From a virus, in the IMG/VR virus record IMGVR_UViG_3300037493_003022, positions 1 to 64,000 of that record: a stretch of 64,000 nucleotides of DNA; one strand, given 5' to 3'. This document shows, piece by piece, positions 1-64,000 of the stretch (its first letter is position 1; each line of letters starts with the position of its first letter). The notes under the pieces are model-generated. The model saw nothing but the letters and a program-made list of their open reading frames with translations. It did no database searches and was not told where the DNA came from. A program made the position numbers and the translations under genes.

Positions 1-44
1 CATGAAAAGAGTGTATATGAGAACTTAATCAAAGGAAAGATAAT

Positions 45-824
45 TTAATGGGAATTATTCGACTTACAATGCGGAAACATGTCGTTGTAGGGGCCGCCCA
101 TTCTTCGAACATGAAAGGCTAAAACCTCAGCGTACTTATCATCGCGACGGCCTGGCCAGAAGAGCCACGGATAACGAGAGCTATCTTTGGCGCGCTCTAT
201 CATATGATAAGCGGTAGCTCGGGCACCTCCTTCAACAGTGAGCATCTCTTCAATGGAGACAGGTCGAACGGTGCGACTCGTCACATCGTACATACTCGTA
301 TTGTGAGGAAACAAAGTCTGGGTCAAACCCGAGTCGATACCCGATCTCTTCTTCTTGAACTCTTTGCTAGAGACCATCTTGATGATGTCTTTCTTATCAA
401 AGCGAGTCCAATGCTTTTCCTTCCTTACAAGGTCATTCTTCAAAGCCCATTCACGAGAACGAGGCCCAGTAACACAGGGATTTCCACGCGACTCCTGGTA
501 TACGAGAGCCAGGGCTCCCCATAGATAAATTGAATCTTTAAGACCTACTTCTAGCAAAGCTACCCGCAAAGCAAAGGCAAGGTGAATGCCGCGCTTATCA
601 TAGTCTTCCTTTGGAGTGACGACCCCACATTCATACCAGGCGGCGTTTTCCGCCCTAATAGTTTTCGCGAACCCTTTTCCTGCGGAAACTACGAGATCGT
701 CTTCGAGTGTAAGCTGCTGGGCGACAGCTTGAGATTCGGTCTCAGGGACATACGCCTGAGCTGGGCCACCTGGAAAGAGCAGCAGGCCAACGAGAAACGT
801 GAAAACGACTGTGAAACGAGCCAT
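45..824 (-). CDS. Exported lytic transglycosylase-like protein
   Basis: 259 aa. The N-terminus is a clear Sec signal peptide: MARF, a hydrophobic stretch, then AQA with likely cleavage after residue 24. Residues 100-180 resemble the lysozyme-like fold of SLT transglycosylases: a hydrophobic helix ending in VYQESRGNP, with Glu111 as candidate catalytic acid, followed by GLTQTLFP near 166-173, which parallels the GLMQ(x)P motif. The family cleaves peptidoglycan between MurNAc and GlcNAc. With a signal peptide it could act as an exported endolysin. The spacing between Glu and GLTQ is longer than usual, so the fold is inferred. The start has a strong ribosome site (AGGAGG). It follows the primase gene by 9 nt, not a typical lysis position. 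Confidence 0.6.
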   Translation of the reverse strand: MARFTVVFTFLVGLLLFPGGPAQAYVPETESQAVAQQLTLEDDLVVSAGKGFAKTIRAENAAWYECGVVTPKEDYDKRGIHLAFALRVALLEVGLKDSIYLWGALALVYQESRGNPCVTGPRSREWALKNDLVRKEKHWTRFDKKDIIKMVSSKEFKKKRSGIDSGLTQTLFPHNTSMYDVTSRTVRPVSIEEMLTVEGGARATAYHMIERAKDSSRYPWLFWPGRRDDKYAEVLAFHVRRMGGPYNDMFPHCKSNNSH

Positions 825-833
825 GGAAACCTC

Positions 834-1811
834 CTACGCTGCCAGGAGTTCTGCGGAGCGACAAAGCTCGACGATAGAGAACTCTCTTCTGACAACATCA
901 TCGGGGTCACTGTTTTCAGAATCGGCCGGATATTCGATCCCACTCACGAGAATCGACTTAAAAAGAAACTTCGCTAATTTGTCTCTTCCAGTTCTTCCGG
1001 CAACGTCATTATCCAAAAACAAAATGACCTCATTTGAAAAACCCTTAATACTTTGAATTTGTCGCTTTGAAGGATCAGAGCCGAGAAGTCCGACTACAGA
1101 ATATTCGTCAAGAGCGTTTTCCTTTCTCAACGCTTGCCAGACGGAAACTGTGTCTAGTAGCCCCTCGACAACGATCAGCTTCTCTCCCCGTACAAGATGT
1201 TCGCCGAACAAGTACCTCGACTTATCAAAATTGAAATAATTAAAGTACCGAATGTGGTGATCGTTGACAGTTCTCCCAACCGCGCCAACTAACAAACCTG
1301 AACGATTTCTGACGGGAAATACTGCGCGTTTTCGTGTCGTGTCATAACCACATTCCCAGATCCTCAAAGTTTCAATTTCTAGTCCCCGCCGAATTACATA
1401 GCGGGGAACTACGCCGAACATGGGAGCTAGTTCTTTTTCGTCAATTATATTTTCTGGTTCGACCTCCACTTTCTCACTATAGCTAGGAATCTTTTCTAGC
1501 AGTGCTTCTGGGTCTTGTTGTTCGAGTTGAGTTACTTTTCTAATAAGAGTTGAAAGATCCAACTCTGCTTCTCTGGAATACTTAACGAGAGTGTACGCAA
1601 GGGAGCCGCTGTGCTTGCACGATAAACAATGAACCAAGGACACTCCATCTGGAGATATGGAGATACCCATGGAGGATCTACGCTTATGAACTTCTCGGTG
1701 GGTTTTCGCACAAGACTCTAAGAAGCAAACGCACTGGACATTTCGAGACCCCGGTTGCACACCTTCGGCGTCGATTATTTCGAGAACTTCGAGTATGCCT
1801 TCTCTATCCAT
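834..1811 (-). CDS. DNA primase, DnaG-like (zinc ribbon plus TOPRIM)
   Basis: 325 aa. It should make RNA primers for phage DNA replication with the helicase encoded upstream. The N-terminal zinc-ribbon region holds Cys27/29/34 and the pair Cys62-x2-Cys65. A TOPRIM domain follows: VVEGLLD with Glu218, then FLDNDVAG with Asp268 and Asp270, the acidic metal-binding residues. At 325 aa it is shorter than bacterial DnaG (about 580 aa) and lacks an obvious C-terminal helicase-binding domain. The start overlaps the end of the 76-aa gene by 8 nt, which places it in one operon with helicase and loader. Confidence 0.88.
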   Translation of the reverse strand: MDREGILEVLEIIDAEGVQPGSRNVQCVCFLESCAKTHREVHKRRSSMGISISPDGVSLVHCLSCKHSGSLAYTLVKYSREAELDLSTLIRKVTQLEQQDPEALLEKIPSYSEKVEVEPENIIDEKELAPMFGVVPRYVIRRGLEIETLRIWECGYDTTRKRAVFPVRNRSGLLVGAVGRTVNDHHIRYFNYFNFDKSRYLFGEHLVRGEKLIVVEGLLDTVSVWQALRKENALDEYSVVGLLGSDPSKRQIQSIKGFSNEVILFLDNDVAGRTGRDKLAKFLFKSILVSGIEYPADSENSDPDDVVRREFSIVELCRSAELLAA

Positions 1812-2034
1812 CGTCTTCCTCGAGCAACGTCAAAATCGTATCAATCTGTGTGCAGGTGGTATCCCCACCACCCGTTCTTTCATTTTCGACACGTCTAGCA
1901 ACGAACTCCCTCTGCTCCTTCAAATACTCGATTGAAGGGCGATCGTCGTGCAATTCGAGTCTAGTTATAGCATAATCGATTGCTTCGAGAAGCCTAAAAT
2001 AAAGTGGTTGCTCTAGCGTGATTTTAGCTACCAT
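1804..2034 (-). CDS. Small protein between helicase and primase genes
   Basis: 76 aa, not recognised. It is predicted to be mostly helical and charged, with no membrane segment or signal peptide. Its ATG overlaps the helicase stop codon in a TAATG junction and its stop overlaps the primase start by 8 nt. It is therefore probably translated by coupling and may serve the replisome. That role is inferred from position alone. Confidence 0.7.
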   Translation of the reverse strand: MVAKITLEQPLYFRLLEAIDYAITRLELHDDRPSIEYLKEQREFVARRVENERTGGGDTTCTQIDTILTLLEEDDG

Positions 2035-3290
2035 TAGTAGTCCACCGGGCCTTGTTTATCATACGGTTTTGCATCTTGAGGGAGATCATTCAGGGTCTTA
2101 ACATCGAATTTCATATAGTCCAAGTCCCAATCGCAAACCCAATCCTTATTCATACCCTCTCTATGTTTCGCTATCTTCATGAGCATCTCCTTATTGTTCT
2201 TCAAATTCTCATCTTGATAGACACCTATGATCAGGTCGAACCACATTTGAACGTCGCCATACTTTAGAGTATCAGCGGTTCCTTCTAAACCTTTTCCCTC
2301 TTTCGAAAACTGATGGGTCATAACGATCGGGATGTTTTCTCTGAGGGCAAGCTTCTTTAAATCCCAGCAAACATTCTTAAACTTCTCCCATCCCTCTTTA
2401 GCCTTACGATCGTCGGAGACGAGATAACCACCGTCAATGTAAACAATAGCAGGATGATACCTTTGAATCTTAGCGGCGATACCTGTGACGCCAATCATTC
2501 CCTCGTCATCACCAATAACCCAAAAGTCAGGTTTATTCTTTAAGTCCTCTAAAGTCCTTTCCCAGCGAAAGAATTCATCTGTGGTGAGCTGTCCTGCTTT
2601 GAATCTCTGATAGGGAAGCTGAGCGTTTACAGCGTCAAGTCGTCTTATTATTTGCCAGATAGCCATTTCGTTAGAAAACAAAAGAGGAAGACAACCTGCT
2701 TTCCAGTTAAACCAAGATAAAACAACTTCACACCACGACTTTCCCACGCCGCCCCTACCCGCAATCATGATAAGTTCGCCAGGATTAAAGCCTTGAGTAG
2801 CTTCATTAAGAACACCCCAAGGAGTGGGTATGCCTGTTATACCGCCGCTAAGTTGAGCTTCGTTGTATCTATCAAGACGTTCTCTAACCTGATCCCGAAA
2901 GTTAAAATCTTTTGTTGAACGAGTTTCATTTTCAACTTTAAGTACGCACTGCTGCATTATCTCTAATGCAGCCATAGGATCCTTACCTTTGAGATGCTTC
3001 ATCAGAGAACCCTGATGTTCCATGATGGTGTTATGAATATGTCTCTTCTTTAATTCTGAAATAAACAGTGTTATCGGAGTGTTTAAATCTAGAACTTCAA
3101 ACTCTGGAAATCGCTCTTGAACTAAATTTGCTGGAGGAAGTCCTCCGTGTTCCCTGTAACTCTCTGTTACGAACTTCCAAATACCTGCGTGATCAACAAA
3201 CAGATCATCGCTTACACGAGAGTCAATTACTTTCAGAATCTCCTCGGGGTGATGAAGCACCCTGGAGATGAGAGCGCCTTCAAAGTCCAT
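2034..3290 (-). CDS. Replicative DNA helicase, DnaB-like
   Basis: 418 aa. Residues 1-120 look like a DnaB N-terminal helical domain and residues about 145-400 like a RecA-type ATPase. Walker A is GRGGVGKS at 178-185. A Walker B-like strand (IVYIDGG) lies near 285, followed by the HQFSKEGKG segment typical of DnaB motif H3/H4. The protein should unwind the fork 5'-3' as a hexamer and is loaded by the DnaC-like protein encoded about 1.5 kb upstream. It is slightly shorter than E. coli DnaB (471 aa). Confidence 0.9.
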   Translation of the reverse strand: MDFEGALISRVLHHPEEILKVIDSRVSDDLFVDHAGIWKFVTESYREHGGLPPANLVQERFPEFEVLDLNTPITLFISELKKRHIHNTIMEHQGSLMKHLKGKDPMAALEIMQQCVLKVENETRSTKDFNFRDQVRERLDRYNEAQLSGGITGIPTPWGVLNEATQGFNPGELIMIAGRGGVGKSWCEVVLSWFNWKAGCLPLLFSNEMAIWQIIRRLDAVNAQLPYQRFKAGQLTTDEFFRWERTLEDLKNKPDFWVIGDDEGMIGVTGIAAKIQRYHPAIVYIDGGYLVSDDRKAKEGWEKFKNVCWDLKKLALRENIPIVMTHQFSKEGKGLEGTADTLKYGDVQMWFDLIIGVYQDENLKNNKEMLMKIAKHREGMNKDWVCDWDLDYMKFDVKTLNDLPQDAKPYDKQGPVDY

Positions 3291-3291
3291 G

Positions 3292-3720
3292 CTATGCCTT
3301 CTCTCCCCAGTTGGCGTGAGGAACTGCTATGCCGTCCAGGCCCATCAATTCGGGGTCGTTTGTAAAGACTTTGTAGACCTGTGGAGTTTGGCGAAGCCAG
3401 AGTCGAAACTCTTGCCTATCGTCGAAGTGGTAGGTATCGACGACGTAATCTCCAAGAACCATATCTAAGGCACGAGCAATGAGAGGAACGCCTACTGAGA
3501 TGGCGACTATCCTATGCTGCTCAAGAGCAGTTTCTATCCAACCTCTCGCTCCTCTTTTCATGGGAAGTGCCCTTTTCATAAGAGTTTCGAAACTCTTATG
3601 AAGGAGCAATTCGGGTATTTTTTTAACAAACCATGAATACTCTTTTCTCTCTTCTATGAGGATTCGATAGTCAACTCCACAGATAGCAGCGGGACGATTA
3701 GAGAGCTCTCCCCTTTTCAT
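3292..3720 (-). CDS. Unknown basic protein, possibly HAD-like fold
   Basis: 142 aa from the ATG at 3720, which I prefer because GAGGGG lies just upstream; an ATG at 3741 would add 7 residues without a ribosome site. The N-terminus is basic. The C-terminal half (RALDMVLGDYVVDTYHF... YKVFTNDPELMG) has the alternating strand/helix look of an HAD-like domain, but I see no DxDxT nucleophile motif, so any catalytic role is doubtful. It lies in the replication cluster two bases before the helicase gene. Confidence 0.6.
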   Translation of the reverse strand: MKRGELSNRPAAICGVDYRILIEERKEYSWFVKKIPELLLHKSFETLMKRALPMKRGARGWIETALEQHRIVAISVGVPLIARALDMVLGDYVVDTYHFDDRQEFRLWLRQTPQVYKVFTNDPELMGLDGIAVPHANWGEKA

Positions 3721-3856
3721 CCTTCCCCTCTTTCTTCTCATAGTAGGAACGAACTAGATCAACAGCAATATCCACCACAAGGGGAACCTGCGGAGGAGAG
3801 ACTTTCTGCTTCCTTCTGAAAATACGAGAAAAGAAATTCTTTATTTTTTTTATCAT
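3698..3856 (-). CDS. Small basic amphipathic protein
   Basis: 52 aa (MIKKIKNFFSRIF...). The chosen ATG at 3856 overlaps the stop of the upstream 325-aa gene in an ATGA junction; an in-frame ATG at 3913 would force a 61-nt overlap. The N-terminal 18 residues are strongly basic and amphipathic (KKIKNFFSRIFRRK), which could bind membranes or nucleic acid. The next gene overlaps its 3' end by 23 nt. No family is recognised. Confidence 0.55.
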   Translation of the reverse strand: MIKKIKNFFSRIFRRKQKVSPPQVPLVVDIAVDLVRSYYEKKEGKDEKGRAL

Positions 3857-4830
3857 CCCACCAGATCCTTTGGCATGATCGCATTTGGGCCAACAAATAA
3901 TTCCTTTGGCCACTTCTTCATAGCTGCGTCGCGGGTTCTCTGATAGCGACCACCCGGAATGTCATCATCCCACCGACCATATTGGGCTGTTCCAATAGCT
4001 TGAATTAACTTTCTCGGGAAGACATCCCCGTTTTGGAATCCTGGTCGATAGGCAGAATCAATAACTTTGCAGAGGATCTTTAGTGCATATCCAGGAGCAT
4101 TAACTGAATTACTCCAATAGACAGACATAGCTAAATCGAGAGCATGGGACATCCCAGCAATCTCTTTCATATCAGAGTACACAACAGTCTTTAAGGTTTC
4201 ATTAGATAGAGCACCCTTTGTGCAGAATCTGAGTTTTTTAAAAGAATCTTTTTGAAAATTATCTGTGCCGTACTTTAATTGAGTTTCAAAAGTCCACTCA
4301 GAAGAAAAAAGCTTATGAAACATCTTGATAACGGACTCAGCGCCAATTCTCGAAGCACCCATTTTTGGAAGAACTCCTTCTTCATCCCCTGATAAAAGTC
4401 TCCTGAGAGTTTTTCCACGAAGCTTGAATGTAAATCCTACGGGATACGCGGTAGACTTTTCAATATAAATGCCCATTCGGAATAACCAATCTTCAAACTC
4501 ATTCCACGGACAATCGGTAATAGGAGCTTCTAAGTGAGTAAGCCAATGAGCTTTCAAGTCAGAAATGAGTTCCCATAACGGACCTTGGTCATTCTCCTTA
4601 TTATTATCATCGAGTGCTCTGGGATAAACAGCGATAGCTTGATGAATACCTGCGGTCATCCCAGTGCCATCGTAATTCATCACGGTTCCGAATTTTCCAC
4701 CTGATTCAACTTGAGCAGTAAGCCAAGACGCCCTGGAGAGATGGGAGATATCGAAGTCTTCAGGCTCAGGCATGTCGATCTTTCCGTTTATTTTAAGCCC
4801 AGCAAATTTTCCAAATGTGATTCGCTCCAT
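3853..4830 (-). CDS. Putative lysozyme-superfamily cell-wall hydrolase
   Basis: 325 aa, no signal peptide. Residues 40-66 contain ESGGKFGTVMNYDG followed by TAGIHQAI. Glu42, Asp54 and Thr59 in the setting E-x11-D-x4-T-x-G resemble the Glu/Asp/Thr triad and the T-x-G motif of T4-type lysozymes and GH46 chitosanases. I infer a muramidase-like endolysin that would need the holin-like protein to reach the wall. The other 260 residues are unfamiliar. It sits between the helicase loader and replication genes, away from the lysis cassette at 8.3-9.4 kb. An AAGGGAG ribosome site supports the start. Confidence 0.5.
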   Translation of the reverse strand: MERITFGKFAGLKINGKIDMPEPEDFDISHLSRASWLTAQVESGGKFGTVMNYDGTGMTAGIHQAIAVYPRALDDNNKENDQGPLWELISDLKAHWLTHLEAPITDCPWNEFEDWLFRMGIYIEKSTAYPVGFTFKLRGKTLRRLLSGDEEGVLPKMGASRIGAESVIKMFHKLFSSEWTFETQLKYGTDNFQKDSFKKLRFCTKGALSNETLKTVVYSDMKEIAGMSHALDLAMSVYWSNSVNAPGYALKILCKVIDSAYRPGFQNGDVFPRKLIQAIGTAQYGRWDDDIPGGRYQRTRDAAMKKWPKELFVGPNAIMPKDLVG

Positions 4831-4831
4831 C

Positions 4832-5446
4832 TCATTCTCCCTTCAGGTAGGTTTTTACTAGCTTGTTGCTAATTTTTTCTCTTCGAGAACTTCCGCCTAG
4901 CTTAATCGGAATCATACATTCCTTAGCTAGTTCTCCAGTGGATGGTCCGTAGATATTCGTAAACTCATCGGGGGGAAGGTTAGAAGTTATGCTAGTAGGT
5001 AGCTTTCTTCTGCATCTATCGCGGAGTAAAGAACCAAAAGCAGTTTCTGAAAAACCACTTGCGGTTCGATACTCTTTACCTAGATCGTCGATGACTAAAA
5101 AATTCACGTAATTTATACGCTCAATAACAGTCTCATTAGAATCAGGGTTTGCAGGAAAATCCTTTATGAAGGCTTCCTTTAATTCTGCTGCGCGGATTAT
5201 GTAACTTGAAATTCGAAATTGAGCTGTCGCTTCGATACAAAGAGCTGAAGCAACATAAGACTTACCCGTCGAATTCGGACCCCATAGAAAAATACCAACT
5301 CCATCTCGAATAGCCTCTCCTAATTTATCAGGATAGCTACCGAGAGCCTCTTCTTGACTACTCGTCAGAAGGTTTAGTCTTGAAGACCAATACCGCTTTC
5401 CTAGGTTCATGTACTTTAGATGATTTTCCGTTATCTCCACTGGCAT
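4832..5446 (-). CDS. Helicase loader, DnaC/IstB-like AAA+ ATPase
   Basis: 204 aa. Walker A is GPNSTGKS at 56-63. Walker B is FLVIDDLGKEY with Asp120/Asp121. A sensor-like ITSNLPPDEF follows at about 158-167. DnaC-type ATPases load the replicative helicase onto single-stranded DNA, matching the DnaB-like gene nearby. The start overlaps the upstream gene by 89 nt, but an excellent ribosome site (AAAGGAGG, 6 nt spacing) lies before this ATG, so I keep the long overlap. Confidence 0.88.
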   Translation of the reverse strand: MPVEITENHLKYMNLGKRYWSSRLNLLTSSQEEALGSYPDKLGEAIRDGVGIFLWGPNSTGKSYVASALCIEATAQFRISSYIIRAAELKEAFIKDFPANPDSNETVIERINYVNFLVIDDLGKEYRTASGFSETAFGSLLRDRCRRKLPTSITSNLPPDEFTNIYGPSTGELAKECMIPIKLGGSSRREKISNKLVKTYLKGE

Positions 5447-5708
5447 TCTTGGCCTCCTTTTTTGTCTTATCTATTTCTGGAGCCCTCGTTACCTTCTGTT
5501 CAGGAATTCGATACTTCTGCATATAGGATCTTTTGATTCGAATCATGTCGATCTCGGTTCTAGCGGTAAACTTAACCAGAACCTTATCCTGGAAACGAGG
5601 ATCGGTTACTTCCAGAAGATACTGGATTTCTTCCTCGTCTCGAATAGGAGTGATCTTCAATGCGCGGCATCGTGCCAAACCAGCTTCGCTCATTCGTGAA
5701 TATGTCAT
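5358..5708 (-). CDS. Unknown protein with charged C-terminal tail
   Basis: 116 aa, not recognised. Residues 1-70 look folded; residues 75-116 are Lys/Glu/Ser rich and probably disordered. The last 89 nt also encode the start of the DnaC-like gene in another frame. The gene starts one base after the winged-helix gene stops, so the three genes are probably co-transcribed and coupled. A role in replication is a guess from context. Confidence 0.65.
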   Translation of the reverse strand: MTYSRMSEAGLARCRALKITPIRDEEEIQYLLEVTDPRFQDKVLVKFTARTEIDMIRIKRSYMQKYRIPEQKVTRAPEIDKTKKEAKNASGDNGKSSKVHEPRKAVLVFKTKPSDE

Positions 5709-5709
5709 T

Positions 5710-6732
5710 TTAACCCCACGAGCCTGAAGGAATGTCCTTGGCTACGTATTCGGCGCCTGGCGCCGCAGTTTGTTTCTTAGGATTAAGAGCCTCTGGAACG
5801 AGAGAACGTCTGTATCCGTACAGAACGAGCATGTCAGGAACCAAACTCTTAATCCTGAATTTATGGGCTAGCACTCTCCAGTTATCGAAGCAATACTTAA
5901 AATAAGCAACAACATTTTCATACCCCTGCTCATCAATCAGGTCCTTGGCATGTTTCCTCTCCCTGTTTGTCCAAGCAATAGGGTACCCCTGGAGTTTGGA
6001 CTCTTCCCACAGAGAGCAGAAAAGAGACCATAGAGTACGACAATTTTGATGCTCTACCTCCTTAGCATACCTGGGAGACTTCGCATACGACGCTGGAGAT
6101 TCGTACATCTTCTTTGCGGGGAGCTTCTCAAAGGCGGAATCTTCTCGGTTGAATTCGTCAGGAATTCTGGAAAGTGGCTTTCCCACCTTCTTTGCGCGTC
6201 TCCCTTCGTTCAGCAAGGCTCCATTCTCTATCTTTTGTTTTAGCGAAGCCATGCTTCCTTCGTCAGATCCGTACACCTTCGGTGTTGCCATCTCATTCTC
6301 CTGGATAGATTGTTGGTGTAGCTCTGGTTTCTGTGTGTTAGCAGCTGTATTTTTTGCATTCCTACTTATTATTTTATTATATAAGCAGGAATCAGGAGTA
6401 TAGGAATGCGCCGTTGAAATTATGGCTGTTTGTTGTGAGGGGGTGTCTAAGTTAGAAAGGTAGACGACTTCGCTTTCCAGAATAGGATTTGGATCGACAT
6501 ACTTATAAGGGCAATCCGAAGAAAAACAATAAGTCCACCGTCCTCCAGAATCTCTAATCATGAGAAGCCAACCTGATTCTTTTATTTTACGAATTCTTCT
6601 TTCGACTGTCTTAATTGAGATAGATAACTCGCGAGAAACTTCTACTTGAGTGACGGACCCTCTGTCACGCTGAATCTTTTGCAGACACAGAATTACCTCT
6701 ATGTCAGTACCATCAATATCATGAGGGTTCAT
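5710..6732 (-). CDS. Winged-helix protein, probable replication initiator
   Basis: 340 aa. Residues 10-60 form a winged-helix domain (EVSRELSISIKTVERRIRKIKESGW), a DNA-binding fold. A long polar linker follows, then a C-terminal domain (about 225-330: TLWSLFCSLWEESKLQG..., WTNRERKHAKDLIDEQG) resembling helicase-interacting domains of phage replisome organisers. Located directly before a loader and a DnaB-like helicase, it is a natural candidate for the origin-binding protein (lambda O-like role). It could instead be a transcription regulator. GGAG lies before the ATG. Confidence 0.6.
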   Translation of the reverse strand: MNPHDIDGTDIEVILCLQKIQRDRGSVTQVEVSRELSISIKTVERRIRKIKESGWLLMIRDSGGRWTYCFSSDCPYKYVDPNPILESEVVYLSNLDTPSQQTAIISTAHSYTPDSCLYNKIISRNAKNTAANTQKPELHQQSIQENEMATPKVYGSDEGSMASLKQKIENGALLNEGRRAKKVGKPLSRIPDEFNREDSAFEKLPAKKMYESPASYAKSPRYAKEVEHQNCRTLWSLFCSLWEESKLQGYPIAWTNRERKHAKDLIDEQGYENVVAYFKYCFDNWRVLAHKFRIKSLVPDMLVLYGYRRSLVPEALNPKKQTAAPGAEYVAKDIPSGSWG

Positions 6733-6786
6733 AGCAGCTCCAATGTAGAAATTTTGACAAGATAAGAATAGAGGTTTACTCGAGGA

Positions 6787-6824
6787 AAGTAAAGGGGAAA
6801 GTTAAGATAGCTTAATTTTTACTT
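6787..6824 (-). terminator. Nested inverted repeat after the GHKL gene
   Basis: An outer repeat (AAGTAAA at 6787-6793 with TTTACTT at 6818-6824) encloses an inner one (TTAAG/CTTAA around a 4-nt loop, 6802-6815). It covers the stop codon of the GHKL gene and lies before the replication genes. It is AT rich and has no clean U-tract, so it may be a weak terminator, an operator or chance. Confidence 0.25.
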
Positions 6825-8216
6825 CAACAGTTTAAAATTGTAAACGATAACCCACAAGTCCTGCATGGAGTCTACGTGGTCCTTGTAGCCATCCGAGCTA
6901 CCCGCGATTCGATGAGACAGCTCGTGAATGTACACCTTGAGGGTGTGATTGAAGTTGGAGAGGAGAGACTTGCTCAGAGTGATTTTCCCGGTAACCATGT
7001 CGCACAACCCCTGAGTCTTTGAATCGAAGAAATCGGCGATTTCAACTGCGTCGAGAATGCGTGAGGGGATGCCCGTGAGGGTGTGGACTCCTACACCCAG
7101 TTGGTCGGAAAGATCCTGGATGTCTACAGGAAGGCTCGGAATGAACTCCTTGAGGGTGCCAAAGAGGACCTCGAGCTTCTCCAGGTTGAGCTTCTCCAAG
7201 TCGGTCAGCTCACCGTGCGAGTACGCTTTCTTCACAGCGTTCGAAAAAGCTGCCTTCACCTGTATGACATTCTGAACTTTCGTGTTGACCAGGAGATCTC
7301 GAAGGTTGTTGTTGGCAACAATTCCTCTTCGGCCGAAATGTTCAATTTCAGCGGAATCCCCGATGCTCTGGACAGGGACGGCGGTATCCCCGAACTCCTC
7401 GACGAACTGCTCGGAGACGACCTCTTTCAAGGTAGACCCGGAATACTGACCGAGACCCTTGGCATCCTCCCAGTCATTCTGGAGAAGCTCGAAGACGATC
7501 TTCCCGATTTTCTGAGGGGATTTGGCGGCAGCTTCCGAGAACATCTGTCCGATTTCCCATCTCTTGTTGAACGCATCGACAAGGCGACGATCTCGGTCGA
7601 GCCGGACATTCTTCAGGTCGTAGCCATAGCGAAGTCCCAGGTCGATAGTTACGAAGATGCCCTTGGCGTAAATCCTACCTTTGAAAGCGGGATCGAAGAG
7701 GATCGTTCCAGACTGCGTGCGAACGAAAGAGTCGTCGGGAAGTTCCGTCAGAGGAAGAAAGTTCCGTTTGTACTCTTCCCATTCCTGCTCGGTGATGTCG
7801 ATGGTGACTTCAACCCCGTCGCCTTCCTTGCGGCGATTTCGGGTGTTCACCTGGAGAACGCGCTCCCCGTACTCAACCGAGTAGGAGATCGAAGGAGTCC
7901 ACACTTCCCAGGGAGTTTCGATCCGCATTTTTCGGCCGGCTCGAACAGCAGCGAGCATCCCAAGATTGAGACCCTCTCCATGCTGACCTCTCAAGTCGAG
8001 TTCAGACTTCGTGGAGTGCCCAATGAGAAGAGCCTTTGCGTTCAGATTGGCTCCAATGTTGCGAACAGAGAGTTGATTGTTCTTGTGAGACACAATCAGC
8101 TCATTTCCATTCTCTTCCTGTTCGTCGAGGCCGTTCTGAACAGCTTCACGAACAGCTTCCCAGATGCCCCAGGATGAAACGTAACTGTGTTTGATTGGCA
8201 ATACGTACACTGTCAT
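6819..8216 (-). CDS. GHKL-type ATPase with C-terminal HExxH motif
   Basis: 465 aa from the ATG at 8216, which has AAAGAGGT before it; an upstream in-frame ATG at 8270 has none. The N-terminal 100 residues carry GHKL (Hsp90/MutL/histidine-kinase) ATP-binding signatures: N-box EAVQNGLD (Glu24, Asn28, Asp31), RNIGANL at 52-58, and a lid glycine motif GQHGEGLNLG at 77-86. The middle is unfamiliar. The C-terminus carries HELSH at 431-435, a zinc-metallopeptidase signature, with His447 as possible third ligand. T4 rIIA also has a GHKL domain, but I cannot show homology. It sits between lysis and replication genes with a 116-nt leader. Confidence 0.7.
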   Translation of the reverse strand: MTVYVLPIKHSYVSSWGIWEAVREAVQNGLDEQEENGNELIVSHKNNQLSVRNIGANLNAKALLIGHSTKSELDLRGQHGEGLNLGMLAAVRAGRKMRIETPWEVWTPSISYSVEYGERVLQVNTRNRRKEGDGVEVTIDITEQEWEEYKRNFLPLTELPDDSFVRTQSGTILFDPAFKGRIYAKGIFVTIDLGLRYGYDLKNVRLDRDRRLVDAFNKRWEIGQMFSEAAAKSPQKIGKIVFELLQNDWEDAKGLGQYSGSTLKEVVSEQFVEEFGDTAVPVQSIGDSAEIEHFGRRGIVANNNLRDLLVNTKVQNVIQVKAAFSNAVKKAYSHGELTDLEKLNLEKLEVLFGTLKEFIPSLPVDIQDLSDQLGVGVHTLTGIPSRILDAVEIADFFDSKTQGLCDMVTGKITLSKSLLSNFNHTLKVYIHELSHRIAGSSDGYKDHVDSMQDLWVIVYNFKLLK

Positions 8217-8332
8217 AGCATACCTCTTTGTTGTTGGGGTTTGCGGAAGTTTGTGATTTGTTTCATGCAAAGATGATACAAGATAGCCGGAGAGAAATAA
8301 AGATAAAAGTAAGTAGCTCTAATTAAAAGAAG

Positions 8333-8830
8333 TTATCTGTTTACAGCGATAACTACGGAAGTCTCAACCACAACACCAACCAAGAGGCCAACGCCAATCC
8401 ACACAAGAGGATTTCGATACCAAGAATGCAATCTAGCTTCGGCATCTTCTAGTTTAACCTCTGTGAGTTGCTGAGATTTAATCGCATCTTCTCTGGCCTT
8501 TGTAGCTTCTTCCATGCCTAGTTTAAAATTCTCCATCCTCTCTGATCTTTTGATAAGAGCAGACTCAAGATGGGTAATTTTAAGCTCTAGTTTTGGAATA
8601 AGCTCTACGTCGGATAAGACCTTATCTGCCATGGATCGAGGAAGCCATACTCCGTCAGTCCCATCCAGATTCAACTCTTGTGCTTCTGTAAGGATAGGAC
8701 TGTTTGAAGTAATCTTTACTTTCTTATCTTCCGCTCTCGTTGTTCCTGCCATAAATACGATTAAAGCCAGAAACAGTGTCCTCAGTAGTCCTATCCTTAG
8801 GCTTTTTTGCCTCCTCGATAGCCTTGTCAT
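8333..8830 (-). CDS. Exported coiled-coil protein with C-terminal membrane anchor (spanin-like)
   Basis: 165 aa from the ATG at 8830 (MTRLSRRQ...); ATGs at 8878 or 8860 would add a short polar leader. A signal peptide ends near TTRA. A periplasmic region follows with a heptad-rich helix (about 75-135), then a C-terminal transmembrane helix (PLVWIGVGLLVGVVV). This order (export signal, coiled coil, C-terminal anchor) matches unimolecular spanins except that there is no lipobox Cys. Spanins fuse inner and outer membranes in Gram-negative lysis. Its 5' end overlaps the gene upstream by about 107 nt, as in Rz/Rz1 pairs. Confidence 0.55.
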   Translation of the reverse strand: MTRLSRRQKSLRIGLLRTLFLALIVFMAGTTRAEDKKVKITSNSPILTEAQELNLDGTDGVWLPRSMADKVLSDVELIPKLELKITHLESALIKRSERMENFKLGMEEATKAREDAIKSQQLTEVKLEDAEARLHSWYRNPLVWIGVGLLVGVVVETSVVIAVNR

Positions 8831-9080
8831 CTGACCTAATCCAATTCTGTAAATTGACATCTTCTGCTTTGAGAACATTTTCAGACCCCTTTACTTCTCC
8901 TAATTTAACACCCGAGAGACCTACATTTGAATCAAACTTAGCTTTTCTGGCTTCGTTCTTCAGTTTCTGAATTTTATCCTTTTCATACTTTATCGCAAGG
9001 ACTATCGACAGTATTCCCACTACAGCTAACAGCAGCGCCAACGCTTGTTTCTTTATCCATGCCAGTGCTTGTCTCATCAA
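8724..9080 (-). CDS. Small membrane-anchored protein of the lysis cassette
   Basis: 118 aa. One N-terminal transmembrane segment (ALALLLAVVGILSIVLAI, about 12-30) is followed by a charged helix and a polar tail, the topology of an Rz-like inner-membrane spanin. It overlaps the holin-like gene by 98 nt and the next exported protein by over 100 nt in other frames. Nested overlap of this kind is characteristic of phage lysis genes. Family not recognised by sequence. Confidence 0.55.
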   Translation of the reverse strand: MMRQALAWIKKQALALLLAVVGILSIVLAIKYEKDKIQKLKNEARKAKFDSNVGLSGVKLGEVKGSENVLKAEDVNLQNWIRSDDKAIEEAKKPKDRTTEDTVSGFNRIYGRNNESGR

Positions 9081-9444
9081 TTTGCTCCTCTTCGATGTCG
9101 AGATCGTATTTCTTTTTTACCCACTGCTTGAACACATTAAAGCCCAGAATCGAGATACCCGAGCATCCCATAAAATAAAAAATCTTTTCGATAACGGTAT
9201 CTACAGAGGGGTACACTTCGCCTGGCCATAACGAACCGGGGATGACACCCAAGAACAAAAGAATAACTGGATAGATCCGCCTTCCCCAGAAAATAGTTCT
9301 ACTCTTTACTGCCATCCCCTTGGTGAAGACTCGAGTCTTCAAAGTTTGTGCGAGGATAGTAATAAGGAAGATGAAGAAAATTCCGGGCCAATGAGGGAAC
9401 AGAGACTCCATGATGAACGAAACAAACTGGGATAGGGTTTCCAT
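8983..9444 (-). CDS. Holin-like membrane protein
   Basis: 153 aa. Hydrophobic segments near 17-33 (WPGIFFIFLITILAQTL), 57-73 (YPVILLFLGVIPGSLW) and 88-103 (IFYFMGCSGISILGFNVF) suggest three membrane spans. A charged C-terminal tail follows. Size and topology fit a class I holin, which would permeabilise the inner membrane to release endolysin. The start has AAGGAGG. The 3' end overlaps the next membrane gene by 98 nt. The holin call rests on topology and position only. Confidence 0.55.
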   Translation of the reverse strand: METLSQFVSFIMESLFPHWPGIFFIFLITILAQTLKTRVFTKGMAVKSRTIFWGRRIYPVILLFLGVIPGSLWPGEVYPSVDTVIEKIFYFMGCSGISILGFNVFKQWVKKKYDLDIEEEQIDETSTGMDKETSVGAAVSCSGNTVDSPCDKV

Positions 9445-9504
9445 GAGACCTCCTTATGTCTAAGGAAAGTCTACTACGACTGGAAAGATTCCGCTAGGAG
9501 ACTA

Positions 9505-10800
9505 TCAGGTAGGCGTCGTGAGAAGGCCGTGGACCCAGACATCGCAGGTCATGACGGTAGCCGTACCAGCTACTGACTCGACGTTCGCGTACAGGGTGGC
9601 GTTGCCTGCGATGTTGAACGTCCCAGCGGGCAGGGGAATTATCCGGGTATCCCCGACGAGCACGAGACCCGTCATGGTGCTGTTCGAAAGAATCTGAGCG
9701 CCGTCAGAAGCGGTTCCCACATTGAGAGCACCTGCGGTCGGAGTCCCGGTCACCGTGGCAACTGTCACGACGATGTGAGTAGGGCCGAACTTCTTGCCGA
9801 AATCGCCCGTGAGCTGCGCGCTGACTTCGTTCTCGTCAATGATGAAATTCAGACCGGCGAGCTTGAGGGCCATCGTGTGGTCATTCACGCGGATAAGCGT
9901 GGTGGCCTGCGTGCCAGTCATGAACCCGTCAGCTCCACCTGCGACGACATCTGCATGCAGAGTACCGCCGAGCTGGTCTCCGTGGGCATGGGCGTGGTCG
10001 TCGTTCGACGGACGATCACTCGTACCAGCCGCCGCCGTTCCAATGGCCGCTGGGGTGACGGCAGAAGGAGCGTGGTGGATGATATACCAGGCATTCGAAT
10101 ACCAAACGATGATGTCGCCGGTCAGGAAAACCTGTGCGGTATTCGTGCGAGTGGCGTTGTTGTCCGTACAGCCTGTGGTCACGCGGTAGACGTGCCCGGT
10201 CTTGACCAACCCGATGAGCGGGAAGTCTGCGGCAGCCGCGATGTTACCTCTGAACTGGAAAGCCATCTGAGGCGCGAGAATCGTCCAGCCGGTTCCGTTC
10301 CACTGGATGGTATCGCCGTTCGTGAACACGCCACTCGTGTTGGTCTTCGTGGCGTCGTTGTCGATGACTGCTGCCGTCACGAGGTAGCAGTGGCCGGACT
10401 TCACCCCAGTAGAACCCGTTGGAGCCGGGAAGCCAGCCGCGTTCGCGATGGTGCCTTTGTACTGGAGAGGATTCGTGAGAGCTGAACCAACCTTGACCCA
10501 GGCAGAGCTGTTCCAGACGATCTCATCGCCTGCGAGGAACGAAACACCCGTGTTCGTGTAGGTAACGCCCGCGTCGTCCGTGACATCGGCGGTGACGACG
10601 TAGAAGTCGCCTTTTAGAACCTCCGCTACGAGAGGGAAGTCGGTGTTAACTGCGATATCGGACACATACGAAAAGGGGCCGGTGATACCGGAGATGGTCG
10701 AATCGATGGAACTCAAGAACGTGTGCAGGCGATGAGCGGCAACGCCACTCTGCCCGGTGTGGCTCAAATCAAGAACACTCGGAATTGCACTGAGGGCCAT
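9505..10800 (-). CDS. Appendage/tail protein with triple internal repeat
   Basis: 431 aa. Residues about 45-245 hold three related units of 65-70 aa, each with a pattern like FxxVxxxFPL...GxxYxVTaxxTDxxaTxTNT..F..GDxIxWxxxxWxx. A downstream motif DDHAHAHGDQLGG resembles HxH metal-binding motifs of trimeric phage fibres and a matching segment in the 2467-aa fibre. The C-terminal 150 residues look beta-rich. It is probably a small fibre or particle-surface protein. It is preceded by a terminator-like hairpin, so it may be separately expressed. Confidence 0.65.
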   Translation of the reverse strand: MALSAIPSVLDLSHTGQSGVAAHRLHTFLSSIDSTISGITGPFSYVSDIAVNTDFPLVAEVLKGDFYVVTADVTDDAGVTYTNTGVSFLAGDEIVWNSSAWVKVGSALTNPLQYKGTIANAAGFPAPTGSTGVKSGHCYLVTAAVIDNDATKTNTSGVFTNGDTIQWNGTGWTILAPQMAFQFRGNIAAAADFPLIGLVKTGHVYRVTTGCTDNNATRTNTAQVFLTGDIIVWYSNAWYIIHHAPSAVTPAAIGTAAAGTSDRPSNDDHAHAHGDQLGGTLHADVVAGGADGFMTGTQATTLIRVNDHTMALKLAGLNFIIDENEVSAQLTGDFGKKFGPTHIVVTVATVTGTPTAGALNVGTASDGAQILSNSTMTGLVLVGDTRIIPLPAGTFNIAGNATLYANVESVAGTATVMTCDVWVHGLLTTPT

Positions 10801-10810
10801 TTTGTCTCCT

Positions 10811-10841
10811 AAAAGAAAACCCGCCGAGTCTCCCCAGCGGG
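10811..10841 (-). terminator. Rho-independent terminator-like hairpin
   Basis: On the minus strand CCCGCTG pairs with CGGCGGG (7 bp with one G-U, 8-nt loop, 10820-10841) and is followed by TTTTCTTTT (10811-10819). It lies between the 124-aa gene and the start of the 431-aa gene and would reduce read-through into the latter. Confidence 0.6.
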
Positions 10842-10882
10842 CCTTCTGGTTGAAAGTTTCCTACCTAGAAACCCGCTCTAGA

Positions 10883-11257
10883 TCAGGGCTTGTACTCCAG
10901 GACGAGATCGATACCGGCTGAACTCGGGGTGTCACCAGACGCATACGCTGTGATGGTGCAACCCGTGGTGAGCGCTGTGCGAAGAGCCTCGGGGAGCTTG
11001 CACATCAGGCGACGAACGGCGTTCGGACGCAGCTCATTGGAACCCTGTACGCAGATTTCGTCGGCTTCGGCAACCGCGCCAGCCTGGAAAGCGCCGGACG
11101 TGTTGTTCCAGTAGTAGGTGTCCGCAGTGCGGGTGACCTTGAGGTAGTACGGGAGAGCCTTGGCAGTTTCGATCTGGATGTTGCCGCCGATGCCAGAATC
11201 CGTACCCGCCTGCGAAGAAGCCGCGAAGAGGTCATAACCGATTTTGAGAGTAGCCAT
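10883..11257 (-). CDS. Small structural protein (unknown)
   Basis: 124 aa, Ala/Thr/Gly rich, predicted beta-strands, no signal peptide. It sits among tail-appendage genes with a good ribosome site (AAGGAGAAAGAAA). It could be a particle decoration or baseplate accessory protein. No family recognised. Confidence 0.55.
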   Translation of the reverse strand: MATLKIGYDLFAASSQAGTDSGIGGNIQIETAKALPYYLKVTRTADTYYWNNTSGAFQAGAVAEADEICVQGSNELRPNAVRRLMCKLPEALRTALTTGCTITAYASGDTPSSAGIDLVLEYKP

Positions 11258-11274
11258 TTTCTTTCTCCTTCAGC

Positions 11275-11811
11275 TCAACGAGCTGCGATGAAACCGGCAG
11301 ACATGGTGCCGAGTCTGTGAAGATTCATTTTGGTCTTGATGTCGTTCAACAGTGTGTCGAGTTCCGCCTGAAGAGTGATCGAGTGAGCCGCAGTCACCGT
11401 GTTCGTCGAGTCGTTGAGCATGTGAACGCCCGACTCGGTGAGGTGGGTGTTGAAGTCAGCTTTCATCTCAGCAGCGAGAGTGATGCCCGTCGCGAGAGAA
11501 CTCGCAACCGCAGCAGTGATGGCTGTAGCAGAAGCGGCCATGTGGACGCCCTGATGACCCGTGGAAGCGAGGTGGAGGTTCATAGCCGTCCTCAACTCGT
11601 TTGCCAGGGTGATCGAAGTCGCCAGAGAGCTTGAATTCGCGGACTTGATCTTGTGGTGATCGGCGATACCCTTATGGTAAACCGTCAGCGTCCCTGTAAT
11701 CGCAGTGACCACATCCTCCCGAATATTCTGGAGGAAGTCGAACAGCTTATCAGCTGCTCCACTCGATGCGGTCAAGGCTTGAATGTCCAACTTTCGTAGG
11801 TCTTTGCCCAT
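11275..11811 (-). CDS. Repeat-containing structural protein with periodic His motifs
   Basis: 178 aa. Residues about 50-165 contain three degenerate repeats of about 45 aa: an LATxITLAxEL / SITLQAEL helix, then MNLH, FNTHL or MNLH, and two units also carry a following GVHM. His recurs at equivalent places. Mostly helical. It may trimerise or bind metal; function unknown. It lies between baseplate/fibre genes, so a tail role is inferred. Confidence 0.6.
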   Translation of the reverse strand: MGKDLRKLDIQALTASSGAADKLFDFLQNIREDVVTAITGTLTVYHKGIADHHKIKSANSSSLATSITLANELRTAMNLHLASTGHQGVHMAASATAITAAVASSLATGITLAAEMKADFNTHLTESGVHMLNDSTNTVTAAHSITLQAELDTLLNDIKTKMNLHRLGTMSAGFIAAR

Positions 11812-11895
11812 TCGCCTCTACCTCACTTTCTACCCCATTAACCTGGGGCACCGGTTGAAAGAACAACTACAGAATGACAGGAGAAAAAAGAACTG

Positions 11896-14337
11896 TCAAT
11901 CCGCATAGAAAAGAACACGCCCAACATACGACCCTGTTTGGCCGCCAACTATACCTGCGTACTCTATAATAATATACCCACCCCATCCGTTGATTGGAAA
12001 GTAGTTAATATCAAAAAGATTATTGGACTCTATAGGAGCTGCAAAATGAGCGTTTGGAGGAATAGTCATAAAATTTCTAAAATTAACTGGAATTCTATGA
12101 TTTAAGTCAACGGAACCTCCAGACTGATTTAACTGAGTTTGATGGGCTATAATAACCTCCTCGTAGTATTTAAACCCGACTAAGGTATCGCAAGATCTGA
12201 GACAGTCGCCCGATAGATGCTCATTTGCGAGAGTATTCTTACCTGTCATTGACGCCCAGGAATATAAATTCCAGCCGCTCATATACCCAGGGAAGGTGGT
12301 AGTCATAACGCAGTGTGTGATACCGAATCCGCTGATGATTGAGGCATAAGAGTCAACCACCCCGGAAAGAGGCATCCACTTATGAGTATTAGAATCCCAA
12401 GAAACTCCTGAAGTGATCCAAACCGCATGGTCTAAAAGCCATATGGCTCCGTTATAGTTATTCACATCATGGCAAGCGGATATTGTAAGCCTGGGATCTA
12501 CTGATCCGGGCTTTGTATACGGAGCAATATACGCTTCATGAAGAGTCATCAGAGGAGTCATAACCCTGATAGCATCTGTAGCTATTAGGTTAACTTCAAC
12601 CGAAGATGCCAAGGTGGCGTCTCCAGCAGCGGCTACCCTAAAATCGCCACTCATTACCGCAGTAAAGGCTCCAGACATGGCGAGGCTAAAGGTTCTACCT
12701 ATGTAGGCGAGGTCACCGTTGGTATCCATTCCAAGGACAGATCCACCGGGGACTAACAAATTGAATCCGTCGATACCGTAGGAGTAGAGAGTATCCCACT
12801 GCGGAGTGGCATCCACGTCCCAACTCCAGGGAGTTGTCAAGGCGGAATTTTTGTAGCAGAAGCTCGTAAAGCTAGCTCCGTAATAAACCATCGAAGCTGA
12901 AATGGACCCGGCGGGACCACAAGCCTGCGCGTTGTCCAGCCAACATCCAACGCACATCGCATAATTTCCACGGGAAGCTGGGAAAGTTGACTTGCTGGGC
13001 ATCAAGTAAACCGTGATCGTATCCGGGGTGATACCCGAGGTCTCGGTAAGCGCTTTCCCATGAGAACGCCATATTGGAGTGGGAACCATAATCGAAGTCG
13101 AAGGGTGAACCTCATCAACACGAGCATTGATGAACGTGAGAAGTTCCGTGAGGGTATTATAAAGAGTGCCGGGAGTGGTTGAGCTAGGAGTCTGCGTAAT
13201 TCCGTATGACCCTAGAAGAGAAGAACCCAGCCCACTCAATTCAGACCTGAGATCCAGCATGATCTGGTCTACGCAATCTTGAACATTGGGATCTACTCCG
13301 GCGGTAGTGTACCCAATAGAGTCCATGATGGTTTGGTCAAAATAGACAAGCTCTGAATTGTACCCACTGAACGGAGTAAACGGAGCCGTGCTATTAGTTA
13401 TCAACCCATTCGTGATGGCGGATACCGCTGTTCTGGCGACACTGGATAGAACCATCCTTCTTCTTCCAAAGCCAAACTTATTAGCTTCTGACAAAGCAGG
13501 AACAACAGCGCCCTCTGAGACGCGAACAACGGATCTCCGGGCTGTTTTATGAACGCACTCGATACCCACATTCGCGTTTTCGATAGTCGTATCTTCCAGA
13601 TTGCAAATATCATCGAACCAGACCTCTACGTAAATCTGGTCTGTCCTGGGAGACGCTGGGGTAGTCAAAGCCGGGCAAAGAATCTGATAGGTATTTCCAA
13701 TAACCAGATTGGCAGGGATAATGCGAGTCTTAGTAGAACCTGAGATAATGACATCTGTGGTGGTATCAATCTCTACGGTAGTTGATCCATACCCAGGAAG
13801 TATGTATCCGTAGTGCCCATCTTCTGTTCCACTGGTAATCTTTAAGATACACGGAGCATGGATAGGGGCAACCGCAGAAACAGATAGGGAATCCTCTGCT
13901 GTGAAATACTTCGAAGTATCTTCTAAAGAGGCCCCTGTGATGTTCGTGAGAGCACCTGAATAGAGAATCTGGTCGTTGTAATCGAAGTCAATCGGAGGGG
14001 TGTCCATAGTGGTAGGAACAAGAACACCCCCAACGATGGCAAAACCTCCGACGACCTCAAAGTTGTTTACGCTCTGAGAAGCTTGACGGATGAAAAAGCC
14101 GCCAGAGGACACCTCTGAAACAGTGAGGGCGATTCGACACCCATCGGAGCCAAACAGCGCGAGGTTGGATAGGATCTGGGACATCCGAAGATAGTCTTGC
14201 ATCTCATTGATGTCGGAATCAACAACGGGAACACCTTGCTGGAGAGGTGCGGAGTCATACATAACTTCGCAATCCCCAACCAGAAGGTGGGAATAACCAA
14301 AATTGTTTCGACTTACATTCGGTGAATTTCCAGACAT
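11896..14337 (-). CDS. Large baseplate/tail appendage protein
   Basis: 813 aa. The N-terminal segment (QQGVPVVDSDINEMQDYLR) resembles the opening of phage baseplate proteins that load fibres, where a QxxxLxDxDxNEMQ-like motif is common. The rest is Ser/Thr/Gly-rich and beta-strand rich, as expected of appendages. GGAGG lies before the ATG. It follows the gpI-like gene, which fits attachment at the baseplate periphery. I cannot assign a precise family. Confidence 0.65.
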   Translation of the reverse strand: MSGNSPNVSRNNFGYSHLLVGDCEVMYDSAPLQQGVPVVDSDINEMQDYLRMSQILSNLALFGSDGCRIALTVSEVSSGGFFIRQASQSVNNFEVVGGFAIVGGVLVPTTMDTPPIDFDYNDQILYSGALTNITGASLEDTSKYFTAEDSLSVSAVAPIHAPCILKITSGTEDGHYGYILPGYGSTTVEIDTTTDVIISGSTKTRIIPANLVIGNTYQILCPALTTPASPRTDQIYVEVWFDDICNLEDTTIENANVGIECVHKTARRSVVRVSEGAVVPALSEANKFGFGRRRMVLSSVARTAVSAITNGLITNSTAPFTPFSGYNSELVYFDQTIMDSIGYTTAGVDPNVQDCVDQIMLDLRSELSGLGSSLLGSYGITQTPSSTTPGTLYNTLTELLTFINARVDEVHPSTSIMVPTPIWRSHGKALTETSGITPDTITVYLMPSKSTFPASRGNYAMCVGCWLDNAQACGPAGSISASMVYYGASFTSFCYKNSALTTPWSWDVDATPQWDTLYSYGIDGFNLLVPGGSVLGMDTNGDLAYIGRTFSLAMSGAFTAVMSGDFRVAAAGDATLASSVEVNLIATDAIRVMTPLMTLHEAYIAPYTKPGSVDPRLTISACHDVNNYNGAIWLLDHAVWITSGVSWDSNTHKWMPLSGVVDSYASIISGFGITHCVMTTTFPGYMSGWNLYSWASMTGKNTLANEHLSGDCLRSCDTLVGFKYYEEVIIAHQTQLNQSGGSVDLNHRIPVNFRNFMTIPPNAHFAAPIESNNLFDINYFPINGWGGYIIIEYAGIVGGQTGSYVGRVLFYAD

Positions 14338-14411
14338 TTCTTTCCTCCGGGATATCTGTGAGGTCTGTTGGTAGAATACGCTAGAAACGAAGGACTACAA
14401 AATTTCATTCG

Positions 14412-15464
14412 TTAATTAGGGACAGGCTCTACTATGTAGTCAACATTGGAATAGCAAGTCTTAAAGCTAGCTAACAACTCATCAACCCTGGACTCAATTG
14501 CGCTTGTAAAGGCGGAAGAAACACCTGGGATATACTCCAGATCGAGTACGAATCCGTTAACTGAATGCCAGCTACGATCCGTGGTGCTATCATTTGTGTA
14601 CTTATATAAATCAGTTATCTTCCCAATGTTAGATACGTAATTAGGATTCGTAGTGTCAGGAGTTGTGCATCCGTACAAACCATTCGTAAACATAACGTAC
14701 TTCCAACCCTCGTAAACAGTAGCTGCCCAAGTAGAAGCATCCTCAAGCATACTCTCTATGCCAGGCCGAGTTCCCACTAACTTATAGGAGTCAACAGCAC
14801 GAGATGTTTCGACTCTCCTCTTGCTTCCTCCAGCTTGGTGCCAAGTGGGCCAGGCTATTTTAGCATCAAGATACTGAATCAAGTCATCATTGATAGTTTC
14901 GATCTCAAAGAAAGAAGAGAGATGCTCCGCGTCGGTCTTCAAGTCATCGAAGATAGCACCGAGAATCTGGCAGAAATTATAGAGGTCGTGACTTTCGTCG
15001 GCTCTCTGCCAACCCCTGGGAAGAGACGAAAACAAGTAGTCACCAAAACCCCACCTGTCGTAAGGGTACGCCCATCCACGACAAGCGGCTGCATCATGAA
15101 TCCAAACGAGATCATTCCGTTGCTCATATAGGCAGTAGTAATAAGTCTTCAGTGGAACCAAGTCAGTGTTATCAACTTGAACGGAGATTCCACCTTCTCC
15201 AGCGTAGGTATGTTCAAGGATAATAGTAGCGTCCGCATCGTCATGACTCTGTGGCCATTCACCGACCTTGCGCAAAACTTTAATGGAACGATTCCAATCA
15301 GAAGCCTCCAGAAGACCTGGAATATCCAAAGTTACGGATATTGCGAATCCTTCACTCCGGGCATTAACTTGAAAATTAAACTCTCCAAGAGACCTATTAA
15401 GGTCAAGTCCCGCAACGGAACCCATTGAGAAAAACCCTACTGGATTTGCGCCAACTCCGGGCAT
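14412..15464 (-). CDS. P2 gpI-like baseplate/tail protein
   Basis: 350 aa. Residues about 160-290 look like the phage tail protein I family: DxLxxFCQILGAIFDDLKTDAEHL, then YLDAKIAWPTW, then the end of the motif (YKLVGTRPGIESML). In P2-like phages gpI works with gpJ at the baseplate wedge and links to fibres. The protein is about twice the length of P2 gpI, with an extra beta-rich N-terminal domain (1-150). It begins 4 nt after the giant fibre gene stops. Confidence 0.75.
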   Translation of the reverse strand: MPGVGANPVGFFSMGSVAGLDLNRSLGEFNFQVNARSEGFAISVTLDIPGLLEASDWNRSIKVLRKVGEWPQSHDDADATIILEHTYAGEGGISVQVDNTDLVPLKTYYYCLYEQRNDLVWIHDAAACRGWAYPYDRWGFGDYLFSSLPRGWQRADESHDLYNFCQILGAIFDDLKTDAEHLSSFFEIETINDDLIQYLDAKIAWPTWHQAGGSKRRVETSRAVDSYKLVGTRPGIESMLEDASTWAATVYEGWKYVMFTNGLYGCTTPDTTNPNYVSNIGKITDLYKYTNDSTTDRSWHSVNGFVLDLEYIPGVSSAFTSAIESRVDELLASFKTCYSNVDYIVEPVPN

Positions 15465-15467
15465 CGA

Positions 15468-18400
15468 TCACGCTCCCTTCAGGGCATTAAGCTCAGAACG
15501 TAGTTGGTCAATCATAACTTGCTGCTCTTGGATAGCCTTAACCATAGGAGCAATAAAGTCTTGGTAGGATAAACTTAAATGTGGGTCTTCTGTATCTGGA
15601 TTGTCAATAGTAGGGTCATCGACAATCTTAAACTTATTGGCATCAACAAGAGCCTGGATCTCTTGAGCGATAAAACCAAAACTCTTTCTGGAAGAAAGTC
15701 CCTTTTCGCGAATCCACCTGTAAGAAACAGGGCGAAGAGCAGTTATAAAATCAAGACCTAATTCAGACGGCTCGATATCATCTTTCAATTTGATGTCAGA
15801 ACTAGTCCAGATAACAGTACCCGTGGGACTATAGAAATTAGTATGCACCCCACTCGTGCCGATTCTAATTTGGCTAGCGGTAGCTGTGGCGCTGCTGCAT
15901 CCAATGTTAATTCCAGAATCAGAAGCTGTAGTAGCTGCACTATTTTGGGAAATGCAGATACCGGAACCCGAGGAAGCGTTGGCGCCTAAAGAAACACCCG
16001 AGAGGGCAGAGGAAGCATTGTATCCGACTGCGACGCCGCCTATTTCAGAACCCGCGACAGCGAGACACCCGATAGCGACAATTCTGGATGCGTTAGACGA
16101 TCCTCCGTGGGCATCTTTCCCTATAATAACATTCTCAAAACCGATAAGCGTGGCAATCGTGGTCTGCCCGGCACCATATCCCATAATCACATTCGAATAA
16201 CCCGTAGTAAGAGAGGTAGCTGCCGTTACGCCCATAATGGTATTGTTATACGCTGTTGTTGCAGCGGACATAACATCTTTACCAATGGCAATATTATAGT
16301 TACCTGTAGTCCACGTAGCAGCGCTTTTTCCAAGAGCGGCGTTGCCTATGGCAATACTATGACTAGCGCTAGTGAGACCTCTACCAGCCTGATGACCAAC
16401 GGCTATATTATAATCACCTGTCGTATTAGTTACTGCTGAATAGAATGCGTGGGAACCAATACCTATGTTGTAATCGCCCGTAACATTCCTGCCAGAGCTA
16501 TCTCCTATCATAGTATTATACAAACATGTAGTGCCTGTATATAAACTATATGCTCCTATGCAAGTATTACTCTGACCCAAGGTTATGTTTGAGCCCGAGT
16601 ACATACCGTAGCCTGAGTTATAACTACCGCTATAAGCAGCGACTCCACCCACGACAGCAGTTAAAGACCCGTAACCGACCGCGGTATTAGATACGCCAGA
16701 ACTTGTTCCTGCTCCTGCGGCCACGGAGTCTAGCGCAGAAGCTCCTACCTTTACGTTAGCAGTGGCAACGTCATGCTCATGGAAATTGAAAGTCCTATAG
16801 GTAATAGCCGCTCCAGAGATAGTAAGAACAGAAGTATTTGTAGTATTACTCGAAGTGCCTGTAGCCGTGATGTCGGTTAGAGGAACCTGAACCCAACTAG
16901 GAGCTGTTCCGGGTCCGTTAGTTCTTAGATACCTACCTGCTGTGGAAGCATTAAGTCTAGTTAGAGCAGACGTGCTACTCGCATAAAGAATATCCCCAAT
17001 AACGTAGGTTCCGTTTCCCGTGCCACCGCGAGTCGCGGAAAGCTGAGCTTCTCCATAAAGAGAAGTACCATCACTGTACACAGCGCCAGAAGCGATTGAA
17101 CTGACTCCGGTTCCACCATCAGCAATACTTACGTCCTGACCACCCGAGCAATAAACAATCCCTGTCGTAGTGCCATTTCCAACAGCTTGGAACGTCTGTA
17201 TGGCACTTGACGCAGAAGAAGCATAAGCAAGAGTACCTACACCCGCGCCAGCTCCTGCAACCTTCAGGGTCGCCGCTGAGAAAGTCTTTGCGCCAGTGTT
17301 GGTCTGGACACCGTTTACCTGCAAGAGAGAAGAGATACCCTGACCGGAGTTCTTGATAAGCTTCCCGGTTGCTCCAGAGAACAGAGCTATGTATCCATCT
17401 AAGGGAGTTCCCAAAGAAGAATCCCAAATGACATCCCCTGTCCCCGGTGAGACCGGGGTAGACCAGGTGTAGACATTCGATCCACTAGCGGTAAGAACCT
17501 GGCCGACGGTTCCCGCTCTATCGGGTAGATTGAAAGTCCACGAAGTAGGCGCGGCTGAAGACTTTATCGTTGTAGTCCCGGAAGTAGATCCCGAGAGAAC
17601 AACGGAAGCCCCGACACCCGTGATCGACATAATACCCGTTGTGCCAATTGTAACAGGACACTGCCGAATGTTCTTTCCAGAGGTCGTATCCCAGACAGCA
17701 ACTGCGCTATCTACAACTACGGTAGGATATGTTCCGCTAACTTTATTAGTAAAGGTATTCCAGTCGCCACTCGTAAGATAGCCCGACGCTCCGGTAGCTG
17801 CCTGAGTAATAGTTATACCCGCGTTTGCGAACAAACAGGCGGCTGTCCCCGTGACAGTAAGAACCCCAGAAGGAAGAGCGGTTAGGTTGCCCTTGACACT
17901 AACTACTGGCTCATATGCGTGAGTATGCCCTGTGACTGAATAGTCAGATAGATACTTACCGGAATCTACGATAGCAGTAGCTGTCGTATTGTTGAATATG
18001 GCGATTCTGTTTACAGCGGACGCCCCGGATCCGACCACGTTCGCATCTACCCAGGCGTTCAACCTCGTGGAACCCGCGCCTGTCATAACAAGTCTGTCCG
18101 CTGTCGGAGTAGCGGTTGCATTGTCCAACTTCAACTTATCAGTGGAAATCATAAAGCCGTTTAGAGAAGTTGTTACGGCCGAATGGAGTGACGTTCCCGG
18201 ACCGAGATTACCGTGAGCATGAACATGGTCAGCTCCAACGAAATCTGTGGAACTTCCGATGACGTTGGTAAGACCTATGGAGCTGGGCGTCCCTCTGGGA
18301 ACTCCGTGGACATGATTGCTCACCGCCCAACTCGAGGCTCCACCTGTGGAAGAGGTGTTCCCAACGAGAAGACCTGCCGGGACACCCGTGGTAAGCCCAT

Positions 18401-21400
18401 CCGAAGCTCCCGCGTCGTGTCGAGATTTGTGGGCACTAACATCGACGCCGTCCACTTGGTTGACACCTGTGATGCTTTGACCTCCCATCTGGAGATCTCC
18501 AGACATCGCACGTGAACCGCTCACAAGAAGGTACTGCTCGTGGTCGTCGTCTGGAAGGCCGCTGAGGAGACCGTGGTCGCTAACCCCACCCGTTCCTGTG
18601 CCAGAACCGGAATCACCTTGAGGACGAATATCGATGATGCTAACGATACCAACTCCCTGCTCAATGACCAAAAGTGCCAGCGGAAAGCTAGTCGGCTCCA
18701 TGAAAGAGGGGATGTTGGCGGCAGGAGCTGCCTCGGCCTCAACCTGGGTAGCGTACTCAGAAGTGCCGTAAATAACACTGACCCGACCATCGCTAGTGAC
18801 GATCACCGTATCAGCTTTAAAGTACCCTGTTGTAAAGGCTGTCCGAGTCCCTGCGAGGTCGTATCTCGCGGAATCAACTTCGTTCGTTGAGGCGGACTCA
18901 TTCGCGCCACCGGCTCCCCAAAAATAATTGAAATAAGCATCTGTCGTAATAGACCCGCGAGTAATAATATCCAAGCCAATATAGTAAGAACCCGGATCAA
19001 TTGTGAAATGATCGACACCTGTTCCAGCAACAACTGCGAGTCCGGTCTTCAGGCGCTGCTTTCTAGTATCTAACAAGTAATCTCTGAGCTGCTCCATTGG
19101 GGCAGTCAGATAGTTTCTTGTTCTATGAATAAATCTTATCGCACCGCTGGCTGTAACGATTGTCGCCAGAAGGATTGAAGTGCCGTATCCCGGAGGGGAA
19201 ACTGAATCCGAAATCTGAGAACTCGCTGAATCGTACACTACATAGTTGGTAGCGTTATCTGTGAGAGTAAGAGAGTTAACTTGAGTCCAAGATACGAACT
19301 TAGAATCGAAATTCGTGCTTCCTCGGCGAATCCACCCGCTACCGGCGGTCACGAGTACGTTCAACCCGGATACAGCAGAAACTAAACCGCCGAAAGAAAC
19401 ACCTGTGGAGTTGTAATCAGCAAACTGCCTAGAAAGATCGACATCATACTCAGAAGTGAGATACTGATACTTAGCATTTCCAATAAGGCGAATAAGTTGC
19501 TCAGACCTAGATTGAATGATACCGCAAAGAACAGAACCTGAAACTCCTGTATAACCAGTAACATCGGCTGAAATATTAGGATAGATAGAACCTGTGGAAC
19601 TATCATTCAGAAGATTCTCTAAGTTATCTTTAATGTTAGAACCCTGAATAATGATTACCGAATTGGAACCGGCTGCACCGATATGAAGAGCGTTGCCTGA
19701 GTGAGCAATCTCCGCCCCTGAAACTGTCGCAGTAGCTCCACTCTCAACGAATAAAATATCCGCTACGTCTGGAGCAGTCACGAGTTTAGACGCAACCCTC
19801 AAGGTTCCCGCTGACAGATAAAGCTCTGCCCCATCAGAGGCTCTCATAACCCTATCGATAGGATTAACAGTGTATGCGGGCAAAACAGCCGAGGGCACTG
19901 AAGCCAAAAGACCTGAAATTCCTACGTAGGAACCCGATCCTGAACAAACGATGCCCTCTCCGATTCCCATATTCGCACCGGAGATAATCATAGAGGCATT
20001 TGTAATAATGCAGCTAGCTCCATCGGAAACGCTAACACCTGTGGAGCAATTAAAAATAGAGATACTGTGAAGAACACTTAGCGTGGGGGCGGTGTTGATT
20101 CTGAATAAGCAGTTGAGAGCGTTTGTGACACCCGAGGCATTCAATCCGCAAATAAACCCACCCTGAACATCGAATAAGTCTACGTTTGGATTAGACGCTA
20201 TAACGAAAACAGTGTCCACACGGACTTCAAAAGATCGAATGTTTATTCCGATGGGCACTACAATGGGAACTGTGTTGTTAACAATGTACGTACCCGGATA
20301 AACAATAAGCTCAAACTCTATGGGTAAGCCATAAGCATCAGGAGTGCCTGCGCCGCCAACTATAGCTGCGGCAACAGCGGTCTCAAGATCGGTGTAGTCT
20401 ACATCCGATCCAGCTTGTCCAATTGTAAGATGCTGCGCGACAGTTCTAGTATTGAAACCTTTCGTTCCACCTCTGGAGACGCCGTAGAACTTATTGTTTC
20501 CAGGTGAAGCCGCATCATTCAAAAGGGTAACAGAGTTTACGCTACGAGAAATAGACTGAGAGAAAGTAAGTGGAACTTCGTAGTCAGTTCCCGGAGAAGC
20601 CGTTGAGGGTGTAGATACGCCAGCGGAAACTGTATTTTTAACAAGACCTGTAGTCAGAGCGCCTAGGTTAACTTCGGCGCTAAGACCTGCGACAGCAGTT
20701 GACACCCAGTAAGGAGAGTTGCTAGGAGCGAGACTCGAAATCAAAACTCCTGAGTCTGCAAAATTGCTACCCGTGGTATCTGCAAAAGTTACGATAGCGT
20801 TCGTGGTGGATGAGTTAGGTCCGCCACCCTCGAAAGTAATCGACACAGCAGCACTATCAAACCAAGTCCCGTCCCCATCAGAAGCTTGCCAACTAGTAAG
20901 GCCGTTCGCTGTAAGCCGGATCTTTGAATTCGGCGTGATGGTGGTGAGGGTCGTTCTCCCGCTCCCGCCAACCCAGTCGATGGTGTCACCCGAATCAGGA
21001 GTGATGACCAGATCGTCCGTGGTCATCGAGGTGTACTTGTAGAGGATGTCTACCCAACCACCGACAGGGAAATCGGTGACTGGGGGAAGCTGGGCGATGT
21101 ACGAGTGCCCACCTGTTCCAGAGAAACAGTACATCCGATTCTTGCCGAGAATTTCGTAGGATGTGCCCGGAGAGGCTGCCGGAGCGATTGTCGTGATTGA
21201 GCGAGAACCTGTGTCGAAAAGCTGTGGGGCATCATTGGCCGGTTGGACAGCGACGACAGCTCCTTCGAGAATGGTCACTAGATCCACCACGTACGGGGCT
21301 CTCGTGATAACCTTCCCGACATAGGTGGCGAGACCACCCGGAGAAACCATAGAAGCGAAGGGATCTAATTTCTCCGATAAAGCTTCCTCTATGGTTGAAT

Positions 21401-22871
21401 AGTGATTGTTTCCGTATTGAGAAATAAGAAAGCTGTCGGAAGAATTTTGGTAAACTAAGAATATGTAGTGGCAAACAAACCAACCATTATCAGCGAGGGC
21501 CATAGAACCCTCAACTGGGTCATTATACGATGTTGGGTCTAAAACCGAAGAGGCGTAGTAAGAGTCACTGCCTCCACCCTCACCCGAAAATACAGCAGCA
21601 ACCCAAGTTAAGTCCGCTTGAGAAGCAAGAGTTTCTCTCTTCCAGTCGCCAACTGTAACAGCAGGATATAAGAGAGACACGCCAAGACCTGTTATGACTA
21701 TCTGATTTAGGTCTGCGCGGTCATACAGCTTCAATGATTCAGAACGATACGGACTATTGAGCCTCTTGGATAGCGCATCCTGATACGCATCTTCAAAGGA
21801 AATATAGTAAACTCTAGTTATGAGGGCATTGTCGGGATCTTCAAAAGAACAGACAGCTCCTAAGATGAGTTGCGATCTGCCCCACACATCATACGTACCC
21901 GGATTGGAACTTAGCGTTGTAGCTACAGACCCAGTCACTAGAGTTACTACAATCCACTGGATTGAGTCTGAAAGATCCGCATACGCAAAAACTTTCTGCG
22001 GAACAGAGTAGACCTCGGGGTTATCAGAAAGGCTGTCGCTGGAACGAAGAAGAACGGAACCGGCTGAAACGGTAAGCGTCTTCGCTACCGTGTCGTGCGT
22101 GACAGTCAGACCTGAAAGAACACGAGAGGATTCAAGAACGCTGTAAGCAGATCCAACTGAAGGGTAGGCAAGAATACCGGCTGCATTACCTTCGTAAAGA
22201 GACGACACCTCTAACGGATGGTCGCCCTCATAATCCAGATTGATAAGGGTATGGTGGTCTATCGATCCACCCGCAAACGCCTCGAGATTCACAATCCTAG
22301 TATTGTGGTCGAACCACTGCTCATATCTAACGGCGTCCCCATTTACGGTAGCCGCTGCTAGCGACACAAGCTTATAACCACCCATAGACTGGTTGGCTAC
22401 AAATGTACGAGTACCATCTGTGAGAACTGCGTTTGGAGATAAACCGCCACCGAGAGCATCCATAGCGTCGATGATCTCGTTTAGGGCGACAGTCCACCCA
22501 GAAACTCCAAACTCGAGAGTCTCAAAGAAGGCGAATTTTCTGAGGAAGGTATTCTCTGTCCTAAAGGCAACAGCGTTGGTTCCTAAAGATTGACCACCGT
22601 TGATAGTACAGCGAATCAAATACGTACCCGGAATGGATTGCGTAGCGTAGAAAGTAGGCTCTGATAGAGCTGGGTTATCAATAACCGCAGTTGAGCCTAA
22701 CGGTATAGATACCAACTCCCAAAAATAAGCGGTCACACCGACTGTATTGTTAAGCCTAAGTGTAACCATAACGTCGCCGGACGAGATCTTTGTGAAGTTA
22801 AAGATCTGCGCGATGCCTGGTTCTGAAGGAATCTCACCATTGACGGTTATGATTATGTGAGGACTTGCCAT
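15468..22871 (-). CDS. Giant tail fibre with C-terminal S74 intramolecular chaperone
   Basis: 2467 aa. It is a beta-rich, Ser/Gly/Thr-rich trimeric fibre. Residues about 860-1450 are paralogous to the other giant fibre and end in the shared linker [20 protein letters not shown] motif GADHVHAHG follows. Residues about 2090-2340 carry left-handed-roll repeats of YadA-head type (GDYNIGIGSHAF, YSNVIMGYGAG). The C-terminus is a peptidase S74/ICA domain: SDIKLKDDI with the Ser2358/Lys2363 self-cleavage dyad, FGFIAQE, then a terminal coiled coil. S74 domains trimerise fibres and cut themselves off. It probably binds the receptor. Confidence 0.85.
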   Translation of the reverse strand: MASPHIIITVNGEIPSEPGIAQIFNFTKISSGDVMVTLRLNNTVGVTAYFWELVSIPLGSTAVIDNPALSEPTFYATQSIPGTYLIRCTINGGQSLGTNAVAFRTENTFLRKFAFFETLEFGVSGWTVALNEIIDAMDALGGGLSPNAVLTDGTRTFVANQSMGGYKLVSLAAATVNGDAVRYEQWFDHNTRIVNLEAFAGGSIDHHTLINLDYEGDHPLEVSSLYEGNAAGILAYPSVGSAYSVLESSRVLSGLTVTHDTVAKTLTVSAGSVLLRSSDSLSDNPEVYSVPQKVFAYADLSDSIQWIVVTLVTGSVATTLSSNPGTYDVWGRSQLILGAVCSFEDPDNALITRVYYISFEDAYQDALSKRLNSPYRSESLKLYDRADLNQIVITGLGVSLLYPAVTVGDWKRETLASQADLTWVAAVFSGEGGGSDSYYASSVLDPTSYNDPVEGSMALADNGWFVCHYIFLVYQNSSDSFLISQYGNNHYSTIEEALSEKLDPFASMVSPGGLATYVGKVITRAPYVVDLVTILEGAVVAVQPANDAPQLFDTGSRSITTIAPAASPGTSYEILGKNRMYCFSGTGGHSYIAQLPPVTDFPVGGWVDILYKYTSMTTDDLVITPDSGDTIDWVGGSGRTTLTTITPNSKIRLTANGLTSWQASDGDGTWFDSAAVSITFEGGGPNSSTTNAIVTFADTTGSNFADSGVLISSLAPSNSPYWVSTAVAGLSAEVNLGALTTGLVKNTVSAGVSTPSTASPGTDYEVPLTFSQSISRSVNSVTLLNDAASPGNNKFYGVSRGGTKGFNTRTVAQHLTIGQAGSDVDYTDLETAVAAAIVGGAGTPDAYGLPIEFELIVYPGTYIVNNTVPIVVPIGINIRSFEVRVDTVFVIASNPNVDLFDVQGGFICGLNASGVTNALNCLFRINTAPTLSVLHSISIFNCSTGVSVSDGASCIITNASMIISGANMGIGEGIVCSGSGSYVGISGLLASVPSAVLPAYTVNPIDRVMRASDGAELYLSAGTLRVASKLVTAPDVADILFVESGATATVSGAEIAHSGNALHIGAAGSNSVIIIQGSNIKDNLENLLNDSSTGSIYPNISADVTGYTGVSGSVLCGIIQSRSEQLIRLIGNAKYQYLTSEYDVDLSRQFADYNSTGVSFGGLVSAVSGLNVLVTAGSGWIRRGSTNFDSKFVSWTQVNSLTLTDNATNYVVYDSASSQISDSVSPPGYGTSILLATIVTASGAIRFIHRTRNYLTAPMEQLRDYLLDTRKQRLKTGLAVVAGTGVDHFTIDPGSYYIGLDIITRGSITTDAYFNYFWGAGGANESASTNEVDSARYDLAGTRTAFTTGYFKADTVIVTSDGRVSVIYGTSEYATQVEAEAAPAANIPSFMEPTSFPLALLVIEQGVGIVSIIDIRPQGDSGSGTGTGGVSDHGLLSGLPDDDHEQYLLVSGSRAMSGDLQMGGQSITGVNQVDGVDVSAHKSRHDAGASDGLTTGVPAGLLVGNTSSTGGASSWAVSNHVHGVPRGTPSSIGLTNVIGSSTDFVGADHVHAHGNLGPGTSLHSAVTTSLNGFMISTDKLKLDNATATPTADRLVMTGAGSTRLNAWVDANVVGSGASAVNRIAIFNNTTATAIVDSGKYLSDYSVTGHTHAYEPVVSVKGNLTALPSGVLTVTGTAACLFANAGITITQAATGASGYLTSGDWNTFTNKVSGTYPTVVVDSAVAVWDTTSGKNIRQCPVTIGTTGIMSITGVGASVVLSGSTSGTTTIKSSAAPTSWTFNLPDRAGTVGQVLTASGSNVYTWSTPVSPGTGDVIWDSSLGTPLDGYIALFSGATGKLIKNSGQGISSLLQVNGVQTNTGAKTFSAATLKVAGAGAGVGTLAYASSASSAIQTFQAVGNGTTTGIVYCSGGQDVSIADGGTGVSSIASGAVYSDGTSLYGEAQLSATRGGTGNGTYVIGDILYASSTSALTRLNASTAGRYLRTNGPGTAPSWVQVPLTDITATGTSSNTTNTSVLTISGAAITYRTFNFHEHDVATANVKVGASALDSVAAGAGTSSGVSNTAVGYGSLTAVVGGVAAYSGSYNSGYGMYSGSNITLGQSNTCIGAYSLYTGTTCLYNTMIGDSSGRNVTGDYNIGIGSHAFYSAVTNTTGDYNIAVGHQAGRGLTSASHSIAIGNAALGKSAATWTTGNYNIAIGKDVMSAATTAYNNTIMGVTAATSLTTGYSNVIMGYGAGQTTIATLIGFENVIIGKDAHGGSSNASRIVAIGCLAVAGSEIGGVAVGYNASSALSGVSLGANASSGSGICISQNSAATTASDSGINIGCSSATATASQIRIGTSGVHTNFYSPTGTVIWTSSDIKLKDDIEPSELGLDFITALRPVSYRWIREKGLSSRKSFGFIAQEIQALVDANKFKIVDDPTIDNPDTEDPHLSLSYQDFIAPMVKAIQEQQVMIDQLRSELNALKGA
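18480..20290 (-). repeat. Paralogous fibre block (copy in the 2467-aa fibre)
   Basis: This segment encodes about 600 aa that match, in order, the protein of 30250-32050. Shared landmarks are R(A/V)DTVF(I/V)IA, K(F/Y)QYL, RNYLTAPxEQL, SGSYYIG, DLAGTxTA and [16 protein letters not shown]. The DNA here is noticeably less GC rich than the other copy. Limits are approximate. Confidence 0.75.
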
Positions 22872-22878
22872 CTATCAC

Positions 22879-23232
22879 CTAGCCGTTGTTCAGGTCGTCG
22901 TAGATTCGGACAGCTAAATTCCCCTTGACGGGAAGCGTTAGCTTCTCTCCACCCGTATAAATCACGTCAAACTCAGCTCTGTATTCCCCTGCGGTATTCG
23001 TATCAGTAGCTCCCCACTGATAACGAAGAACGCCTGAGGTTAGAGGAGACTCTAAAACCCCGGTTGAACTAACTTTAACGACACCTGCGGTATCGTACAT
23101 GTAGAAATTTACGGAGGTAGCTCCCGTAAAATCAAAAGGGTCTTCGTTCTGATCTTTTACGATTAGTCTGAGATATGGACGCCGAGCGTGACGCTTGATT
23201 ACGAAGGTAGCTGCTACGGGGACAATCGCCAT
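22879..23232 (-). CDS. BppU-N-like baseplate accessory protein
   Basis: 117 aa. The pattern YLRLIVKDQNEDPFDFTGATSVNFYMYD resembles the N-terminal immunoglobulin-like domain of phage baseplate upper proteins (BppU), where the L-x-V-x-D-x-x-x-x-P-x-D-L-T-G-A motif recurs. It probably attaches fibres or decorates the tail. The ribosome site AGGAGGATT overlaps the end of the 48-aa gene, so the two are coupled. Confidence 0.6.
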   Translation of the reverse strand: MAIVPVAATFVIKRHARRPYLRLIVKDQNEDPFDFTGATSVNFYMYDTAGVVKVSSTGVLESPLTSGVLRYQWGATDTNTAGEYRAEFDVIYTGGEKLTLPVKGNLAVRIYDDLNNG

Positions 23233-23379
23233 CTAATCCTCCTGCCAAACAGTGACTTCTATCTCCTCCAGAACTTCCACAGTCATTTCCTCGCTGTAAA
23301 AGACTGGCGGGGGTGGAGGGTCGAACCCCTGGAGGAGAAGAGTTTGAACCCGTTTTCCTTTTTGAATAACCGAAGTCAT
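23233..23379 (-). CDS. Small Pro-rich protein, 48 aa
   Basis: Begins MTSVIQKGKRVQTL, contains FDPPPPPVFYSEE and ends in an acidic beta-like segment (VEVLEEIEVTVWQED). The ATG shares a base with the previous stop (TAATG) and the TAG directly abuts the next ATG, so the reading frame exactly fills the 147-nt gap between two structural genes. The upstream TTCCACGG context has no strong ribosome site, which suggests coupled translation. Not recognised; probably a tail accessory protein. Confidence 0.65.
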   Translation of the reverse strand: MTSVIQKGKRVQTLLLQGFDPPPPPVFYSEEMTVEVLEEIEVTVWQED

Positions 23380-23963
23380 TAGCTCACCGTGGAAATCCCG
23401 TGTGATGAGACGACTGTTCCAATTGAGTCAACTACGGTCACAACTAGATTGTACGGCCTATCGGCGGTAAGTCCTAAATCGTGCGTCAAACTGAAGTGGT
23501 TGTCTGTCTTCGGAGACGAAGAAGTCTCTGTAAACAGGAGAGTTCCAGCCATGTCATAGGCTCGAACAATGCAAGAGACGAGGTCGGCTTGAACCATCGG
23601 TTGCCCTCCCCGGTCAAGCCAAACCTCCATGTACATGCGAGGAACTGAGTCATCGAAAGCTACGTTGATCTGAGCATCAGCAAAAGAATTGTACGAGACA
23701 CAGACTTCCGAACCCCACCATGACTTATCGTAATCGACGAAGATTTCAACTTTCCAGATACCAATAGAATCTGGCGTGAAGGATATTCGATAATCCCCAG
23801 AGACTCCGATTTCAGCTATAGTGACTGGAAGAGCGGAAATGATTCCGTTCTTGTAAATAATAGTTGTGAAGTCAACTACACCGGAATGTTTTGTGTAGGA
23901 ATCCTCTTCAAAGATGGGAAACACATCTACGAAAGTTGTTCCTAGGTTTAATTGATACGCCAT
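23379..23963 (-). CDS. Two-domain Ig-like tail accessory protein
   Basis: 194 aa. Two beta-rich halves: residues 1-95 (TTFVDVFPIFEEDSY..., GVSGDYRISFTPDSIGIWKVEIFVDY) and 100-194 (RMYMEVWLDRGGQPMVQADLVSCIVRAYD...). Both resemble the BppU-N-like immunoglobulin fold of the 117-aa protein downstream. It is probably a baseplate or fibre-anchoring protein. Its start and the stop of the 202-aa gene share a base. Confidence 0.55.
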   Translation of the reverse strand: MAYQLNLGTTFVDVFPIFEEDSYTKHSGVVDFTTIIYKNGIISALPVTIAEIGVSGDYRISFTPDSIGIWKVEIFVDYDKSWWGSEVCVSYNSFADAQINVAFDDSVPRMYMEVWLDRGGQPMVQADLVSCIVRAYDMAGTLLFTETSSSPKTDNHFSLTHDLGLTADRPYNLVVTVVDSIGTVVSSHGISTVS

Positions 23964-24571
23964 TATCTTCCTCTCCGTGTATCCCTCAGATCAGAGGAGC
24001 TATTTATATCTTTTACTGCTTGATAAATAACAGCTTTGAACTCATCGATTCTAATCTTTTGGTACTCTTCATCTTTCTTAGATTGCTTCTCTAGTAGGAT
24101 TTTCAAATCCCTCTGGGAAGCATCGACATCGCCAACTTTATCTTCGATAGAAAGAAGAGCTTTTTGCGTATCAGTAACTTGGTCGGTGAGAGTAAAATAT
24201 TGATAAAGCCACCCGCTACCAACTAAAATAATAAATCCTATTGTGCTAACTAAAATGCCTCTGAGCCACCTCCCCCAACCCTCAAGATCCAAACTCAACT
24301 TGCCGATGGTCTCTTTTTGATTGCAGTCATGCGGCATGGACGCCCTCTCCTTTGCGGTGATTGCGATCTTCTTGGTGTCCTCTTCCCTATCCCGCAAAGC
24401 CTCCAGCTTGGCTTCAACCCAAGCCTTGTCAGCTTTCTGTTCGAGATCTTTTTTCAACCATCCAAAGGTTGATGATCCCATAGGGGGTGTTGTGTATTTT
24501 GGCTCATCTGAGCGTAGTGGCACGTCGTCCTCCTCGAAGAGATTTGAAATTTTTGGTGATGAAGTGAGCAT
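23963..24571 (-). CDS. Membrane-anchored coiled-coil protein
   Basis: 202 aa. A charged N-terminal half contains heptad-rich helix (about 45-75), then one transmembrane segment (GILVSTIGFIILVGSGWLYQYF, about 104-125), then a second coiled coil (130-175). The layout resembles XhlA-type or other accessory membrane proteins, but no family is certain. It is surrounded by tail genes. It could also be a lysis or superinfection factor. An AGAGGGAG ribosome site precedes the ATG. Confidence 0.55.
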   Translation of the reverse strand: MLTSSPKISNLFEEDDVPLRSDEPKYTTPPMGSSTFGWLKKDLEQKADKAWVEAKLEALRDREEDTKKIAITAKERASMPHDCNQKETIGKLSLDLEGWGRWLRGILVSTIGFIILVGSGWLYQYFTLTDQVTDTQKALLSIEDKVGDVDASQRDLKILLEKQSKKDEEYQKIRIDEFKAVIYQAVKDINSSSDLRDTRRGR

Positions 24572-24687
24572 ATTCTCCCTCTTACCCTTTGAAGGTACGA
24601 TACCACTTTATCCCCCCGAGAACGACTAACACGCCTGCCACATAGGACCTATGAACAACATGCACTCCTACGAGACGACCTTACTCC

Positions 24688-24900
24688 TTATGGGACAACA
24701 ATGACCCGGTAGTTGACCGACTTGACAAACAGCGCGATGTTTTTGGTACACGCCTGGCACTTGGTCGACTTGATCTTATCCCGCCCGATGTCACCCAGCG
24801 AATACTTCGCCACCATCGTTGCTGTGTTTGCGACCGACTGGGTCACGCCACAGGATGGACACACGATCACAAAGGGCACGCCGATACCCGCTTCACTCAT
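24688..24900 (-). CDS. Small zinc-ribbon protein
   Basis: 70 aa with two CxxC knuckles (CPSCG near 13-17 and CQAC near 48-51), typical of a zinc ribbon. Its ATG overlaps the stop of the 73-aa gene (ATGA). It is the last gene of a GC-rich three-gene block. Function unknown; it could be a structural knot or bind nucleic acid. Confidence 0.6.
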   Translation of the reverse strand: MSEAGIGVPFVIVCPSCGVTQSVANTATMVAKYSLGDIGRDKIKSTKCQACTKNIALFVKSVNYRVIVVP

Positions 24901-25118
24901 GAGAACACCACGTCCTTCTTCACCCCCGCCACGTTGATGGACAGGTTGGTCATCAGCTTGGCGACCCCGCCGACGTTCACGTAAACCGCCACGGCGCGCT
25001 TCGAGACGCCCGCCACATTGACGAAGATATTGGGCGTCGTTGCCCCGCCGCCAGCGGAGAGCTTGATGTCACCGAGCGCGGCGCCCGGATCACGGAGGAT
25101 GATGTCACCGGCTGCCAT
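24897..25118 (-). CDS. Small repeat protein of the tail-appendage cassette
   Basis: 73 aa with three copies of a short motif (FVNVAGVSK, YVNVGGVAK, SINVAGVKK) spaced 15-20 residues. The pattern matches small phage structural proteins described as having repeated V-x-G-V-x-K strands. Codon use is GC rich like the 660-aa gene 4 nt upstream. A role on the particle is inferred. Confidence 0.55.
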   Translation of the reverse strand: MAAGDIILRDPGAALGDIKLSAGGGATTPNIFVNVAGVSKRAVAVYVNVGGVAKLMTNLSINVAGVKKDVVFS

Positions 25119-25121
25119 GGC

Positions 25122-27104
25122 TCAGATCGGCGTCCAGGGCTCGCTGGCCCCGGATAGCCCCGAAGATGATTCATACACGCGGGAGATGAGCTGGCGGGTG
25201 TTGTCATAACACTTGTACGTGTAGACTCCGCCGACAGCCGATGTCACCTCGTAGAGCAGCTCCCCGCTCGTGTAGTCGTGGATCTTCACGGGCAATGCCC
25301 CCGTCCCGGTGAACTCTGTGATGGCCTTGGTGCCCGTGTAGGTGATCGAGTGGTAGGTCACGCAGAACTGGATGCCGCAGCTCCCGCGCGTGGAGTACAG
25401 CCGCCACTTGCGCGCCGACTCGATGTTCATCTGATTCGCCTTCGGGTCCCCCGGCCAGCGCTTGAAGACATCCCAGCAGTCCGCGGCGCACTGGTAGTAC
25501 CCGACCTCCGCGAACACCGCTGGGCGGAAGGCATCGAGGATCTGCCAGCCATCGGCAACTCCTAAGTTACCCTCTCCCGCGAGGATCTCCACGTAGAGAC
25601 ACGCCCACGCCACGCCCGTCGTGCCGTGCCAGTATTTGATGACCCAGCCAGACGCCCATTGGATCGCGTAGTCGGGATCTGCGATATAGGCCGGCGCCGT
25701 CGCCGCAACCTCAAGGTACTGCACTGGCAGAGAGAAATCGGTGTCGACGATGGTATTCCAGATCGTATGGTTCGCAGTGTCGATCCCCGTCGCGGGGACA
25801 GCATCCGTGGAGTAGTTCAGGTACAGGACGCCGCCCACGCCCGCGATGGTGGCTCGCGCCGACGAGAAGACCTTCACGTCGACATACGACTTCCCGCGCT
25901 GGAGCGTCGCCCCGACCCCGCCTATGGCCCCAGCGTCAAATCGCTGTAGTGCGCTCTCCTCCCCGCAGATCGACCCGGCCGCCAGGCCACTCGTATAGGC
26001 CCGCGCGGTCTGCGCTCCAACCTGGATAGTCGGGACGCCGGCCGTCGCCATGGCGCCGGATACGCACCAGTGCAGCGCCACCCCGGACTGGCGCAGCGTA
26101 ATTGCACCCGGCTCCTCGATGTCGAAGGGGATGCGGATCACCTGCTGGTCGGCGGCTGTCGTCGCCCCGATGTCTTGCATGCGGAAGGGGAGCTGGATAC
26201 TGACCGACGTGCCGACCGCGCTCGCCCGCGTGAACTCGTAGGTGATGACGAGCTTGACGCAGAAGTGCGCGAACCCGTTTACCGCGGTCGCCACCTGGAA
26301 GTTGTGCACCAAGGTCGTATTGGGATTCGCGCCCTTCAGCGACCAGATGAAGCGGAAGGCTTTGTCAGAACCCAGCGCTCGCTCGATCAACCCCGACGTG
26401 AACGTCGCTCCCGCCGTGTCGATGCGCGTCAACATCTGGAAGTCGACCGTTCCCCCGACATCGTTTTCGTTCCCCTCGATGAGGAAGAAATAGTCGCGGA
26501 TCGTCGGGTTCGTCACCTCGCGGATAATACCACTGGCCCCGGTGAGAATGGGGATCTGGTCTGTCCCCATGTTCGTGCCGAGCGTCGACGGGATGTCCGC
26601 ATTAGACTGCACGGACCCGAGGGGGATGATCATCGTCTTGAGGCAGTTCGTGGCGGCGTCGTCGAATTCGTAGGTCAGCTTCAGCAAGGCGCAGGAGTTA
26701 ATCGTCGTAAGTCCCGTGCCGCCTGAGAGCGTCCAAAAGTTGCGGATATAGACGGTCTTCGTGGCCAGGGCGCCGAAGTTGGCGATGAAGAACGCGGTGA
26801 AGTCGAACCCGTAGAGAATCCCCAGGGCCTCGCCCGAGGTGGTGTAATCGTCCAGCTCATAACCAACGGGCGAGGCGCTCCACGTCACGTTATCGAAGGA
26901 CACCTGGACGCGCAACTCGCCGAGCGTGTTTCCGGTCGCAGTGCATACGTCCTGACAGTAGACCTCGATGATGGCGCTCTTGATGACCCGCGAGTTGGTC
27001 TCCGCGTATACCGTCTGCACCGCGAAATTTCGATTCGTGGAGTTCGCCACCGACGCGGTGTCGGTCGGGAAGCCCCACAGGGTCGTCTTGCTCCTCATTA
27101 CCAT
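25122..27104 (-). CDS. Large GC-rich structural protein (unknown)
   Basis: 660 aa, beta-rich, no signal peptide. Internal similarity is seen between strands such as LKLTYEFDDA and KLVITYEFTRA and in the approach to each. The last 60 residues (LPVKIHDYTSGELLYEVTS..., GGVYTYKC) look like a small Ig/carboxypeptidase-regulatory-like domain. It lies between the giant fibre and the small repeat protein and has much higher GC than flanking genes. It may be an adhesin or decoration protein acquired as a unit with the two genes downstream. Confidence 0.6.
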   Translation of the reverse strand: MVMRSKTTLWGFPTDTASVANSTNRNFAVQTVYAETNSRVIKSAIIEVYCQDVCTATGNTLGELRVQVSFDNVTWSASPVGYELDDYTTSGEALGILYGFDFTAFFIANFGALATKTVYIRNFWTLSGGTGLTTINSCALLKLTYEFDDAATNCLKTMIIPLGSVQSNADIPSTLGTNMGTDQIPILTGASGIIREVTNPTIRDYFFLIEGNENDVGGTVDFQMLTRIDTAGATFTSGLIERALGSDKAFRFIWSLKGANPNTTLVHNFQVATAVNGFAHFCVKLVITYEFTRASAVGTSVSIQLPFRMQDIGATTAADQQVIRIPFDIEEPGAITLRQSGVALHWCVSGAMATAGVPTIQVGAQTARAYTSGLAAGSICGEESALQRFDAGAIGGVGATLQRGKSYVDVKVFSSARATIAGVGGVLYLNYSTDAVPATGIDTANHTIWNTIVDTDFSLPVQYLEVAATAPAYIADPDYAIQWASGWVIKYWHGTTGVAWACLYVEILAGEGNLGVADGWQILDAFRPAVFAEVGYYQCAADCWDVFKRWPGDPKANQMNIESARKWRLYSTRGSCGIQFCVTYHSITYTGTKAITEFTGTGALPVKIHDYTSGELLYEVTSAVGGVYTYKCYDNTRQLISRVYESSSGLSGASEPWTPI

Positions 27105-27112
27105 ACGTCACC

Positions 27113-30100
27113 TCATGCCGAGTGCTTGATGTAGATTGTACCATCCGGGGCAGCTAAGAACCCAGCTCCCGGATCGGCTGTCCCATACATGACGTTAGCA
27201 ACCTTCGCAGTTGTTCCATCCTGATCTGCGGTAACAGCTACCGCTGCTGGAGACAGCACACCCGTACTAGCGTTGTAAGGTAAACCCGCGTCAGTCTTAT
27301 GGGCTAGGTTGCCAGTGGCCGCTTCAAATAGCGCAACATAACAGGTGGCAGAAACGGTATCTGCAACTGAAACGGTAGCGGCGTTACCTGTTATGGAACC
27401 CGCGATAGCATTCGTGCATTCAAGGTCAGTGAACCAACCTTTAAAGACTCTTGTTCCAGTAACACCAATCGAACCACTCATCGTAAGGTTTGTGGCACCC
27501 AGAGCGAGTGTTGTGGCAGCGATGGTTAAAGAACCTGTCGCATGAGTCAAGGTCACGTTACTAGCGGCAAAGTTAATTACCGCGCCGGAAGCTAAGAAAA
27601 GATTAGAGAACGCTGTTCCTGAAGCACCTATAGAACCACTACCATTTGATGTTGCTAAAACAGACGGTGTTGTCAATGATGTGACAAACGTAGGGGCTGT
27701 ATCAAGTACCACTTTCCCTGTGGAGGTCCCAGTTACCCCTGTGACAGAGGTTAAATAATTCAGCTTAGTAACTGTAGTGGTTAGTGCGACACCGCCTAGC
27801 GTGGGCAAGTTGGTAGAGGTTAGGTCGGTTGTCCACAACCTCTTTGCAACACCCAGGCCACCGGCTGTAGTTAACGCGGCGACTGTGGTAGAGCTAGCTT
27901 CCAAGGAAGAAGTTACGTTTACCTGACCTGTTGTTAAATCTGCTGTGTTTGCGCGAAGAGTTAAGTTGTTAGCTGTTAGGTGTGAACCGGCTACTGTCGG
28001 AACAACTACTGACGTTGATAAATAAGCAGTTTTTGGCCTGGTTGCCCCGGATGCGCCTATATCGTATGTGGCATCCGTGAACAACAAGTTTCCCGTAAGC
28101 GTGCCACCTGTAAGTGGTAGCTTAGAGGAATCAGTGACAGCCGCCCAACTTAGGGTTCCGTTTGCGGCAGCGTCGGTAAGCACTTGCCCAGCTACAGTAG
28201 CCATAGCTGTCGGTAAGATGTACGCAGCGTTCGCCGCCTGTGTGCCAGCCGTAAAAGTCGTATAGAAGCTATTAGAAGAACCTGCGCTAAACAACTTTAC
28301 GGACCCTGGAGTGTTGGTGGCTGCAACCAATCCCAGGGTTATCCCTGAAGAAGACTCTATATCGGTGAACCACCCTTTGGAGATTCTGGAACCCGTTGCT
28401 GCAAGAGCCCCGGTCATAGTGAGATTCGTAGTCCCAAGTGCAAAGGTTGTCGTGCTACCTAAAGTTAAGGTATTTGAGGCATGGGTTAGTGTTACATCAC
28501 CGGATGCAAAGTTAATCGCTGCTCCAGAGGCTAAGAAAAGATTAGAGAAGGCAGTTCCAGAGGCACCTATAGAACCACTGTTATCACCTGTAGCTAAAAC
28601 AGACGGCGTTGTTAATGACGTAACAAAAGTAGGAGCTGTATCAAGAACAACTTTACCTGTAGACGTACCTGTGATTCCAGTGACTGAAGTAAGATAATTT
28701 AGCTTGGTGACAGTTGTTGTTAGCGCGACACCACCGAGAGTAGGCAGATTTGTAGAAGTTAAATCTGTTGTCCAGAGTCGCTTGGCAACGCCCAAGCCAC
28801 CCGCAGTAGTCAGTGAGGCAACTGTGGTAGAGCTAGCCTCCAAAGAAGAGGTTACGTCTACTTGACCTGTTGTCAGGTCAGCGGTGTTTGCGCGAAGAGT
28901 TAAGTTGTTAGCTGTTAAATGAGACCCTGAAACCGTAGGAACAATTATAGACGAAGACAAATACGCAGTTCTTGGTCTAGTTGCTCCAGAAGCACCTATA
29001 TCGTATGTGGCATCTGTAAACAGAAGATTTCCAGTAAGCGTTCCTCCGGTTAGGGGCAGCTTAGTGGAATCCAGTGTGCTCGGAGTTACCCAACTTAAAG
29101 TTCCGTTAGCGGCGGAATCAGTAAGAACTTGACCGGCTACCGTTGCGATAGAACTTGGTAATGTGAATGTTGGAGTTCCTGCGATAGCTGGAACAGTGAT
29201 GATACAAGTTCCAGAAGTTAAACCTTTAAGCTCAATTGATCCTGTAGACCCTAAGGCAGCTCCTACGGTAATCTTAGTTGGAAAAACAGGAGCAGCTAGA
29301 GGAGCATAATCCGCTATCGTTGCGAAAGCACCCGTCCCTAGTGTTCCACCTGTACCCATATTCAAAGTGGAACCTGTAGTTCCATCTAAAATAAACTTTT
29401 TACCTGAAGCGGCGAAGGCTGAGATGTATACCCATGACCAGGAAGAGGTGTCTGTGCCAGAAGTTAGGATGCACGTAACCATGCAGTAGGTTCCGGGAGC
29501 CATCACTGTAAGAGTGTTCGATCCCGAGGACTGCACCGTTAGTAGTCCGGTACTAAGATTCTGCAACTCCCACACCTGGCCGAGAACTACATTGTTGGCA
29601 ACGGGCATTTTAACCGTATGCGCCAACGTCCCAGAGAATATCTGCTGCCTAGTAGACGACACTGTAAGCGTTATGGTCCCGCCAGAAGATGTATCTGTAT
29701 AACCATCGATCTGATTTGTCGCGGTCAGATTGCCATTGGCATCTCTCATAGCCAAAGTGCTCGCTATTGCAGCAGTGGCTACGCCTGTTCCGGTTGCGGT
29801 TCCAATAATCTCTGGAGTAGTCAACTTCGAAGAAGTATTTGAAATAACTCCTAAGAAGGTCTGAGCGACATTATCTGTTCTCGCTAGCGTAGAACTGGTA
29901 CTCGGAAGAGTGTGAGTCGTCGCGTCGGTACCGTCAAACGTGATTGAGTGCTGGACCGTGAGGGTTTTCCCAGCCGTGATCGAGAGCCCGTGGACACCTG
30001 TCTGCACGGAGGCGTGCCCACTTACCGCACCAGAAGCTTCAAAAGCAGAGCTGGAGATGGTGTGCTGATGGTTAGCTCGGCAGAAGTCATTCGAGTCGCC

Positions 30101-33100
30101 CGCACTCGCAGCACCTCCAACAGTGACAGCGACCGGCGTTCCAACGGTCAGAGCCATCCCTAAAGCGCCACCTGGGAGATGCAGAGAGGCGTGATTTCCA
30201 ACGTCTACGCCATCGACGTTGCCGACGTTCGTGATGTCATTTCCGCCCATGTTAAGGTCGTCGGACATGCTCCGCGTACCGCTGACGAGTAGATACTGCT
30301 TGTGGTCATCATCCGGCAGACCCGACAGGAGACCGTGATCGCTGACACCTGCTGTACCACCACCGCCACCGGAGGTAGCCTGCGGCCGGATGTCCACGAA
30401 CGACGCGATTCCAACTCCCTGTTGGACCACGACCATCGCGATGGGCATCACGCTGTCCTGAAGGAACGTCGGGATGTTGGCCTGAAGGAGAGCTTCTGCT
30501 GCTGCTCGGGTCTCCACCTGCTCGGCGCCGTATATGAGCGAGAGGCGCCCATCCGACGTGAGGAATAGGGTGTCTGCGCGGTGCCATCCCGCAGTCATCG
30601 CCGTAAGCGTCCCAGCGAGATCGTACTGCGTGATGTTGACTTGCGTGACGCTGGCTACTTCCGTAGCCGCCCCCGTGCCGTAGAAGTACGACCACGTCGA
30701 GTCACCGCTCGGCGCGGAGTAAACTACAGGGTCGTGGCCGATATAGTACGAACCTGACTCGACTGCTAAGTTGCGAACCCCTGTCCCTTGAGCGATTCCA
30801 AGACCCGAGGCGAGAGCGCGAGGAGCGGTCACAAGCAAGTAGGTTTGCAACTGCTCCCACGGGGCAGTCAGATAGTTGCGCGTCTGGTGACTGAACCGTA
30901 TCCCCGTGCCATCGGTAACGACAGTCCGCAGCAGGATACTATCACCATAGGCGACCGGGGAGTCAGTGACCTTCACAACTCCATCTGCGCCATCCACATA
31001 AACGTAGTTCGTAGTGCTTGGGAGAAGGTCTAAGTTGGTAGCTGCCAGCCATACTATCCACTTTGCGTCATCGTTAGGATCACCTCTGCGAGCCCAGCCA
31101 TCGCCAGCGGTGACGTTGACGTGGAGCCCTGTTCCATTCGTAACGAGGCCACCATCGCACACACCCGTGCTCGTGTAGTCCGCGAAGAAGTCGCCGAAAT
31201 CGACCTGGCGGGAAGACCCCAGGTACTGAAACTTCGTGTCGCCCACCATCACGGCCTGCTTGGTATTCCGCACCTGGATGTTGCCGACGACCTGCGCCCC
31301 GGCTGCCAGCGACTGCTTGATCGAATCCACTGAGATGGTCGCGAAGGCGACGCCCGTCGCGGACTCAATAACGAAGTCCAAGGCGTTGGCATCGGTGCTC
31401 CCGCCCTGAGTGCTGATGAACGTTCCACTGCCACCCGCGCCGATGTGGTACGCGATCGAGCTGTTCGAAATCTCCACAGCAGACACGGTGATCTTCGACC
31501 CATTGTCGGCGAAGATGACCTCGGCGGTCATCGGGTCGTTACATGCCACCGAGAATGATCCCGTGGCAACGGAACACACGGCGCCGTTGTTGACTTCGAG
31601 CACACGGGAGATCGGATTCGGAGGAGTCTCCGCAGCATACAAGGGCAGGACAGCGGCCGGAACGTTTGCAAACGACCCTTGAAGCGCGGCGAACGTCCCT
31701 GCGCCCGTGACAAGCATCCCGATGCCGATGCCAAGACTCGGACCCGCGACGATCATGGAGTAGTTCGTTGCGACCGCAGCGGCCCCGCCCTCAACCATGA
31801 TGCCGCAGTAGCAGCCATTGACCGCGATGCCCTGAAGGATGCTCAGGGTTCCTGGCGTCGCGCATTTGATCAGCGCCTTGCCAGGCTGGGCCACGCCGAT
31901 GAGGTGGTGACCGTGAAGGTTTCCGCCGTTCACCAAGAACAGATCCTTGGTCGGGTCCGCTGCGATGATGAACACGGTGTCCGCTCGCGCGTCGGTCGTG
32001 ATCATGATCAGACCTGCGGGGACAGCCATCTCGGCCGGCTCGAAGTAGGTGCCAGGATGGGACTTGATTACCCACGGGTTGGCAGAACTCACGCCCTGGA
32101 GAGTGCAGTAGGCAATCGCGGAGGCGTGCGCCCCGTAAGGCACCGGCCCATATCCCGTCATCACGATCGTCGGCACGAAATCGCACTCGCTGCCCATGCC
32201 ACCGACCGTCACGGTGTTTGCGATATGCGGGATGTGCCAGTGGTTCGTAGCGCGGACGTTAGTTGTGAGCTGGGTTTTATCGGCGGGAAGGATGTGCTGG
32301 AAGTCACCGACATCCAGACCGCCCATCTCGTTGTGAGTGACGATCGCCCCGGAGGCGTTGGAGATGTTTTTCGTGACCCACGAGACCGAAGTCTGCGCTG
32401 TGTCGGTCGTGCGGATGCGTGCCTTCACGGGGTTCGCGTAGGCATCACTCGTCTGGTAGATGACAGAGCTGCACGCGACCCACTCCATGATCGGCAGCGT
32501 GGATGCGAGGATCGCGTTCAGCTCCGTGGTCGCGCCCTGTCGCGCCTCGAGCTGGCTGGCATAAACCGTCGTCCCCATGATGGCGATAAACGGGCTGAGG
32601 GTGTCGTTGGTCATGAGGATATGCGCCAACACGAACCCACCCTCGGGCACCTCCGATTGCTGCCACGTCGCGCCGGTCCACTCGTTACGCGCGAGGCGCC
32701 CCGTGCCCGTGGTGAGCACGGAGTAGCCTGCGTTGGAATTCTTGCGCCAGAGCCCGGTGGCCCCGGAGCGCCAGAACACGGGCATCCCCACCGTCGAGGC
32801 AACTGGAGTCTTGAGGTGGGTCAGGTCCTCGTCGAGCAGGATCGTGTAGTCCGTCCCGAACTGGGCGTGGCTGGCGAGACTGCCATCTGCATCGGCGACG
32901 ACACTGGTTAGCCCGCCGCCCTGGAGCAGATAGCTACCAAACCTGAAATGCCACATCGTGTGGTCCATCCCGTCCATCACGATGCCATGCCGCTCGTTCT
33001 CCAGTGAGAGCGAGACATTGTTGTCTGCGTCCCAGTATACAAAGGAGACGAGGGCCTTCTCGCGGATAAGCTGGCCCTCGCGGAACACTGAGGGGTTTGC

Positions 33101-33928
33101 CTCCGTCTTGAGCACGCCATCCGTGTCGAAGTAAAAGGCGTGCAGCCCCTCGGTGTCGGTGATGTCTACGGTCTGCGCGGTCGTTTTGGTGTACTCCACG
33201 CCTTGAACCCAAAATCGGAACGAGGCGAACGGCGGAAACGACGGCTCGATCTTGAACTGCCGCAGCCCGTCGTTGAAGCTGATGCGGCTGTAGAGGAGCT
33301 GGTCGGGGTACGGGAAGCCCGTGGGCTCCTGCCGATCCGCCTCGAGCCGGTCGCGATAGGAGATGATGTCGTTGATTGCAGCGGTGTCAGACGGACCTAT
33401 TGGACCCTCTGGACCTTCTGGACCCTCTGGACCAACGGGACCTTCTGGCCCCGCTGGACCTTCTGGGCCTGCCGGACCTTCTGGACCCTCTGGACCAACG
33501 GGACCTTCTGGCCCCGCTGGACCTTCTGGGCCTGGTTCGCCTTGAGGACCCACTACACCCTTGATATTTACAGACCAATAGGAGTAAATACCTGTTCCTG
33601 TTACGGATACGACTTCGAATATTAGAGACCCGTTATCGTAAGAAACGACCACTCCGTCTATAAAGTTATCATTATCATACGCAATAGTAATCGGCTGAGC
33701 TGGGGTATAAGCAAGATCCTGACTTATTTCAACGGTCACCTCACCGGAGATTGAGCTTAGATCCAATTCTGCGGAGGTATAGGTCATATACCTATCACCC
33801 GGAGGACCTGCCTCTCCTGGAAGTCCGGGTGCGCCTGGTTCTCCTGCCGGACCTGCTGGCCCTGGTCTTCTCGGATTTAGAAGTTCCATTGGTCTCCTTG
33901 TGATGCGAAAATTGTCACTGGACGCCAC
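27113..33928 (-). CDS. Giant tail fibre with collagen-like repeats
   Basis: 2271 aa. Collagen-like Gly-x-y stretches lie at about 20-45 and 130-185 ([10 protein letters not shown]...). Phages use such triple-helical segments as flexible fibre shafts. Residues about 620-1230 are paralogous to the 2467-aa fibre, with the shared linker [15 protein letters not shown] and a following NHQHT. Residues about 1600-2180 contain two tandem copies of a module with [17 protein letters not shown] and [13 protein letters not shown]. There is no S74 domain; the C-terminus ends [11 protein letters not shown]. The start overlaps the gpJ-like gene by 14 nt. It is probably a receptor-binding or long side fibre. 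Confidence 0.82.
27390..29065 (-). repeat. Tandem duplicated fibre module (two copies)
   Basis: Two copies of about 735 nt lie roughly at 28330-29065 and 27390-28125, with a period near 940 nt. Their proteins are almost identical over 240 residues, from LTGGTLTGN to KGWFTD, while the DNA differs at many third positions. Limits were read by eye and are approximate. Confidence 0.8.
30250..32050 (-). repeat. Paralogous fibre block (GC-rich copy)
   Basis: Counterpart of the segment at 18480-20290. The protein order of landmarks is the same ([43 protein letters not shown]). This copy is strikingly GC rich and lies in a GC-rich tract running from about 30.0 to 33.4 kb, next to the collagen repeats. 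Confidence 0.75.
33420..33534 (-). repeat. 63-nt direct repeat encoding collagen-like Gly-x-y
   Basis: A 52-nt sequence starting GGACCCTCTGGACCAACGGG occurs identically at 33420-33471 and 33483-33534 (plus-strand reading), a period of 63 nt or 21 residues, with shorter related units around it. It encodes the second collagen-like stretch of the 2271-aa fibre. Confidence 0.85.
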
Positions 33929-35681
33929 CTTCTAACGTAAGTTGGAAAGTAGAATCCTTTAGGATAGTGAGTTCGTCATAATCCGGGTCTATGTTGCTAG
34001 CATAGGCAGTTGTCTTTATCTCAAACTTACAGGTATTTGTCGGAGGAGTTGACCCCGCAGTAACAACAAAAGAAATTCTCTTGTCAGTGCTTACGAATAA
34101 AGACCCGATTAGTCCTGTTCCTTGGAATCCCGTGTTGGCACCGTACACCTCAAAGACCGTGGGACTCGTAAAAGTTACGTAATAGGTCTCCTTGAGAGTG
34201 GTTGGTCCTACTCCGAAAGTTCCGAACGTAACATTGGTAGTTCCACCCTGCGTCTGTCTCGGATTGGGGTATCTTTGCATCTGAACAACGTCAACGTAGT
34301 TTACTCCGTATATGCCTTCAACGGCTTCGTAAACCTTTGACATAGCGTACTGTTGACCTAATATTTGATTATCCGTATTGAACAATGAAGTAAGGGCATC
34401 CTCAACGGATCTTTGAACAGATACAGCTCTCACGTTAGAAATACAGTACACGCGGATAGCTAAATAAATCTCCGCTACTCTACACGGAATAACGTGGAGG
34501 ATAACCGGGGTGGATTTCTTCTGAGTGATAACAGTTCCTACTGTGTAAAGAAGACCGCTTCCTGTTTCCGTGTATGGATTCCAAGAACCCGTTGGAATTG
34601 GGTTCATCCCACTGGTAGCTATCACGACTCTTTCTTCAAAGGCACCTGTTCCACGAGAAGCATGGGCGTGCTTAACACCCATGACAGAGCGAGCTATGGT
34701 AGCGTAATCTTCGTGCGTCACGCATCTATCCATTGCCCGCAAACTAAGGGGAGCGTTGACTTTGGCTTCTACTATGGACTCTTTGTCCATTCCACCACTG
34801 GGAACAGCTTCGTTTGTAATCGAAGTGATAAAAGACAAGGCAGAACCTGAAGAGGTGAGTCTCGTAACCTTCCCTATTCCAACTTCGTTGCCTTTGTGCC
34901 CACCACCAACTCGATAAGAGACACTCAGATTATTGGAACCGCTTGCGGGAATTGCTCCGTTAACTCCATTTCCAAATATGACAACTACGTTATCGAATTC
35001 ATCGATTCGAACTTGGTAATGCTCATCTGTCGGAGATGAAGACAAGAAGTTATCTACCTCTGTCCAGATGGTTGTCGTCATTCCAGAGGTAACCGCGACT
35101 GATAAAGAGGAGTTGGACAGTGAATTGAGAGCCAACGGTTTTCTTAGTAGAGGAAAGGACTGAGATATTTTCCCGGTGCTAGAGCCTAGAATCTCTTCGT
35201 AAGTCGTTCCCTCGTAGGCGTAGATTTGTTTTGTCTCTGCGCTAGAGAAAGTCTCATTCGTAAGAGTTTCAAACCTCAAGGAAGTGGACCCATCCGTGGT
35301 ATCGACGGAAAAGTAAGACTTCGCCGGAATCGTTCCTGCCCCACTGGAAACTACTGTCAGCAGAATTTGGGCGCTAACGGCAGGCCGAAGTTCGTACCCC
35401 AGGAGCTTGCAGTGCTCGATAACGGAACGTCTCTGCACAGCAGAAGGGAAGAGAGCCTCATTTGCCATTCTGTCCTGATAATAGGAGAGGTTGTCTGCGG
35501 CAAAAGAGAGCGCTTCTACGTAGGCGACGCCAATATCGAATTGAGACCTATCAGACCAAGCTGGAAGATATTGGTCAGCCAAACCACCGGAGGAGAGAAT
35601 GTCAGACCGAAAAGCTTCAAAATCTCTTGATGTTAGATCAACTGAGATGGTCTGACCGGATAACGTGGTGACAACAGGCAT
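33915..35681 (-). CDS. Baseplate wedge protein, gpJ/gp6-like
   Basis: 588 aa. The N-terminus ([15 protein letters not shown]..., [33 protein letters not shown]) matches the baseplate J family, in which an acidic, aromatic-rich helix near residue 60 is typical. A central region with VIIFGNG-like residues ([11 protein letters not shown]), SYRVGGG and [12 protein letters not shown] followed by [15 protein letters not shown] is also characteristic. In T4 the homologue gp6 forms the inner wedge ring that triggers sheath contraction. It lies between the gp25-like gene and the fibre gene, as in P2-like clusters. Confidence 0.85.
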
Positions 35682-36065
35682 CTACACCTCCTTCAGTTCG
35701 AGACTCAGTGTAGCAAATTCTCCGGTGTTTTTGAAAGCATACGCGACCTCTGCGATCACATAAGACCCAGAGCTATTCTCACCTTTGATTAGGTTAACCG
35801 TAACTCCTGCTGCGCGTGGTTCATACCGAAGGATAGCTTCAATTATGAACTTTCTAAATAGAACGGCGTAAGCATCTGTGAAATTACGGAGCACTGACTG
35901 ATAGGAAATCACACCCAGAGTTTTGTAAATCAACCTATCCCGTATGTCGCATAAAACCAACGCTTTTAGGTCGGAAGTTACTTTTGAAGAACCCTCTGCT
36001 TTTGTTATGCCTCCAGATTGGCTAACAGAGAAGGGAAATTTAGCTCCGCTAGGATACTGTGACAT
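35682..36065 (-). CDS. Baseplate wedge protein, gpW/gp25-like
   Basis: 127 aa. Size and pattern fit the gp25-like lysozyme-fold family (non-enzymatic): a central segment (VLCDIRDRLIYKTLGVISY..., AYAVLFRKFIIEAILRYEPRAAGVTV) corresponds to the L-x-T-xx-GER/ExRP region, and a beta C-terminus ends in LELKEV. T4 gp25 joins wedge to sheath initiation. It abuts the 321-aa gene upstream and the gpJ-like gene downstream. Confidence 0.75.
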   Translation of the reverse strand: MSQYPSGAKFPFSVSQSGGITKAEGSSKVTSDLKALVLCDIRDRLIYKTLGVISYQSVLRNFTDAYAVLFRKFIIEAILRYEPRAAGVTVNLIKGENSSGSYVIAEVAYAFKNTGEFATLSLELKEV

Positions 36066-37031
36066 CTAGTTCTCCTGTGGAAGAGTCAATCCGAAAAAAC
36101 TAAACAGAGTTGAAATGTCAGCCCCGCCTGTAGCTAGAAACACGCCTCCTACGGTGTAAGTAGCGTTTTCTACATCCAGAGGACCTCCTTGAGTAGAATT
36201 CCATTGCTCATAAAGCCAGTCGGCGTCTCCGTGTCCCGCTACGGGTAACAAAAAGACACCTTCAAAATTTAAGATGGCGTTTATGGTCTGTATGACATTG
36301 AATATCTTAGTTAGGAACTCTTGAAGTTCGAGTATCTTATTCGCGATCAAAGATACCGCTGCATCTAGCACGTCACTCGTAGACTGGGGAGGAAGGAGGT
36401 TGTTTATCATTCCTATGAGCATGTTGCAGACCTGATTCATCCCAGGGACAATATCAGCGATCTTTATGGAACTCCAATTGGGATACTGACCCACACCCGC
36501 CACTACTTGAAATTCATTCGGATAGGTCGGCCAGGAAGAAATCTGGGACAGTGAAGCGATCAATCCCTGGAGAAGCCGGAAAAAGTTGTTGAATCTCTCC
36601 ATCAAACTTTTCAGGTTATCGGAGGTAGCCATGACTACGATTGCGCCAACGTAAGCCGCCGGGTCGATTAGGATAGGTCTTCTCTCGTCCATCTTATCGT
36701 ACAGGGATCTCCCAACGGCTCGCAGCCACTCTTCGGGAGTTATGAAATTAGAAAACGACGGTGTGAAATAAGTTAACTTATACACACCTGTTTGCGTAAG
36801 AGCTTGTATGAAAGAATTCAACAAGAGAACTACTGCGTCATACAACTCTTTTATAGCTATTTCTGTAGTGCTACTAAAATCCTGCATAGTCGCGATAAGC
36901 GCGCGCAAGGCACTCGTCGCTGTATTTATCGCGGGCTCTAATACGTCAACTAACGCCTGAATCGCATTGAGTACATCTGTTATTTCGGAAGGAAGAAGTT
37001 CTTGTGGACTAAACTGTATCCATTCAGCCAT
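36066..37031 (-). CDS. Baseplate-region protein (unknown)
   Basis: 321 aa, helix rich, no signal peptide. Residues 1-110 form long hydrophobic helices and the rest is mixed. It lies between spike and gp25-like genes, which in contractile-tail clusters are baseplate proteins. Its first 52 nt overlap the 88-aa gene. No family recognised. Confidence 0.6.
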   Translation of the reverse strand: MAEWIQFSPQELLPSEITDVLNAIQALVDVLEPAINTATSALRALIATMQDFSSTTEIAIKELYDAVVLLLNSFIQALTQTGVYKLTYFTPSFSNFITPEEWLRAVGRSLYDKMDERRPILIDPAAYVGAIVVMATSDNLKSLMERFNNFFRLLQGLIASLSQISSWPTYPNEFQVVAGVGQYPNWSSIKIADIVPGMNQVCNMLIGMINNLLPPQSTSDVLDAAVSLIANKILELQEFLTKIFNVIQTINAILNFEGVFLLPVAGHGDADWLYEQWNSTQGGPLDVENATYTVGGVFLATGGADISTLFSFFGLTLPQEN

Positions 37032-37246
37032 TTGTTTATCTCCGTTGTGTCTTTGCCCTGAACGGCTAAATGTGTGCTGACACCTTTGAGTTTATCAGCC
37101 TGCTTGTCTAAGGATAGAGCTGTTAGAACAGCTAGACTCTCGGTAAGAGCTGATAATTTTTCGAACACGTTAGGATTATCGGCAGCTAGTTTAGCTCTCT
37201 CGGTGTTCTTCTTTAAGACACTAATTAATGTTTCTTGGTCTATCAT
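36980..37246 (-). CDS. Small helical baseplate-cluster protein
   Basis: 88 aa, predicted all-helical (LISVLKKNTERAKLAADNP..., LAVLTALSLDKQADKL). The start overlaps the spike-gene stop by ATGA and the end overlaps the next gene by 52 nt. It may be a baseplate assembly factor. Not recognised. Confidence 0.6.
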   Translation of the reverse strand: MIDQETLISVLKKNTERAKLAADNPNVFEKLSALTESLAVLTALSLDKQADKLKGVSTHLAVQGKDTTEINKWLNGYSLVHKNFFLPK

Positions 37247-38622
37247 TGCTTAACCTTAACAAAAGAGGAGGCACATAAAGCTATTACTGGATTTGTTATA
37301 GCTGGTGTGAACGAGATTGCCAACTCAGCAGACGGCCCGGAAGTACCTAGCGCGGGAACCGGATGGGTGTGCGCCATCAGAGCGGCATATAACGACTGCA
37401 ACAAGGACAGAAGAAAAGTATACTTAACAACCGGATCTACGGAGCCAACTCCCCCTAAAAGAATTGAACCGTCTCCTTGGACACGGACGCATCCATTCGC
37501 AGGCAACATCGGAGAATCTAAAAGATCAGGCGAGACAGGGACACCTGCGAATAACGTTGCGGAACTCATGGCTGGATTTGGAACGGGACCTGCATAACCT
37601 GGAGAAAGGTCTAGTGCGGCCTCGCAGGCGAACCCGGTCTTATCTAAAGCGGAAGCATAGAAAGAACCGTCGTAAGTTTGTACTGAATGGGCTTTAACTT
37701 TATTAGTAGAAAGAGACTGCCCAGTGGTTATGGCCATAGAGACCATCTGAGTTACTTCTGAAGAAACTAGAGACAATTTGCTTCCTGCGAATAACCCTAC
37801 GTTACCACTCGCTAGCACATTGACTAGCCCCTTGGAAACTAACTGATAGGAACCACTCCAAGTTGAGTTACAAGAATTTCCTATCTGAACTAAATCAGAG
37901 GATACGAAGTCACTCCCTACATTGTTTCCAAAAGTCTGAGTAAGGCCGGAAGCGTAGATATGCTCGCAGGGACCGTCTACTAGAACATCCTGTCTTCCTC
38001 CAACATGATGAATATGGTTGTTTCCTACTTCGGTATTCGTATCTCCATTAGACCGTTGTCGTATGTCTGCTATGGAGACAACCTGCAAAGAACCATCCGG
38101 TCCCATCTCAAAGCGAGTACCACTCACATGGGAGAGCTGGACACGATTAGACCCTTCCGTGCCGTCGAATTCTAGGAAGCTACCATCGTGACCCTGGAAG
38201 GTGATGACCTTCGCGTACTCCCCTTGAAATTGACTAGGAGGAATGTTTCCGAAGTCTCTGACGGAGTAGTCGGTAATGTCTGCCTGCCCCTTCCCGTGCT
38301 TAGGCATAAAGCTAGACTTTTGAGAACCCAATGGCCACGGACCGGCGGCCCATAGAGGTCGTTCTGGATCGCCTTCTTCAAACTCAACCCAGACGTAATC
38401 TCCCTTTGCCGGAATGGCGACAAAACCTACGTTTGGAGACCCGCCGAATGGAGGAATGGGCAGTGCCCATCCGAGAGCTTCTTCCATCCCAAGGACAACA
38501 GGAACCTTGGCACGGATGCGACCCATCTTTTTGGGGTCTAAGACATCCTCAACGACTCCTCGATACCTGCCGAAGTATCTTCCCGCAAATCTCTCCGAGA
38601 ATTCGTCAAAGATGCTCGTCAT
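37243..38622 (-). CDS. Baseplate spike protein, gp5/VgrG-like
   Basis: 459 aa. Residues 15-100 are the OB-fold base: YRGVVEDVLDPKKMGRIRAKVP, then GWALPIPPFGGSPNVGFVAIPAKGDYVWVEFEEGDP, the hallmark of gp5/gpV spikes. A Gly/Ser-rich section with repeated strands (about 215-300, including NVLASGNVGLFAGSKLSLVS) probably forms the triple-stranded needle. No lysozyme domain is inserted, unlike T4 gp5. It should pierce the outer membrane at contraction. Its start overlaps the hub gene by ATGA. Confidence 0.85.
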   Translation of the reverse strand: MTSIFDEFSERFAGRYFGRYRGVVEDVLDPKKMGRIRAKVPVVLGMEEALGWALPIPPFGGSPNVGFVAIPAKGDYVWVEFEEGDPERPLWAAGPWPLGSQKSSFMPKHGKGQADITDYSVRDFGNIPPSQFQGEYAKVITFQGHDGSFLEFDGTEGSNRVQLSHVSGTRFEMGPDGSLQVVSIADIRQRSNGDTNTEVGNNHIHHVGGRQDVLVDGPCEHIYASGLTQTFGNNVGSDFVSSDLVQIGNSCNSTWSGSYQLVSKGLVNVLASGNVGLFAGSKLSLVSSEVTQMVSMAITTGQSLSTNKVKAHSVQTYDGSFYASALDKTGFACEAALDLSPGYAGPVPNPAMSSATLFAGVPVSPDLLDSPMLPANGCVRVQGDGSILLGGVGSVDPVVKYTFLLSLLQSLYAALMAHTHPVPALGTSGPSAELAISFTPAITNPVIALCASSFVKVKQ

Positions 38623-40199
38623 TCAGAAACTCCATTAACTATTTTCACAATGCGCTCACTGAACGATCCAGTAATAGCATTTAAATCAGCGGCTACATAG
38701 TCATCTAACGGCTTATCTGATCCACCTGGCGTAGATGCCCCGGAAGAACCTGTTTCATCAAAGGTCTTTTTAGCCGCAGCTATTTTTTTCTTATCGTCAT
38801 CGCTGGCGCCATAGTATCTCTTCTGACACTTCAGGGTGGTTGTGTAAGCAGACTCACCGGAAAAAGAATGCGCCACCTCTGTTATTCGATACTTCCCAGA
38901 AAGTCTTTCTCCGAGTCCGTTGAGAACAACAGACATCGTGGGCTTATATCTCGGAGAAGATATTGTAGGAACAACGTCCGCATCGCAGACAACCACGGAC
39001 TTATACATCATCGCGGACAATCGAGCTTCAGCTTCAGTTTTCTCTGTCGGTGTTGCTGTTCCGCTATTATCTTTTGTTCCTAGCTCCACGTTCGAATCAC
39101 TATTTCCAGAAAGAACGGTCTGTATCTTAGCTAAAATATCAGCGGGGTCACCTTTGAAGATAGAGGTTGTCGGGTCTGTTCCAGGGATACTTGTCCCTAC
39201 CGGATCGCCGTTCATGTCGTAAGCGCCATCTGGAACGCTTCCATCTCCGACTAGGCCGCTCAATCCCGTGAAATCGGCTGCCTCATCCAACATGCCAGTG
39301 ACAACAGCTTTGGCTATTCCTTTTGCTTCATCGACGGTCTTCTTGACCATATCTGGAGCAGAGGAATCTTCGTCGGGTTGTTGGGAAGTTCCAAGCTTGA
39401 AACCGAGTTTCTCGAGAACTCCCGCAGGGGCGTCAACTCTTCCTGTAGCAACGTCTGCTACGAAATCACCTACCTCTTCGCAGTTCTCAAAGTCTAAGTT
39501 TTCGATCTTAGCTTTTGCTCCCTGCTTTATTCCCTCTCTGGTGAACTTGAAATCAGCACGATACGAGAAGATCGAGTAATCAACCATTCGATAAGACAAC
39601 ACAGGGACAAACTTCTGTTGACCAACTGCGTCTAAGTCAACCGGTTTTCTAAAGAACAGAGTGCTGCCTTCTACTCCCCAGATAAAACCGTATCTCTCCG
39701 CTAGACTATTCATAATCTGAGCTTTAGTTTTATTAGCTTGTATAAGAGCTTTATCAGCGTCAAAATTCAATTCTTTTGGAACGTCTAGGTTGTACCCTAT
39801 CCCAAGCTCTGTAGCTCTTTGTTTGAAGTAATCGACACACTTTCCTGTGTAAATTTTCTTTTCTTTCTTTTTATTTAGCTTCTGCGTCAGGTCTTGGAAG
39901 TTAACTGTCAGAGTAGAACTCCCTGATTCCGGGGCATCTACTAGCAATGACTTTATGACGAACGGACCCATTGGAACAGCGTCGTCAACAAGACCTATAA
40001 TGAAAGCTATCTTATGGTTTTTAACGAAAACTTTTGAATCGAAATACTTAAAGTAAGGGTCTGATATGGTCATCGACCCATCGGCAGCTTTCTTCTCTCT
40101 ATAGGTAATCTGAACATTGAGGATGTCCCTCAGAGTATTGTCAGACAACTCTAAGTCCTGAACCCATACGGAACAGACTGCTTCTCTAGGTAATCTCAT
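38619..40199 (-). CDS. Baseplate hub protein, gpD/gp27-like
   Basis: 526 aa. The order matches late-control D proteins: N-terminal beta domains (residues 1-110, DGSMTISDPYFKYFDSKVF, VDDAVPMGPFVIKSLLVDAPES), then helical MNSLAERYGFIWGVEGSTLFFRKPV at about 163-187. A Ser/Asp/Gly linker follows. The C-terminal MSVVLNGLGERLSGKYRITEVAHSF is the usual gpD end motif. Such hubs are trimeric sockets between tube and spike. Length exceeds P2 gpD (about 390 aa) because of the middle linker. Confidence 0.82.
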   Translation of the reverse strand: MRLPREAVCSVWVQDLELSDNTLRDILNVQITYREKKAADGSMTISDPYFKYFDSKVFVKNHKIAFIIGLVDDAVPMGPFVIKSLLVDAPESGSSTLTVNFQDLTQKLNKKKEKKIYTGKCVDYFKQRATELGIGYNLDVPKELNFDADKALIQANKTKAQIMNSLAERYGFIWGVEGSTLFFRKPVDLDAVGQQKFVPVLSYRMVDYSIFSYRADFKFTREGIKQGAKAKIENLDFENCEEVGDFVADVATGRVDAPAGVLEKLGFKLGTSQQPDEDSSAPDMVKKTVDEAKGIAKAVVTGMLDEAADFTGLSGLVGDGSVPDGAYDMNGDPVGTSIPGTDPTTSIFKGDPADILAKIQTVLSGNSDSNVELGTKDNSGTATPTEKTEAEARLSAMMYKSVVVCDADVVPTISSPRYKPTMSVVLNGLGERLSGKYRITEVAHSFSGESAYTTTLKCQKRYYGASDDDKKKIAAAKKTFDETGSSGASTPGGSDKPLDDYVAADLNAITGSFSERIVKIVNGVSE

Positions 40200-40495
40200 G
40201 ACACCACAGCGAATGACCGAGGAGGAATTATAATTTGGACACCTGAATCTAGGTCAAGCGGAAAAAATACCTCTGGGTTGGAGTCGGCTATTACGTACCA
40301 CTTCCTGGCATCTCCGTACTCTCTCTCCGCTAACTTCTCAAAGGTGTCCCCTGCGATAGTGGTATACAATCTAAATCCACTCTGAGGATTTACTGTTGTC
40401 TTTCTTATTCTATGAATAAGATATGCTTTACCATCCTGATCGACGATCTGACTTGTATTTCTAAAACGATACCTAGAGCCAATATGAATTGTCAT
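40196..40495 (-). CDS. LysM-like tail protein (gpX/gp53-like)
   Basis: 99 aa. The C-terminal half fits a LysM fold: YTTIAGDTFEKLAEREYGDARKWYVIADSNP..., with V/I-IIPP near the end. P2 gpX and T4 gp53 use this domain in the baseplate, not for wall binding. The stop overlaps the hub-gene start (ATGA). A hub-proximal structural role is likely. Confidence 0.8.
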   Translation of the reverse strand: MTIHIGSRYRFRNTSQIVDQDGKAYLIHRIRKTTVNPQSGFRLYTTIAGDTFEKLAEREYGDARKWYVIADSNPEVFFPLDLDSGVQIIIPPRSFAVVS

Positions 40496-40496
40496 T

Positions 40497-41075
40497 TCAG
40501 CTTCTCCCGTTTTTAAGCAAACGACTGGTGTTGCTGAACATTTTCTTCATTTCCCTTAAATAAACGTCTGTTGTGCTTGAATCAACATATATGGACTTTA
40601 ATGTTATATCAATGGTCGCTCTGTAAGGAATCATACTTCTGTCGTAGATAACCTCTGTTTGTTTAACGCTCAGACAAACAACATCCCACGCTCTAGTTCC
40701 AACTAGGAATATCAACCTGGCAGGAGCTATCCATCTAGCGTTGCTTTCCAAATAAGTATCTACCTCGGGACAAACAAGACTCTCAAAGAAAGCTAGATCG
40801 GGCATAACTCCCAAAGAAAAACCCATGCTATCCAGCGGAGGATTCTCTGTGGCATCCACCATGATACTAAAAGACATCTCTTGTCCAACTGTCGATTTAT
40901 AAACAGCTGTCGGAAGCATAGACCCCGGTGGAGATATGAACGTGTAGTCCGCGTTAAGTCCTCTCTGAATTTCTGGGAAGTTAAACTGGAAAGAGAACTC
41001 ATCTCCCACGTCACCGTCTACAATTTTTACAAGTGACGCTCTCGAAACGGGAGTTTGGGACATGGACTGCGGCAT
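40497..41075 (-). CDS. Contractile-tail tube-initiator-like protein
   Basis: 192 aa. The pattern of beta-strands (FSFQFNFPEIQRGLNADY..., GQEMSFSIMVDATENP) and a conserved hydrophobic C-terminal section (LIFLVGTRAWDVVCLSVKQTEVIYDRSMIPYRATIDITLK) resembles the N-terminal domain family of contractile injection tube proteins, which sits between tape-measure and hub genes. It may cap or start the inner tube at the baseplate. Confidence 0.6.
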   Translation of the reverse strand: MPQSMSQTPVSRASLVKIVDGDVGDEFSFQFNFPEIQRGLNADYTFISPPGSMLPTAVYKSTVGQEMSFSIMVDATENPPLDSMGFSLGVMPDLAFFESLVCPEVDTYLESNARWIAPARLIFLVGTRAWDVVCLSVKQTEVIYDRSMIPYRATIDITLKSIYVDSSTTDVYLREMKKMFSNTSRLLKNGRS

Positions 41076-41085
41076 TCAAATCACC

Positions 41086-43788
41086 TCAACCAAAAGATAC
41101 TTCGGAGTTTTGAGAGAACGCGGATTTGATCTTCTCAACTACGTTGCTAGCGATCTTCTCGAAGTCCCCATTTCCACGGGCGTCTACGTTAACAGTGACA
41201 TCCCCAACTCGAGTCACCTGCTTATCAGGACCAAAACCCTTCAGTGGTTTCGGAGCGGTCTGAGGAGCTGGTGCCCCATAGATGGAAGGGTTCACACCCG
41301 GAGGACCAGCTTCGGGGAGGCGACCACTTCTAGACCACTCTTTTTGAGCCTCTGTGGAATTTGGATCTCTCAAATACTGCTGCTTCATATACTCAATCAT
41401 AGCAGCACTGCTACCTGTGTTAACTCCTACCACCTGAGCCCTAACATTCTCTGGGCTGAGCGAATTTAGATTCAGAGTTCTACTCTTTATTATGGCTAAC
41501 CCTGCGTTGAACTCTTCATTGGTTATGATATTTAACGCCGATTTAAGATAAAGAAGCATATAGTCAACGGCTTGGGTGAATCCAAACTTCATAGTCAGCC
41601 ACACATTTTCGAATGATAGCTGAATAATCATGGCTGCATTCTGCATGGCTTCATAAAATTTCGGGCTGCTCAACATCGCCATGGCTCCAATTACAAGCCC
41701 GATAATTAAATAGACTTCCCACATCGCGGCTACTTGTGCGGCGGCAGCAAACATCGCTTTCCCGGCAACCCAAAGCCATTTCAAACCTAGGGCAGAAAGA
41801 ACAACTGCGGTCATGTAGCCAATAGCATACCCGAGCATTTTGTAGTTATCGACTAGCATGGAGAAATCTTCTCCGTGCAGAAGACTAAACATAAACGAAA
41901 ATGCCTTAATTAAAAGCTGAACTGGTATCAAAACAATGGCAATAAGGTTGCCTAATATTTTCAATCCATCCGTAAATCCCTTAAAGAAACCTCCAAAAAT
42001 AAGCTCTAGTTTCTTCTTTGTTTGAACGAAGAAAACTACAATTCCTAAAAGTCCTCTCTTATCAAGGTCGGCTTTCAATTGCTTGCTCTTTGGTCCGCCC
42101 TTTCCAGACCACCATTCGGAAATGCCCCTTAGAACTAATCCGATACTGGTGAAGGACTCCATCAATTGAGATTTAAGAGAGCCTGTTCTTCCTTCCGCTG
42201 AATCTGCAAAAGAGTTGTAGGCTAGATAAAAGAGTCCGAACACGCCTATGAGCTTCAAGAAAGGTAGTAGAGCTGCTTTTGTGGCTACTCCGAATGCAGC
42301 CATCCCTGCGGCTGACCCAGTTGAGACAGCTCCGATGCCTGCGATAACAGGCATGAGGAATGACATAACTCCAGCAATAGCACCCATGGTCAATGACAGG
42401 GTTCCTCCGACAATCAATAGAGCAGCGAACCCTACAACTAGATAACCTATAGCTTTTGCCATCATTGGATTCTGTTTAAGGAATTCAGTGAATGACTTCG
42501 TAATCTTTGTTAACTTTTGAATGATTGGAACAAAGATAGCCATAATAGGCGCCCCAAGGGCGATCCTCATGGAGTCAACAGCAGCCTCAAAAGTCCTCTG
42601 AATACCTTCGGGGGTCTGCTCCATAAGTCTCGCAGCCCACGCGACTTCCCCATTCGCCGCATGCACCTCCTGACCGAGAGACTGGTATGATTTTCCAAGC
42701 TTCTTCATACCTTCGTTGTATCTCTCAAGGATAGCCATACCTGTCCCACCTAAGGTGGCGAACACAGACTGAGCTGTTTCTCTTCTAGTCTTCTCATCCA
42801 TTTTACTTAAAGAAAAAGACATATCTTTCAAAATAGCAGGAACTTCTCTAGCTTTTTTTGTTATCGGATCAAAGATGTCAACCCCTAATTTAGAGGCTCC
42901 CTGGATAAAGCGGGTTGTGTCAGGGTCGTGGGCACCCTTAAACAAAGCTTCCTCGTAGGAAATACTATTTTTATCCGCATAATGCTGAACCCTAGCGCTT
43001 ATATCTGTGAATCTTGAAATGATAGCATTGACAGTTTGTCCAGCGGCTCTCTCGCTCATAGTGGCGCGGAAGATACCGCCCATTGCTATCATGTCATGAA
43101 ATTCTAAATTAGCTTTTGCTGCTGCGGCTCTTGTAGAAGATATAAACCCAAACATTTCGGGAAGTTCAAAAGCGGTTACGTTAACGGCTTTTACCATCTC
43201 GTCAGCAGTCTTACGAATATCTTCGTGTGGAAAAGATGACGCCAAGCTTCCCAAAAGTCGAGAAGCATCCTCTGGTTTTATTTCTCCAAAAGAAGCTGCA
43301 AGGAGATCTTTCAAGACCGGGGCCATCTTTATGCCCTCTTCCATGCTTCCCATGAAGTTAGCAAGACGGCCAATACCTTTAGCCATCTCTGTAGGACTAA
43401 ACATTGAACCACTAGATAGTTCTTCGCTGGTCTTTCTTACCTTCTCCATATCGGAAGCAGAGGCGTGAGTGAACATCTTAACTTGAGCTAGTGCGGATTC
43501 GTACCTCTTGGCTGCTTCGTAAGAAGGTTTGATAACTCCATCTACGATAGCTCTCCCAGCAAATACAGAAGCCATGCCTACGGTAGACATGGCCATAGAG
43601 ATACCGCGGAGTTGTGATTCGAGATTTCTAAAACCTCGATTCACATTCGTGCTCATACTCCCGGCACGCATTTCGATCCGCTGGAGAGCCCTCTCGGCTT
43701 GCTGTCCACCTTGGACGACCTGACGAGCATCCAGAACGAGCCGGATGCCCATCATCATTTGACCACCGACGACTGAACTCAGCCCCAT
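41086..43788 (-). CDS. Tail tape measure protein
   Basis: 900 aa. The N-terminal half resembles phage tape-measure proteins of the TP901 type: long helices, VEKVRKTSEELSSGSMFSPTEMAKGIGRLANFMG at about 120-150, GGTGMAILERYNEG near 340. Hydrophobic segments at about 440-510 and 660-730 are typical transmembrane-like stretches used in genome delivery. The C-terminus is Pro/Gly rich and then beta-like (VTRVGDVTVNVDARG). It should set tail length. Its start overlaps the frameshifted chaperone end by 10 nt. Confidence 0.88.
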   Translation of the reverse strand: MGLSSVVGGQMMMGIRLVLDARQVVQGGQQAERALQRIEMRAGSMSTNVNRGFRNLESQLRGISMAMSTVGMASVFAGRAIVDGVIKPSYEAAKRYESALAQVKMFTHASASDMEKVRKTSEELSSGSMFSPTEMAKGIGRLANFMGSMEEGIKMAPVLKDLLAASFGEIKPEDASRLLGSLASSFPHEDIRKTADEMVKAVNVTAFELPEMFGFISSTRAAAAKANLEFHDMIAMGGIFRATMSERAAGQTVNAIISRFTDISARVQHYADKNSISYEEALFKGAHDPDTTRFIQGASKLGVDIFDPITKKAREVPAILKDMSFSLSKMDEKTRRETAQSVFATLGGTGMAILERYNEGMKKLGKSYQSLGQEVHAANGEVAWAARLMEQTPEGIQRTFEAAVDSMRIALGAPIMAIFVPIIQKLTKITKSFTEFLKQNPMMAKAIGYLVVGFAALLIVGGTLSLTMGAIAGVMSFLMPVIAGIGAVSTGSAAGMAAFGVATKAALLPFLKLIGVFGLFYLAYNSFADSAEGRTGSLKSQLMESFTSIGLVLRGISEWWSGKGGPKSKQLKADLDKRGLLGIVVFFVQTKKKLELIFGGFFKGFTDGLKILGNLIAIVLIPVQLLIKAFSFMFSLLHGEDFSMLVDNYKMLGYAIGYMTAVVLSALGLKWLWVAGKAMFAAAAQVAAMWEVYLIIGLVIGAMAMLSSPKFYEAMQNAAMIIQLSFENVWLTMKFGFTQAVDYMLLYLKSALNIITNEEFNAGLAIIKSRTLNLNSLSPENVRAQVVGVNTGSSAAMIEYMKQQYLRDPNSTEAQKEWSRSGRLPEAGPPGVNPSIYGAPAPQTAPKPLKGFGPDKQVTRVGDVTVNVDARGNGDFEKIASNVVEKIKSAFSQNSEVSFG

Positions 43789-44737
43789 GAGGTCTTTCCG
43801 CTACCTTTCTCGATGTCTTCTACGATCAACTTCACGTATTCATCACGCTCAGTTGAGGGGAGGCGCAAGATGTCGATCTCCGACCAATGATAATTGGAAG
43901 CAATCAGGTGAATCTGCTTCCTCAAATTGGTCAGGAGTCTTTCCCTTTCTTGCGCCGCCCACCGAAAAAAGCGGATAAGTCCGCTCGAACATCGTAATGA
44001 CGACCACAATCACACTTTACTTCTTTCCACGGATGTAGACCAGGGAACTCGTTTTGGATGGTGGCCATAATGGACTCTCTATCTCGAGACTTCAGTCTCT
44101 TGACCTGATCTTTGCTGACGGAAGACAGAGTTCCGATCTGCTTAATGCACGAGCACATAAGCGAGTCAATCGCTTCGATTGGGTTGTCGATTTCCCCTGA
44201 CAGCTCTTGAATTTTGCCTCTCGGGAAAACCAGAGTGCCGTTCTTGTGATAGACCCTCTGGTCACCCTTCATTTCGAGAAGACCAACTTCAAGTTCGAAG
44301 TCCAGCTCACAGGGAGCATCTTCATCCCACTCGACGACATCCAGATCGACGATTCGAGTCTGCTCTTCGTAGATCCGGCCGCATCGGGGGCATTCCCCTG
44401 CGAGCATGATCTGGTCTCTCCCGCTGAGCATGTAAACCCTGGAGAGAAGGTAATCGCGATCGGGACCGTACATCTGTTGAACAATATGGTTGCTCAACAG
44501 AGACTCCGGGTTTTTCTTCATAGGAACTGCGCCGACGATCTCTTGGATTGTTCTGCAAAGAACAAGGGAGGTGGCCTTTGCGGTATTCTTCCCTACTTTT
44601 TTGCTAACTACAAGGTGATCGTCGATACCTGTAAGCTCATCGATGATGACATCGCGGTATCTCACGCCATCAACCTCATATCCGATTGGCAACCGGACAT
44701 GATCACTAGCTTCGACTTCTTTGATATTTTCGTCCAT
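43779..44737 (-). CDS. Tail assembly chaperone, -1 frameshift product
   Basis: A -1 shift at the slippery site 43964-43970 joins 258 residues of the 268-aa chaperone to 61 residues of the overlapping frame, giving about 319 aa. The added segment (RFFRWAAQERERLLTNL, then IHLIASNYHWSEIDILRLPSTERDEY) is helical and has the HWSxxDIxxLP pattern common in proteins encoded just before tape measures. This is the gpG/gpGT arrangement known from lambda and found in most tailed phages. The second frame has no credible start of its own. Confidence 0.8.
43931..44737 (-). CDS. Tail assembly chaperone, unshifted form
   Basis: 268 aa. Position between tube and tape measure, plus the frameshift site near its 3' end, identify it as the short (gpG-like) chaperone. 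It also carries CPRCGRIY near 116-123 and KCDCGRHYD near 240-248; the Cys pairs may bind zinc jointly. T4-like baseplate-hub assembly proteins upstream of tape measures often have a Cys-pair zinc site, so this may be related. Ribosome site AAGGAAAAA precedes the ATG. Confidence 0.75.
   Translation of the reverse strand: MDENIKEVEASDHVRLPIGYEVDGVRYRDVIIDELTGIDDHLVVSKKVGKNTAKATSLVLCRTIQEIVGAVPMKKNPESLLSNHIVQQMYGPDRDYLLSRVYMLSGRDQIMLAGECPRCGRIYEEQTRIVDLDVVEWDEDAPCELDFELEVGLLEMKGDQRVYHKNGTLVFPRGKIQELSGEIDNPIEAIDSLMCSCIKQIGTLSSVSKDQVKRLKSRDRESIMATIQNEFPGLHPWKEVKCDCGRHYDVRADLSAFFGGRRKKGKDS
43964..43970 (-). promoter_or_regulatory. Programmed -1 ribosomal frameshift site T TTT TTC
   Basis: On the minus strand the zero frame reads GCT TTT TTC GGT. 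This is the consensus X XXY YYZ heptamer. Slipping back one base gives TTT TTT CGG and opens the frame that ends at 43779; without slippage translation stops at 43931. GGTGGGCGGCGC follows directly and could form part of a stimulatory structure. Confidence 0.82.
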
Positions 44738-44815
44738 AGCGTTTTTCCTTCTGTATCTGGTGGTTGGCGTGGTTGCCAGAGGTAAGCTTAACGAATCTGG
44801 AGGGAAAAAGCTAGG

Positions 44816-45292
44816 TCAGTCGATGGCTAGGTTGATAACTTCCCAACCTTCGTTGGCGAGTACCATAGTTTCGATCTCAACATCATTTGCATTCGCGTCG
44901 AGATCACCAACTTTGAACTCTTTCGGCCAGGCCCGCTTGATGTTCCACTGCTTTACGCGATTGCCTGCTTTGTCCTTCAGGTAGACGGTGAGGTCTTTCC
45001 TGAAGTTGTCGTTCGGGGGCTGTACGCCCTTCGTGGAGAACACGTTGAAGATCAACTGCCGCCACTGAACGAACTCCTCGTCACGAGAGATGCCTCGTTC
45101 GAGTGTGATGTCGCCAAACTTCGTCTGGCCGGGCAGGTGATGAGGAGTCTCGTTCTCGCCACCCTCGCGATACTCGATGTCTTCCGTCGTCTCCGAGAAA
45201 CCGGAAATTTTGGAAAACCCTGCCCGAACGAAAGCTTCGCACTCAACCTCGAACTTGAAGCTGCGATACGGATCTTGCCAGCTAGTAGCCAT
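44816..45292 (-). CDS. Tail tube protein, T4 gp19-like
   Basis: 158 aa. It opens DPYRSFKFEVECEAFVRAGFSKISGFSETTEDIEYREGG, the usual start of gp19-like tube proteins of phages and related injection systems. LTVYLKDKAGNRVKQWNIKRAWPKEFKVGDLDANANDVEIETMVLANEGWE is their typical C-terminal half. It polymerises as hexameric rings inside the sheath. AGGAGGAG precedes the ATG. It follows the sheath gene by 13 nt. Confidence 0.92.
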   Translation of the reverse strand: MATSWQDPYRSFKFEVECEAFVRAGFSKISGFSETTEDIEYREGGENETPHHLPGQTKFGDITLERGISRDEEFVQWRQLIFNVFSTKGVQPPNDNFRKDLTVYLKDKAGNRVKQWNIKRAWPKEFKVGDLDANANDVEIETMVLANEGWEVINLAID

Positions 45293-45305
45293 AGGACTCC
45301 TCCTG

Positions 45306-47756
45306 TTACTCGGTTAAATCCGACCCACCCGTGTACTGGGAGAATTGGAATTCGATGAACTCTGCCGATTTCTGTGGCTTCATACCAACCTTTGCCTTCG
45401 TGTAACCGCCGTCAATATCCGCCTGGTCCATGGTACCATCGGGAACGCCGCAAAGGACGTAGTAGGCATCCGAAGCCTTATCGGCCGGGAAGGCTCCCGC
45501 TGACAAGTACGTCCCTAGGAACGAGAGAACCCGGTTCTTGAGCTTGGTCCAGGTCTTCTGCTCGTTGTTGCGGAAAACCGCCCAGCGAGTGGAGTCAACG
45601 ATCGACTTCTCGAAGAACTGGAACTGACGACGAGTGGGGATGTACCGGAACTTCTGATCCGCAGAAGCATCCAGCGTGCGAGCTCCCCACACCGTCACGA
45701 GAGAGGTCTTCGTGAACTTCCTCATGACGTTGATGTGAGCATCGTTCATGAGACCGTGCTCCTCGTTGGTGAACACGTCCACGACATCCAGAGCCGTCTG
45801 GAGAGTGCCGTAGTCGCCTTCACCGGCCGGTGCATTCCAGGGGCCGCCGTTCGGAGCAGACAGGTTGTCCACTCGAGAGCGAAGACCTAGGAGAGCGCCA
45901 ACGCCCGAGAGGGACTTCTTGGGGGTGCTGCTGAGGCCCAGGGGATCGATGACCTTCACACCACCTGCGTACAGAGTCGCGTAGGAGCTGTTCACGCCCA
46001 GGGTGGTCTCACGGTAGATGACGTTTGCCGAGGAGGAAGCCCCGAGAGTGCAGTAGCCCACGTACTCGAACCACATCCGGTTTTTGGCGTAGAGAGCTGC
46101 GGAATGGAAAACGCGGTAGTCGTTCGTTCCGACTGTCGCGAACGCGAGCATCTCCGTCAGCTCATCCATCGCGAAAAGACCCGTTTTTCCAACCGAAGAG
46201 CCAACCCAGTCGGTGTACGCGAGGCCCGCGATTTCCGACGTTCCGCCCGTGAGAGCAGTTGCGAGGACTGCGGCCGGAATATCTGCGCCATCACCGCAAA
46301 CAGCGTCGAGATCGGTCACGTAAACGTAAGCCGAGCCCGTGGCTTCGTCGTTCACGATCGCTTCGAAGTAGTTGACCGCGGAGTCATACGTCGAGAGACC
46401 GTCCCAGGACTCAACAAGAACGCCATCGAGGTAGATGTCGAGATCGAATTCACACGACTCGACCGTGGTGGCGGCGACGAGATAGTTGTTCACCATCTGT
46501 CCAGTCAGCTCGATTACGAAAGAAGGGACGCCATTCGTTACCACCGTGTTAACTTTGGCGACGATCTTGTACTCGGTGTTGATACCATCCGTGATCTTCA
46601 GAACAGACCCGGCATTCAAACCACGAGGACTGGAGAGGTGCAGATGGTCATCAGTCGAAGCTATGGCAACGGTCAATTCGCTACCGGCTACGGCTGACGG
46701 GTGGAACGGAGTCTGCGTAACAGCAACCTTCAGGCGATTGCCGTACACGCCGGGGTTTTTCGTTCCCCGGTAACCAGACTCCACCTTGATGGTGTTGTAA
46801 GTCGTACCAGCCGCAGTACCCGTGATCGTCTCATCGGCAAAACCAAACAGCGCGTTTGCAGTACCCGTTCCAAAATTGAGTGTGGAAGCCACGCCTGTAG
46901 TCGGAGAGGTCAGAGTGAACGAACCGTTATCGTTCACGGTAACTACTGCAATCTGCAAAGCGGTCAGGTCAACGGCTGTCTTTACTTCCGCTGCGGTAAC
47001 GGCGGCCAGACTAGCTACGTTGCCCGTTCCAGCAACCGCCGCTGCGAAACGAATCGCGCTGGTTCCATCTGTGTAGCCAACGGAGCTGCCCGTTCCCTTT
47101 GAGTCAGAGATAATCTTGACCTGTGTAGTGCTTGCTTCTGCGTGGCAACCGATAGCCTGGGCATTGATCGCGTCGATAACCTGCGCCGCTGTAGTCAGAG
47201 CGCCTAGGGTGATCGTCTGGTTAACGCCACCGTCGATACGAAGAACAAAGTTGCCGGTAAGATCCGCATGGGGATAGGTCGTGGTGTCCGTCCGAGTACC
47301 TGCGGTTCCCAAGAAAGTCGTGACGGTCTCGGCTTCACTATCGGTAGCAAGCGCCAAGGTCAGACCGGAAGTCATGAGAGCAAAAGGACCGACGAGGCTG
47401 GTATGAGCGGCGGCGCTAGCAGCAACGCCCTCCGTGATGAACGTGTTGCTGGCCACGCCACCAACGAAGGAACTCTTGACTCCAACATCGGTATAGTGAG
47501 CCTGGCGGATCGTAATCAGCTCAAAGCCACCTTCGTCGAAGAAGAGCTTCGCCTCATAGGCCATGTCAGAACGAGTCTCGTAGGTTCCGAATATCTTTTT
47601 CCACGAATCGAAGCTACGAGAGCGAATTGGGATACCAACTGGACCTTTTTCGGTTACGCCTAGGAGGCAGCCGTAGCCCAGGGCGGTAGCCCTGATGGGA
47701 CCATCTTGTGAAGAAACTTCTACTGCAACAACGTCTGGAAACGAGTACCGTGCCAT
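45306..47756 (-). CDS. Tail sheath protein
   Basis: 816 aa. The conserved N-terminus (TALGYGCLLGVTEKGPVGIPIRSRSFDSWKKIFGTYETRSDMAYEAKLFFDEGG) and C-terminus (FFEKSIVDSTRWAVFRNNEQKTWTKLKNRVLSFLGTYLSAGAF, then GYTKAKVGMKPQKSAEFIEF) are diagnostic for contractile sheaths. It is longer than T4 gp18 (659 aa); the extra length is an inserted Ala/Thr/Gly-rich surface region at about 90-330. It polymerises around the tube and contracts to drive it into the host. AAGGAGTGAAACG precedes the ATG. Confidence 0.92.
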   Translation of the reverse strand: MARYSFPDVVAVEVSSQDGPIRATALGYGCLLGVTEKGPVGIPIRSRSFDSWKKIFGTYETRSDMAYEAKLFFDEGGFELITIRQAHYTDVGVKSSFVGGVASNTFITEGVAASAAAHTSLVGPFALMTSGLTLALATDSEAETVTTFLGTAGTRTDTTTYPHADLTGNFVLRIDGGVNQTITLGALTTAAQVIDAINAQAIGCHAEASTTQVKIISDSKGTGSSVGYTDGTSAIRFAAAVAGTGNVASLAAVTAAEVKTAVDLTALQIAVVTVNDNGSFTLTSPTTGVASTLNFGTGTANALFGFADETITGTAAGTTYNTIKVESGYRGTKNPGVYGNRLKVAVTQTPFHPSAVAGSELTVAIASTDDHLHLSSPRGLNAGSVLKITDGINTEYKIVAKVNTVVTNGVPSFVIELTGQMVNNYLVAATTVESCEFDLDIYLDGVLVESWDGLSTYDSAVNYFEAIVNDEATGSAYVYVTDLDAVCGDGADIPAAVLATALTGGTSEIAGLAYTDWVGSSVGKTGLFAMDELTEMLAFATVGTNDYRVFHSAALYAKNRMWFEYVGYCTLGASSSANVIYRETTLGVNSSYATLYAGGVKVIDPLGLSSTPKKSLSGVGALLGLRSRVDNLSAPNGGPWNAPAGEGDYGTLQTALDVVDVFTNEEHGLMNDAHINVMRKFTKTSLVTVWGARTLDASADQKFRYIPTRRQFQFFEKSIVDSTRWAVFRNNEQKTWTKLKNRVLSFLGTYLSAGAFPADKASDAYYVLCGVPDGTMDQADIDGGYTKAKVGMKPQKSAEFIEFQFSQYTGGSDLTE

Positions 47757-47858
47757 CGTTTCACTCCTTCGCGCTTTGCGCTTGTTGATCCTTCTCCAAA
47801 CCCATGTTTTCTCGCATGTCTATTCTCTGTCTTCTGCGAGCCTGGGAGAAGTACTCCT

Positions 47859-48542
47859 TTAATCATTCAACCTAGTTACGGTCGTGAGGTCGAACTCATA
47901 AGCCGCATCTTTGGTTGACACACCTTCTTCGAATGAATTTACCTCAATTTCGACAGTGCCCACAACTTTGTGTCTGTCGGTCTCATCGTACTCAACGGGT
48001 GCGAGATAGGCGATGACGAGGAGACTCAACGACTTGTGATAAATCATTGTGTCCACGTCTTCTTCGTCAAGAGAAACTAGAGCGCCACTCCAGCTAACCC
48101 AAACGGTTATGTTCTCTCCGTCAATGTTACGGACAGTCATGTACCCGCGAATAGGAGTTCGTCTCAGAAAAGCTTCGAATACTAGATCCCTATCTTCTCC
48201 CGCCATATTTCGATGCCACGTATCCAAAACGTACTGAACTTTATACGCCGTTGGTTTTTGTCGCATTATTCTTTCGGCGGGACTAGGAACTACATCGACA
48301 GATAGCTCTTCCTCATCATCGTCGTCACAGTGCTGCAAATTGGCGAAATCTGGAGTCATGTTAGCGAACAGAATAGAGATAGATGGAAAGGTTCTTTCTG
48401 TAGTCTGCTCTGTATTTGGTCTCTCTATGAAAACCTCAACAGGAGTCAACGTAGAATTAGGTCCGACTGGGATGCGCAGACCTGAATACCTACTAACAAA
48501 GGCTTCGTCTATCAACTTCAGAGTAGTAGCTTGTGTCGGCAT
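47859..48542 (-). CDS. Neck or tail-terminator protein
   Basis: 227 aa. It resembles in size and location tail-terminator/neck proteins of myoviruses, lying between connector and sheath genes. A motif FPSISILFANMTPDF near 51-65 and VQYVLDTWHRNMAGEDRDLVFEAFLRRTP near 101-129 suggest the alpha/beta terminator fold. A Glu/Asp-rich acidic loop (DDDDEEE) lies at about 73-80. Assignment is by context. A strong AAGGAGGAAGGGG site precedes the ATG. The 102 nt between it and the sheath gene contain no supported gene. Confidence 0.6.
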   Translation of the reverse strand: MPTQATTLKLIDEAFVSRYSGLRIPVGPNSTLTPVEVFIERPNTEQTTERTFPSISILFANMTPDFANLQHCDDDDEEELSVDVVPSPAERIMRQKPTAYKVQYVLDTWHRNMAGEDRDLVFEAFLRRTPIRGYMTVRNIDGENITVWVSWSGALVSLDEEDVDTMIYHKSLSLLVIAYLAPVEYDETDRHKVVGTVEIEVNSFEEGVSTKDAAYEFDLTTVTRLND

Positions 48543-48553
48543 CCCCTTCCTCC

Positions 48554-49054
48554 TTAAAATACTTTCATGCGAATGTCAGAAAACTCCAACAGTCTCTGGA
48601 ATTGGTCTGTTTGAAACATCTCTTCAAACACGACTCTCCACAATGGCCTAGGAGGAATTCTACCTTCTTCTGTATCAACTCCGTACTCCAACCACTTAGC
48701 TATCTGCTCATACGACGTATTTGTGCGTTTAGAAACACCTGTCGGTCGTATGACTAACTCAAATTGGTACTTGCCTATCTGAGCCATATCCCAGTTGATT
48801 CCTTTTTTGTAATCCTTTGACTCCACATAGATTACATCATGGCCTTTCAACTTTATTGTTTTTGCTGCTAGTGGTTGCCAAGGAAGGTCTTGTGCATCGA
48901 TATGACCAACAAGAAGGCTAGTAACTTTACGTCCAAGTGCATCTAGTCTATCGAGACATTTGTCTTCGTAGTTGAACTTCAGATCCATGAAATACGCATC
49001 CCATAGATCCCAGTCCCCATAGAAGTAGATGTACTTAGAACGACTTCGACTCAT
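48554..49054 (-). CDS. Head-tail joining/neck protein (HK97 gp10-like)
   Basis: 166 aa. Basic N-terminus, then a section with LDALGRKVTSLLVGHIDAQDLPWQPLAAKTIKLKG, and YEQIAKWLEYGVDTEEGRIPPRPLWRVVFEEM near the end. The RPLWR and IPPRP pattern is typical of HK97 gp10-type connector/tail-completion proteins. The start overlaps the preceding stop by ATGA. Confidence 0.55.
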   Translation of the reverse strand: MSRSRSKYIYFYGDWDLWDAYFMDLKFNYEDKCLDRLDALGRKVTSLLVGHIDAQDLPWQPLAAKTIKLKGHDVIYVESKDYKKGINWDMAQIGKYQFELVIRPTGVSKRTNTSYEQIAKWLEYGVDTEEGRIPPRPLWRVVFEEMFQTDQFQRLLEFSDIRMKVF

Positions 49055-49476
49055 GGGTCACGATGGCCCTGGATCGTATTGGCGAGAACTACCACCATGA
49101 GGAAATGCGTAGACACTTGTCCTGTAGCTTGTACTTTTTCAATTTTGTATCTGCGGTTAAACCAAGCCACCTCACCATCGGTCGATACCCACTCTCCGTC
49201 AGCAGCAGAAGGAAAGCGCCGGATAAGTTCTCTCCTGGAGAACAGGAAAGCAACTTCATAGCGTTCTCCGTTTCCAATAACGGAAATCTGTTCAGGAGTG
49301 GGTCTGTGGATAGCTCTTCCGCGTATCGTAACTGGTGTTCCGAAGGTCTTTGTTCTTTGTTTGTAGATGTCTACGGTATCGCTCACATACGGATGGTAAA
49401 CGATAGCGGTACTTCTGAACTCGTTAGTCAGTAGTTCGTCGAGCCGTGCGTCGATTGCTGACTCTTGTGAACTCAT
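49051..49476 (-). CDS. Head-tail connector protein (unknown family)
   Basis: 141 aa, beta-rich, with YHPYVSDTVDIYKQRTKTFGTPVTIRGRAIHRP at about 27-60. The size, OB/SH3-like strand pattern and position match stopper-type connectors (HK97 gp7/SPP1 gp16 functional class). Linked by ATGA overlaps on both sides to the neighbouring head-completion genes. Confidence 0.55.
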   Translation of the reverse strand: MSSQESAIDARLDELLTNEFRSTAIVYHPYVSDTVDIYKQRTKTFGTPVTIRGRAIHRPTPEQISVIGNGERYEVAFLFSRRELIRRFPSAADGEWVSTDGEVAWFNRRYKIEKVQATGQVSTHFLMVVVLANTIQGHRDP

Positions 49477-50246
49477 ACTACTACCGCCGTCACGATGTTG
49501 CTATTCGAGGACAAAACATTTCTGTCGTAAACTCTGATTCGATAATAGTACGTTCCGACTGCCAGATCTTCATCTATGTATTCGGCTGTGTGGTTATCGG
49601 AAATCAGAGCTATCCTTGTCTCGTCTAGCATTGACGCCAGTAGACCTCTGTAAACCTCGTAACAAGAGAAGGTCTCGTCGTACAGAGGAGTCCATGCGAG
49701 TTCTACGTTGCGCACGTCAAGCAACCTGGAAAGAACAACTGCGTCAGGGCCGTTGTCGAGAACACGTCTCTTCCACCCACCTGTGGTCAAAGAGATCCTC
49801 TTCAGGATGCCAGTCTCGATCTCCTGAGAGGTTTCTGTCCCGGCGTTTTTTAGTTCCCCGTCGTACTCATCCTGAAGATCCCTGGCGAGTTTGAGCCAGG
49901 TGTCTGCAGTAGACTCCGAGGTAGCTGCGGGGTACTCAACGTGAAGGTCTGGAACTTGAATTCGAGAAAAGTCTGGATTAGCTCCTCCAGAACCCATCGA
50001 TTCTTCTTCCAGATCGTGAGACGCCCTCATATGGCACATCTCGATTGTAGCAAGCTTCACGATTAAGAAAACGCGCCTAGTAGGAACGTCATCTACGACC
50101 GCGTAGTCTTGGTTCCAATCCGTATTGTACTTTTGGAGGGCGAAGTCGATGGCATCTTCGTAATAGCCGTCCTCGAAGACTCTTGTCTCTCCGAAATCAG
50201 CTATTCTACGACGCACCTTGTCGATGATTTGAGATACAGTGGCCAC
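49473..50246 (-). CDS. Head completion/adaptor protein fused to an FN3-like domain
   Basis: 257 aa starting at a GTG, with GGAG about 9 nt upstream overlapping the end of the previous gene. The N-terminal 170 residues are helical (VSQIIDKVRRRIADFG..., YEDAIDFALQKYNTDWNQDY), fitting an adaptor that docks under the portal. The C-terminal 90 residues look like a fibronectin type III domain: VELAWTPLYDETFSCYEVYRG ... AEYIDEDLAVGTYYYRIRVYD. FN3-like domains on phage particles are usually surface exposed and may bind carbohydrate. Confidence 0.65.
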   Translation of the reverse strand: MATVSQIIDKVRRRIADFGETRVFEDGYYEDAIDFALQKYNTDWNQDYAVVDDVPTRRVFLIVKLATIEMCHMRASHDLEEESMGSGGANPDFSRIQVPDLHVEYPAATSESTADTWLKLARDLQDEYDGELKNAGTETSQEIETGILKRISLTTGGWKRRVLDNGPDAVVLSRLLDVRNVELAWTPLYDETFSCYEVYRGLLASMLDETRIALISDNHTAEYIDEDLAVGTYYYRIRVYDRNVLSSNSNIVTAVVV

Positions 50247-50252
50247 ACTCGA

Positions 50253-50582
50253 TTACTCCACAAGTCCGTGAGCCCTCAGATGGGCAATAACGTCCTTTGT
50301 ATCCAAGATCGTTTTGCCAACCTTCAGTTCGATCCACTTGCCAACAAACTTTTTGCAAGTTTTCAAGGCTTTTGCAGAGGCTAGATTCTCAGAAATCGCT
50401 GTTGGCAATGCAATCTTTGCTTCTTTTGAAGGAACAATTTTTACAGGCTCAATTACGATCTCTGGTTCTGGTTCCGGAAACTCTTCTACGAGTTCGTCGC
50501 TCATCGGAGTTTCATACGCGCTGGCGTCCACGAATTGCTTCTCCAATGTCAAAGACCTCGACAGTTTCTTTCTTACAGCCAT
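50253..50582 (-). CDS. Small acidic protein after the capsid gene
   Basis: 109 aa. Residues 15-60 are Glu/Pro rich (VEEFPEPEPEIVIEPVKIVP), then a Lys-rich folded C-terminus (KTCKKFVGKWIELKVGKTI...). Its place between capsid and connector genes is common for minor head or linker proteins. AGAGAGG precedes the ATG. No family recognised. Confidence 0.55.
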   Translation of the reverse strand: MAVRKKLSRSLTLEKQFVDASAYETPMSDELVEEFPEPEPEIVIEPVKIVPSKEAKIALPTAISENLASAKALKTCKKFVGKWIELKVGKTILDTKDVIAHLRAHGLVE

Positions 50583-50602
50583 GAAACCTCTCTCTGGACT
50601 AA

Positions 50603-50647
50603 ATCCCCTCGAAGAAACTGGAGTAGAAACAGCTCCTCCGAGGGGAT
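50603..50647 (-). terminator. Hairpin directly after the major capsid gene
   Basis: ATCCCCTCG (50603-50611) pairs perfectly with CGAGGGGAT (50639-50647), and an inner GGAG/CTCC stem lies in the 27-nt loop. It sits 16 nt beyond the capsid stop. There is no U-tract, so it may instead protect or set the 3' end of an abundant capsid mRNA, or act as a partial terminator. Confidence 0.55.
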
Positions 50648-50662
50648 AGCCGTGATCCGAAA

Positions 50663-51622
50663 TCAGACGGTCTGGATCCTGACGATGAAGTCGTCTTCCA
50701 GAATGGCAGTGCCCATGATGCTGTACCAGGCGAGAGAGTGGCGACGGCCGAAGTCTTTCACGCCATCATCGCGCATCTCGACAGGCAGAGCGGTAGCTTT
50801 CGCGTAGGCACTGTCCGAGAACAGAACCGCTTCATAGACATCCGCCGCAGTGCCGCCGACAGCCGAATCGACGAAGGCAGCGAGATAACCAGGATCGGCT
50901 GAGCCCACGGCGCCGTTGCGACAGTGAGTCGTGCCGACGAAGACGACATCTTCCCAGCGACCCAGCTCGCCGTTGAAGAGGGCGCGAGTCTGGGCGTAGT
51001 TCTGAGCGGATACCCAGTCCGGGTCGCGCTTCAGGTAGGCAGCCTGGTGCGGGTGGAGGAAGCAGACGTAGAAGTCGCCGTTGAACTTCGGCGCGTTCTT
51101 GGTCTGGAGAGTTTCCACACCCTGACGGATGCACTCCACGTCGAAGTAGTCCGTCCCGCCAACGAGGTTGGCGTAGGCAGCGCGGCCACCGGCAAGAACG
51201 ATCTGCGAACCGGCGACGAGAGCATCGCGGCAAGCGAGGTCGTTGACCACCGCGTAATCGCGGCCGAGCTGGATGGCGTATTCTTTCATGAGGTCGTCGA
51301 ACGAAGCCAGGAGCAGCTTCTCGGAGAGGGACACGGCATTGCCCCACTCAGTCACGGTGATCGCCTTCTGAGAAGCACTCATGTTCTTCTCGACCAGGGC
51401 GACGTTCTCCGTGAGCTGACCGCCACGAGAGATGTTGTTGTACTTGTTCATGACGATGGTCTGACCCGGCTGAGCCATCAGCTCAGTCTTCTTGACCGCG
51501 AATTCCTCGAAACGCATGATGCCCTGCGCCTCGTGGAGAATGTCCATCGAGTGAACGTCAAGAATAGCCTGCGGAATGGCCACATAACTACCGGCCGTTG
51601 AAACACCACTGTACGTACCCAT
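50663..51622 (-). CDS. Major capsid protein, N4-gp56-like
   Basis: 319 aa. It opens with YVAIPQAILDVHSMDILHEAQGIMRFEEFAVKKTELMAQPGQTIVMNKYNNISRGGQLTENV, a strong match to the N4-gp56 family of HK97-fold capsid proteins. KAITVTEWGNAVSLSEKLLLASFDDLMKE... follows. It forms the shell around the scaffold. The ribosome site GAGGAGG is strong, consistent with high expression. It lies downstream of the scaffold gene with a 32-nt gap. A hairpin follows the stop. Confidence 0.9.
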   Translation of the reverse strand: MGTYSGVSTAGSYVAIPQAILDVHSMDILHEAQGIMRFEEFAVKKTELMAQPGQTIVMNKYNNISRGGQLTENVALVEKNMSASQKAITVTEWGNAVSLSEKLLLASFDDLMKEYAIQLGRDYAVVNDLACRDALVAGSQIVLAGGRAAYANLVGGTDYFDVECIRQGVETLQTKNAPKFNGDFYVCFLHPHQAAYLKRDPDWVSAQNYAQTRALFNGELGRWEDVVFVGTTHCRNGAVGSADPGYLAAFVDSAVGGTAADVYEAVLFSDSAYAKATALPVEMRDDGVKDFGRRHSLAWYSIMGTAILEDDFIVRIQTV

Positions 51623-51654
51623 GAATAAACCTCCTCAGGTTTGGTTACCGGAGA

Positions 51655-52398
51655 TCAAATAGCCCCGGATCTTTGCTTTGCATCGAGCAGGATTTGAGCG
51701 CGACGCTTTTCGTATTCTTCGCCCTTTAGTGAGGCAATTGCTTCTCGAGTCTGAGGAGTCAAACCGAGAGAGGGACCGCGACCTTCGGAACCGTTCGGAG
51801 CGAGAGGCCCTGGAAGAGAGTCGGCAACCTTCTTCTGTTGCTCGGCTTTGTACGCTTCCAGAAGTGACATCTCATCTTTCCTTGCGGATTCGATAGCTGC
51901 GTCAATTTCTTGCTCAGAGTTTCCAGTAACCAACTTCTCAAGCTTGACACCGGACTCCCGGATTCGGCGTTCGCGGTAAGCTTTCACCTCGAACTCGCGA
52001 ATTTGAGCCGCTGCGATGCTGGCCGTCTCTTCGATAGCCTTCTCGAGCTTTTGGTTGTTCTCTCTGAGAGCCTTCAATTCGTTTGCCACTGACTCAAGTT
52101 CCGAAGCCTTGCCCTGCCTAATCGAATCGAGATCGGTCTGCGTAGCCTTGAGTTTGCTTTCGAGTTCTTTGGCAAGCTCTTCGGCTTTGGCTTTTGCAGT
52201 TTTCTGCTCTTCGAGTTTGCCAAACACCTTTGATTTCTCATCGGCGCGAGCTTTCTCAACGAGAGCGTTTACCTGCTCTTCCGTTAGAACTTTTCCCTGG
52301 GCTGGAACTTGGCTCTGAGGTGTCGAGTCGGGTGTCTGTCCAGAAGTCGATGGCTCCTGAACCTTCTGTGTCGAATTCGTATCTTTGTTGTCGCTCAT
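51655..52398 (-). CDS. Capsid scaffolding protein
   Basis: 247 aa. A disordered Ser/Thr/Gln-rich N-terminus (1-35) is followed by a long heptad coiled coil (about 38-145, Glu/Lys/Ala rich) and a short C-terminal domain (EAIASLKGEEYEKRRAQILLD), the usual structure of scaffolds that guide HK97-fold shells. It lies immediately before the capsid gene. GGAGGGCAC precedes the ATG. No protease motif is seen. Confidence 0.82.
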   Translation of the reverse strand: MSDNKDTNSTQKVQEPSTSGQTPDSTPQSQVPAQGKVLTEEQVNALVEKARADEKSKVFGKLEEQKTAKAKAEELAKELESKLKATQTDLDSIRQGKASELESVANELKALRENNQKLEKAIEETASIAAAQIREFEVKAYRERRIRESGVKLEKLVTGNSEQEIDAAIESARKDEMSLLEAYKAEQQKKVADSLPGPLAPNGSEGRGPSLGLTPQTREAIASLKGEEYEKRRAQILLDAKQRSGAI

Positions 52399-52437
52399 GT
52401 GCCCTCCGGTTTGTCTTTGCTATATCTCGTTTGGGTA

Positions 52438-52638
52438 TTACGCCAAACGGGGATCGCGAACAGTGGTCTTCATATCATCGGGTTTGACGCTGTTGGACTT
52501 GCTGGAAGGGGAGCCGCTGACCTTGCCTGTGTTCCGCTGACCCTTGGTGTAGGGGAACTCCAGAGTGGCGCCGCGACCACCGTTGTCGGTCTTCCCGTTG
52601 TTCCCACTGCTGACGTTCCCTGCTGAATTCGTACCCAT
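52438..52638 (-). CDS. Small Gly/Asn/Ser-rich protein before scaffold
   Basis: 66 aa, Gly, Asn, Ser and Lys rich, probably disordered at the start, ending in DDMKTTVRDPRLA. An AAGGAGGATTTC ribosome site precedes the ATG at 52638. It is the first gene after a candidate promoter (52673-52702). Function unknown, perhaps a minor head protein. Confidence 0.6.
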   Translation of the reverse strand: MGTNSAGNVSSGNNGKTDNGGRGATLEFPYTKGQRNTGKVSGSPSSKSNSVKPDDMKTTVRDPRLA

Positions 52639-52672
52639 GAAATCCTCCTTGGTTTTGTTTAGCCTTCATTAC

Positions 52673-52702
52673 AGTATCGAAAGAACACCTGTCACAGTCA
52701 AG
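52673..52702 (-). promoter_or_regulatory. Candidate sigma70-type promoter for head genes
   Basis: Minus-strand TTGACT (52697-52702) and GATACT (52673-52678) are separated by 18 nt. The -35 matches 5 of 6 and the -10 4 of 6 consensus bases. It lies in the 153-nt non-coding gap between portal stop and the small Gly-rich gene, where expression of scaffold and capsid would start. Confidence 0.42.
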
Positions 52703-52791
52703 TAACTTCTTGTCGAACTGTTGTCTACTAAGAGATAGACTGCGGCGAAGTTTTTGGCAAGTTGCGAGGAGTTACGAATTGAACTTAATGG

Positions 52792-54432
52792 TCAGTCGTC
52801 GTCGGAAGAGGTTTCAGAAGCAGCTTCAACAGAGGACTTTTTCGGAGTTTTGAGAGAACCTGCGGCCTGGTCACCCAGGGTGGAAACAATTTTCTCTCCA
52901 CGGGTTTCATCCGGTCCTCCCTTTGAGAAACCAGAACCTTGTTTTCGAACGTAGTCAAAGGCGATTCCAGCTTCCATATCTTCGGCAAGGTCCTCTCGGG
53001 CCTCTTCGATGATGCTGGAGGTCTCCGACTGCGAGTACCCCATGGCCTCGAGTTCGAGTCTCCGAGTCGAAATTCCAAGTGCCAACCTCTCGCGAGAGAT
53101 TTCGAGATTCTTTCTCTTGTCCTGCGGAAGCGGATCTTCAAATACCACTTCGTTTCTATACTTATTCCCCTCAAGTTTATCCATCTTTGCTGAGAATGAA
53201 GGAGAAGCTAACTCCATATACTTCAGCATGAGTCGGTTGATAAACTTTATCCCCTGTCCATACGTAAGAACCTTAACGTCCCTCTTCTGAATCATAGGAA
53301 GATACTGCATCTGGAGAGCTACTCCAGAAGGTGACGTTACTGTTTTCTCGGCTCCCAAGAATTGTTCAGGGGTATTCGACAACTCCAAGAGAGCCCTCTT
53401 CAGGTTTTCCCAGTGCAAATTAGCGGCACCTAGGTCACCTTTGAGTTCAAGATTTTCTACCTTAGCGCCTTCCGGCAAAGCCCACGTTCTATTGGCACCT
53501 TTTTCTAGATCTTTAAGCTTTGCTCCGTAGATAATGGTCTGCGGAGATGCGTGGTAGTTAACAATATCTGAGATGTCCGTTGCCTTCTCGTTCATCTCTC
53601 TATTCAAATCCATGATGTCAACTAAGTCAGAGATGCCGTAGTATTCACCCGAAAGAGGGTAGTTTGGGATATGCACAATCGGAATTTCACCTAGCGGATT
53701 CACGCTTTCCGAGATCAAATCCCTGTTTTCGTAGTATCTAACTATCGAAGGTCTAATCAGATTCCCAGCCGCGTCGTACACAGGCGACAACCACTCCTCG
53801 ATTTTCAAAACCATGTTGACAGATGTCATCATGTTCAGGTTTCGCCTGGCAGAAGGAGCATACGACTCCTGTTTTTCCCGGTAGGTTGGGGTAATCACGA
53901 TGGCCCGTGTTACCTTTTTTCTATCTACTCCAAAAGGACCACCGAATTCAGGAAATACAAGGTGGCTCGGTATGATGTCTACTCTTGGGTAGGGGTCTTC
54001 CGTTGGGTCGGAACGCTCCCAGCAAACCCTGGCGAAAACGTCTCCCGTGACGCCGCCCTGTTGTCCAGCTTCGATGCACCAGAGGTTTTTGTTATTCTTT
54101 CTCCAGGCTTCCTCAAGGGCGACACGGACAAACTCCCGGTCTTCTGATTCGTCCTGCTCTGTTTCAGGGTTGTCAGGGATAACAACGTCAAAACCTTTGC
54201 TGAACGTAAAATCGTTGTGCAGGTCTACTATCTTCCTGACGTAGTTCATAGTGATAACGGGATCTCCCGAATCACGAACATACGACCAGTGTCTGCCTAG
54301 ATAGTATAGCCAGCACGTTCGATAGAATGCCATCCTTCTGGAGTGCGTCCGATTTATGTCATCTTGAAAGAAGACTTCGAATGCGTCAGATAAGGAAACT
54401 GTTACGTTCGGACTCGGTTGTTGATACGCCAT
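52792..54432 (-). CDS. Portal protein
   Basis: 546 aa. It has YYLGRHWSYVRDSGDPVITMNYVRKIVDLHNDFTFSKGFDVVIPDN in the N-terminal wing and TISDLVDIMDLNREMNEKATDISDIVNYHASPQTIIYG near 275-310, followed by a helical crown (NTPEQFLGAEKTVTSPSGVALQMQYLPMIQKRD) typical of SPP1/N4-type portals. The dodecamer is the DNA gateway that binds the terminase. The C-terminal tail is Ser/acidic. It follows the NUMOD3-like small gene, sharing a single base. Confidence 0.88.
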   Translation of the reverse strand: MAYQQPSPNVTVSLSDAFEVFFQDDINRTHSRRMAFYRTCWLYYLGRHWSYVRDSGDPVITMNYVRKIVDLHNDFTFSKGFDVVIPDNPETEQDESEDREFVRVALEEAWRKNNKNLWCIEAGQQGGVTGDVFARVCWERSDPTEDPYPRVDIIPSHLVFPEFGGPFGVDRKKVTRAIVITPTYREKQESYAPSARRNLNMMTSVNMVLKIEEWLSPVYDAAGNLIRPSIVRYYENRDLISESVNPLGEIPIVHIPNYPLSGEYYGISDLVDIMDLNREMNEKATDISDIVNYHASPQTIIYGAKLKDLEKGANRTWALPEGAKVENLELKGDLGAANLHWENLKRALLELSNTPEQFLGAEKTVTSPSGVALQMQYLPMIQKRDVKVLTYGQGIKFINRLMLKYMELASPSFSAKMDKLEGNKYRNEVVFEDPLPQDKRKNLEISRERLALGISTRRLELEAMGYSQSETSSIIEEAREDLAEDMEAGIAFDYVRKQGSGFSKGGPDETRGEKIVSTLGDQAAGSLKTPKKSSVEAASETSSDDD

Positions 54433-54677
54433 TACCTCTTCTCCTGTAACGCATTATTCTGTGTGTCTTGTCGTGTCTGCGTCTCATTCTCTTTTACACC
54501 AAGATCCCCATACGTCCTAACGACGACATTCTTGCCGGAACCTTCTGCAAAAGCATCCCTCATAAGATCAATTTTTGTCTTCGGAGGTGTCGGTGGAACT
54601 TTTCTAGTCTCATGAAAAAGTTTCATTGACTCCGAAATCTTCCTTCTAGTTTCGTCTGATCGCTGCATTAGTCCCAT
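54432..54677 (-). CDS. Small protein with NUMOD3-like motif
   Basis: 81 aa. Residues 6-20 (RSDETRRKISESMK) closely resemble NUMOD3, a DNA-binding motif found in HNH and GIY-YIG homing endonucleases. There is no nuclease domain. The rest is Pro/Lys rich. Its start overlaps the terminase stop by 10 nt and its end touches the portal ATG. It may be an unusual DNA-binding packaging factor or the remnant of a homing endonuclease. Confidence 0.5.
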   Translation of the reverse strand: MGLMQRSDETRRKISESMKLFHETRKVPPTPPKTKIDLMRDAFAEGSGKNVVVRTYGDLGVKENETQTRQDTQNNALQEKR

Positions 54678-57600
54678 CTCCCATTGTGCCCCGGCCTGCT
54701 AGGACGCCTTGATTTGGGCTCAAACACCTTTCGGAATAAGGCCCCGGCTTCCCTCATATGACTCGCGGCTGTCCATCGGGCTTGTCTTCCAATGAACGGG
54801 TTGTCGGTCTCTTCTACTTCCATTGTGCCCTGAACATTGATTGCCCAGCAAAGAAGCATGGCCGAATCTGGGAAGTCGTCGTAGCAGTTGTCGCCGTCCT
54901 TGGGCTTGTGAACAACCATCTGCTGGCCACGCCACTCTTTTTCAAGGTCGTGCATCTGATTTACGAACTTCTGCCACTTCAAGAGTCGCGTGGCCTGAGC
55001 GCCAGCCGGGAAGGTGAAACGCTTCGAACTGATCTCCTGGGAGAACACTTTGTAGCCAACATCCTTGGATGCCGCCGTGAAAATGAATGGTTCGACATGA
55101 ATGTTGTACTCCATAAGATCCGCTGCGAGTCGGGAGTACACAGGATCGCCCTTACCAGTTGCGTCGATTACAACTTGGCTTATTTGGTAGTTCTTCAGGA
55201 ACTCAAGGATTTGAGGGTGCTGAGCTTCATGGTTGTCTCCATGAAGTTCGAGCCAATTTAGGATGTGGATAGGATACCTGCTTGCCCCGCCAACATCGAT
55301 TGGAGAATCCCAGAACGCTTTTCCAACAGTAACAACGGTAGAGTTCGCGCGTCCAACGTCGATGGCTGCGATGATATTTTCCGTCTTATTATCGTAGGTG
55401 ACTACGTTTGGAGCCCTCTCAAAGTGAACAATCTTCTTGTTCTTGCCTTTTCCGATCTCAATAGTTAGTCGGTTGTCCTTGTCTTTTATTCCGCACTCGT
55501 CGAACAGCTCTGGGTTTACGAACATACCCCGGTCGAGGAGCCAATGAAGTCGATACTTCAGTCTGAAATCGTCAGAATCCTCTCCAAGTCGCTCTATTTC
55601 TTTCAGAATATACTTACGATAACGAGGATTGTACTTCTGTCCAACTGTGTAATCGTACTCGTAATGCCTTCTGTAGCGAGAACGAACAGACCCATCGCTA
55701 ACATCAGCTCGTTTATTACGACGACAGGCTTCATAAAAGTCAGATCTAACTCTGTTACAGGTGCCAATTTTTACGAGAGTACCGGCTGTGTTATGTACGA
55801 CTATATTATTGGCAATGAAATTGTGCGCCGGATCTGGCATCTCTATATCATAAACCTGCTGTTTGCCAGATGATTCAATCGACACAACCCGTTCCCAAAC
55901 TAAGTCGTTGTCTAACTCCTTTGCGTATCTTTTAGATCCAGATCCAACTATAATTGACGCTCGTCTCTTATTTCCTCTGAATTCCAAAACTTTTTCTGCG
56001 ATGACAATCGAGTTACGCTTTCTTTCAACTAGCAGTGGTATGTTTTTGCAGAAAGCTAGTACGCTATCTTTATCTGAAGTATCTAACTTATAATAGATGC
56101 TCCCCTTTTCTGCGTAGCCTTTTCCATTAGAAATAGCTTCGTAGATAGAACTCTGTATTCCAAACTTAATTAGAAGATGAGATACTTCTTCAAGAATAAC
56201 TCTGTTTGCCTGCGATAGTGAGATTGTTACTTTTCGTTCAGTAACTCCTATTGTTCCGTCTGTATCGTATAGTCCTCCTAGGAACGCAGCTACTTCCTCT
56301 TTTTTGCACTCCCAGATATTAGACGGAACCCTCTTTTTATCCTTTGTCTGACCGTAGATGTTGGCGGCTCTCAGGAGATTTATCGCTGGGTTTTTACCTT
56401 TTTTTGAGCCCTCGACTGAACTAATGCAGCGGACTTCTTTGTACTCTCTTCTTGCCGAAGTTGTATGGCCTCGTTCTTCTCGACAAGATCCGAGTTGCCT
56501 AACCATCCAATCGCCAAGGAAGTCATGTAGCTCTTTGTCTTCTCCAGAAAAAGCTGGGCTGCAATCCTTGTGGTACGACCCGTCCCCTACAAGCATTCCT
56601 AGAACCCTGGCCTCCTCGACACCTATGGAATTTGTTCCAAAGAAAGGAACAGCTCTCGGAACTGCTATCTGATAACCAACTTTTATATTCTGGAGCGTTT
56701 CCCATTTCGGTAGTCTCGGATACGCCCTCGGTTTCCAGATGACTGGGTGGTCTAAAGTCCCTGTTATCTTCTTTCCTGAATTCAAAGTCATCGTAAGACA
56801 TTCTTGAATTCCGCTATCTATCTTCCTTATAGGAGTTCCTCTCATGAAATGCAGCGTCTCGGAGAAGCACCCGGTCTCCTTTATTGGCATGTCGTCAAGA
56901 CGAACAATCCTACCGTTTGCCAGTGGAATTAAAGAGTCGCCTGTGATACACGCCGCTGCCATCGGATGGATAGACGCGCGAATCTGGCTGGAAGGAATGT
57001 CCTGCGACTCTTCCAGAAGGATCAAGTGGTAGGTCTTTCCTTCAATCTTCGATTGGGGAGAGGCAGTACCGCAGTCAACGAAGGAACCGTTTGGCAAGAC
57101 CATGTTCTCTCGAACATCGGTCAGATCCATGTCTACGTCGGGGTCTAGGAGGGCAGTTTTAGACTCCTTGGAGTACATTCGGGCCTTCATGCGATTCCAC
57201 ATGATTCCGGCCTGAAGGTAGTTGGGAGCATAAATGCCTATCCAAACTCCTCTTTCGAACTTCTTTATTCTCTCATCGTGAGGAAGATTTTTGGCTAGGA
57301 TTGGAAGGAGTACAGATAACCCGCATACAGTTACGGCTACCGTTTCAGTGTTGTGAGTTACTGTTCCATCTTCAAGCAAGAAACGCTTATTTCCGTCCAA
57401 CACGAAACCAAAATAGCTCCCGTTACCAGCTTTTGTTATTGAAAAACAATACTTGTCTAAGCCGTTAGAGGATCTTATACCTCTAAAAAGATGCTCTTTC
57501 CCTAATACTTCCTGTATATGAACGTCCCTGACACTGTTTTCTGAGACATCGAACAGGGTAAGTATGTGACTTTCATTTACGGTGTACCTACTGTACCTGG

Positions 57601-58036
57601 AGTCGTCTGGGGAGATCGTCAGGAGTTTCCCGTATCCGTCTGCGATGGACAATACATTTCTAGCTGTCGAATCATCGCCCATCAGCTTGTCGCCAACCCT
57701 CACCTCTTCGACTGGCTTTACGGTTCCGTCGAACATGAGAATTGGTGTGCCTTTTGCCAGGCACTTTCCCATCTGACGGGCGAACAATGCGGTAATTTCT
57801 TCTGCATCTTCGCAAAGCAATGAATAGACAATTCGCCATCCAAACTCTAACTCATAGGGGTACAGCTCCACCCCAGTCATATCCTGGGAGTAGGCCATAA
57901 CCATATCAGCTAGTTTGGATAACTCATCTTTCGTAAGATCCCTTTGAGGAATCCCGCTGACGTTATCCGCCACTGCTTTTTCGTAGTCGATTGGCTGCTT
58001 CTGTGTCTTTGGCGTGTCTTTCATGTCCACGACCAT
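54668..58036 (-). CDS. Terminase large subunit with two inteins
   Basis: 1122 aa precursor. After removal of the inteins (residues 92-229 and 363-749) the extein is about 597 aa. ATPase: Walker A FARQMGK|T, split by intein 1; Walker B LILLEES with Glu342/343; a later motif IRASIHPMAAA|TAGTLVKIGT, split by intein 2. Nuclease (RNase H-like): AAIDVGRANST (Asp893), VVIDATG (Asp958) and YDDFPDSA (Asp1054/Asp1057). It packages DNA into proheads via the portal encoded downstream. There is no ribosome site near the ATG at 58036 or the alternative at 58024, so the start is uncertain. A terminator precedes it. Confidence 0.92.
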   Translation of the reverse strand: MVVDMKDTPKTQKQPIDYEKAVADNVSGIPQRDLTKDELSKLADMVMAYSQDMTGVELYPYELEFGWRIVYSLLCEDAEEITALFARQMGKCLAKGTPILMFDGTVKPVEEVRVGDKLMGDDSTARNVLSIADGYGKLLTISPDDSRYSRYTVNESHILTLFDVSENSVRDVHIQEVLGKEHLFRGIRSSNGLDKYCFSITKAGNGSYFGFVLDGNKRFLLEDGTVTHNTETVAVTVCGLSVLLPILAKNLPHDERIKKFERGVWIGIYAPNYLQAGIMWNRMKARMYSKESKTALLDPDVDMDLTDVRENMVLPNGSFVDCGTASPQSKIEGKTYHLILLEESQDIPSSQIRASIHPMAAACITGDSLIPLANGRIVRLDDMPIKETGCFSETLHFMRGTPIRKIDSGIQECLTMTLNSGKKITGTLDHPVIWKPRAYPRLPKWETLQNIKVGYQIAVPRAVPFFGTNSIGVEEARVLGMLVGDGSYHKDCSPAFSGEDKELHDFLGDWMVRQLGSCREERGHTTSARREYKEVRCISSVEGSKKGKNPAINLLRAANIYGQTKDKKRVPSNIWECKKEEVAAFLGGLYDTDGTIGVTERKVTISLSQANRVILEEVSHLLIKFGIQSSIYEAISNGKGYAEKGSIYYKLDTSDKDSVLAFCKNIPLLVERKRNSIVIAEKVLEFRGNKRRASIIVGSGSKRYAKELDNDLVWERVVSIESSGKQQVYDIEMPDPAHNFIANNIVVHNTAGTLVKIGTCNRVRSDFYEACRRNKRADVSDGSVRSRYRRHYEYDYTVGQKYNPRYRKYILKEIERLGEDSDDFRLKYRLHWLLDRGMFVNPELFDECGIKDKDNRLTIEIGKGKNKKIVHFERAPNVVTYDNKTENIIAAIDVGRANSTVVTVGKAFWDSPIDVGGASRYPIHILNWLELHGDNHEAQHPQILEFLKNYQISQVVIDATGKGDPVYSRLAADLMEYNIHVEPFIFTAASKDVGYKVFSQEISSKRFTFPAGAQATRLLKWQKFVNQMHDLEKEWRGQQMVVHKPKDGDNCYDDFPDSAMLLCWAINVQGTMEVEETDNPFIGRQARWTAASHMREAGALFRKVFEPKSRRPSRPGHNGRWD
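55790..56950 (-). mobile_element. Intein 2 with LAGLIDADG endonuclease, in the terminase
   Basis: 387 aa (residues 363-749). It begins at Cys363 (CITGDSLIP), carries a block B-like GTLDHPV (427-433), two LAGLIDADG motifs (VLGMLVGDGSY near 478-488 and AFLGGLYDTDGTIG near 584-597), block F (VYDIEMPDPAHNFIANN) and ends VVHN with Asn749 before Thr750. Hint-domain splicing rejoins IHPMAAA to TAGTLV. The LAGLIDADG pair makes it a candidate homing element, with Asp present at both motifs. Confidence 0.92.
57350..57763 (-). other. Intein 1, mini-intein in terminase Walker A
   Basis: 138 aa (residues 92-229). It starts Cys92 (CLAKGTPILMFDG), has block B VNESHILTL near 153-161, block F/G GYFGFVLDGNKRF-like residues near 209-219 and ends VTHN with Asn229 before Thr230. 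There is no LAGLIDADG or HNH domain, so it cannot home alone. Splicing restores MGKTET, the phosphate-binding loop, so the unspliced terminase should be inactive. Confidence 0.9.
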
Positions 58037-58050
58037 AGCACAATTTAGGC

Positions 58051-58090
58051 AATAAAAAACCCCTGGAGCGTAGGAAGGATTACGCTCCAG
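58051..58090 (-). terminator. Strong Rho-independent terminator
   Basis: Minus-strand CTGGAGCGTA (58081-58090) pairs perfectly with TACGCTCCAG (58063-58072) around an 8-nt loop and is followed by GGGTTTTTTATT. It lies just after the 234-aa gene and before the terminase gene, separating the two transcription units. Confidence 0.88.
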
Positions 58091-58134
58091 AGGTTAAAGA
58101 AAAACAGAGGACTAAATCGAGGGGCCTGGCAGGA

Positions 58135-58839
58135 TCAATTCTGAACAATTTGCCAGTATCCGTCAATCTTCTTGACGCGGTCTTCTACGTCCTTGGACGT
58201 GAGACCCAGGACTCTGGCGTAGGACAACGCTTCTTTCTTAGAAGCGAACTTCTGAACCTTTGATGTTTCCTCCGTGGGAACCTCTTCATCGTCAGAAGCT
58301 TCATAGTATTTGAACGTCGGAGGGTCAACAGTGTTCACTGTTTCCTCGCTCGGCGCGAAAACCTTCTTCTCTCTGGTTTTGCGAACAGCCTTCTCTTTCG
58401 GCTCTTTCTTGACTTTTTCGGCCCTCTTTGTTTTCTCGGGTTCCGCCGGGGCCTCGACCATCACGATCGCGCGCTGAACGCGCACATCCTCGTGGTCCAC
58501 GTAGGGAACAGTCCCACTGGCGAGAGCCTTCGAGCGGTCGACACCGCGAGCTTCCTGGAGAAACCAAGTGACGAGCCCGGTTCCGTCCTCCTCGCCGTAC
58601 TTCGCGCGTTCGGGAGTCCCCTCCTTGTACTGCACGAAGATCGCGCCGAGAGGTACGCCGACTGTCTCTCGGAATCGCTTCACGGTGATGCTCCCATTGA
58701 AGGGGTTCTCCACCGCGTAGTAGCGGAATTCCCCCGAGAGGTCCTTCTTCGCCCTCTCCTTCTTCTCAGTGGGAGCGACGGTAGGCTCCGTGCCAGGGAT
58801 TTCAGTTTGGATGTTTTGAGCTTCTTGTGTCGTTTCCAT
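58135..58839 (-). CDS. Lys/Glu-rich protein with own promoter and terminator
   Basis: 234 aa. Residues 35-125 look folded (FRYYAVENPFNGSITVKRFRETVGVPLGAIFVQYKEGTP...), residues 130-160 are a Lys/Glu-rich linker, and the C-terminal 40 aa (FASKKEALSYARVLGLTSKDVEDRVKKIDGYWQI) form a small helical domain. I do not recognise it. A promoter, leader hairpin and strong terminator bracket the gene, suggesting it is needed in large amounts or at a different time from its neighbours. AAAGGAGC precedes the ATG. Confidence 0.65.
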   Translation of the reverse strand: METTQEAQNIQTEIPGTEPTVAPTEKKERAKKDLSGEFRYYAVENPFNGSITVKRFRETVGVPLGAIFVQYKEGTPERAKYGEEDGTGLVTWFLQEARGVDRSKALASGTVPYVDHEDVRVQRAIVMVEAPAEPEKTKRAEKVKKEPKEKAVRKTREKKVFAPSEETVNTVDPPTFKYYEASDDEEVPTEETSKVQKFASKKEALSYARVLGLTSKDVEDRVKKIDGYWQIVQN

Positions 58840-58852
58840 TTGTGCTCCTTTG

Positions 58853-58874
58853 CACCACCTAGTTAATGGTGGTG
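58853..58874 (-). promoter_or_regulatory. Leader hairpin just upstream of a ribosome site
   Basis: Perfect 7-bp stem CACCACC/GGTGGTG with an 8-nt loop, ending about 5 nt before the AAAGGAGC ribosome site of the 234-aa gene. Such 5' hairpins may stabilise phage mRNAs or gate translation. Confidence 0.55.
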
Positions 58875-58891
58875 TTTGTTTTCATGTATTG

Positions 58892-58920
58892 AGTATATAC
58901 ACAGCTTCGATTAGCTTCAA
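58892..58920 (-). promoter_or_regulatory. Sigma70-type promoter for the 234-aa gene
   Basis: TTGAAG (58915-58920) and TATACT (58892-58897) are 17 nt apart. The -35 shares TTGA with consensus and the -10 matches 5 of 6. It overlaps the glycosyltransferase stop and points at the hairpin leader of the next gene. Confidence 0.6.
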
Positions 58921-59900
58921 GATGTTTTGTGAAGCTGTGTTTTTATTATGTCAACCATGTTTCTAACCACCACGGAACTTCTAAAGTTCTCTACTGAGTT
59001 ACTAGGACATTCATACTTACCACTATACGCATCGGATACTTTCCTCTGTGCATCTCCGATAACATATTGAGGGTACATGTACTCTTCTGATAGATACTCG
59101 GAGAAGGGAAGCATGTTAGGAACTACAGGAACAGCTCCAGCCATAATTCCCTCTACCACAGAAGTATTAAGAGTGTCTCTCATTGATGCGTTAAATATGA
59201 CTCTCGCGCGTCTCATTAGGGTATAATAAGACTCGCCTTGCAGATATTTAACACAGAATCCGGCTTGCGTGATTGTGTTTAGATACTCATGCTCCGGTCC
59301 ATTGGAGTTATGGATAGGAGTATTGTATCCTGCTGCAAACACAACTACATCTTTGAACGGAGCAAGTATCTGCATGGCAACCATAGGAAGTCGGTCGTTA
59401 GCCAACCTTCCAGATACGACTATCAATTCTTTACTGCTAGCGCAGGGTTTGGAAAATTTCTTCTCGTCAACAGGAAACCCTATTACGTGCATCGTATCCA
59501 TGTTGCACGAATGGTAAAACATCCAAAAACTACGCAGAGAATGGGCAGTATTAAAGAAGATTCCTGCAAATCTCTCTCTGTCAAGGTCTCTCCCAAACTC
59601 CTCGTAGAACTCTTTCTGCTGTGGCCAGTCGTAGAAACCAAATAGCTCCGGTCCTCCGTGGTGATGCGCGAAGACAGGCTCGTGTCGTGACTCCGCGAAA
59701 TCGAGCCACTTCTTGTACCCGTAATCGGTGTCTCCCATCATCAACCAGAAATCCACTGGAAGACAGGTTAGGTGGTCGGGTTTCTCGGCGGGGAATACAG
59801 ATACCTGATGTCCCAGCTTCAACAACTCCGATACTACGTTGTGGAAGTACGAGAACGTCCACGTACCCTCGAGTGGTTCCCCAATAAATCCGATGTGCAT
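58917..59900 (-). CDS. Glycosyltransferase, GT-B fold (GT4-like)
   Basis: 327 aa. The N-terminal MHIGFIGEPLEGTWTFSYFHNVVSELLKLGHQVSVFP is a classic GT-B Rossmann start. The C-terminal domain has ELIVVSGRLANDRLPMVAMQIL and YYTLMRRARVIFNASMRDTLNTSVVEGIMAGAVPVV (about 225-260), the E-x7-E-like donor site of group 1 transferases. It transfers a sugar to an unknown acceptor, perhaps phage DNA, host surface glycan or a virion protein. AAAGGAAACACC precedes the ATG. Confidence 0.85.
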   Translation of the reverse strand: MHIGFIGEPLEGTWTFSYFHNVVSELLKLGHQVSVFPAEKPDHLTCLPVDFWLMMGDTDYGYKKWLDFAESRHEPVFAHHHGGPELFGFYDWPQQKEFYEEFGRDLDRERFAGIFFNTAHSLRSFWMFYHSCNMDTMHVIGFPVDEKKFSKPCASSKELIVVSGRLANDRLPMVAMQILAPFKDVVVFAAGYNTPIHNSNGPEHEYLNTITQAGFCVKYLQGESYYTLMRRARVIFNASMRDTLNTSVVEGIMAGAVPVVPNMLPFSEYLSEEYMYPQYVIGDAQRKVSDAYSGKYECPSNSVENFRSSVVVRNMVDIIKTQLHKTS

Positions 59901-59910
59901 GGTGTTTCCT

Positions 59911-60531
59911 TTAAAGTGGGTCGATACAATCTGGCGTTGAACCCGGCACGTTTACGCACTTCTGCCATCCCATGCAATACGTATTTGTTCTTTCAACAGA
60001 TTTTCCGTTTAAGCAGACACTCTCACACTTAATCTCAGTCCTATCGCAACCACAGTAACCTGAGCTATCGCACTCTTGGCAGGCCCCGTTAATAATATCC
60101 CACTGACCAAAACGATCACAAGTGTATAGAGCGTTGTCGTAACACAAAAAATCACCTTGTCTATAGCAAGGGTTGTTACGAGGATTGCTATCTGTTTCTA
60201 CGAAGGTATCCGTCGATTCGGTTTGCGTATCGCTTGTTTCCGAGGAGGTAGAACTTGTTGGGATTTCAGTCTCTGTCTGAGTTCCCGGTGAAACCGTATC
60301 GATGCTCGTGTCTGAAGATACCGGAGTCTCAGTTTCCACGGAAGATTCTGTAGTTTGCGAAGAGCTGGAAGAGCTGTCGTTGTCAGTAGCAGTATCAGAG
60401 CCACTGGGATCAGTATCAGCACTCCCTGTAGAAGTATCTCCAGAATCTGCATCGAGATCTCCTTCTGCTTTCTCAGACACCATTGCTGAGCATCCACACA
60501 CTGCGAACAAAACGATGAGCAACTTCTTCAT
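59911..60531 (-). CDS. Cys-rich surface lipoprotein
   Basis: 206 aa. The signal peptide (MKKLLIVLFAVCGCSAM) has a lipobox-like ending, VCGC, with Cys14 as likely lipid site (Cys12 less so). A stalk of about 95 residues is almost entirely Ser/Thr/Asp/Glu/Pro. The C-terminal 85 aa have about 12 Cys residues (CYRQGDFLCYDNALYTC..., CDSSGYCGC, CESVCLNG, CMGWQKCVNV), probably disulphide bonded and extracellular. The design resembles bacterial surface lipoproteins and could block superinfection or alter the host surface. AGAGGTGTATT precedes the ATG. Confidence 0.75.
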   Translation of the reverse strand: MKKLLIVLFAVCGCSAMVSEKAEGDLDADSGDTSTGSADTDPSGSDTATDNDSSSSSSQTTESSVETETPVSSDTSIDTVSPGTQTETEIPTSSTSSETSDTQTESTDTFVETDSNPRNNPCYRQGDFLCYDNALYTCDRFGQWDIINGACQECDSSGYCGCDRTEIKCESVCLNGKSVERTNTYCMGWQKCVNVPGSTPDCIDPL

Positions 60532-60564
60532 AATACACCTCTTCTGGTTGTTTGAAACCTTTGG

Positions 60565-60870
60565 TTATTCGAGATTTAAACGCTTCTTCAAGGCATTCGA
60601 GGATAACTTAGTGCTATCCGTTCTAGTTACGTACACGCGGTATGAAGTTCCGTCTGTCATGTAGATGTTTATACTGTCATCGTCCGCACCTGATCTTTCT
60701 ATAGACTTTATCACAGTCTGTGTTTTAGAAAGTTCGTTTGCAGCCATATTCAGGTCTTCTGAAGCAGACCTATCCTTTGACCAGTTATCCATAGCTTCCA
60801 GAGACAGAAACACAACTTCTGCTAAGTCAACACGAGTCTTCGCTCGGACAATGCGTCTTTGTTCGCTCAT
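60565..60870 (-). CDS. Small protein after the methyltransferase (unknown)
   Basis: 101 aa from the ATG at 60870, which overlaps the methyltransferase stop (ATGA). An in-frame ATG at 60978 would force a 112-nt overlap. It is helical in the first 60 residues and beta-like after (INIYMTDGTSYRVYVTRTDSTKL). No family recognised. Confidence 0.6.
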   Translation of the reverse strand: MSEQRRIVRAKTRVDLAEVVFLSLEAMDNWSKDRSASEDLNMAANELSKTQTVIKSIERSGADDDSINIYMTDGTSYRVYVTRTDSTKLSSNALKKRLNLE

Positions 60871-61469
60871 GGCTTCTGGTACGCCCTGTAGATGCAAGTG
60901 TTCAGCTCTACTTCTTTGATTCGTCGATTGTAGACTTCGAGTCTCACTACCGCCTCGAATACCGTCTTCGCGTCCCAAAGTTCCGCTGGAAAGGGAAGTT
61001 GGCTACACATGCCTTGTAGAATCCCGGTCACGAGCAAGAGGCCACCGGGGTTAACGAACCCGTGGTAGAACTTCTCACAGGCCAGGATGTTCTCTTCGGG
61101 GTCCGCGTTTCGCTCGAAGAAATCGGAGACGACGCAGAGGTCAACCGGCCCAGGCAGCTTCTTCCACCCCTCTTCGTCGAGAGCATCAGCCACTCGAACC
61201 GGCGTCTGGCAGCGATGAAAAGCGTCCCTTGCCGGGCGTTCGCTGATTTCAACTGCGTAGCTCCCGCCAGCTCGAGGGAGCATTGTGCTCTCCAGGTGGC
61301 GAAGCAACCCGCCTTCACCGCAGCCGATTTCGCAGAAGTTTCCAATCCGGTCATACATGAGCTGCTGGGCAATTCCGGCCGTCAAAGGCCATCGATTCCT
61401 AACGCGATACCCGAACGGATCTTCCACTTGATACAGTTCATCCATCTCTGCTTTGATGTCTCTTGTCAT
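60867..61469 (-). CDS. SAM-dependent methyltransferase, class I
   Basis: 200 aa. Motif I is FCEIGCGEGGLLRHL near 38-52, motif II has YAVEISERPARDAF, and a motif IV-like PVDLCVVSDFFER lies near 108-120. NPGGLLLVTG follows. Substrate unknown: candidates are DNA, a sugar or a small molecule. It sits close to the glycosyltransferase and could act with it on a glycan. No DNA-methylase DPPY-type motif is present. Confidence 0.8.
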   Translation of the reverse strand: MTRDIKAEMDELYQVEDPFGYRVRNRWPLTAGIAQQLMYDRIGNFCEIGCGEGGLLRHLESTMLPRAGGSYAVEISERPARDAFHRCQTPVRVADALDEEGWKKLPGPVDLCVVSDFFERNADPEENILACEKFYHGFVNPGGLLLVTGILQGMCSQLPFPAELWDAKTVFEAVVRLEVYNRRIKEVELNTCIYRAYQKP

Positions 61470-61472
61470 GAC

Positions 61473-61775
61473 TTACTCCATTAGTAGGTTCACACCTGTG
61501 CGTTTAAAGAAATCATGACACTCAGAACCGGACATGGCAACTCTCCCGTTATAGACACGAATCCCGGTAGTCCCTGGTGTGAGAGCCAAGACAGTAATTT
61601 TATCCGATGACGGTTGATAGAGGAGACTGAATTCCTTGTACCCGCCTAGTTGATTCAAAATCAACTTTGCATGAATGCAGTACGCGGCATAAGAGATCTC
61701 TCTAGTTCCAACAGAGTCCTTTTCAAAATGGATTGAAAACGTCTCACCGTTAACAATCATCTTCGCCGATTTCAT
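61473..61775 (-). CDS. Unknown small protein
   Basis: 100 aa, mixed alpha/beta, no signals (MIVNGETFSIHFEKDSVG...). It is followed after 3 nt by the methyltransferase gene and overlaps the preceding stop (ATGA). Probably a phage early-type protein; function unknown. Confidence 0.6.
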   Translation of the reverse strand: MKSAKMIVNGETFSIHFEKDSVGTREISYAAYCIHAKLILNQLGGYKEFSLLYQPSSDKITVLALTPGTTGIRVYNGRVAMSGSECHDFFKRTGVNLLME

Positions 61776-62122
61776 TTCGGTTCCTCCACAGCACAGAGCA
61801 CTTTGACGTGCTCTTTAATCAGGTACTCGACTAGGTTGCAGCCATGACCTTTAACATCTGCCCACAGGTTGTTGCTTCCGTCGATGCGGACAGGAATGAC
61901 AAACTTGCTACCATCCTCACGTTCGCACCAGAACCACCAAGGAAAGCCGGGGCGAACCCTGGAGAACATGGCCACGAAGCGTTTCGATATTTCTTCGAAC
62001 TTAACCCTGTGTGCCTGCATCTCCGGTGGGACATCGGAGTCATCCCAGATGAAGTTCTTCCGCATTCGAGCGATGCGTTCTTCCTTGCTCTCCGTGTCCT
62101 CAGGTTCAAACACGCCGCTCAT
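61772..62122 (-). CDS. Unknown aromatic-rich protein
   Basis: 116 aa from ATG 62122, which overlaps the preceding stop (ATGA); an ATG at 62179 would overlap the previous gene by 61 nt. It contains FPWWFWCEREDG and VKFEEISKRFVAMFSR. It is not recognised. The WxWC cluster could be part of a folded core or nucleotide-binding pocket. Confidence 0.6.
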   Translation of the reverse strand: MSGVFEPEDTESKEERIARMRKNFIWDDSDVPPEMQAHRVKFEEISKRFVAMFSRVRPGFPWWFWCEREDGSKFVIPVRIDGSNNLWADVKGHGCNLVEYLIKEHVKVLCAVEEPK

Positions 62123-62433
62123 GACATCAACCCCTGTACGGTAAAAGTAAAACCCAGCCCATCGAGTTCCTGGCAGCACGCCACAAACGACATGCTGTTG
62201 ACATACGCCGGAACGCGGAAGTTCATCTCGGTCTCTCCAGTATGTTGGCTCTCTGTCATCCCTCGCAACTGCATCCCGAATCCGACCGCCTGCCGGTAGC
62301 AGCAGAGGTCATCGAGTGCATTCGAGAATGCGAGTCGGTACTGCTTCCCACTGACATCTTGAAGAACGCCCACACGGCAAGTGTCCCGGTTAAAGCCATC
62401 AAACACACGGCGCATACGTAGGGCAGTCTCCAT
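62119..62433 (-). CDS. Unknown protein with four Cys residues
   Basis: 104 aa with Cys near 19, 44, 45 and 86-87, no signal peptide. A strong GAAGGAGTTTCA ribosome site supports the start. It is the first of a chain of ATGA-coupled small genes leading to the methyltransferase. No family recognised. Confidence 0.6.
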   Translation of the reverse strand: METALRMRRVFDGFNRDTCRVGVLQDVSGKQYRLAFSNALDDLCCYRQAVGFGMQLRGMTESQHTGETEMNFRVPAYVNSMSFVACCQELDGLGFTFTVQGLMS

Positions 62434-62612
62434 TGAAACTCCTTCTCAGGTTGGACCTCAAGGGTCATGGGTTGAGGTTGCACAGGAAACATAGAGGGTC
62501 CTTGAGCAGCCATTTCGGCTCTGACAGATTTCAGTGAAGCCATCCTGGAGAGATGCAGGTTCATGGGATGGGCAGAAGAAAGAGGATGTTGGTTTGTTTG
62601 GTGTGTTTTCAT
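62256..62612 (-). CDS. Possible small membrane protein overlapping the next gene
   Basis: 118 aa with one transmembrane segment (YVCAVCLMALTGTLAVWAFF, about 65-84) and a Ser-rich Cys tail. A TATAAT box lies 7 nt before the ATG at 62612, but no ribosome site is seen, and 178 nt overlap the better-supported gene at 62119-62433. A shorter start at 62543 is possible. It is the only candidate for the 62434-62612 stretch. Confidence 0.3.
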   Translation of the reverse strand: MKTHQTNQHPLSSAHPMNLHLSRMASLKSVRAEMAAQGPSMFPVQPQPMTLEVQPEKEFQWRLPYVCAVCLMALTGTLAVWAFFKMSVGSSTDSHSRMHSMTSAATGRRSDSGCSCEG

Positions 62613-63065
62613 ATTAAGATTATAAGAGGTAGCTTTAGTTAAAGATAGTAGTTTATGACATCTTTATTTAGTCTCATGCCTTGCAGACTGTTTATTAGAT
62701 TCTCAATGTTAAAATTCGCGGGGTTCCTCGTTCTACACCTGGAAGGTGCTGTTGGCTTGTTTTGGCTTATTTGGGCTTGTTGTCTTTGTTAACCCTATTT
62801 GTAAACTGCTAACCCTATTTGCTAATTAGTTATAGCTTGGTGGTGGGGTGTGGGTGGGCAGACTTAACTAGCTTAACGTGGATGCAAGTAACCAAAATTT
62901 GTACGAGGGATTAATAAGACCCGTAGAGTATCGATTTCGTAATCCAGAATGGCTAAGACCCGTAGAGTGACGAGAGCTAGGACCCCGAGCCATCTGGTCG
63001 GCGATTGAGGTCAAACCCATCGTCGACCGTTTGGCACGATTCGTGCTAAGGGAAAGGGCAGGGTG
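62613..63065. other. Non-coding repeat-bearing intergenic region
   Basis: About 450 bp with no supported gene. It holds a direct repeat AAGACCCGTAGAGT at 62916-62929 and 62955-62968, AACCCTATTTG at 62791-62801 and 62811-62821, an imperfect GGCTTGTTTTGGCTTATTTGG tract near 62752-62780 and a small palindrome GCACGA-T-TCGTGC near 63033. It could be an origin, a packaging site or a control region; none can be shown here. Confidence 0.5.
62619..62624 (-). promoter_or_regulatory. Perfect -10 box (TATAAT) without a clear -35
   Basis: TATAAT on the minus strand, ending about 7 nt before an ATG at 62612. No convincing -35 sequence is found at 16-18 nt. It may drive the accessory genes from 62.4 kb downwards. 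Confidence 0.3.
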
Positions 63066-63614
63066 TTAGTCCCCTGCGGCCCGTGCCGCTTTTGCTACCT
63101 GCCTAGCGGCAATCGCAGCGGCTTTGACGGCCAGGATTGCGGCGCGCTCATCGGATTCAGCGTAATGCCAAGCACGGGAGATACGGGTGCGGACAGTGGC
63201 GTCTTGCGGCACAGCGGCCGACACAGACACATCAACCACAACTACGTCGCTTGAATTGCTAGCGGTTTTGCCGGTGATTGGGTTAACCCAACCGGAATTG
63301 ATCTTGTTCATGTGGCGGATAGCGTGTTTGTGATCGTTAGTGAAACCGAGGCAATAGCGCCCATCGGGACCGTCACCCACCCACGCCCACGCACAGACCT
63401 TGCTGGCCGATACCATCTTCGTGAACACACGGCCCGTGGTTGGGTCGTTAGCTACCATGTAGACCATACCATCGGGGGCAGCGACGGGGGCGACAGGGGC
63501 GAGGTCGGTTCCCTCTTCGATCGCGTCCACGAGCAAAGCCAACTCCTCGCGATTCATGATAGCATTCTCGGGATTGGCCAACTCGACGATAGCTGTTTTC
63601 TTGTTCCTTGCCAT
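63066..63614 (-). CDS. Unknown Ala/Val-rich protein
   Basis: 182 aa. Residues 45-120 look folded and carry CAWAWVGDGPDGRYCLGFTNDHKHAIRHMNKI, with a CxW/C pair and several His. The C-terminal 50 residues form an Ala-rich helix (LAVKAAAIAARQVAKAARAAG). Not recognised. It is the first gene of the window in transcription order and is set apart from the others by non-coding DNA on both sides. Confidence 0.65.
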   Translation of the reverse strand: MARNKKTAIVELANPENAIMNREELALLVDAIEEGTDLAPVAPVAAPDGMVYMVANDPTTGRVFTKMVSASKVCAWAWVGDGPDGRYCLGFTNDHKHAIRHMNKINSGWVNPITGKTASNSSDVVVVDVSVSAAVPQDATVRTRISRAWHYAESDERAAILAVKAAAIAARQVAKAARAAGD

Positions 63615-63704
63615 TGTGAATCCTCTTTTGAGCGCGTGACTTGTTCGCGCTCTGTAGTGGCGAGTTGTTTGTGTCTCGCCGTTTCAATCAACCATCAACC
63701 ATCT

Positions 63705-63734
63705 ACATAATGACACAACGGCAGAAGGAGTCAA
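63705..63734 (-). promoter_or_regulatory. Candidate promoter for the 182-aa gene
   Basis: TTGACT (63729-63734) is followed after 18 nt by TTATGT (63705-63710). The -35 fits 5 of 6 consensus bases and the -10 is weak. It is about 90 nt upstream of the ATG at 63614. Confidence 0.33.
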
Positions 63735-64000
63735 TAACTTTTCTCTGCTATTTTTAACTTGGACTAACTTATTTTCGGCATACTCTTTGCAAGTATATCT
63801 TTATCTATGGCAAGATTACCTAACCTTTTGTAACCCTAGGAAATCACTTGTCTTTTAGGAGTATGGAATTTGTGGTTATAGAAAACATGGAAGATGAGAA
63901 AGTGACGGACTAAAAGTAAAGTCGCTCTATGCTCGGTAAATTGTCGGGGCATACTAGCCTAGCCATAACCCTATGACGCGGCAGGAATAGGCGATTAGAT
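63735..64000. other. Right-end stretch without a supported gene
   Basis: AT-rich DNA beyond the first gene. Only reading frames under 40 codons without ribosome sites are visible on either strand. It is probably upstream control DNA for the minus-strand transcript. Confidence 0.5.

Follow-up and report, generated by a model that had tools for sequence, protein, structure and literature searches.

Two inteins, distinct in lineage and size, in the terminase large subunit precursor of a tailed phage

The terminase large subunit (TerL) gene in the window, the 64,000-nt stretch of viral DNA analyzed here, carries what by sequence are two true inteins, differing in lineage and size. Very probably, its product is an inactive TerL precursor from which two independent class 1 inteins splice themselves out to give a 597-aa motor, with intein 1 an old element lacking a homing endonuclease (HEN) and intein 2 a mobile one. 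The source is a tailed phage, from a virus record of 113 kb, in which TerL is followed downstream by a portal gene (54432-52792) and then by capsid and contractile-tail genes. Taking out aa 92-229 and aa 363-749 of the 1122-aa product leaves the 597-aa extein; the reading frame, the coordinates and lengths of both inteins, the extein length, and the border residues given in an earlier note on this DNA were all exact to the base. The parts of the gene are listed below, with arrows marking insertion points here and throughout.

54668..58036, minus strand: TerL precursor gene, a single frame of 1122 codons comprising the 597-aa extein and two inteins
57764..58036, minus strand: N-extein, aa 1-91, closing with Walker A RQMGK (57764-57778)
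57350..57763, minus strand: intein 1, a 138-aa mini-intein with Cys1, VNESH as block B, THN↓T at its end, and a PI-SceI/VMA-like Hint domain
56951..57349, minus strand: middle extein, 399 bp, whose first residue is the Walker A Thr, with Walker B LILLEE at 57008-57025
55790..56950, minus strand: intein 2, 387 aa with a LAGLIDADG endonuclease, Cys1, GTLDH as block B, and VVHN↓T at its end
56573..56605, minus strand: LAGLIDADG motif 1 of intein 2, around VLGMLVGDGS, with the catalytic-type Asp at intein residue 123
56255..56284, minus strand: LAGLIDADG motif 2 of intein 2, FLGGLYDTDG, with the catalytic-type Asp at intein residue 231
54668..55789, minus strand: C-extein, with motif III KIGT at 55760-55771 and the RNase H-like nuclease domain after it

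Several comparisons identify the extein as a terminase large subunit. It matches a TerL phrog in PHROGs (4.1e-7), and tblastn aligns it with the TerL of Streptomyces phage BRock at 32% identity (5e-80); its Pfam matches, Terminase_6C (0.0063) and Terminase_6N (0.037), are both below the cut-offs. Structure prediction was performed on the TerL of L001, which is 87% identical and naturally free of inteins, as a proxy for the window extein (pLDDT 80.7), and a fold search with this model retrieved T4 gp17 (2.0e-14), HK97 TerL (1.7e-12), and the D6E and Sf6 terminases. Walker A, Walker B (extein aa 200-205), motif III (extein aa 231-234), and an RNase H-like nuclease fold, the last taken from the L001 model, are all present. 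In a model of the precursor, the terminase parts are good, intein 1 is middling, and intein 2 is unreliable, with a pLDDT of ~25-45 over much of its length. The extein has a G+C content of 49%, against 45% in intein 1 and 43% in intein 2.

Three intein-free TerLs, L001 (87% identical), L002 (73%), and L004 (68%), align gap-free with the extein over both junctions, passing through RQxGK↓TET and IHPMAAA↓(T/V)AGTLV. Each insert is in frame and has the marks of a class 1 intein: Cys1, a block B His, a terminal His-Asn, a +1 Thr, and a Hint profile match. In Pfam, intein 1 matches Hom_end_hint (3.9e-19), and intein 2 matches Intein_splicing (6.3e-14) and LAGLIDADG_3 (6.8e-17). The earlier note had described a Cys start and a His-Asn end before Thr for both inteins and had named extein continuity and profile searches with Hint and LAGLIDADG models as checks; the borders are as described, and both checks came out in favor of inteins.

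Intein 1 splits the P-loop of Walker A between Lys and Thr (RQMGK↓T). Among the sequences of solved structures it matches PI-SceI (2.9e-8), and its region has a fold match to the Prp8 intein 6mwy (9.8e-8), typing it as a PI-SceI/VMA/Prp8-like mini-intein. The same P-loop site holds inteins of 334-336 aa with a LAGLIDADG domain in L003, L005, L033, and L048, and alignment of intein 1 with the 334-aa inteins of L003 and L005 leaves one large gap, the block that contains both LAGLIDADG motifs. The proposal that intein 1 has no endonuclease is thus borne out, as its 138 aa lack the HEN block of these relatives. Wider relatives of intein 1, mostly 330-350 aa long with a HEN, interrupt many phage ATPases at Walker A, following its GK (or G).

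Intein 2 is of another type, DnaB/GyrA-like by profile and by solved relatives. Both of its LAGLIDADG motifs keep the catalytic Asp (Asp123 and Asp231), and its endonuclease is apparently intact. Its insertion point, referred to here as site 2, is 8 residues ahead of the motif III GT, within the loop that separates Walker B from motif III; in the L001 model, this loop joins helix 209-221 to the strand leading into the GT. Of the claim that both inteins sit at ATPase active-site motifs, the part on intein 1, which is inside Walker A, stands, whereas intein 2 adjoins motif III and is outside any catalytic motif. Inteins at the same site in L041 and L089 are without the second catalytic Asp, and that of L102 has an internal deletion. 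As a single query against viral contigs, intein 2 gave no match, and besides L102, L041, and L089, a four-member profile (A7) retrieved only a single distant locus, L214.

In the mechanism that we propose, the precursor would stay inactive until both inteins leave by protein splicing, and because the P-loop is split, we infer, as had been suggested before, that packaging must depend on splicing. Intein 1 would be an old P-loop intein whose HEN and self-mobility are gone. The intein 2 endonuclease would cut the empty site near motif III in intein-free TerL genes, and repair would copy the intein in. Both inteins may persist because the insertion codons are too conserved for easy loss, and we presume that they are excised constitutively. 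Splicing in Escherichia coli has been published for TerL inteins, two of which also cut their empty sites (PMC5050341).

The extein tree places the window TerL as sister to the intein-free L001, followed by L003 and L005 with full P-loop inteins, and places L041 in another clade with the intein-free L039 and the full-P-loop L033. The window and L041 each have an intein-free sister that is 87% identical, and intein presence is patchy even at this level of extein identity. The absence of either intein from L001, the closest relative, means that loss in L001 or recent gain in the window has to be assumed. Inteins and exteins were compared by dN, dS being saturated. Intein 2 and the L102 intein share 79.7% of their amino acids (dN 0.147) against 65.2% for the exteins (dN 0.298), and because the intein pair is closer than the host exteins are, this comparison indicates horizontal movement of intein 2. 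Intein 1 and the L003 intein are 51% identical in amino acids (dN 0.49) against 79.5% for the exteins (dN 0.163), with intein 1 evolving ~3 times faster than the extein; between L003 and L005, dN is 0.219 for the P-loop intein and 0.085 for the extein, a ratio similar to that of the window and L003 (2.6-3x). The divergence of intein 1 would fit vertical descent at an accelerated rate, although the intein 1 tree is poorly resolved: the AU test gave p = 0.37 for its grouping with L003/L005 and p = 0.14 for its grouping with L041. A single origin of the window and L041 mini-inteins is accordingly neither rejected nor supported, and the L041 mini-intein groups weakly with the full-length intein of L033 (support, 85/82). 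Separate endonuclease losses in the window and L041 lineages are plausible but unproven. Overall, intein 1 looks like the older resident. The earlier view that the two inteins differ in age fits a fast-evolving intein 1 that has lost its HEN and a horizontally moved intein 2 with an apparently intact one, with the caveat of the poorly resolved intein 1 tree.

Among the TerL frames retrieved as relatives, inteins were found at six sites of the gene.

P-loop site: window, L041, L089, L003, L005, L033, L048, L007, L221
Walker B site, LLEE↓TQD: L007, L040, L046, L089
QK↓SI site: L012, L094
Site 2: window, L041, L089, L102, L011
Site three residues past site 2: L056
Nuclease motif site, DDY↓CDS: L036-L038, L089

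L041 has the same pair as the window, a 138-aa mini P-loop intein plus a site-2 intein, and L007 has another pair. In L089 (IMGVR_UViG_3300028840_007352), a single metagenomic contig, one 1425-aa TerL frame (1382-5656) holds four inteins, at the P-loop (143 aa), Walker B (197 aa), site 2 (304 aa), and the nuclease site (162 aa); all four have canonical ends and a Pfam Hint/intein domain, in two cases below cut-off. No report of more than two inteins in one terminase was found in the literature searched, the coverage of which is incomplete, nor was any linking "multiple inteins" or "co-homing" with terminase, subscription papers being largely outside this coverage.

Several other inserts were observed in this family. 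The 251-aa insert with intein-like ends in the nuclease active-site motif DDY↓CDS of L036 (3947-6550), also found in L037 and L038, has no Pfam Hint match and is homologous to the fourth intein of L089 (36%). The Walker B inteins of L040 (1545-4442) and L046 (1566-4442) are 368-372 aa long, with no recognizable endonuclease when their middle part was read by eye, and those of L089 and L007 are 197-205 aa. L016 (826-1950) and L017 (1036-2121), which are Dulem viruses 42 and 41, have relatives of intein 2 at YG↓TGGT or VG↓TGGS. This insertion place is apparently motif III itself, unlike site 2, yet the target word resembles that of site 2 (SA↓TGGT), and ectopic homing is possible. In the L039 record (G004:C1:16849-17712), a separate 566-aa frame ~0.6 kb upstream of the intein-free TerL gave an intein profile match.

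Could the two inteins of the window travel together? Under co-homing, a cut made by the intein 2 endonuclease 399 bp away would carry along, and so preserve, the HEN-less P-loop intein by co-conversion, and loss of the second endonuclease would be favored, since two active endonucleases close to each other block joint homing. All three fully HEN-less P-loop inteins (window, L041, and L089) are accompanied by a site-2 intein, compared with none of the six longer ones (L003, L005, L033, L048, L007, and L221). This association (Fisher p = 0.012, post hoc and with no correction for shared ancestry, in a small sample of 3 versus 6) suggests co-homing, as does the position of the window and L041, both paired, in different extein clades. 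Moreover, two active neighboring endonucleases home together poorly, and a mini-intein beside a HEN-bearing neighbor has been named as an untested case (PMC10643990). However, L102, the closest site-2 relative, has no P-loop intein, so intein 2 could have made its latest move without intein 1. The site-2 endonucleases of L041 and L089 look damaged, the partly decayed, 284-aa P-loop intein of L221 reveals that the HEN can decay where intein 2 is absent, and archaeal mcm gave no phylogenetic sign of co-homing (PMC10643990). Nor did sliding nucleotide and third-position identity reveal a mosaic indicative of a co-conversion tract near either site, whether the window was compared with L001, L003, L005, L102, L041, and L089 or L041 with L039 and L033. 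We therefore consider co-homing rather unlikely. If it is true, neighboring inteins in this family would cease to interfere with each other once one endonuclease is lost, and the mini-intein could spread through its neighbor's cut.

The earlier note had also raised redox- or stress-conditional splicing of one or both Cys-type inteins as a gate for DNA packaging. Splicing at Walker A would act as an on-switch, conditional splicing has been shown by other inteins (cited in PMC7156551), and gating was proposed, without experiment, for cyanophage Mic1 (PMC7156551). A redox gate calls for a flanking extein Cys placed to trap Cys1, but the 8 extein residues flanking each junction on either side include no Cys, and the nearest extein Cys are ordinary TerL residues, found in intein-free relatives too. 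Intein 1 itself contains only Cys1 and Cys106. Intein-free sisters are common and package without inteins, so a gate is not needed; the patchy presence of the inteins likewise argues against one, and TerL inteins tested elsewhere spliced rapidly or readily (PMC5050341). Such gating thus finds no support and is very improbable. That the inserts are in-frame domains kept in mature TerL rather than inteins is hardly credible at all, given the Hint profiles, the canonical terminal residues, the insertion between Lys and Thr of the catalytic P-loop, and the precise empty sites.

Besides the two independent inteins of TerL, the same record has three more intein-bearing genes beyond the window, bringing the total to five inteins in four genes.

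G000:C1:104665-105792: RecA-like recombinase
G000:C1:110152-110874: DNA polymerase A
G000:C1:85497-86711: probable TGT/DpdA-like (transglycosylase-like) enzyme, with a Ser1 intein at SIDS↓TTWVGGSR

Pfam intein matches were found in 3 of 13 related records, a count made with a model that misses some types, such as that of L036. The 64,000-nt window contains no RNA-family introns or tRNAs, and a search of bacterial genomes gave one distant match only. The TerL relatives form a graded series across the six sites, from empty through one full, one decayed, and two inteins to four, with L089 as the extreme, whose packaging motor has inteins in four of its catalytic regions. As a natural test bed for neighboring inteins that help or hinder each other, the family is worth more than any single case, and it offers a phage test of how often a mini-intein homes on its neighbor's endonuclease, a question left open in PMC10643990. 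For annotation, automatic tools may call a 1122-aa or 1425-aa "terminase" or overlook TerL.

Two-intein TerLs are already published, and the window TerL is a clean further example. The statement that two inteins in one terminase are uncommon was overstated in view of the published doubles (PMC7156551 and PMC7886860), the pairs of L041 and L007, and the four inteins of L089. Like the window TerL, Mic1 TerL has two inteins with Cys/Asn borders, one of them in the ATPase domain, and a homing endonuclease domain in at least the large intein (PMC7156551); the other Mic1 intein interrupts the nuclease domain, as one does in L036 and L089, whereas both inteins of the window are in the ATPase domain. 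The TerL of crAss-like phage OBYQ01000140 is likewise in three in-frame pieces around two inteins, but these are of the Hint-Hop type with TAG recoding (PMC7886860), and the window TerL shows no recoding. Mycobacteriophage TerL inteins comprise TerL1-a to -e and TerL6-f, with TerL1-e at the Walker B site and TerL6-f at the C-motif site (PMC5050341). Intein 1 shares the Lys↓Thr P-loop position of TerL1-a, whose host is a Terminase_1; the best Pfam match of the window TerL is Terminase_6, below cut-off, and intein 1 is therefore described as being at the same position and is not filed as TerL1-a. Intein 2, 8 residues before motif III, differs in place from the mycobacteriophage sites. The promiscuous inteins of phage P-loop NTPases (helicases, AAA+ ATPases, and terminases) are likewise inserted at Walker A, and intein 1 differs in lacking the HEN. 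Human-gut phage MT835482 has a homologous TerL intein (~30% identity) at the same site as intein 2 (SA↓TGGTLVKVGT), as its only intein, in a TerL ~35% identical to that of the window. Finally, haloarchaeal MCM-a and MCM-d resemble the window pair as two neighboring inteins in one ATPase gene and differ in that both endonucleases are active in the strain studied (PMC10643990).
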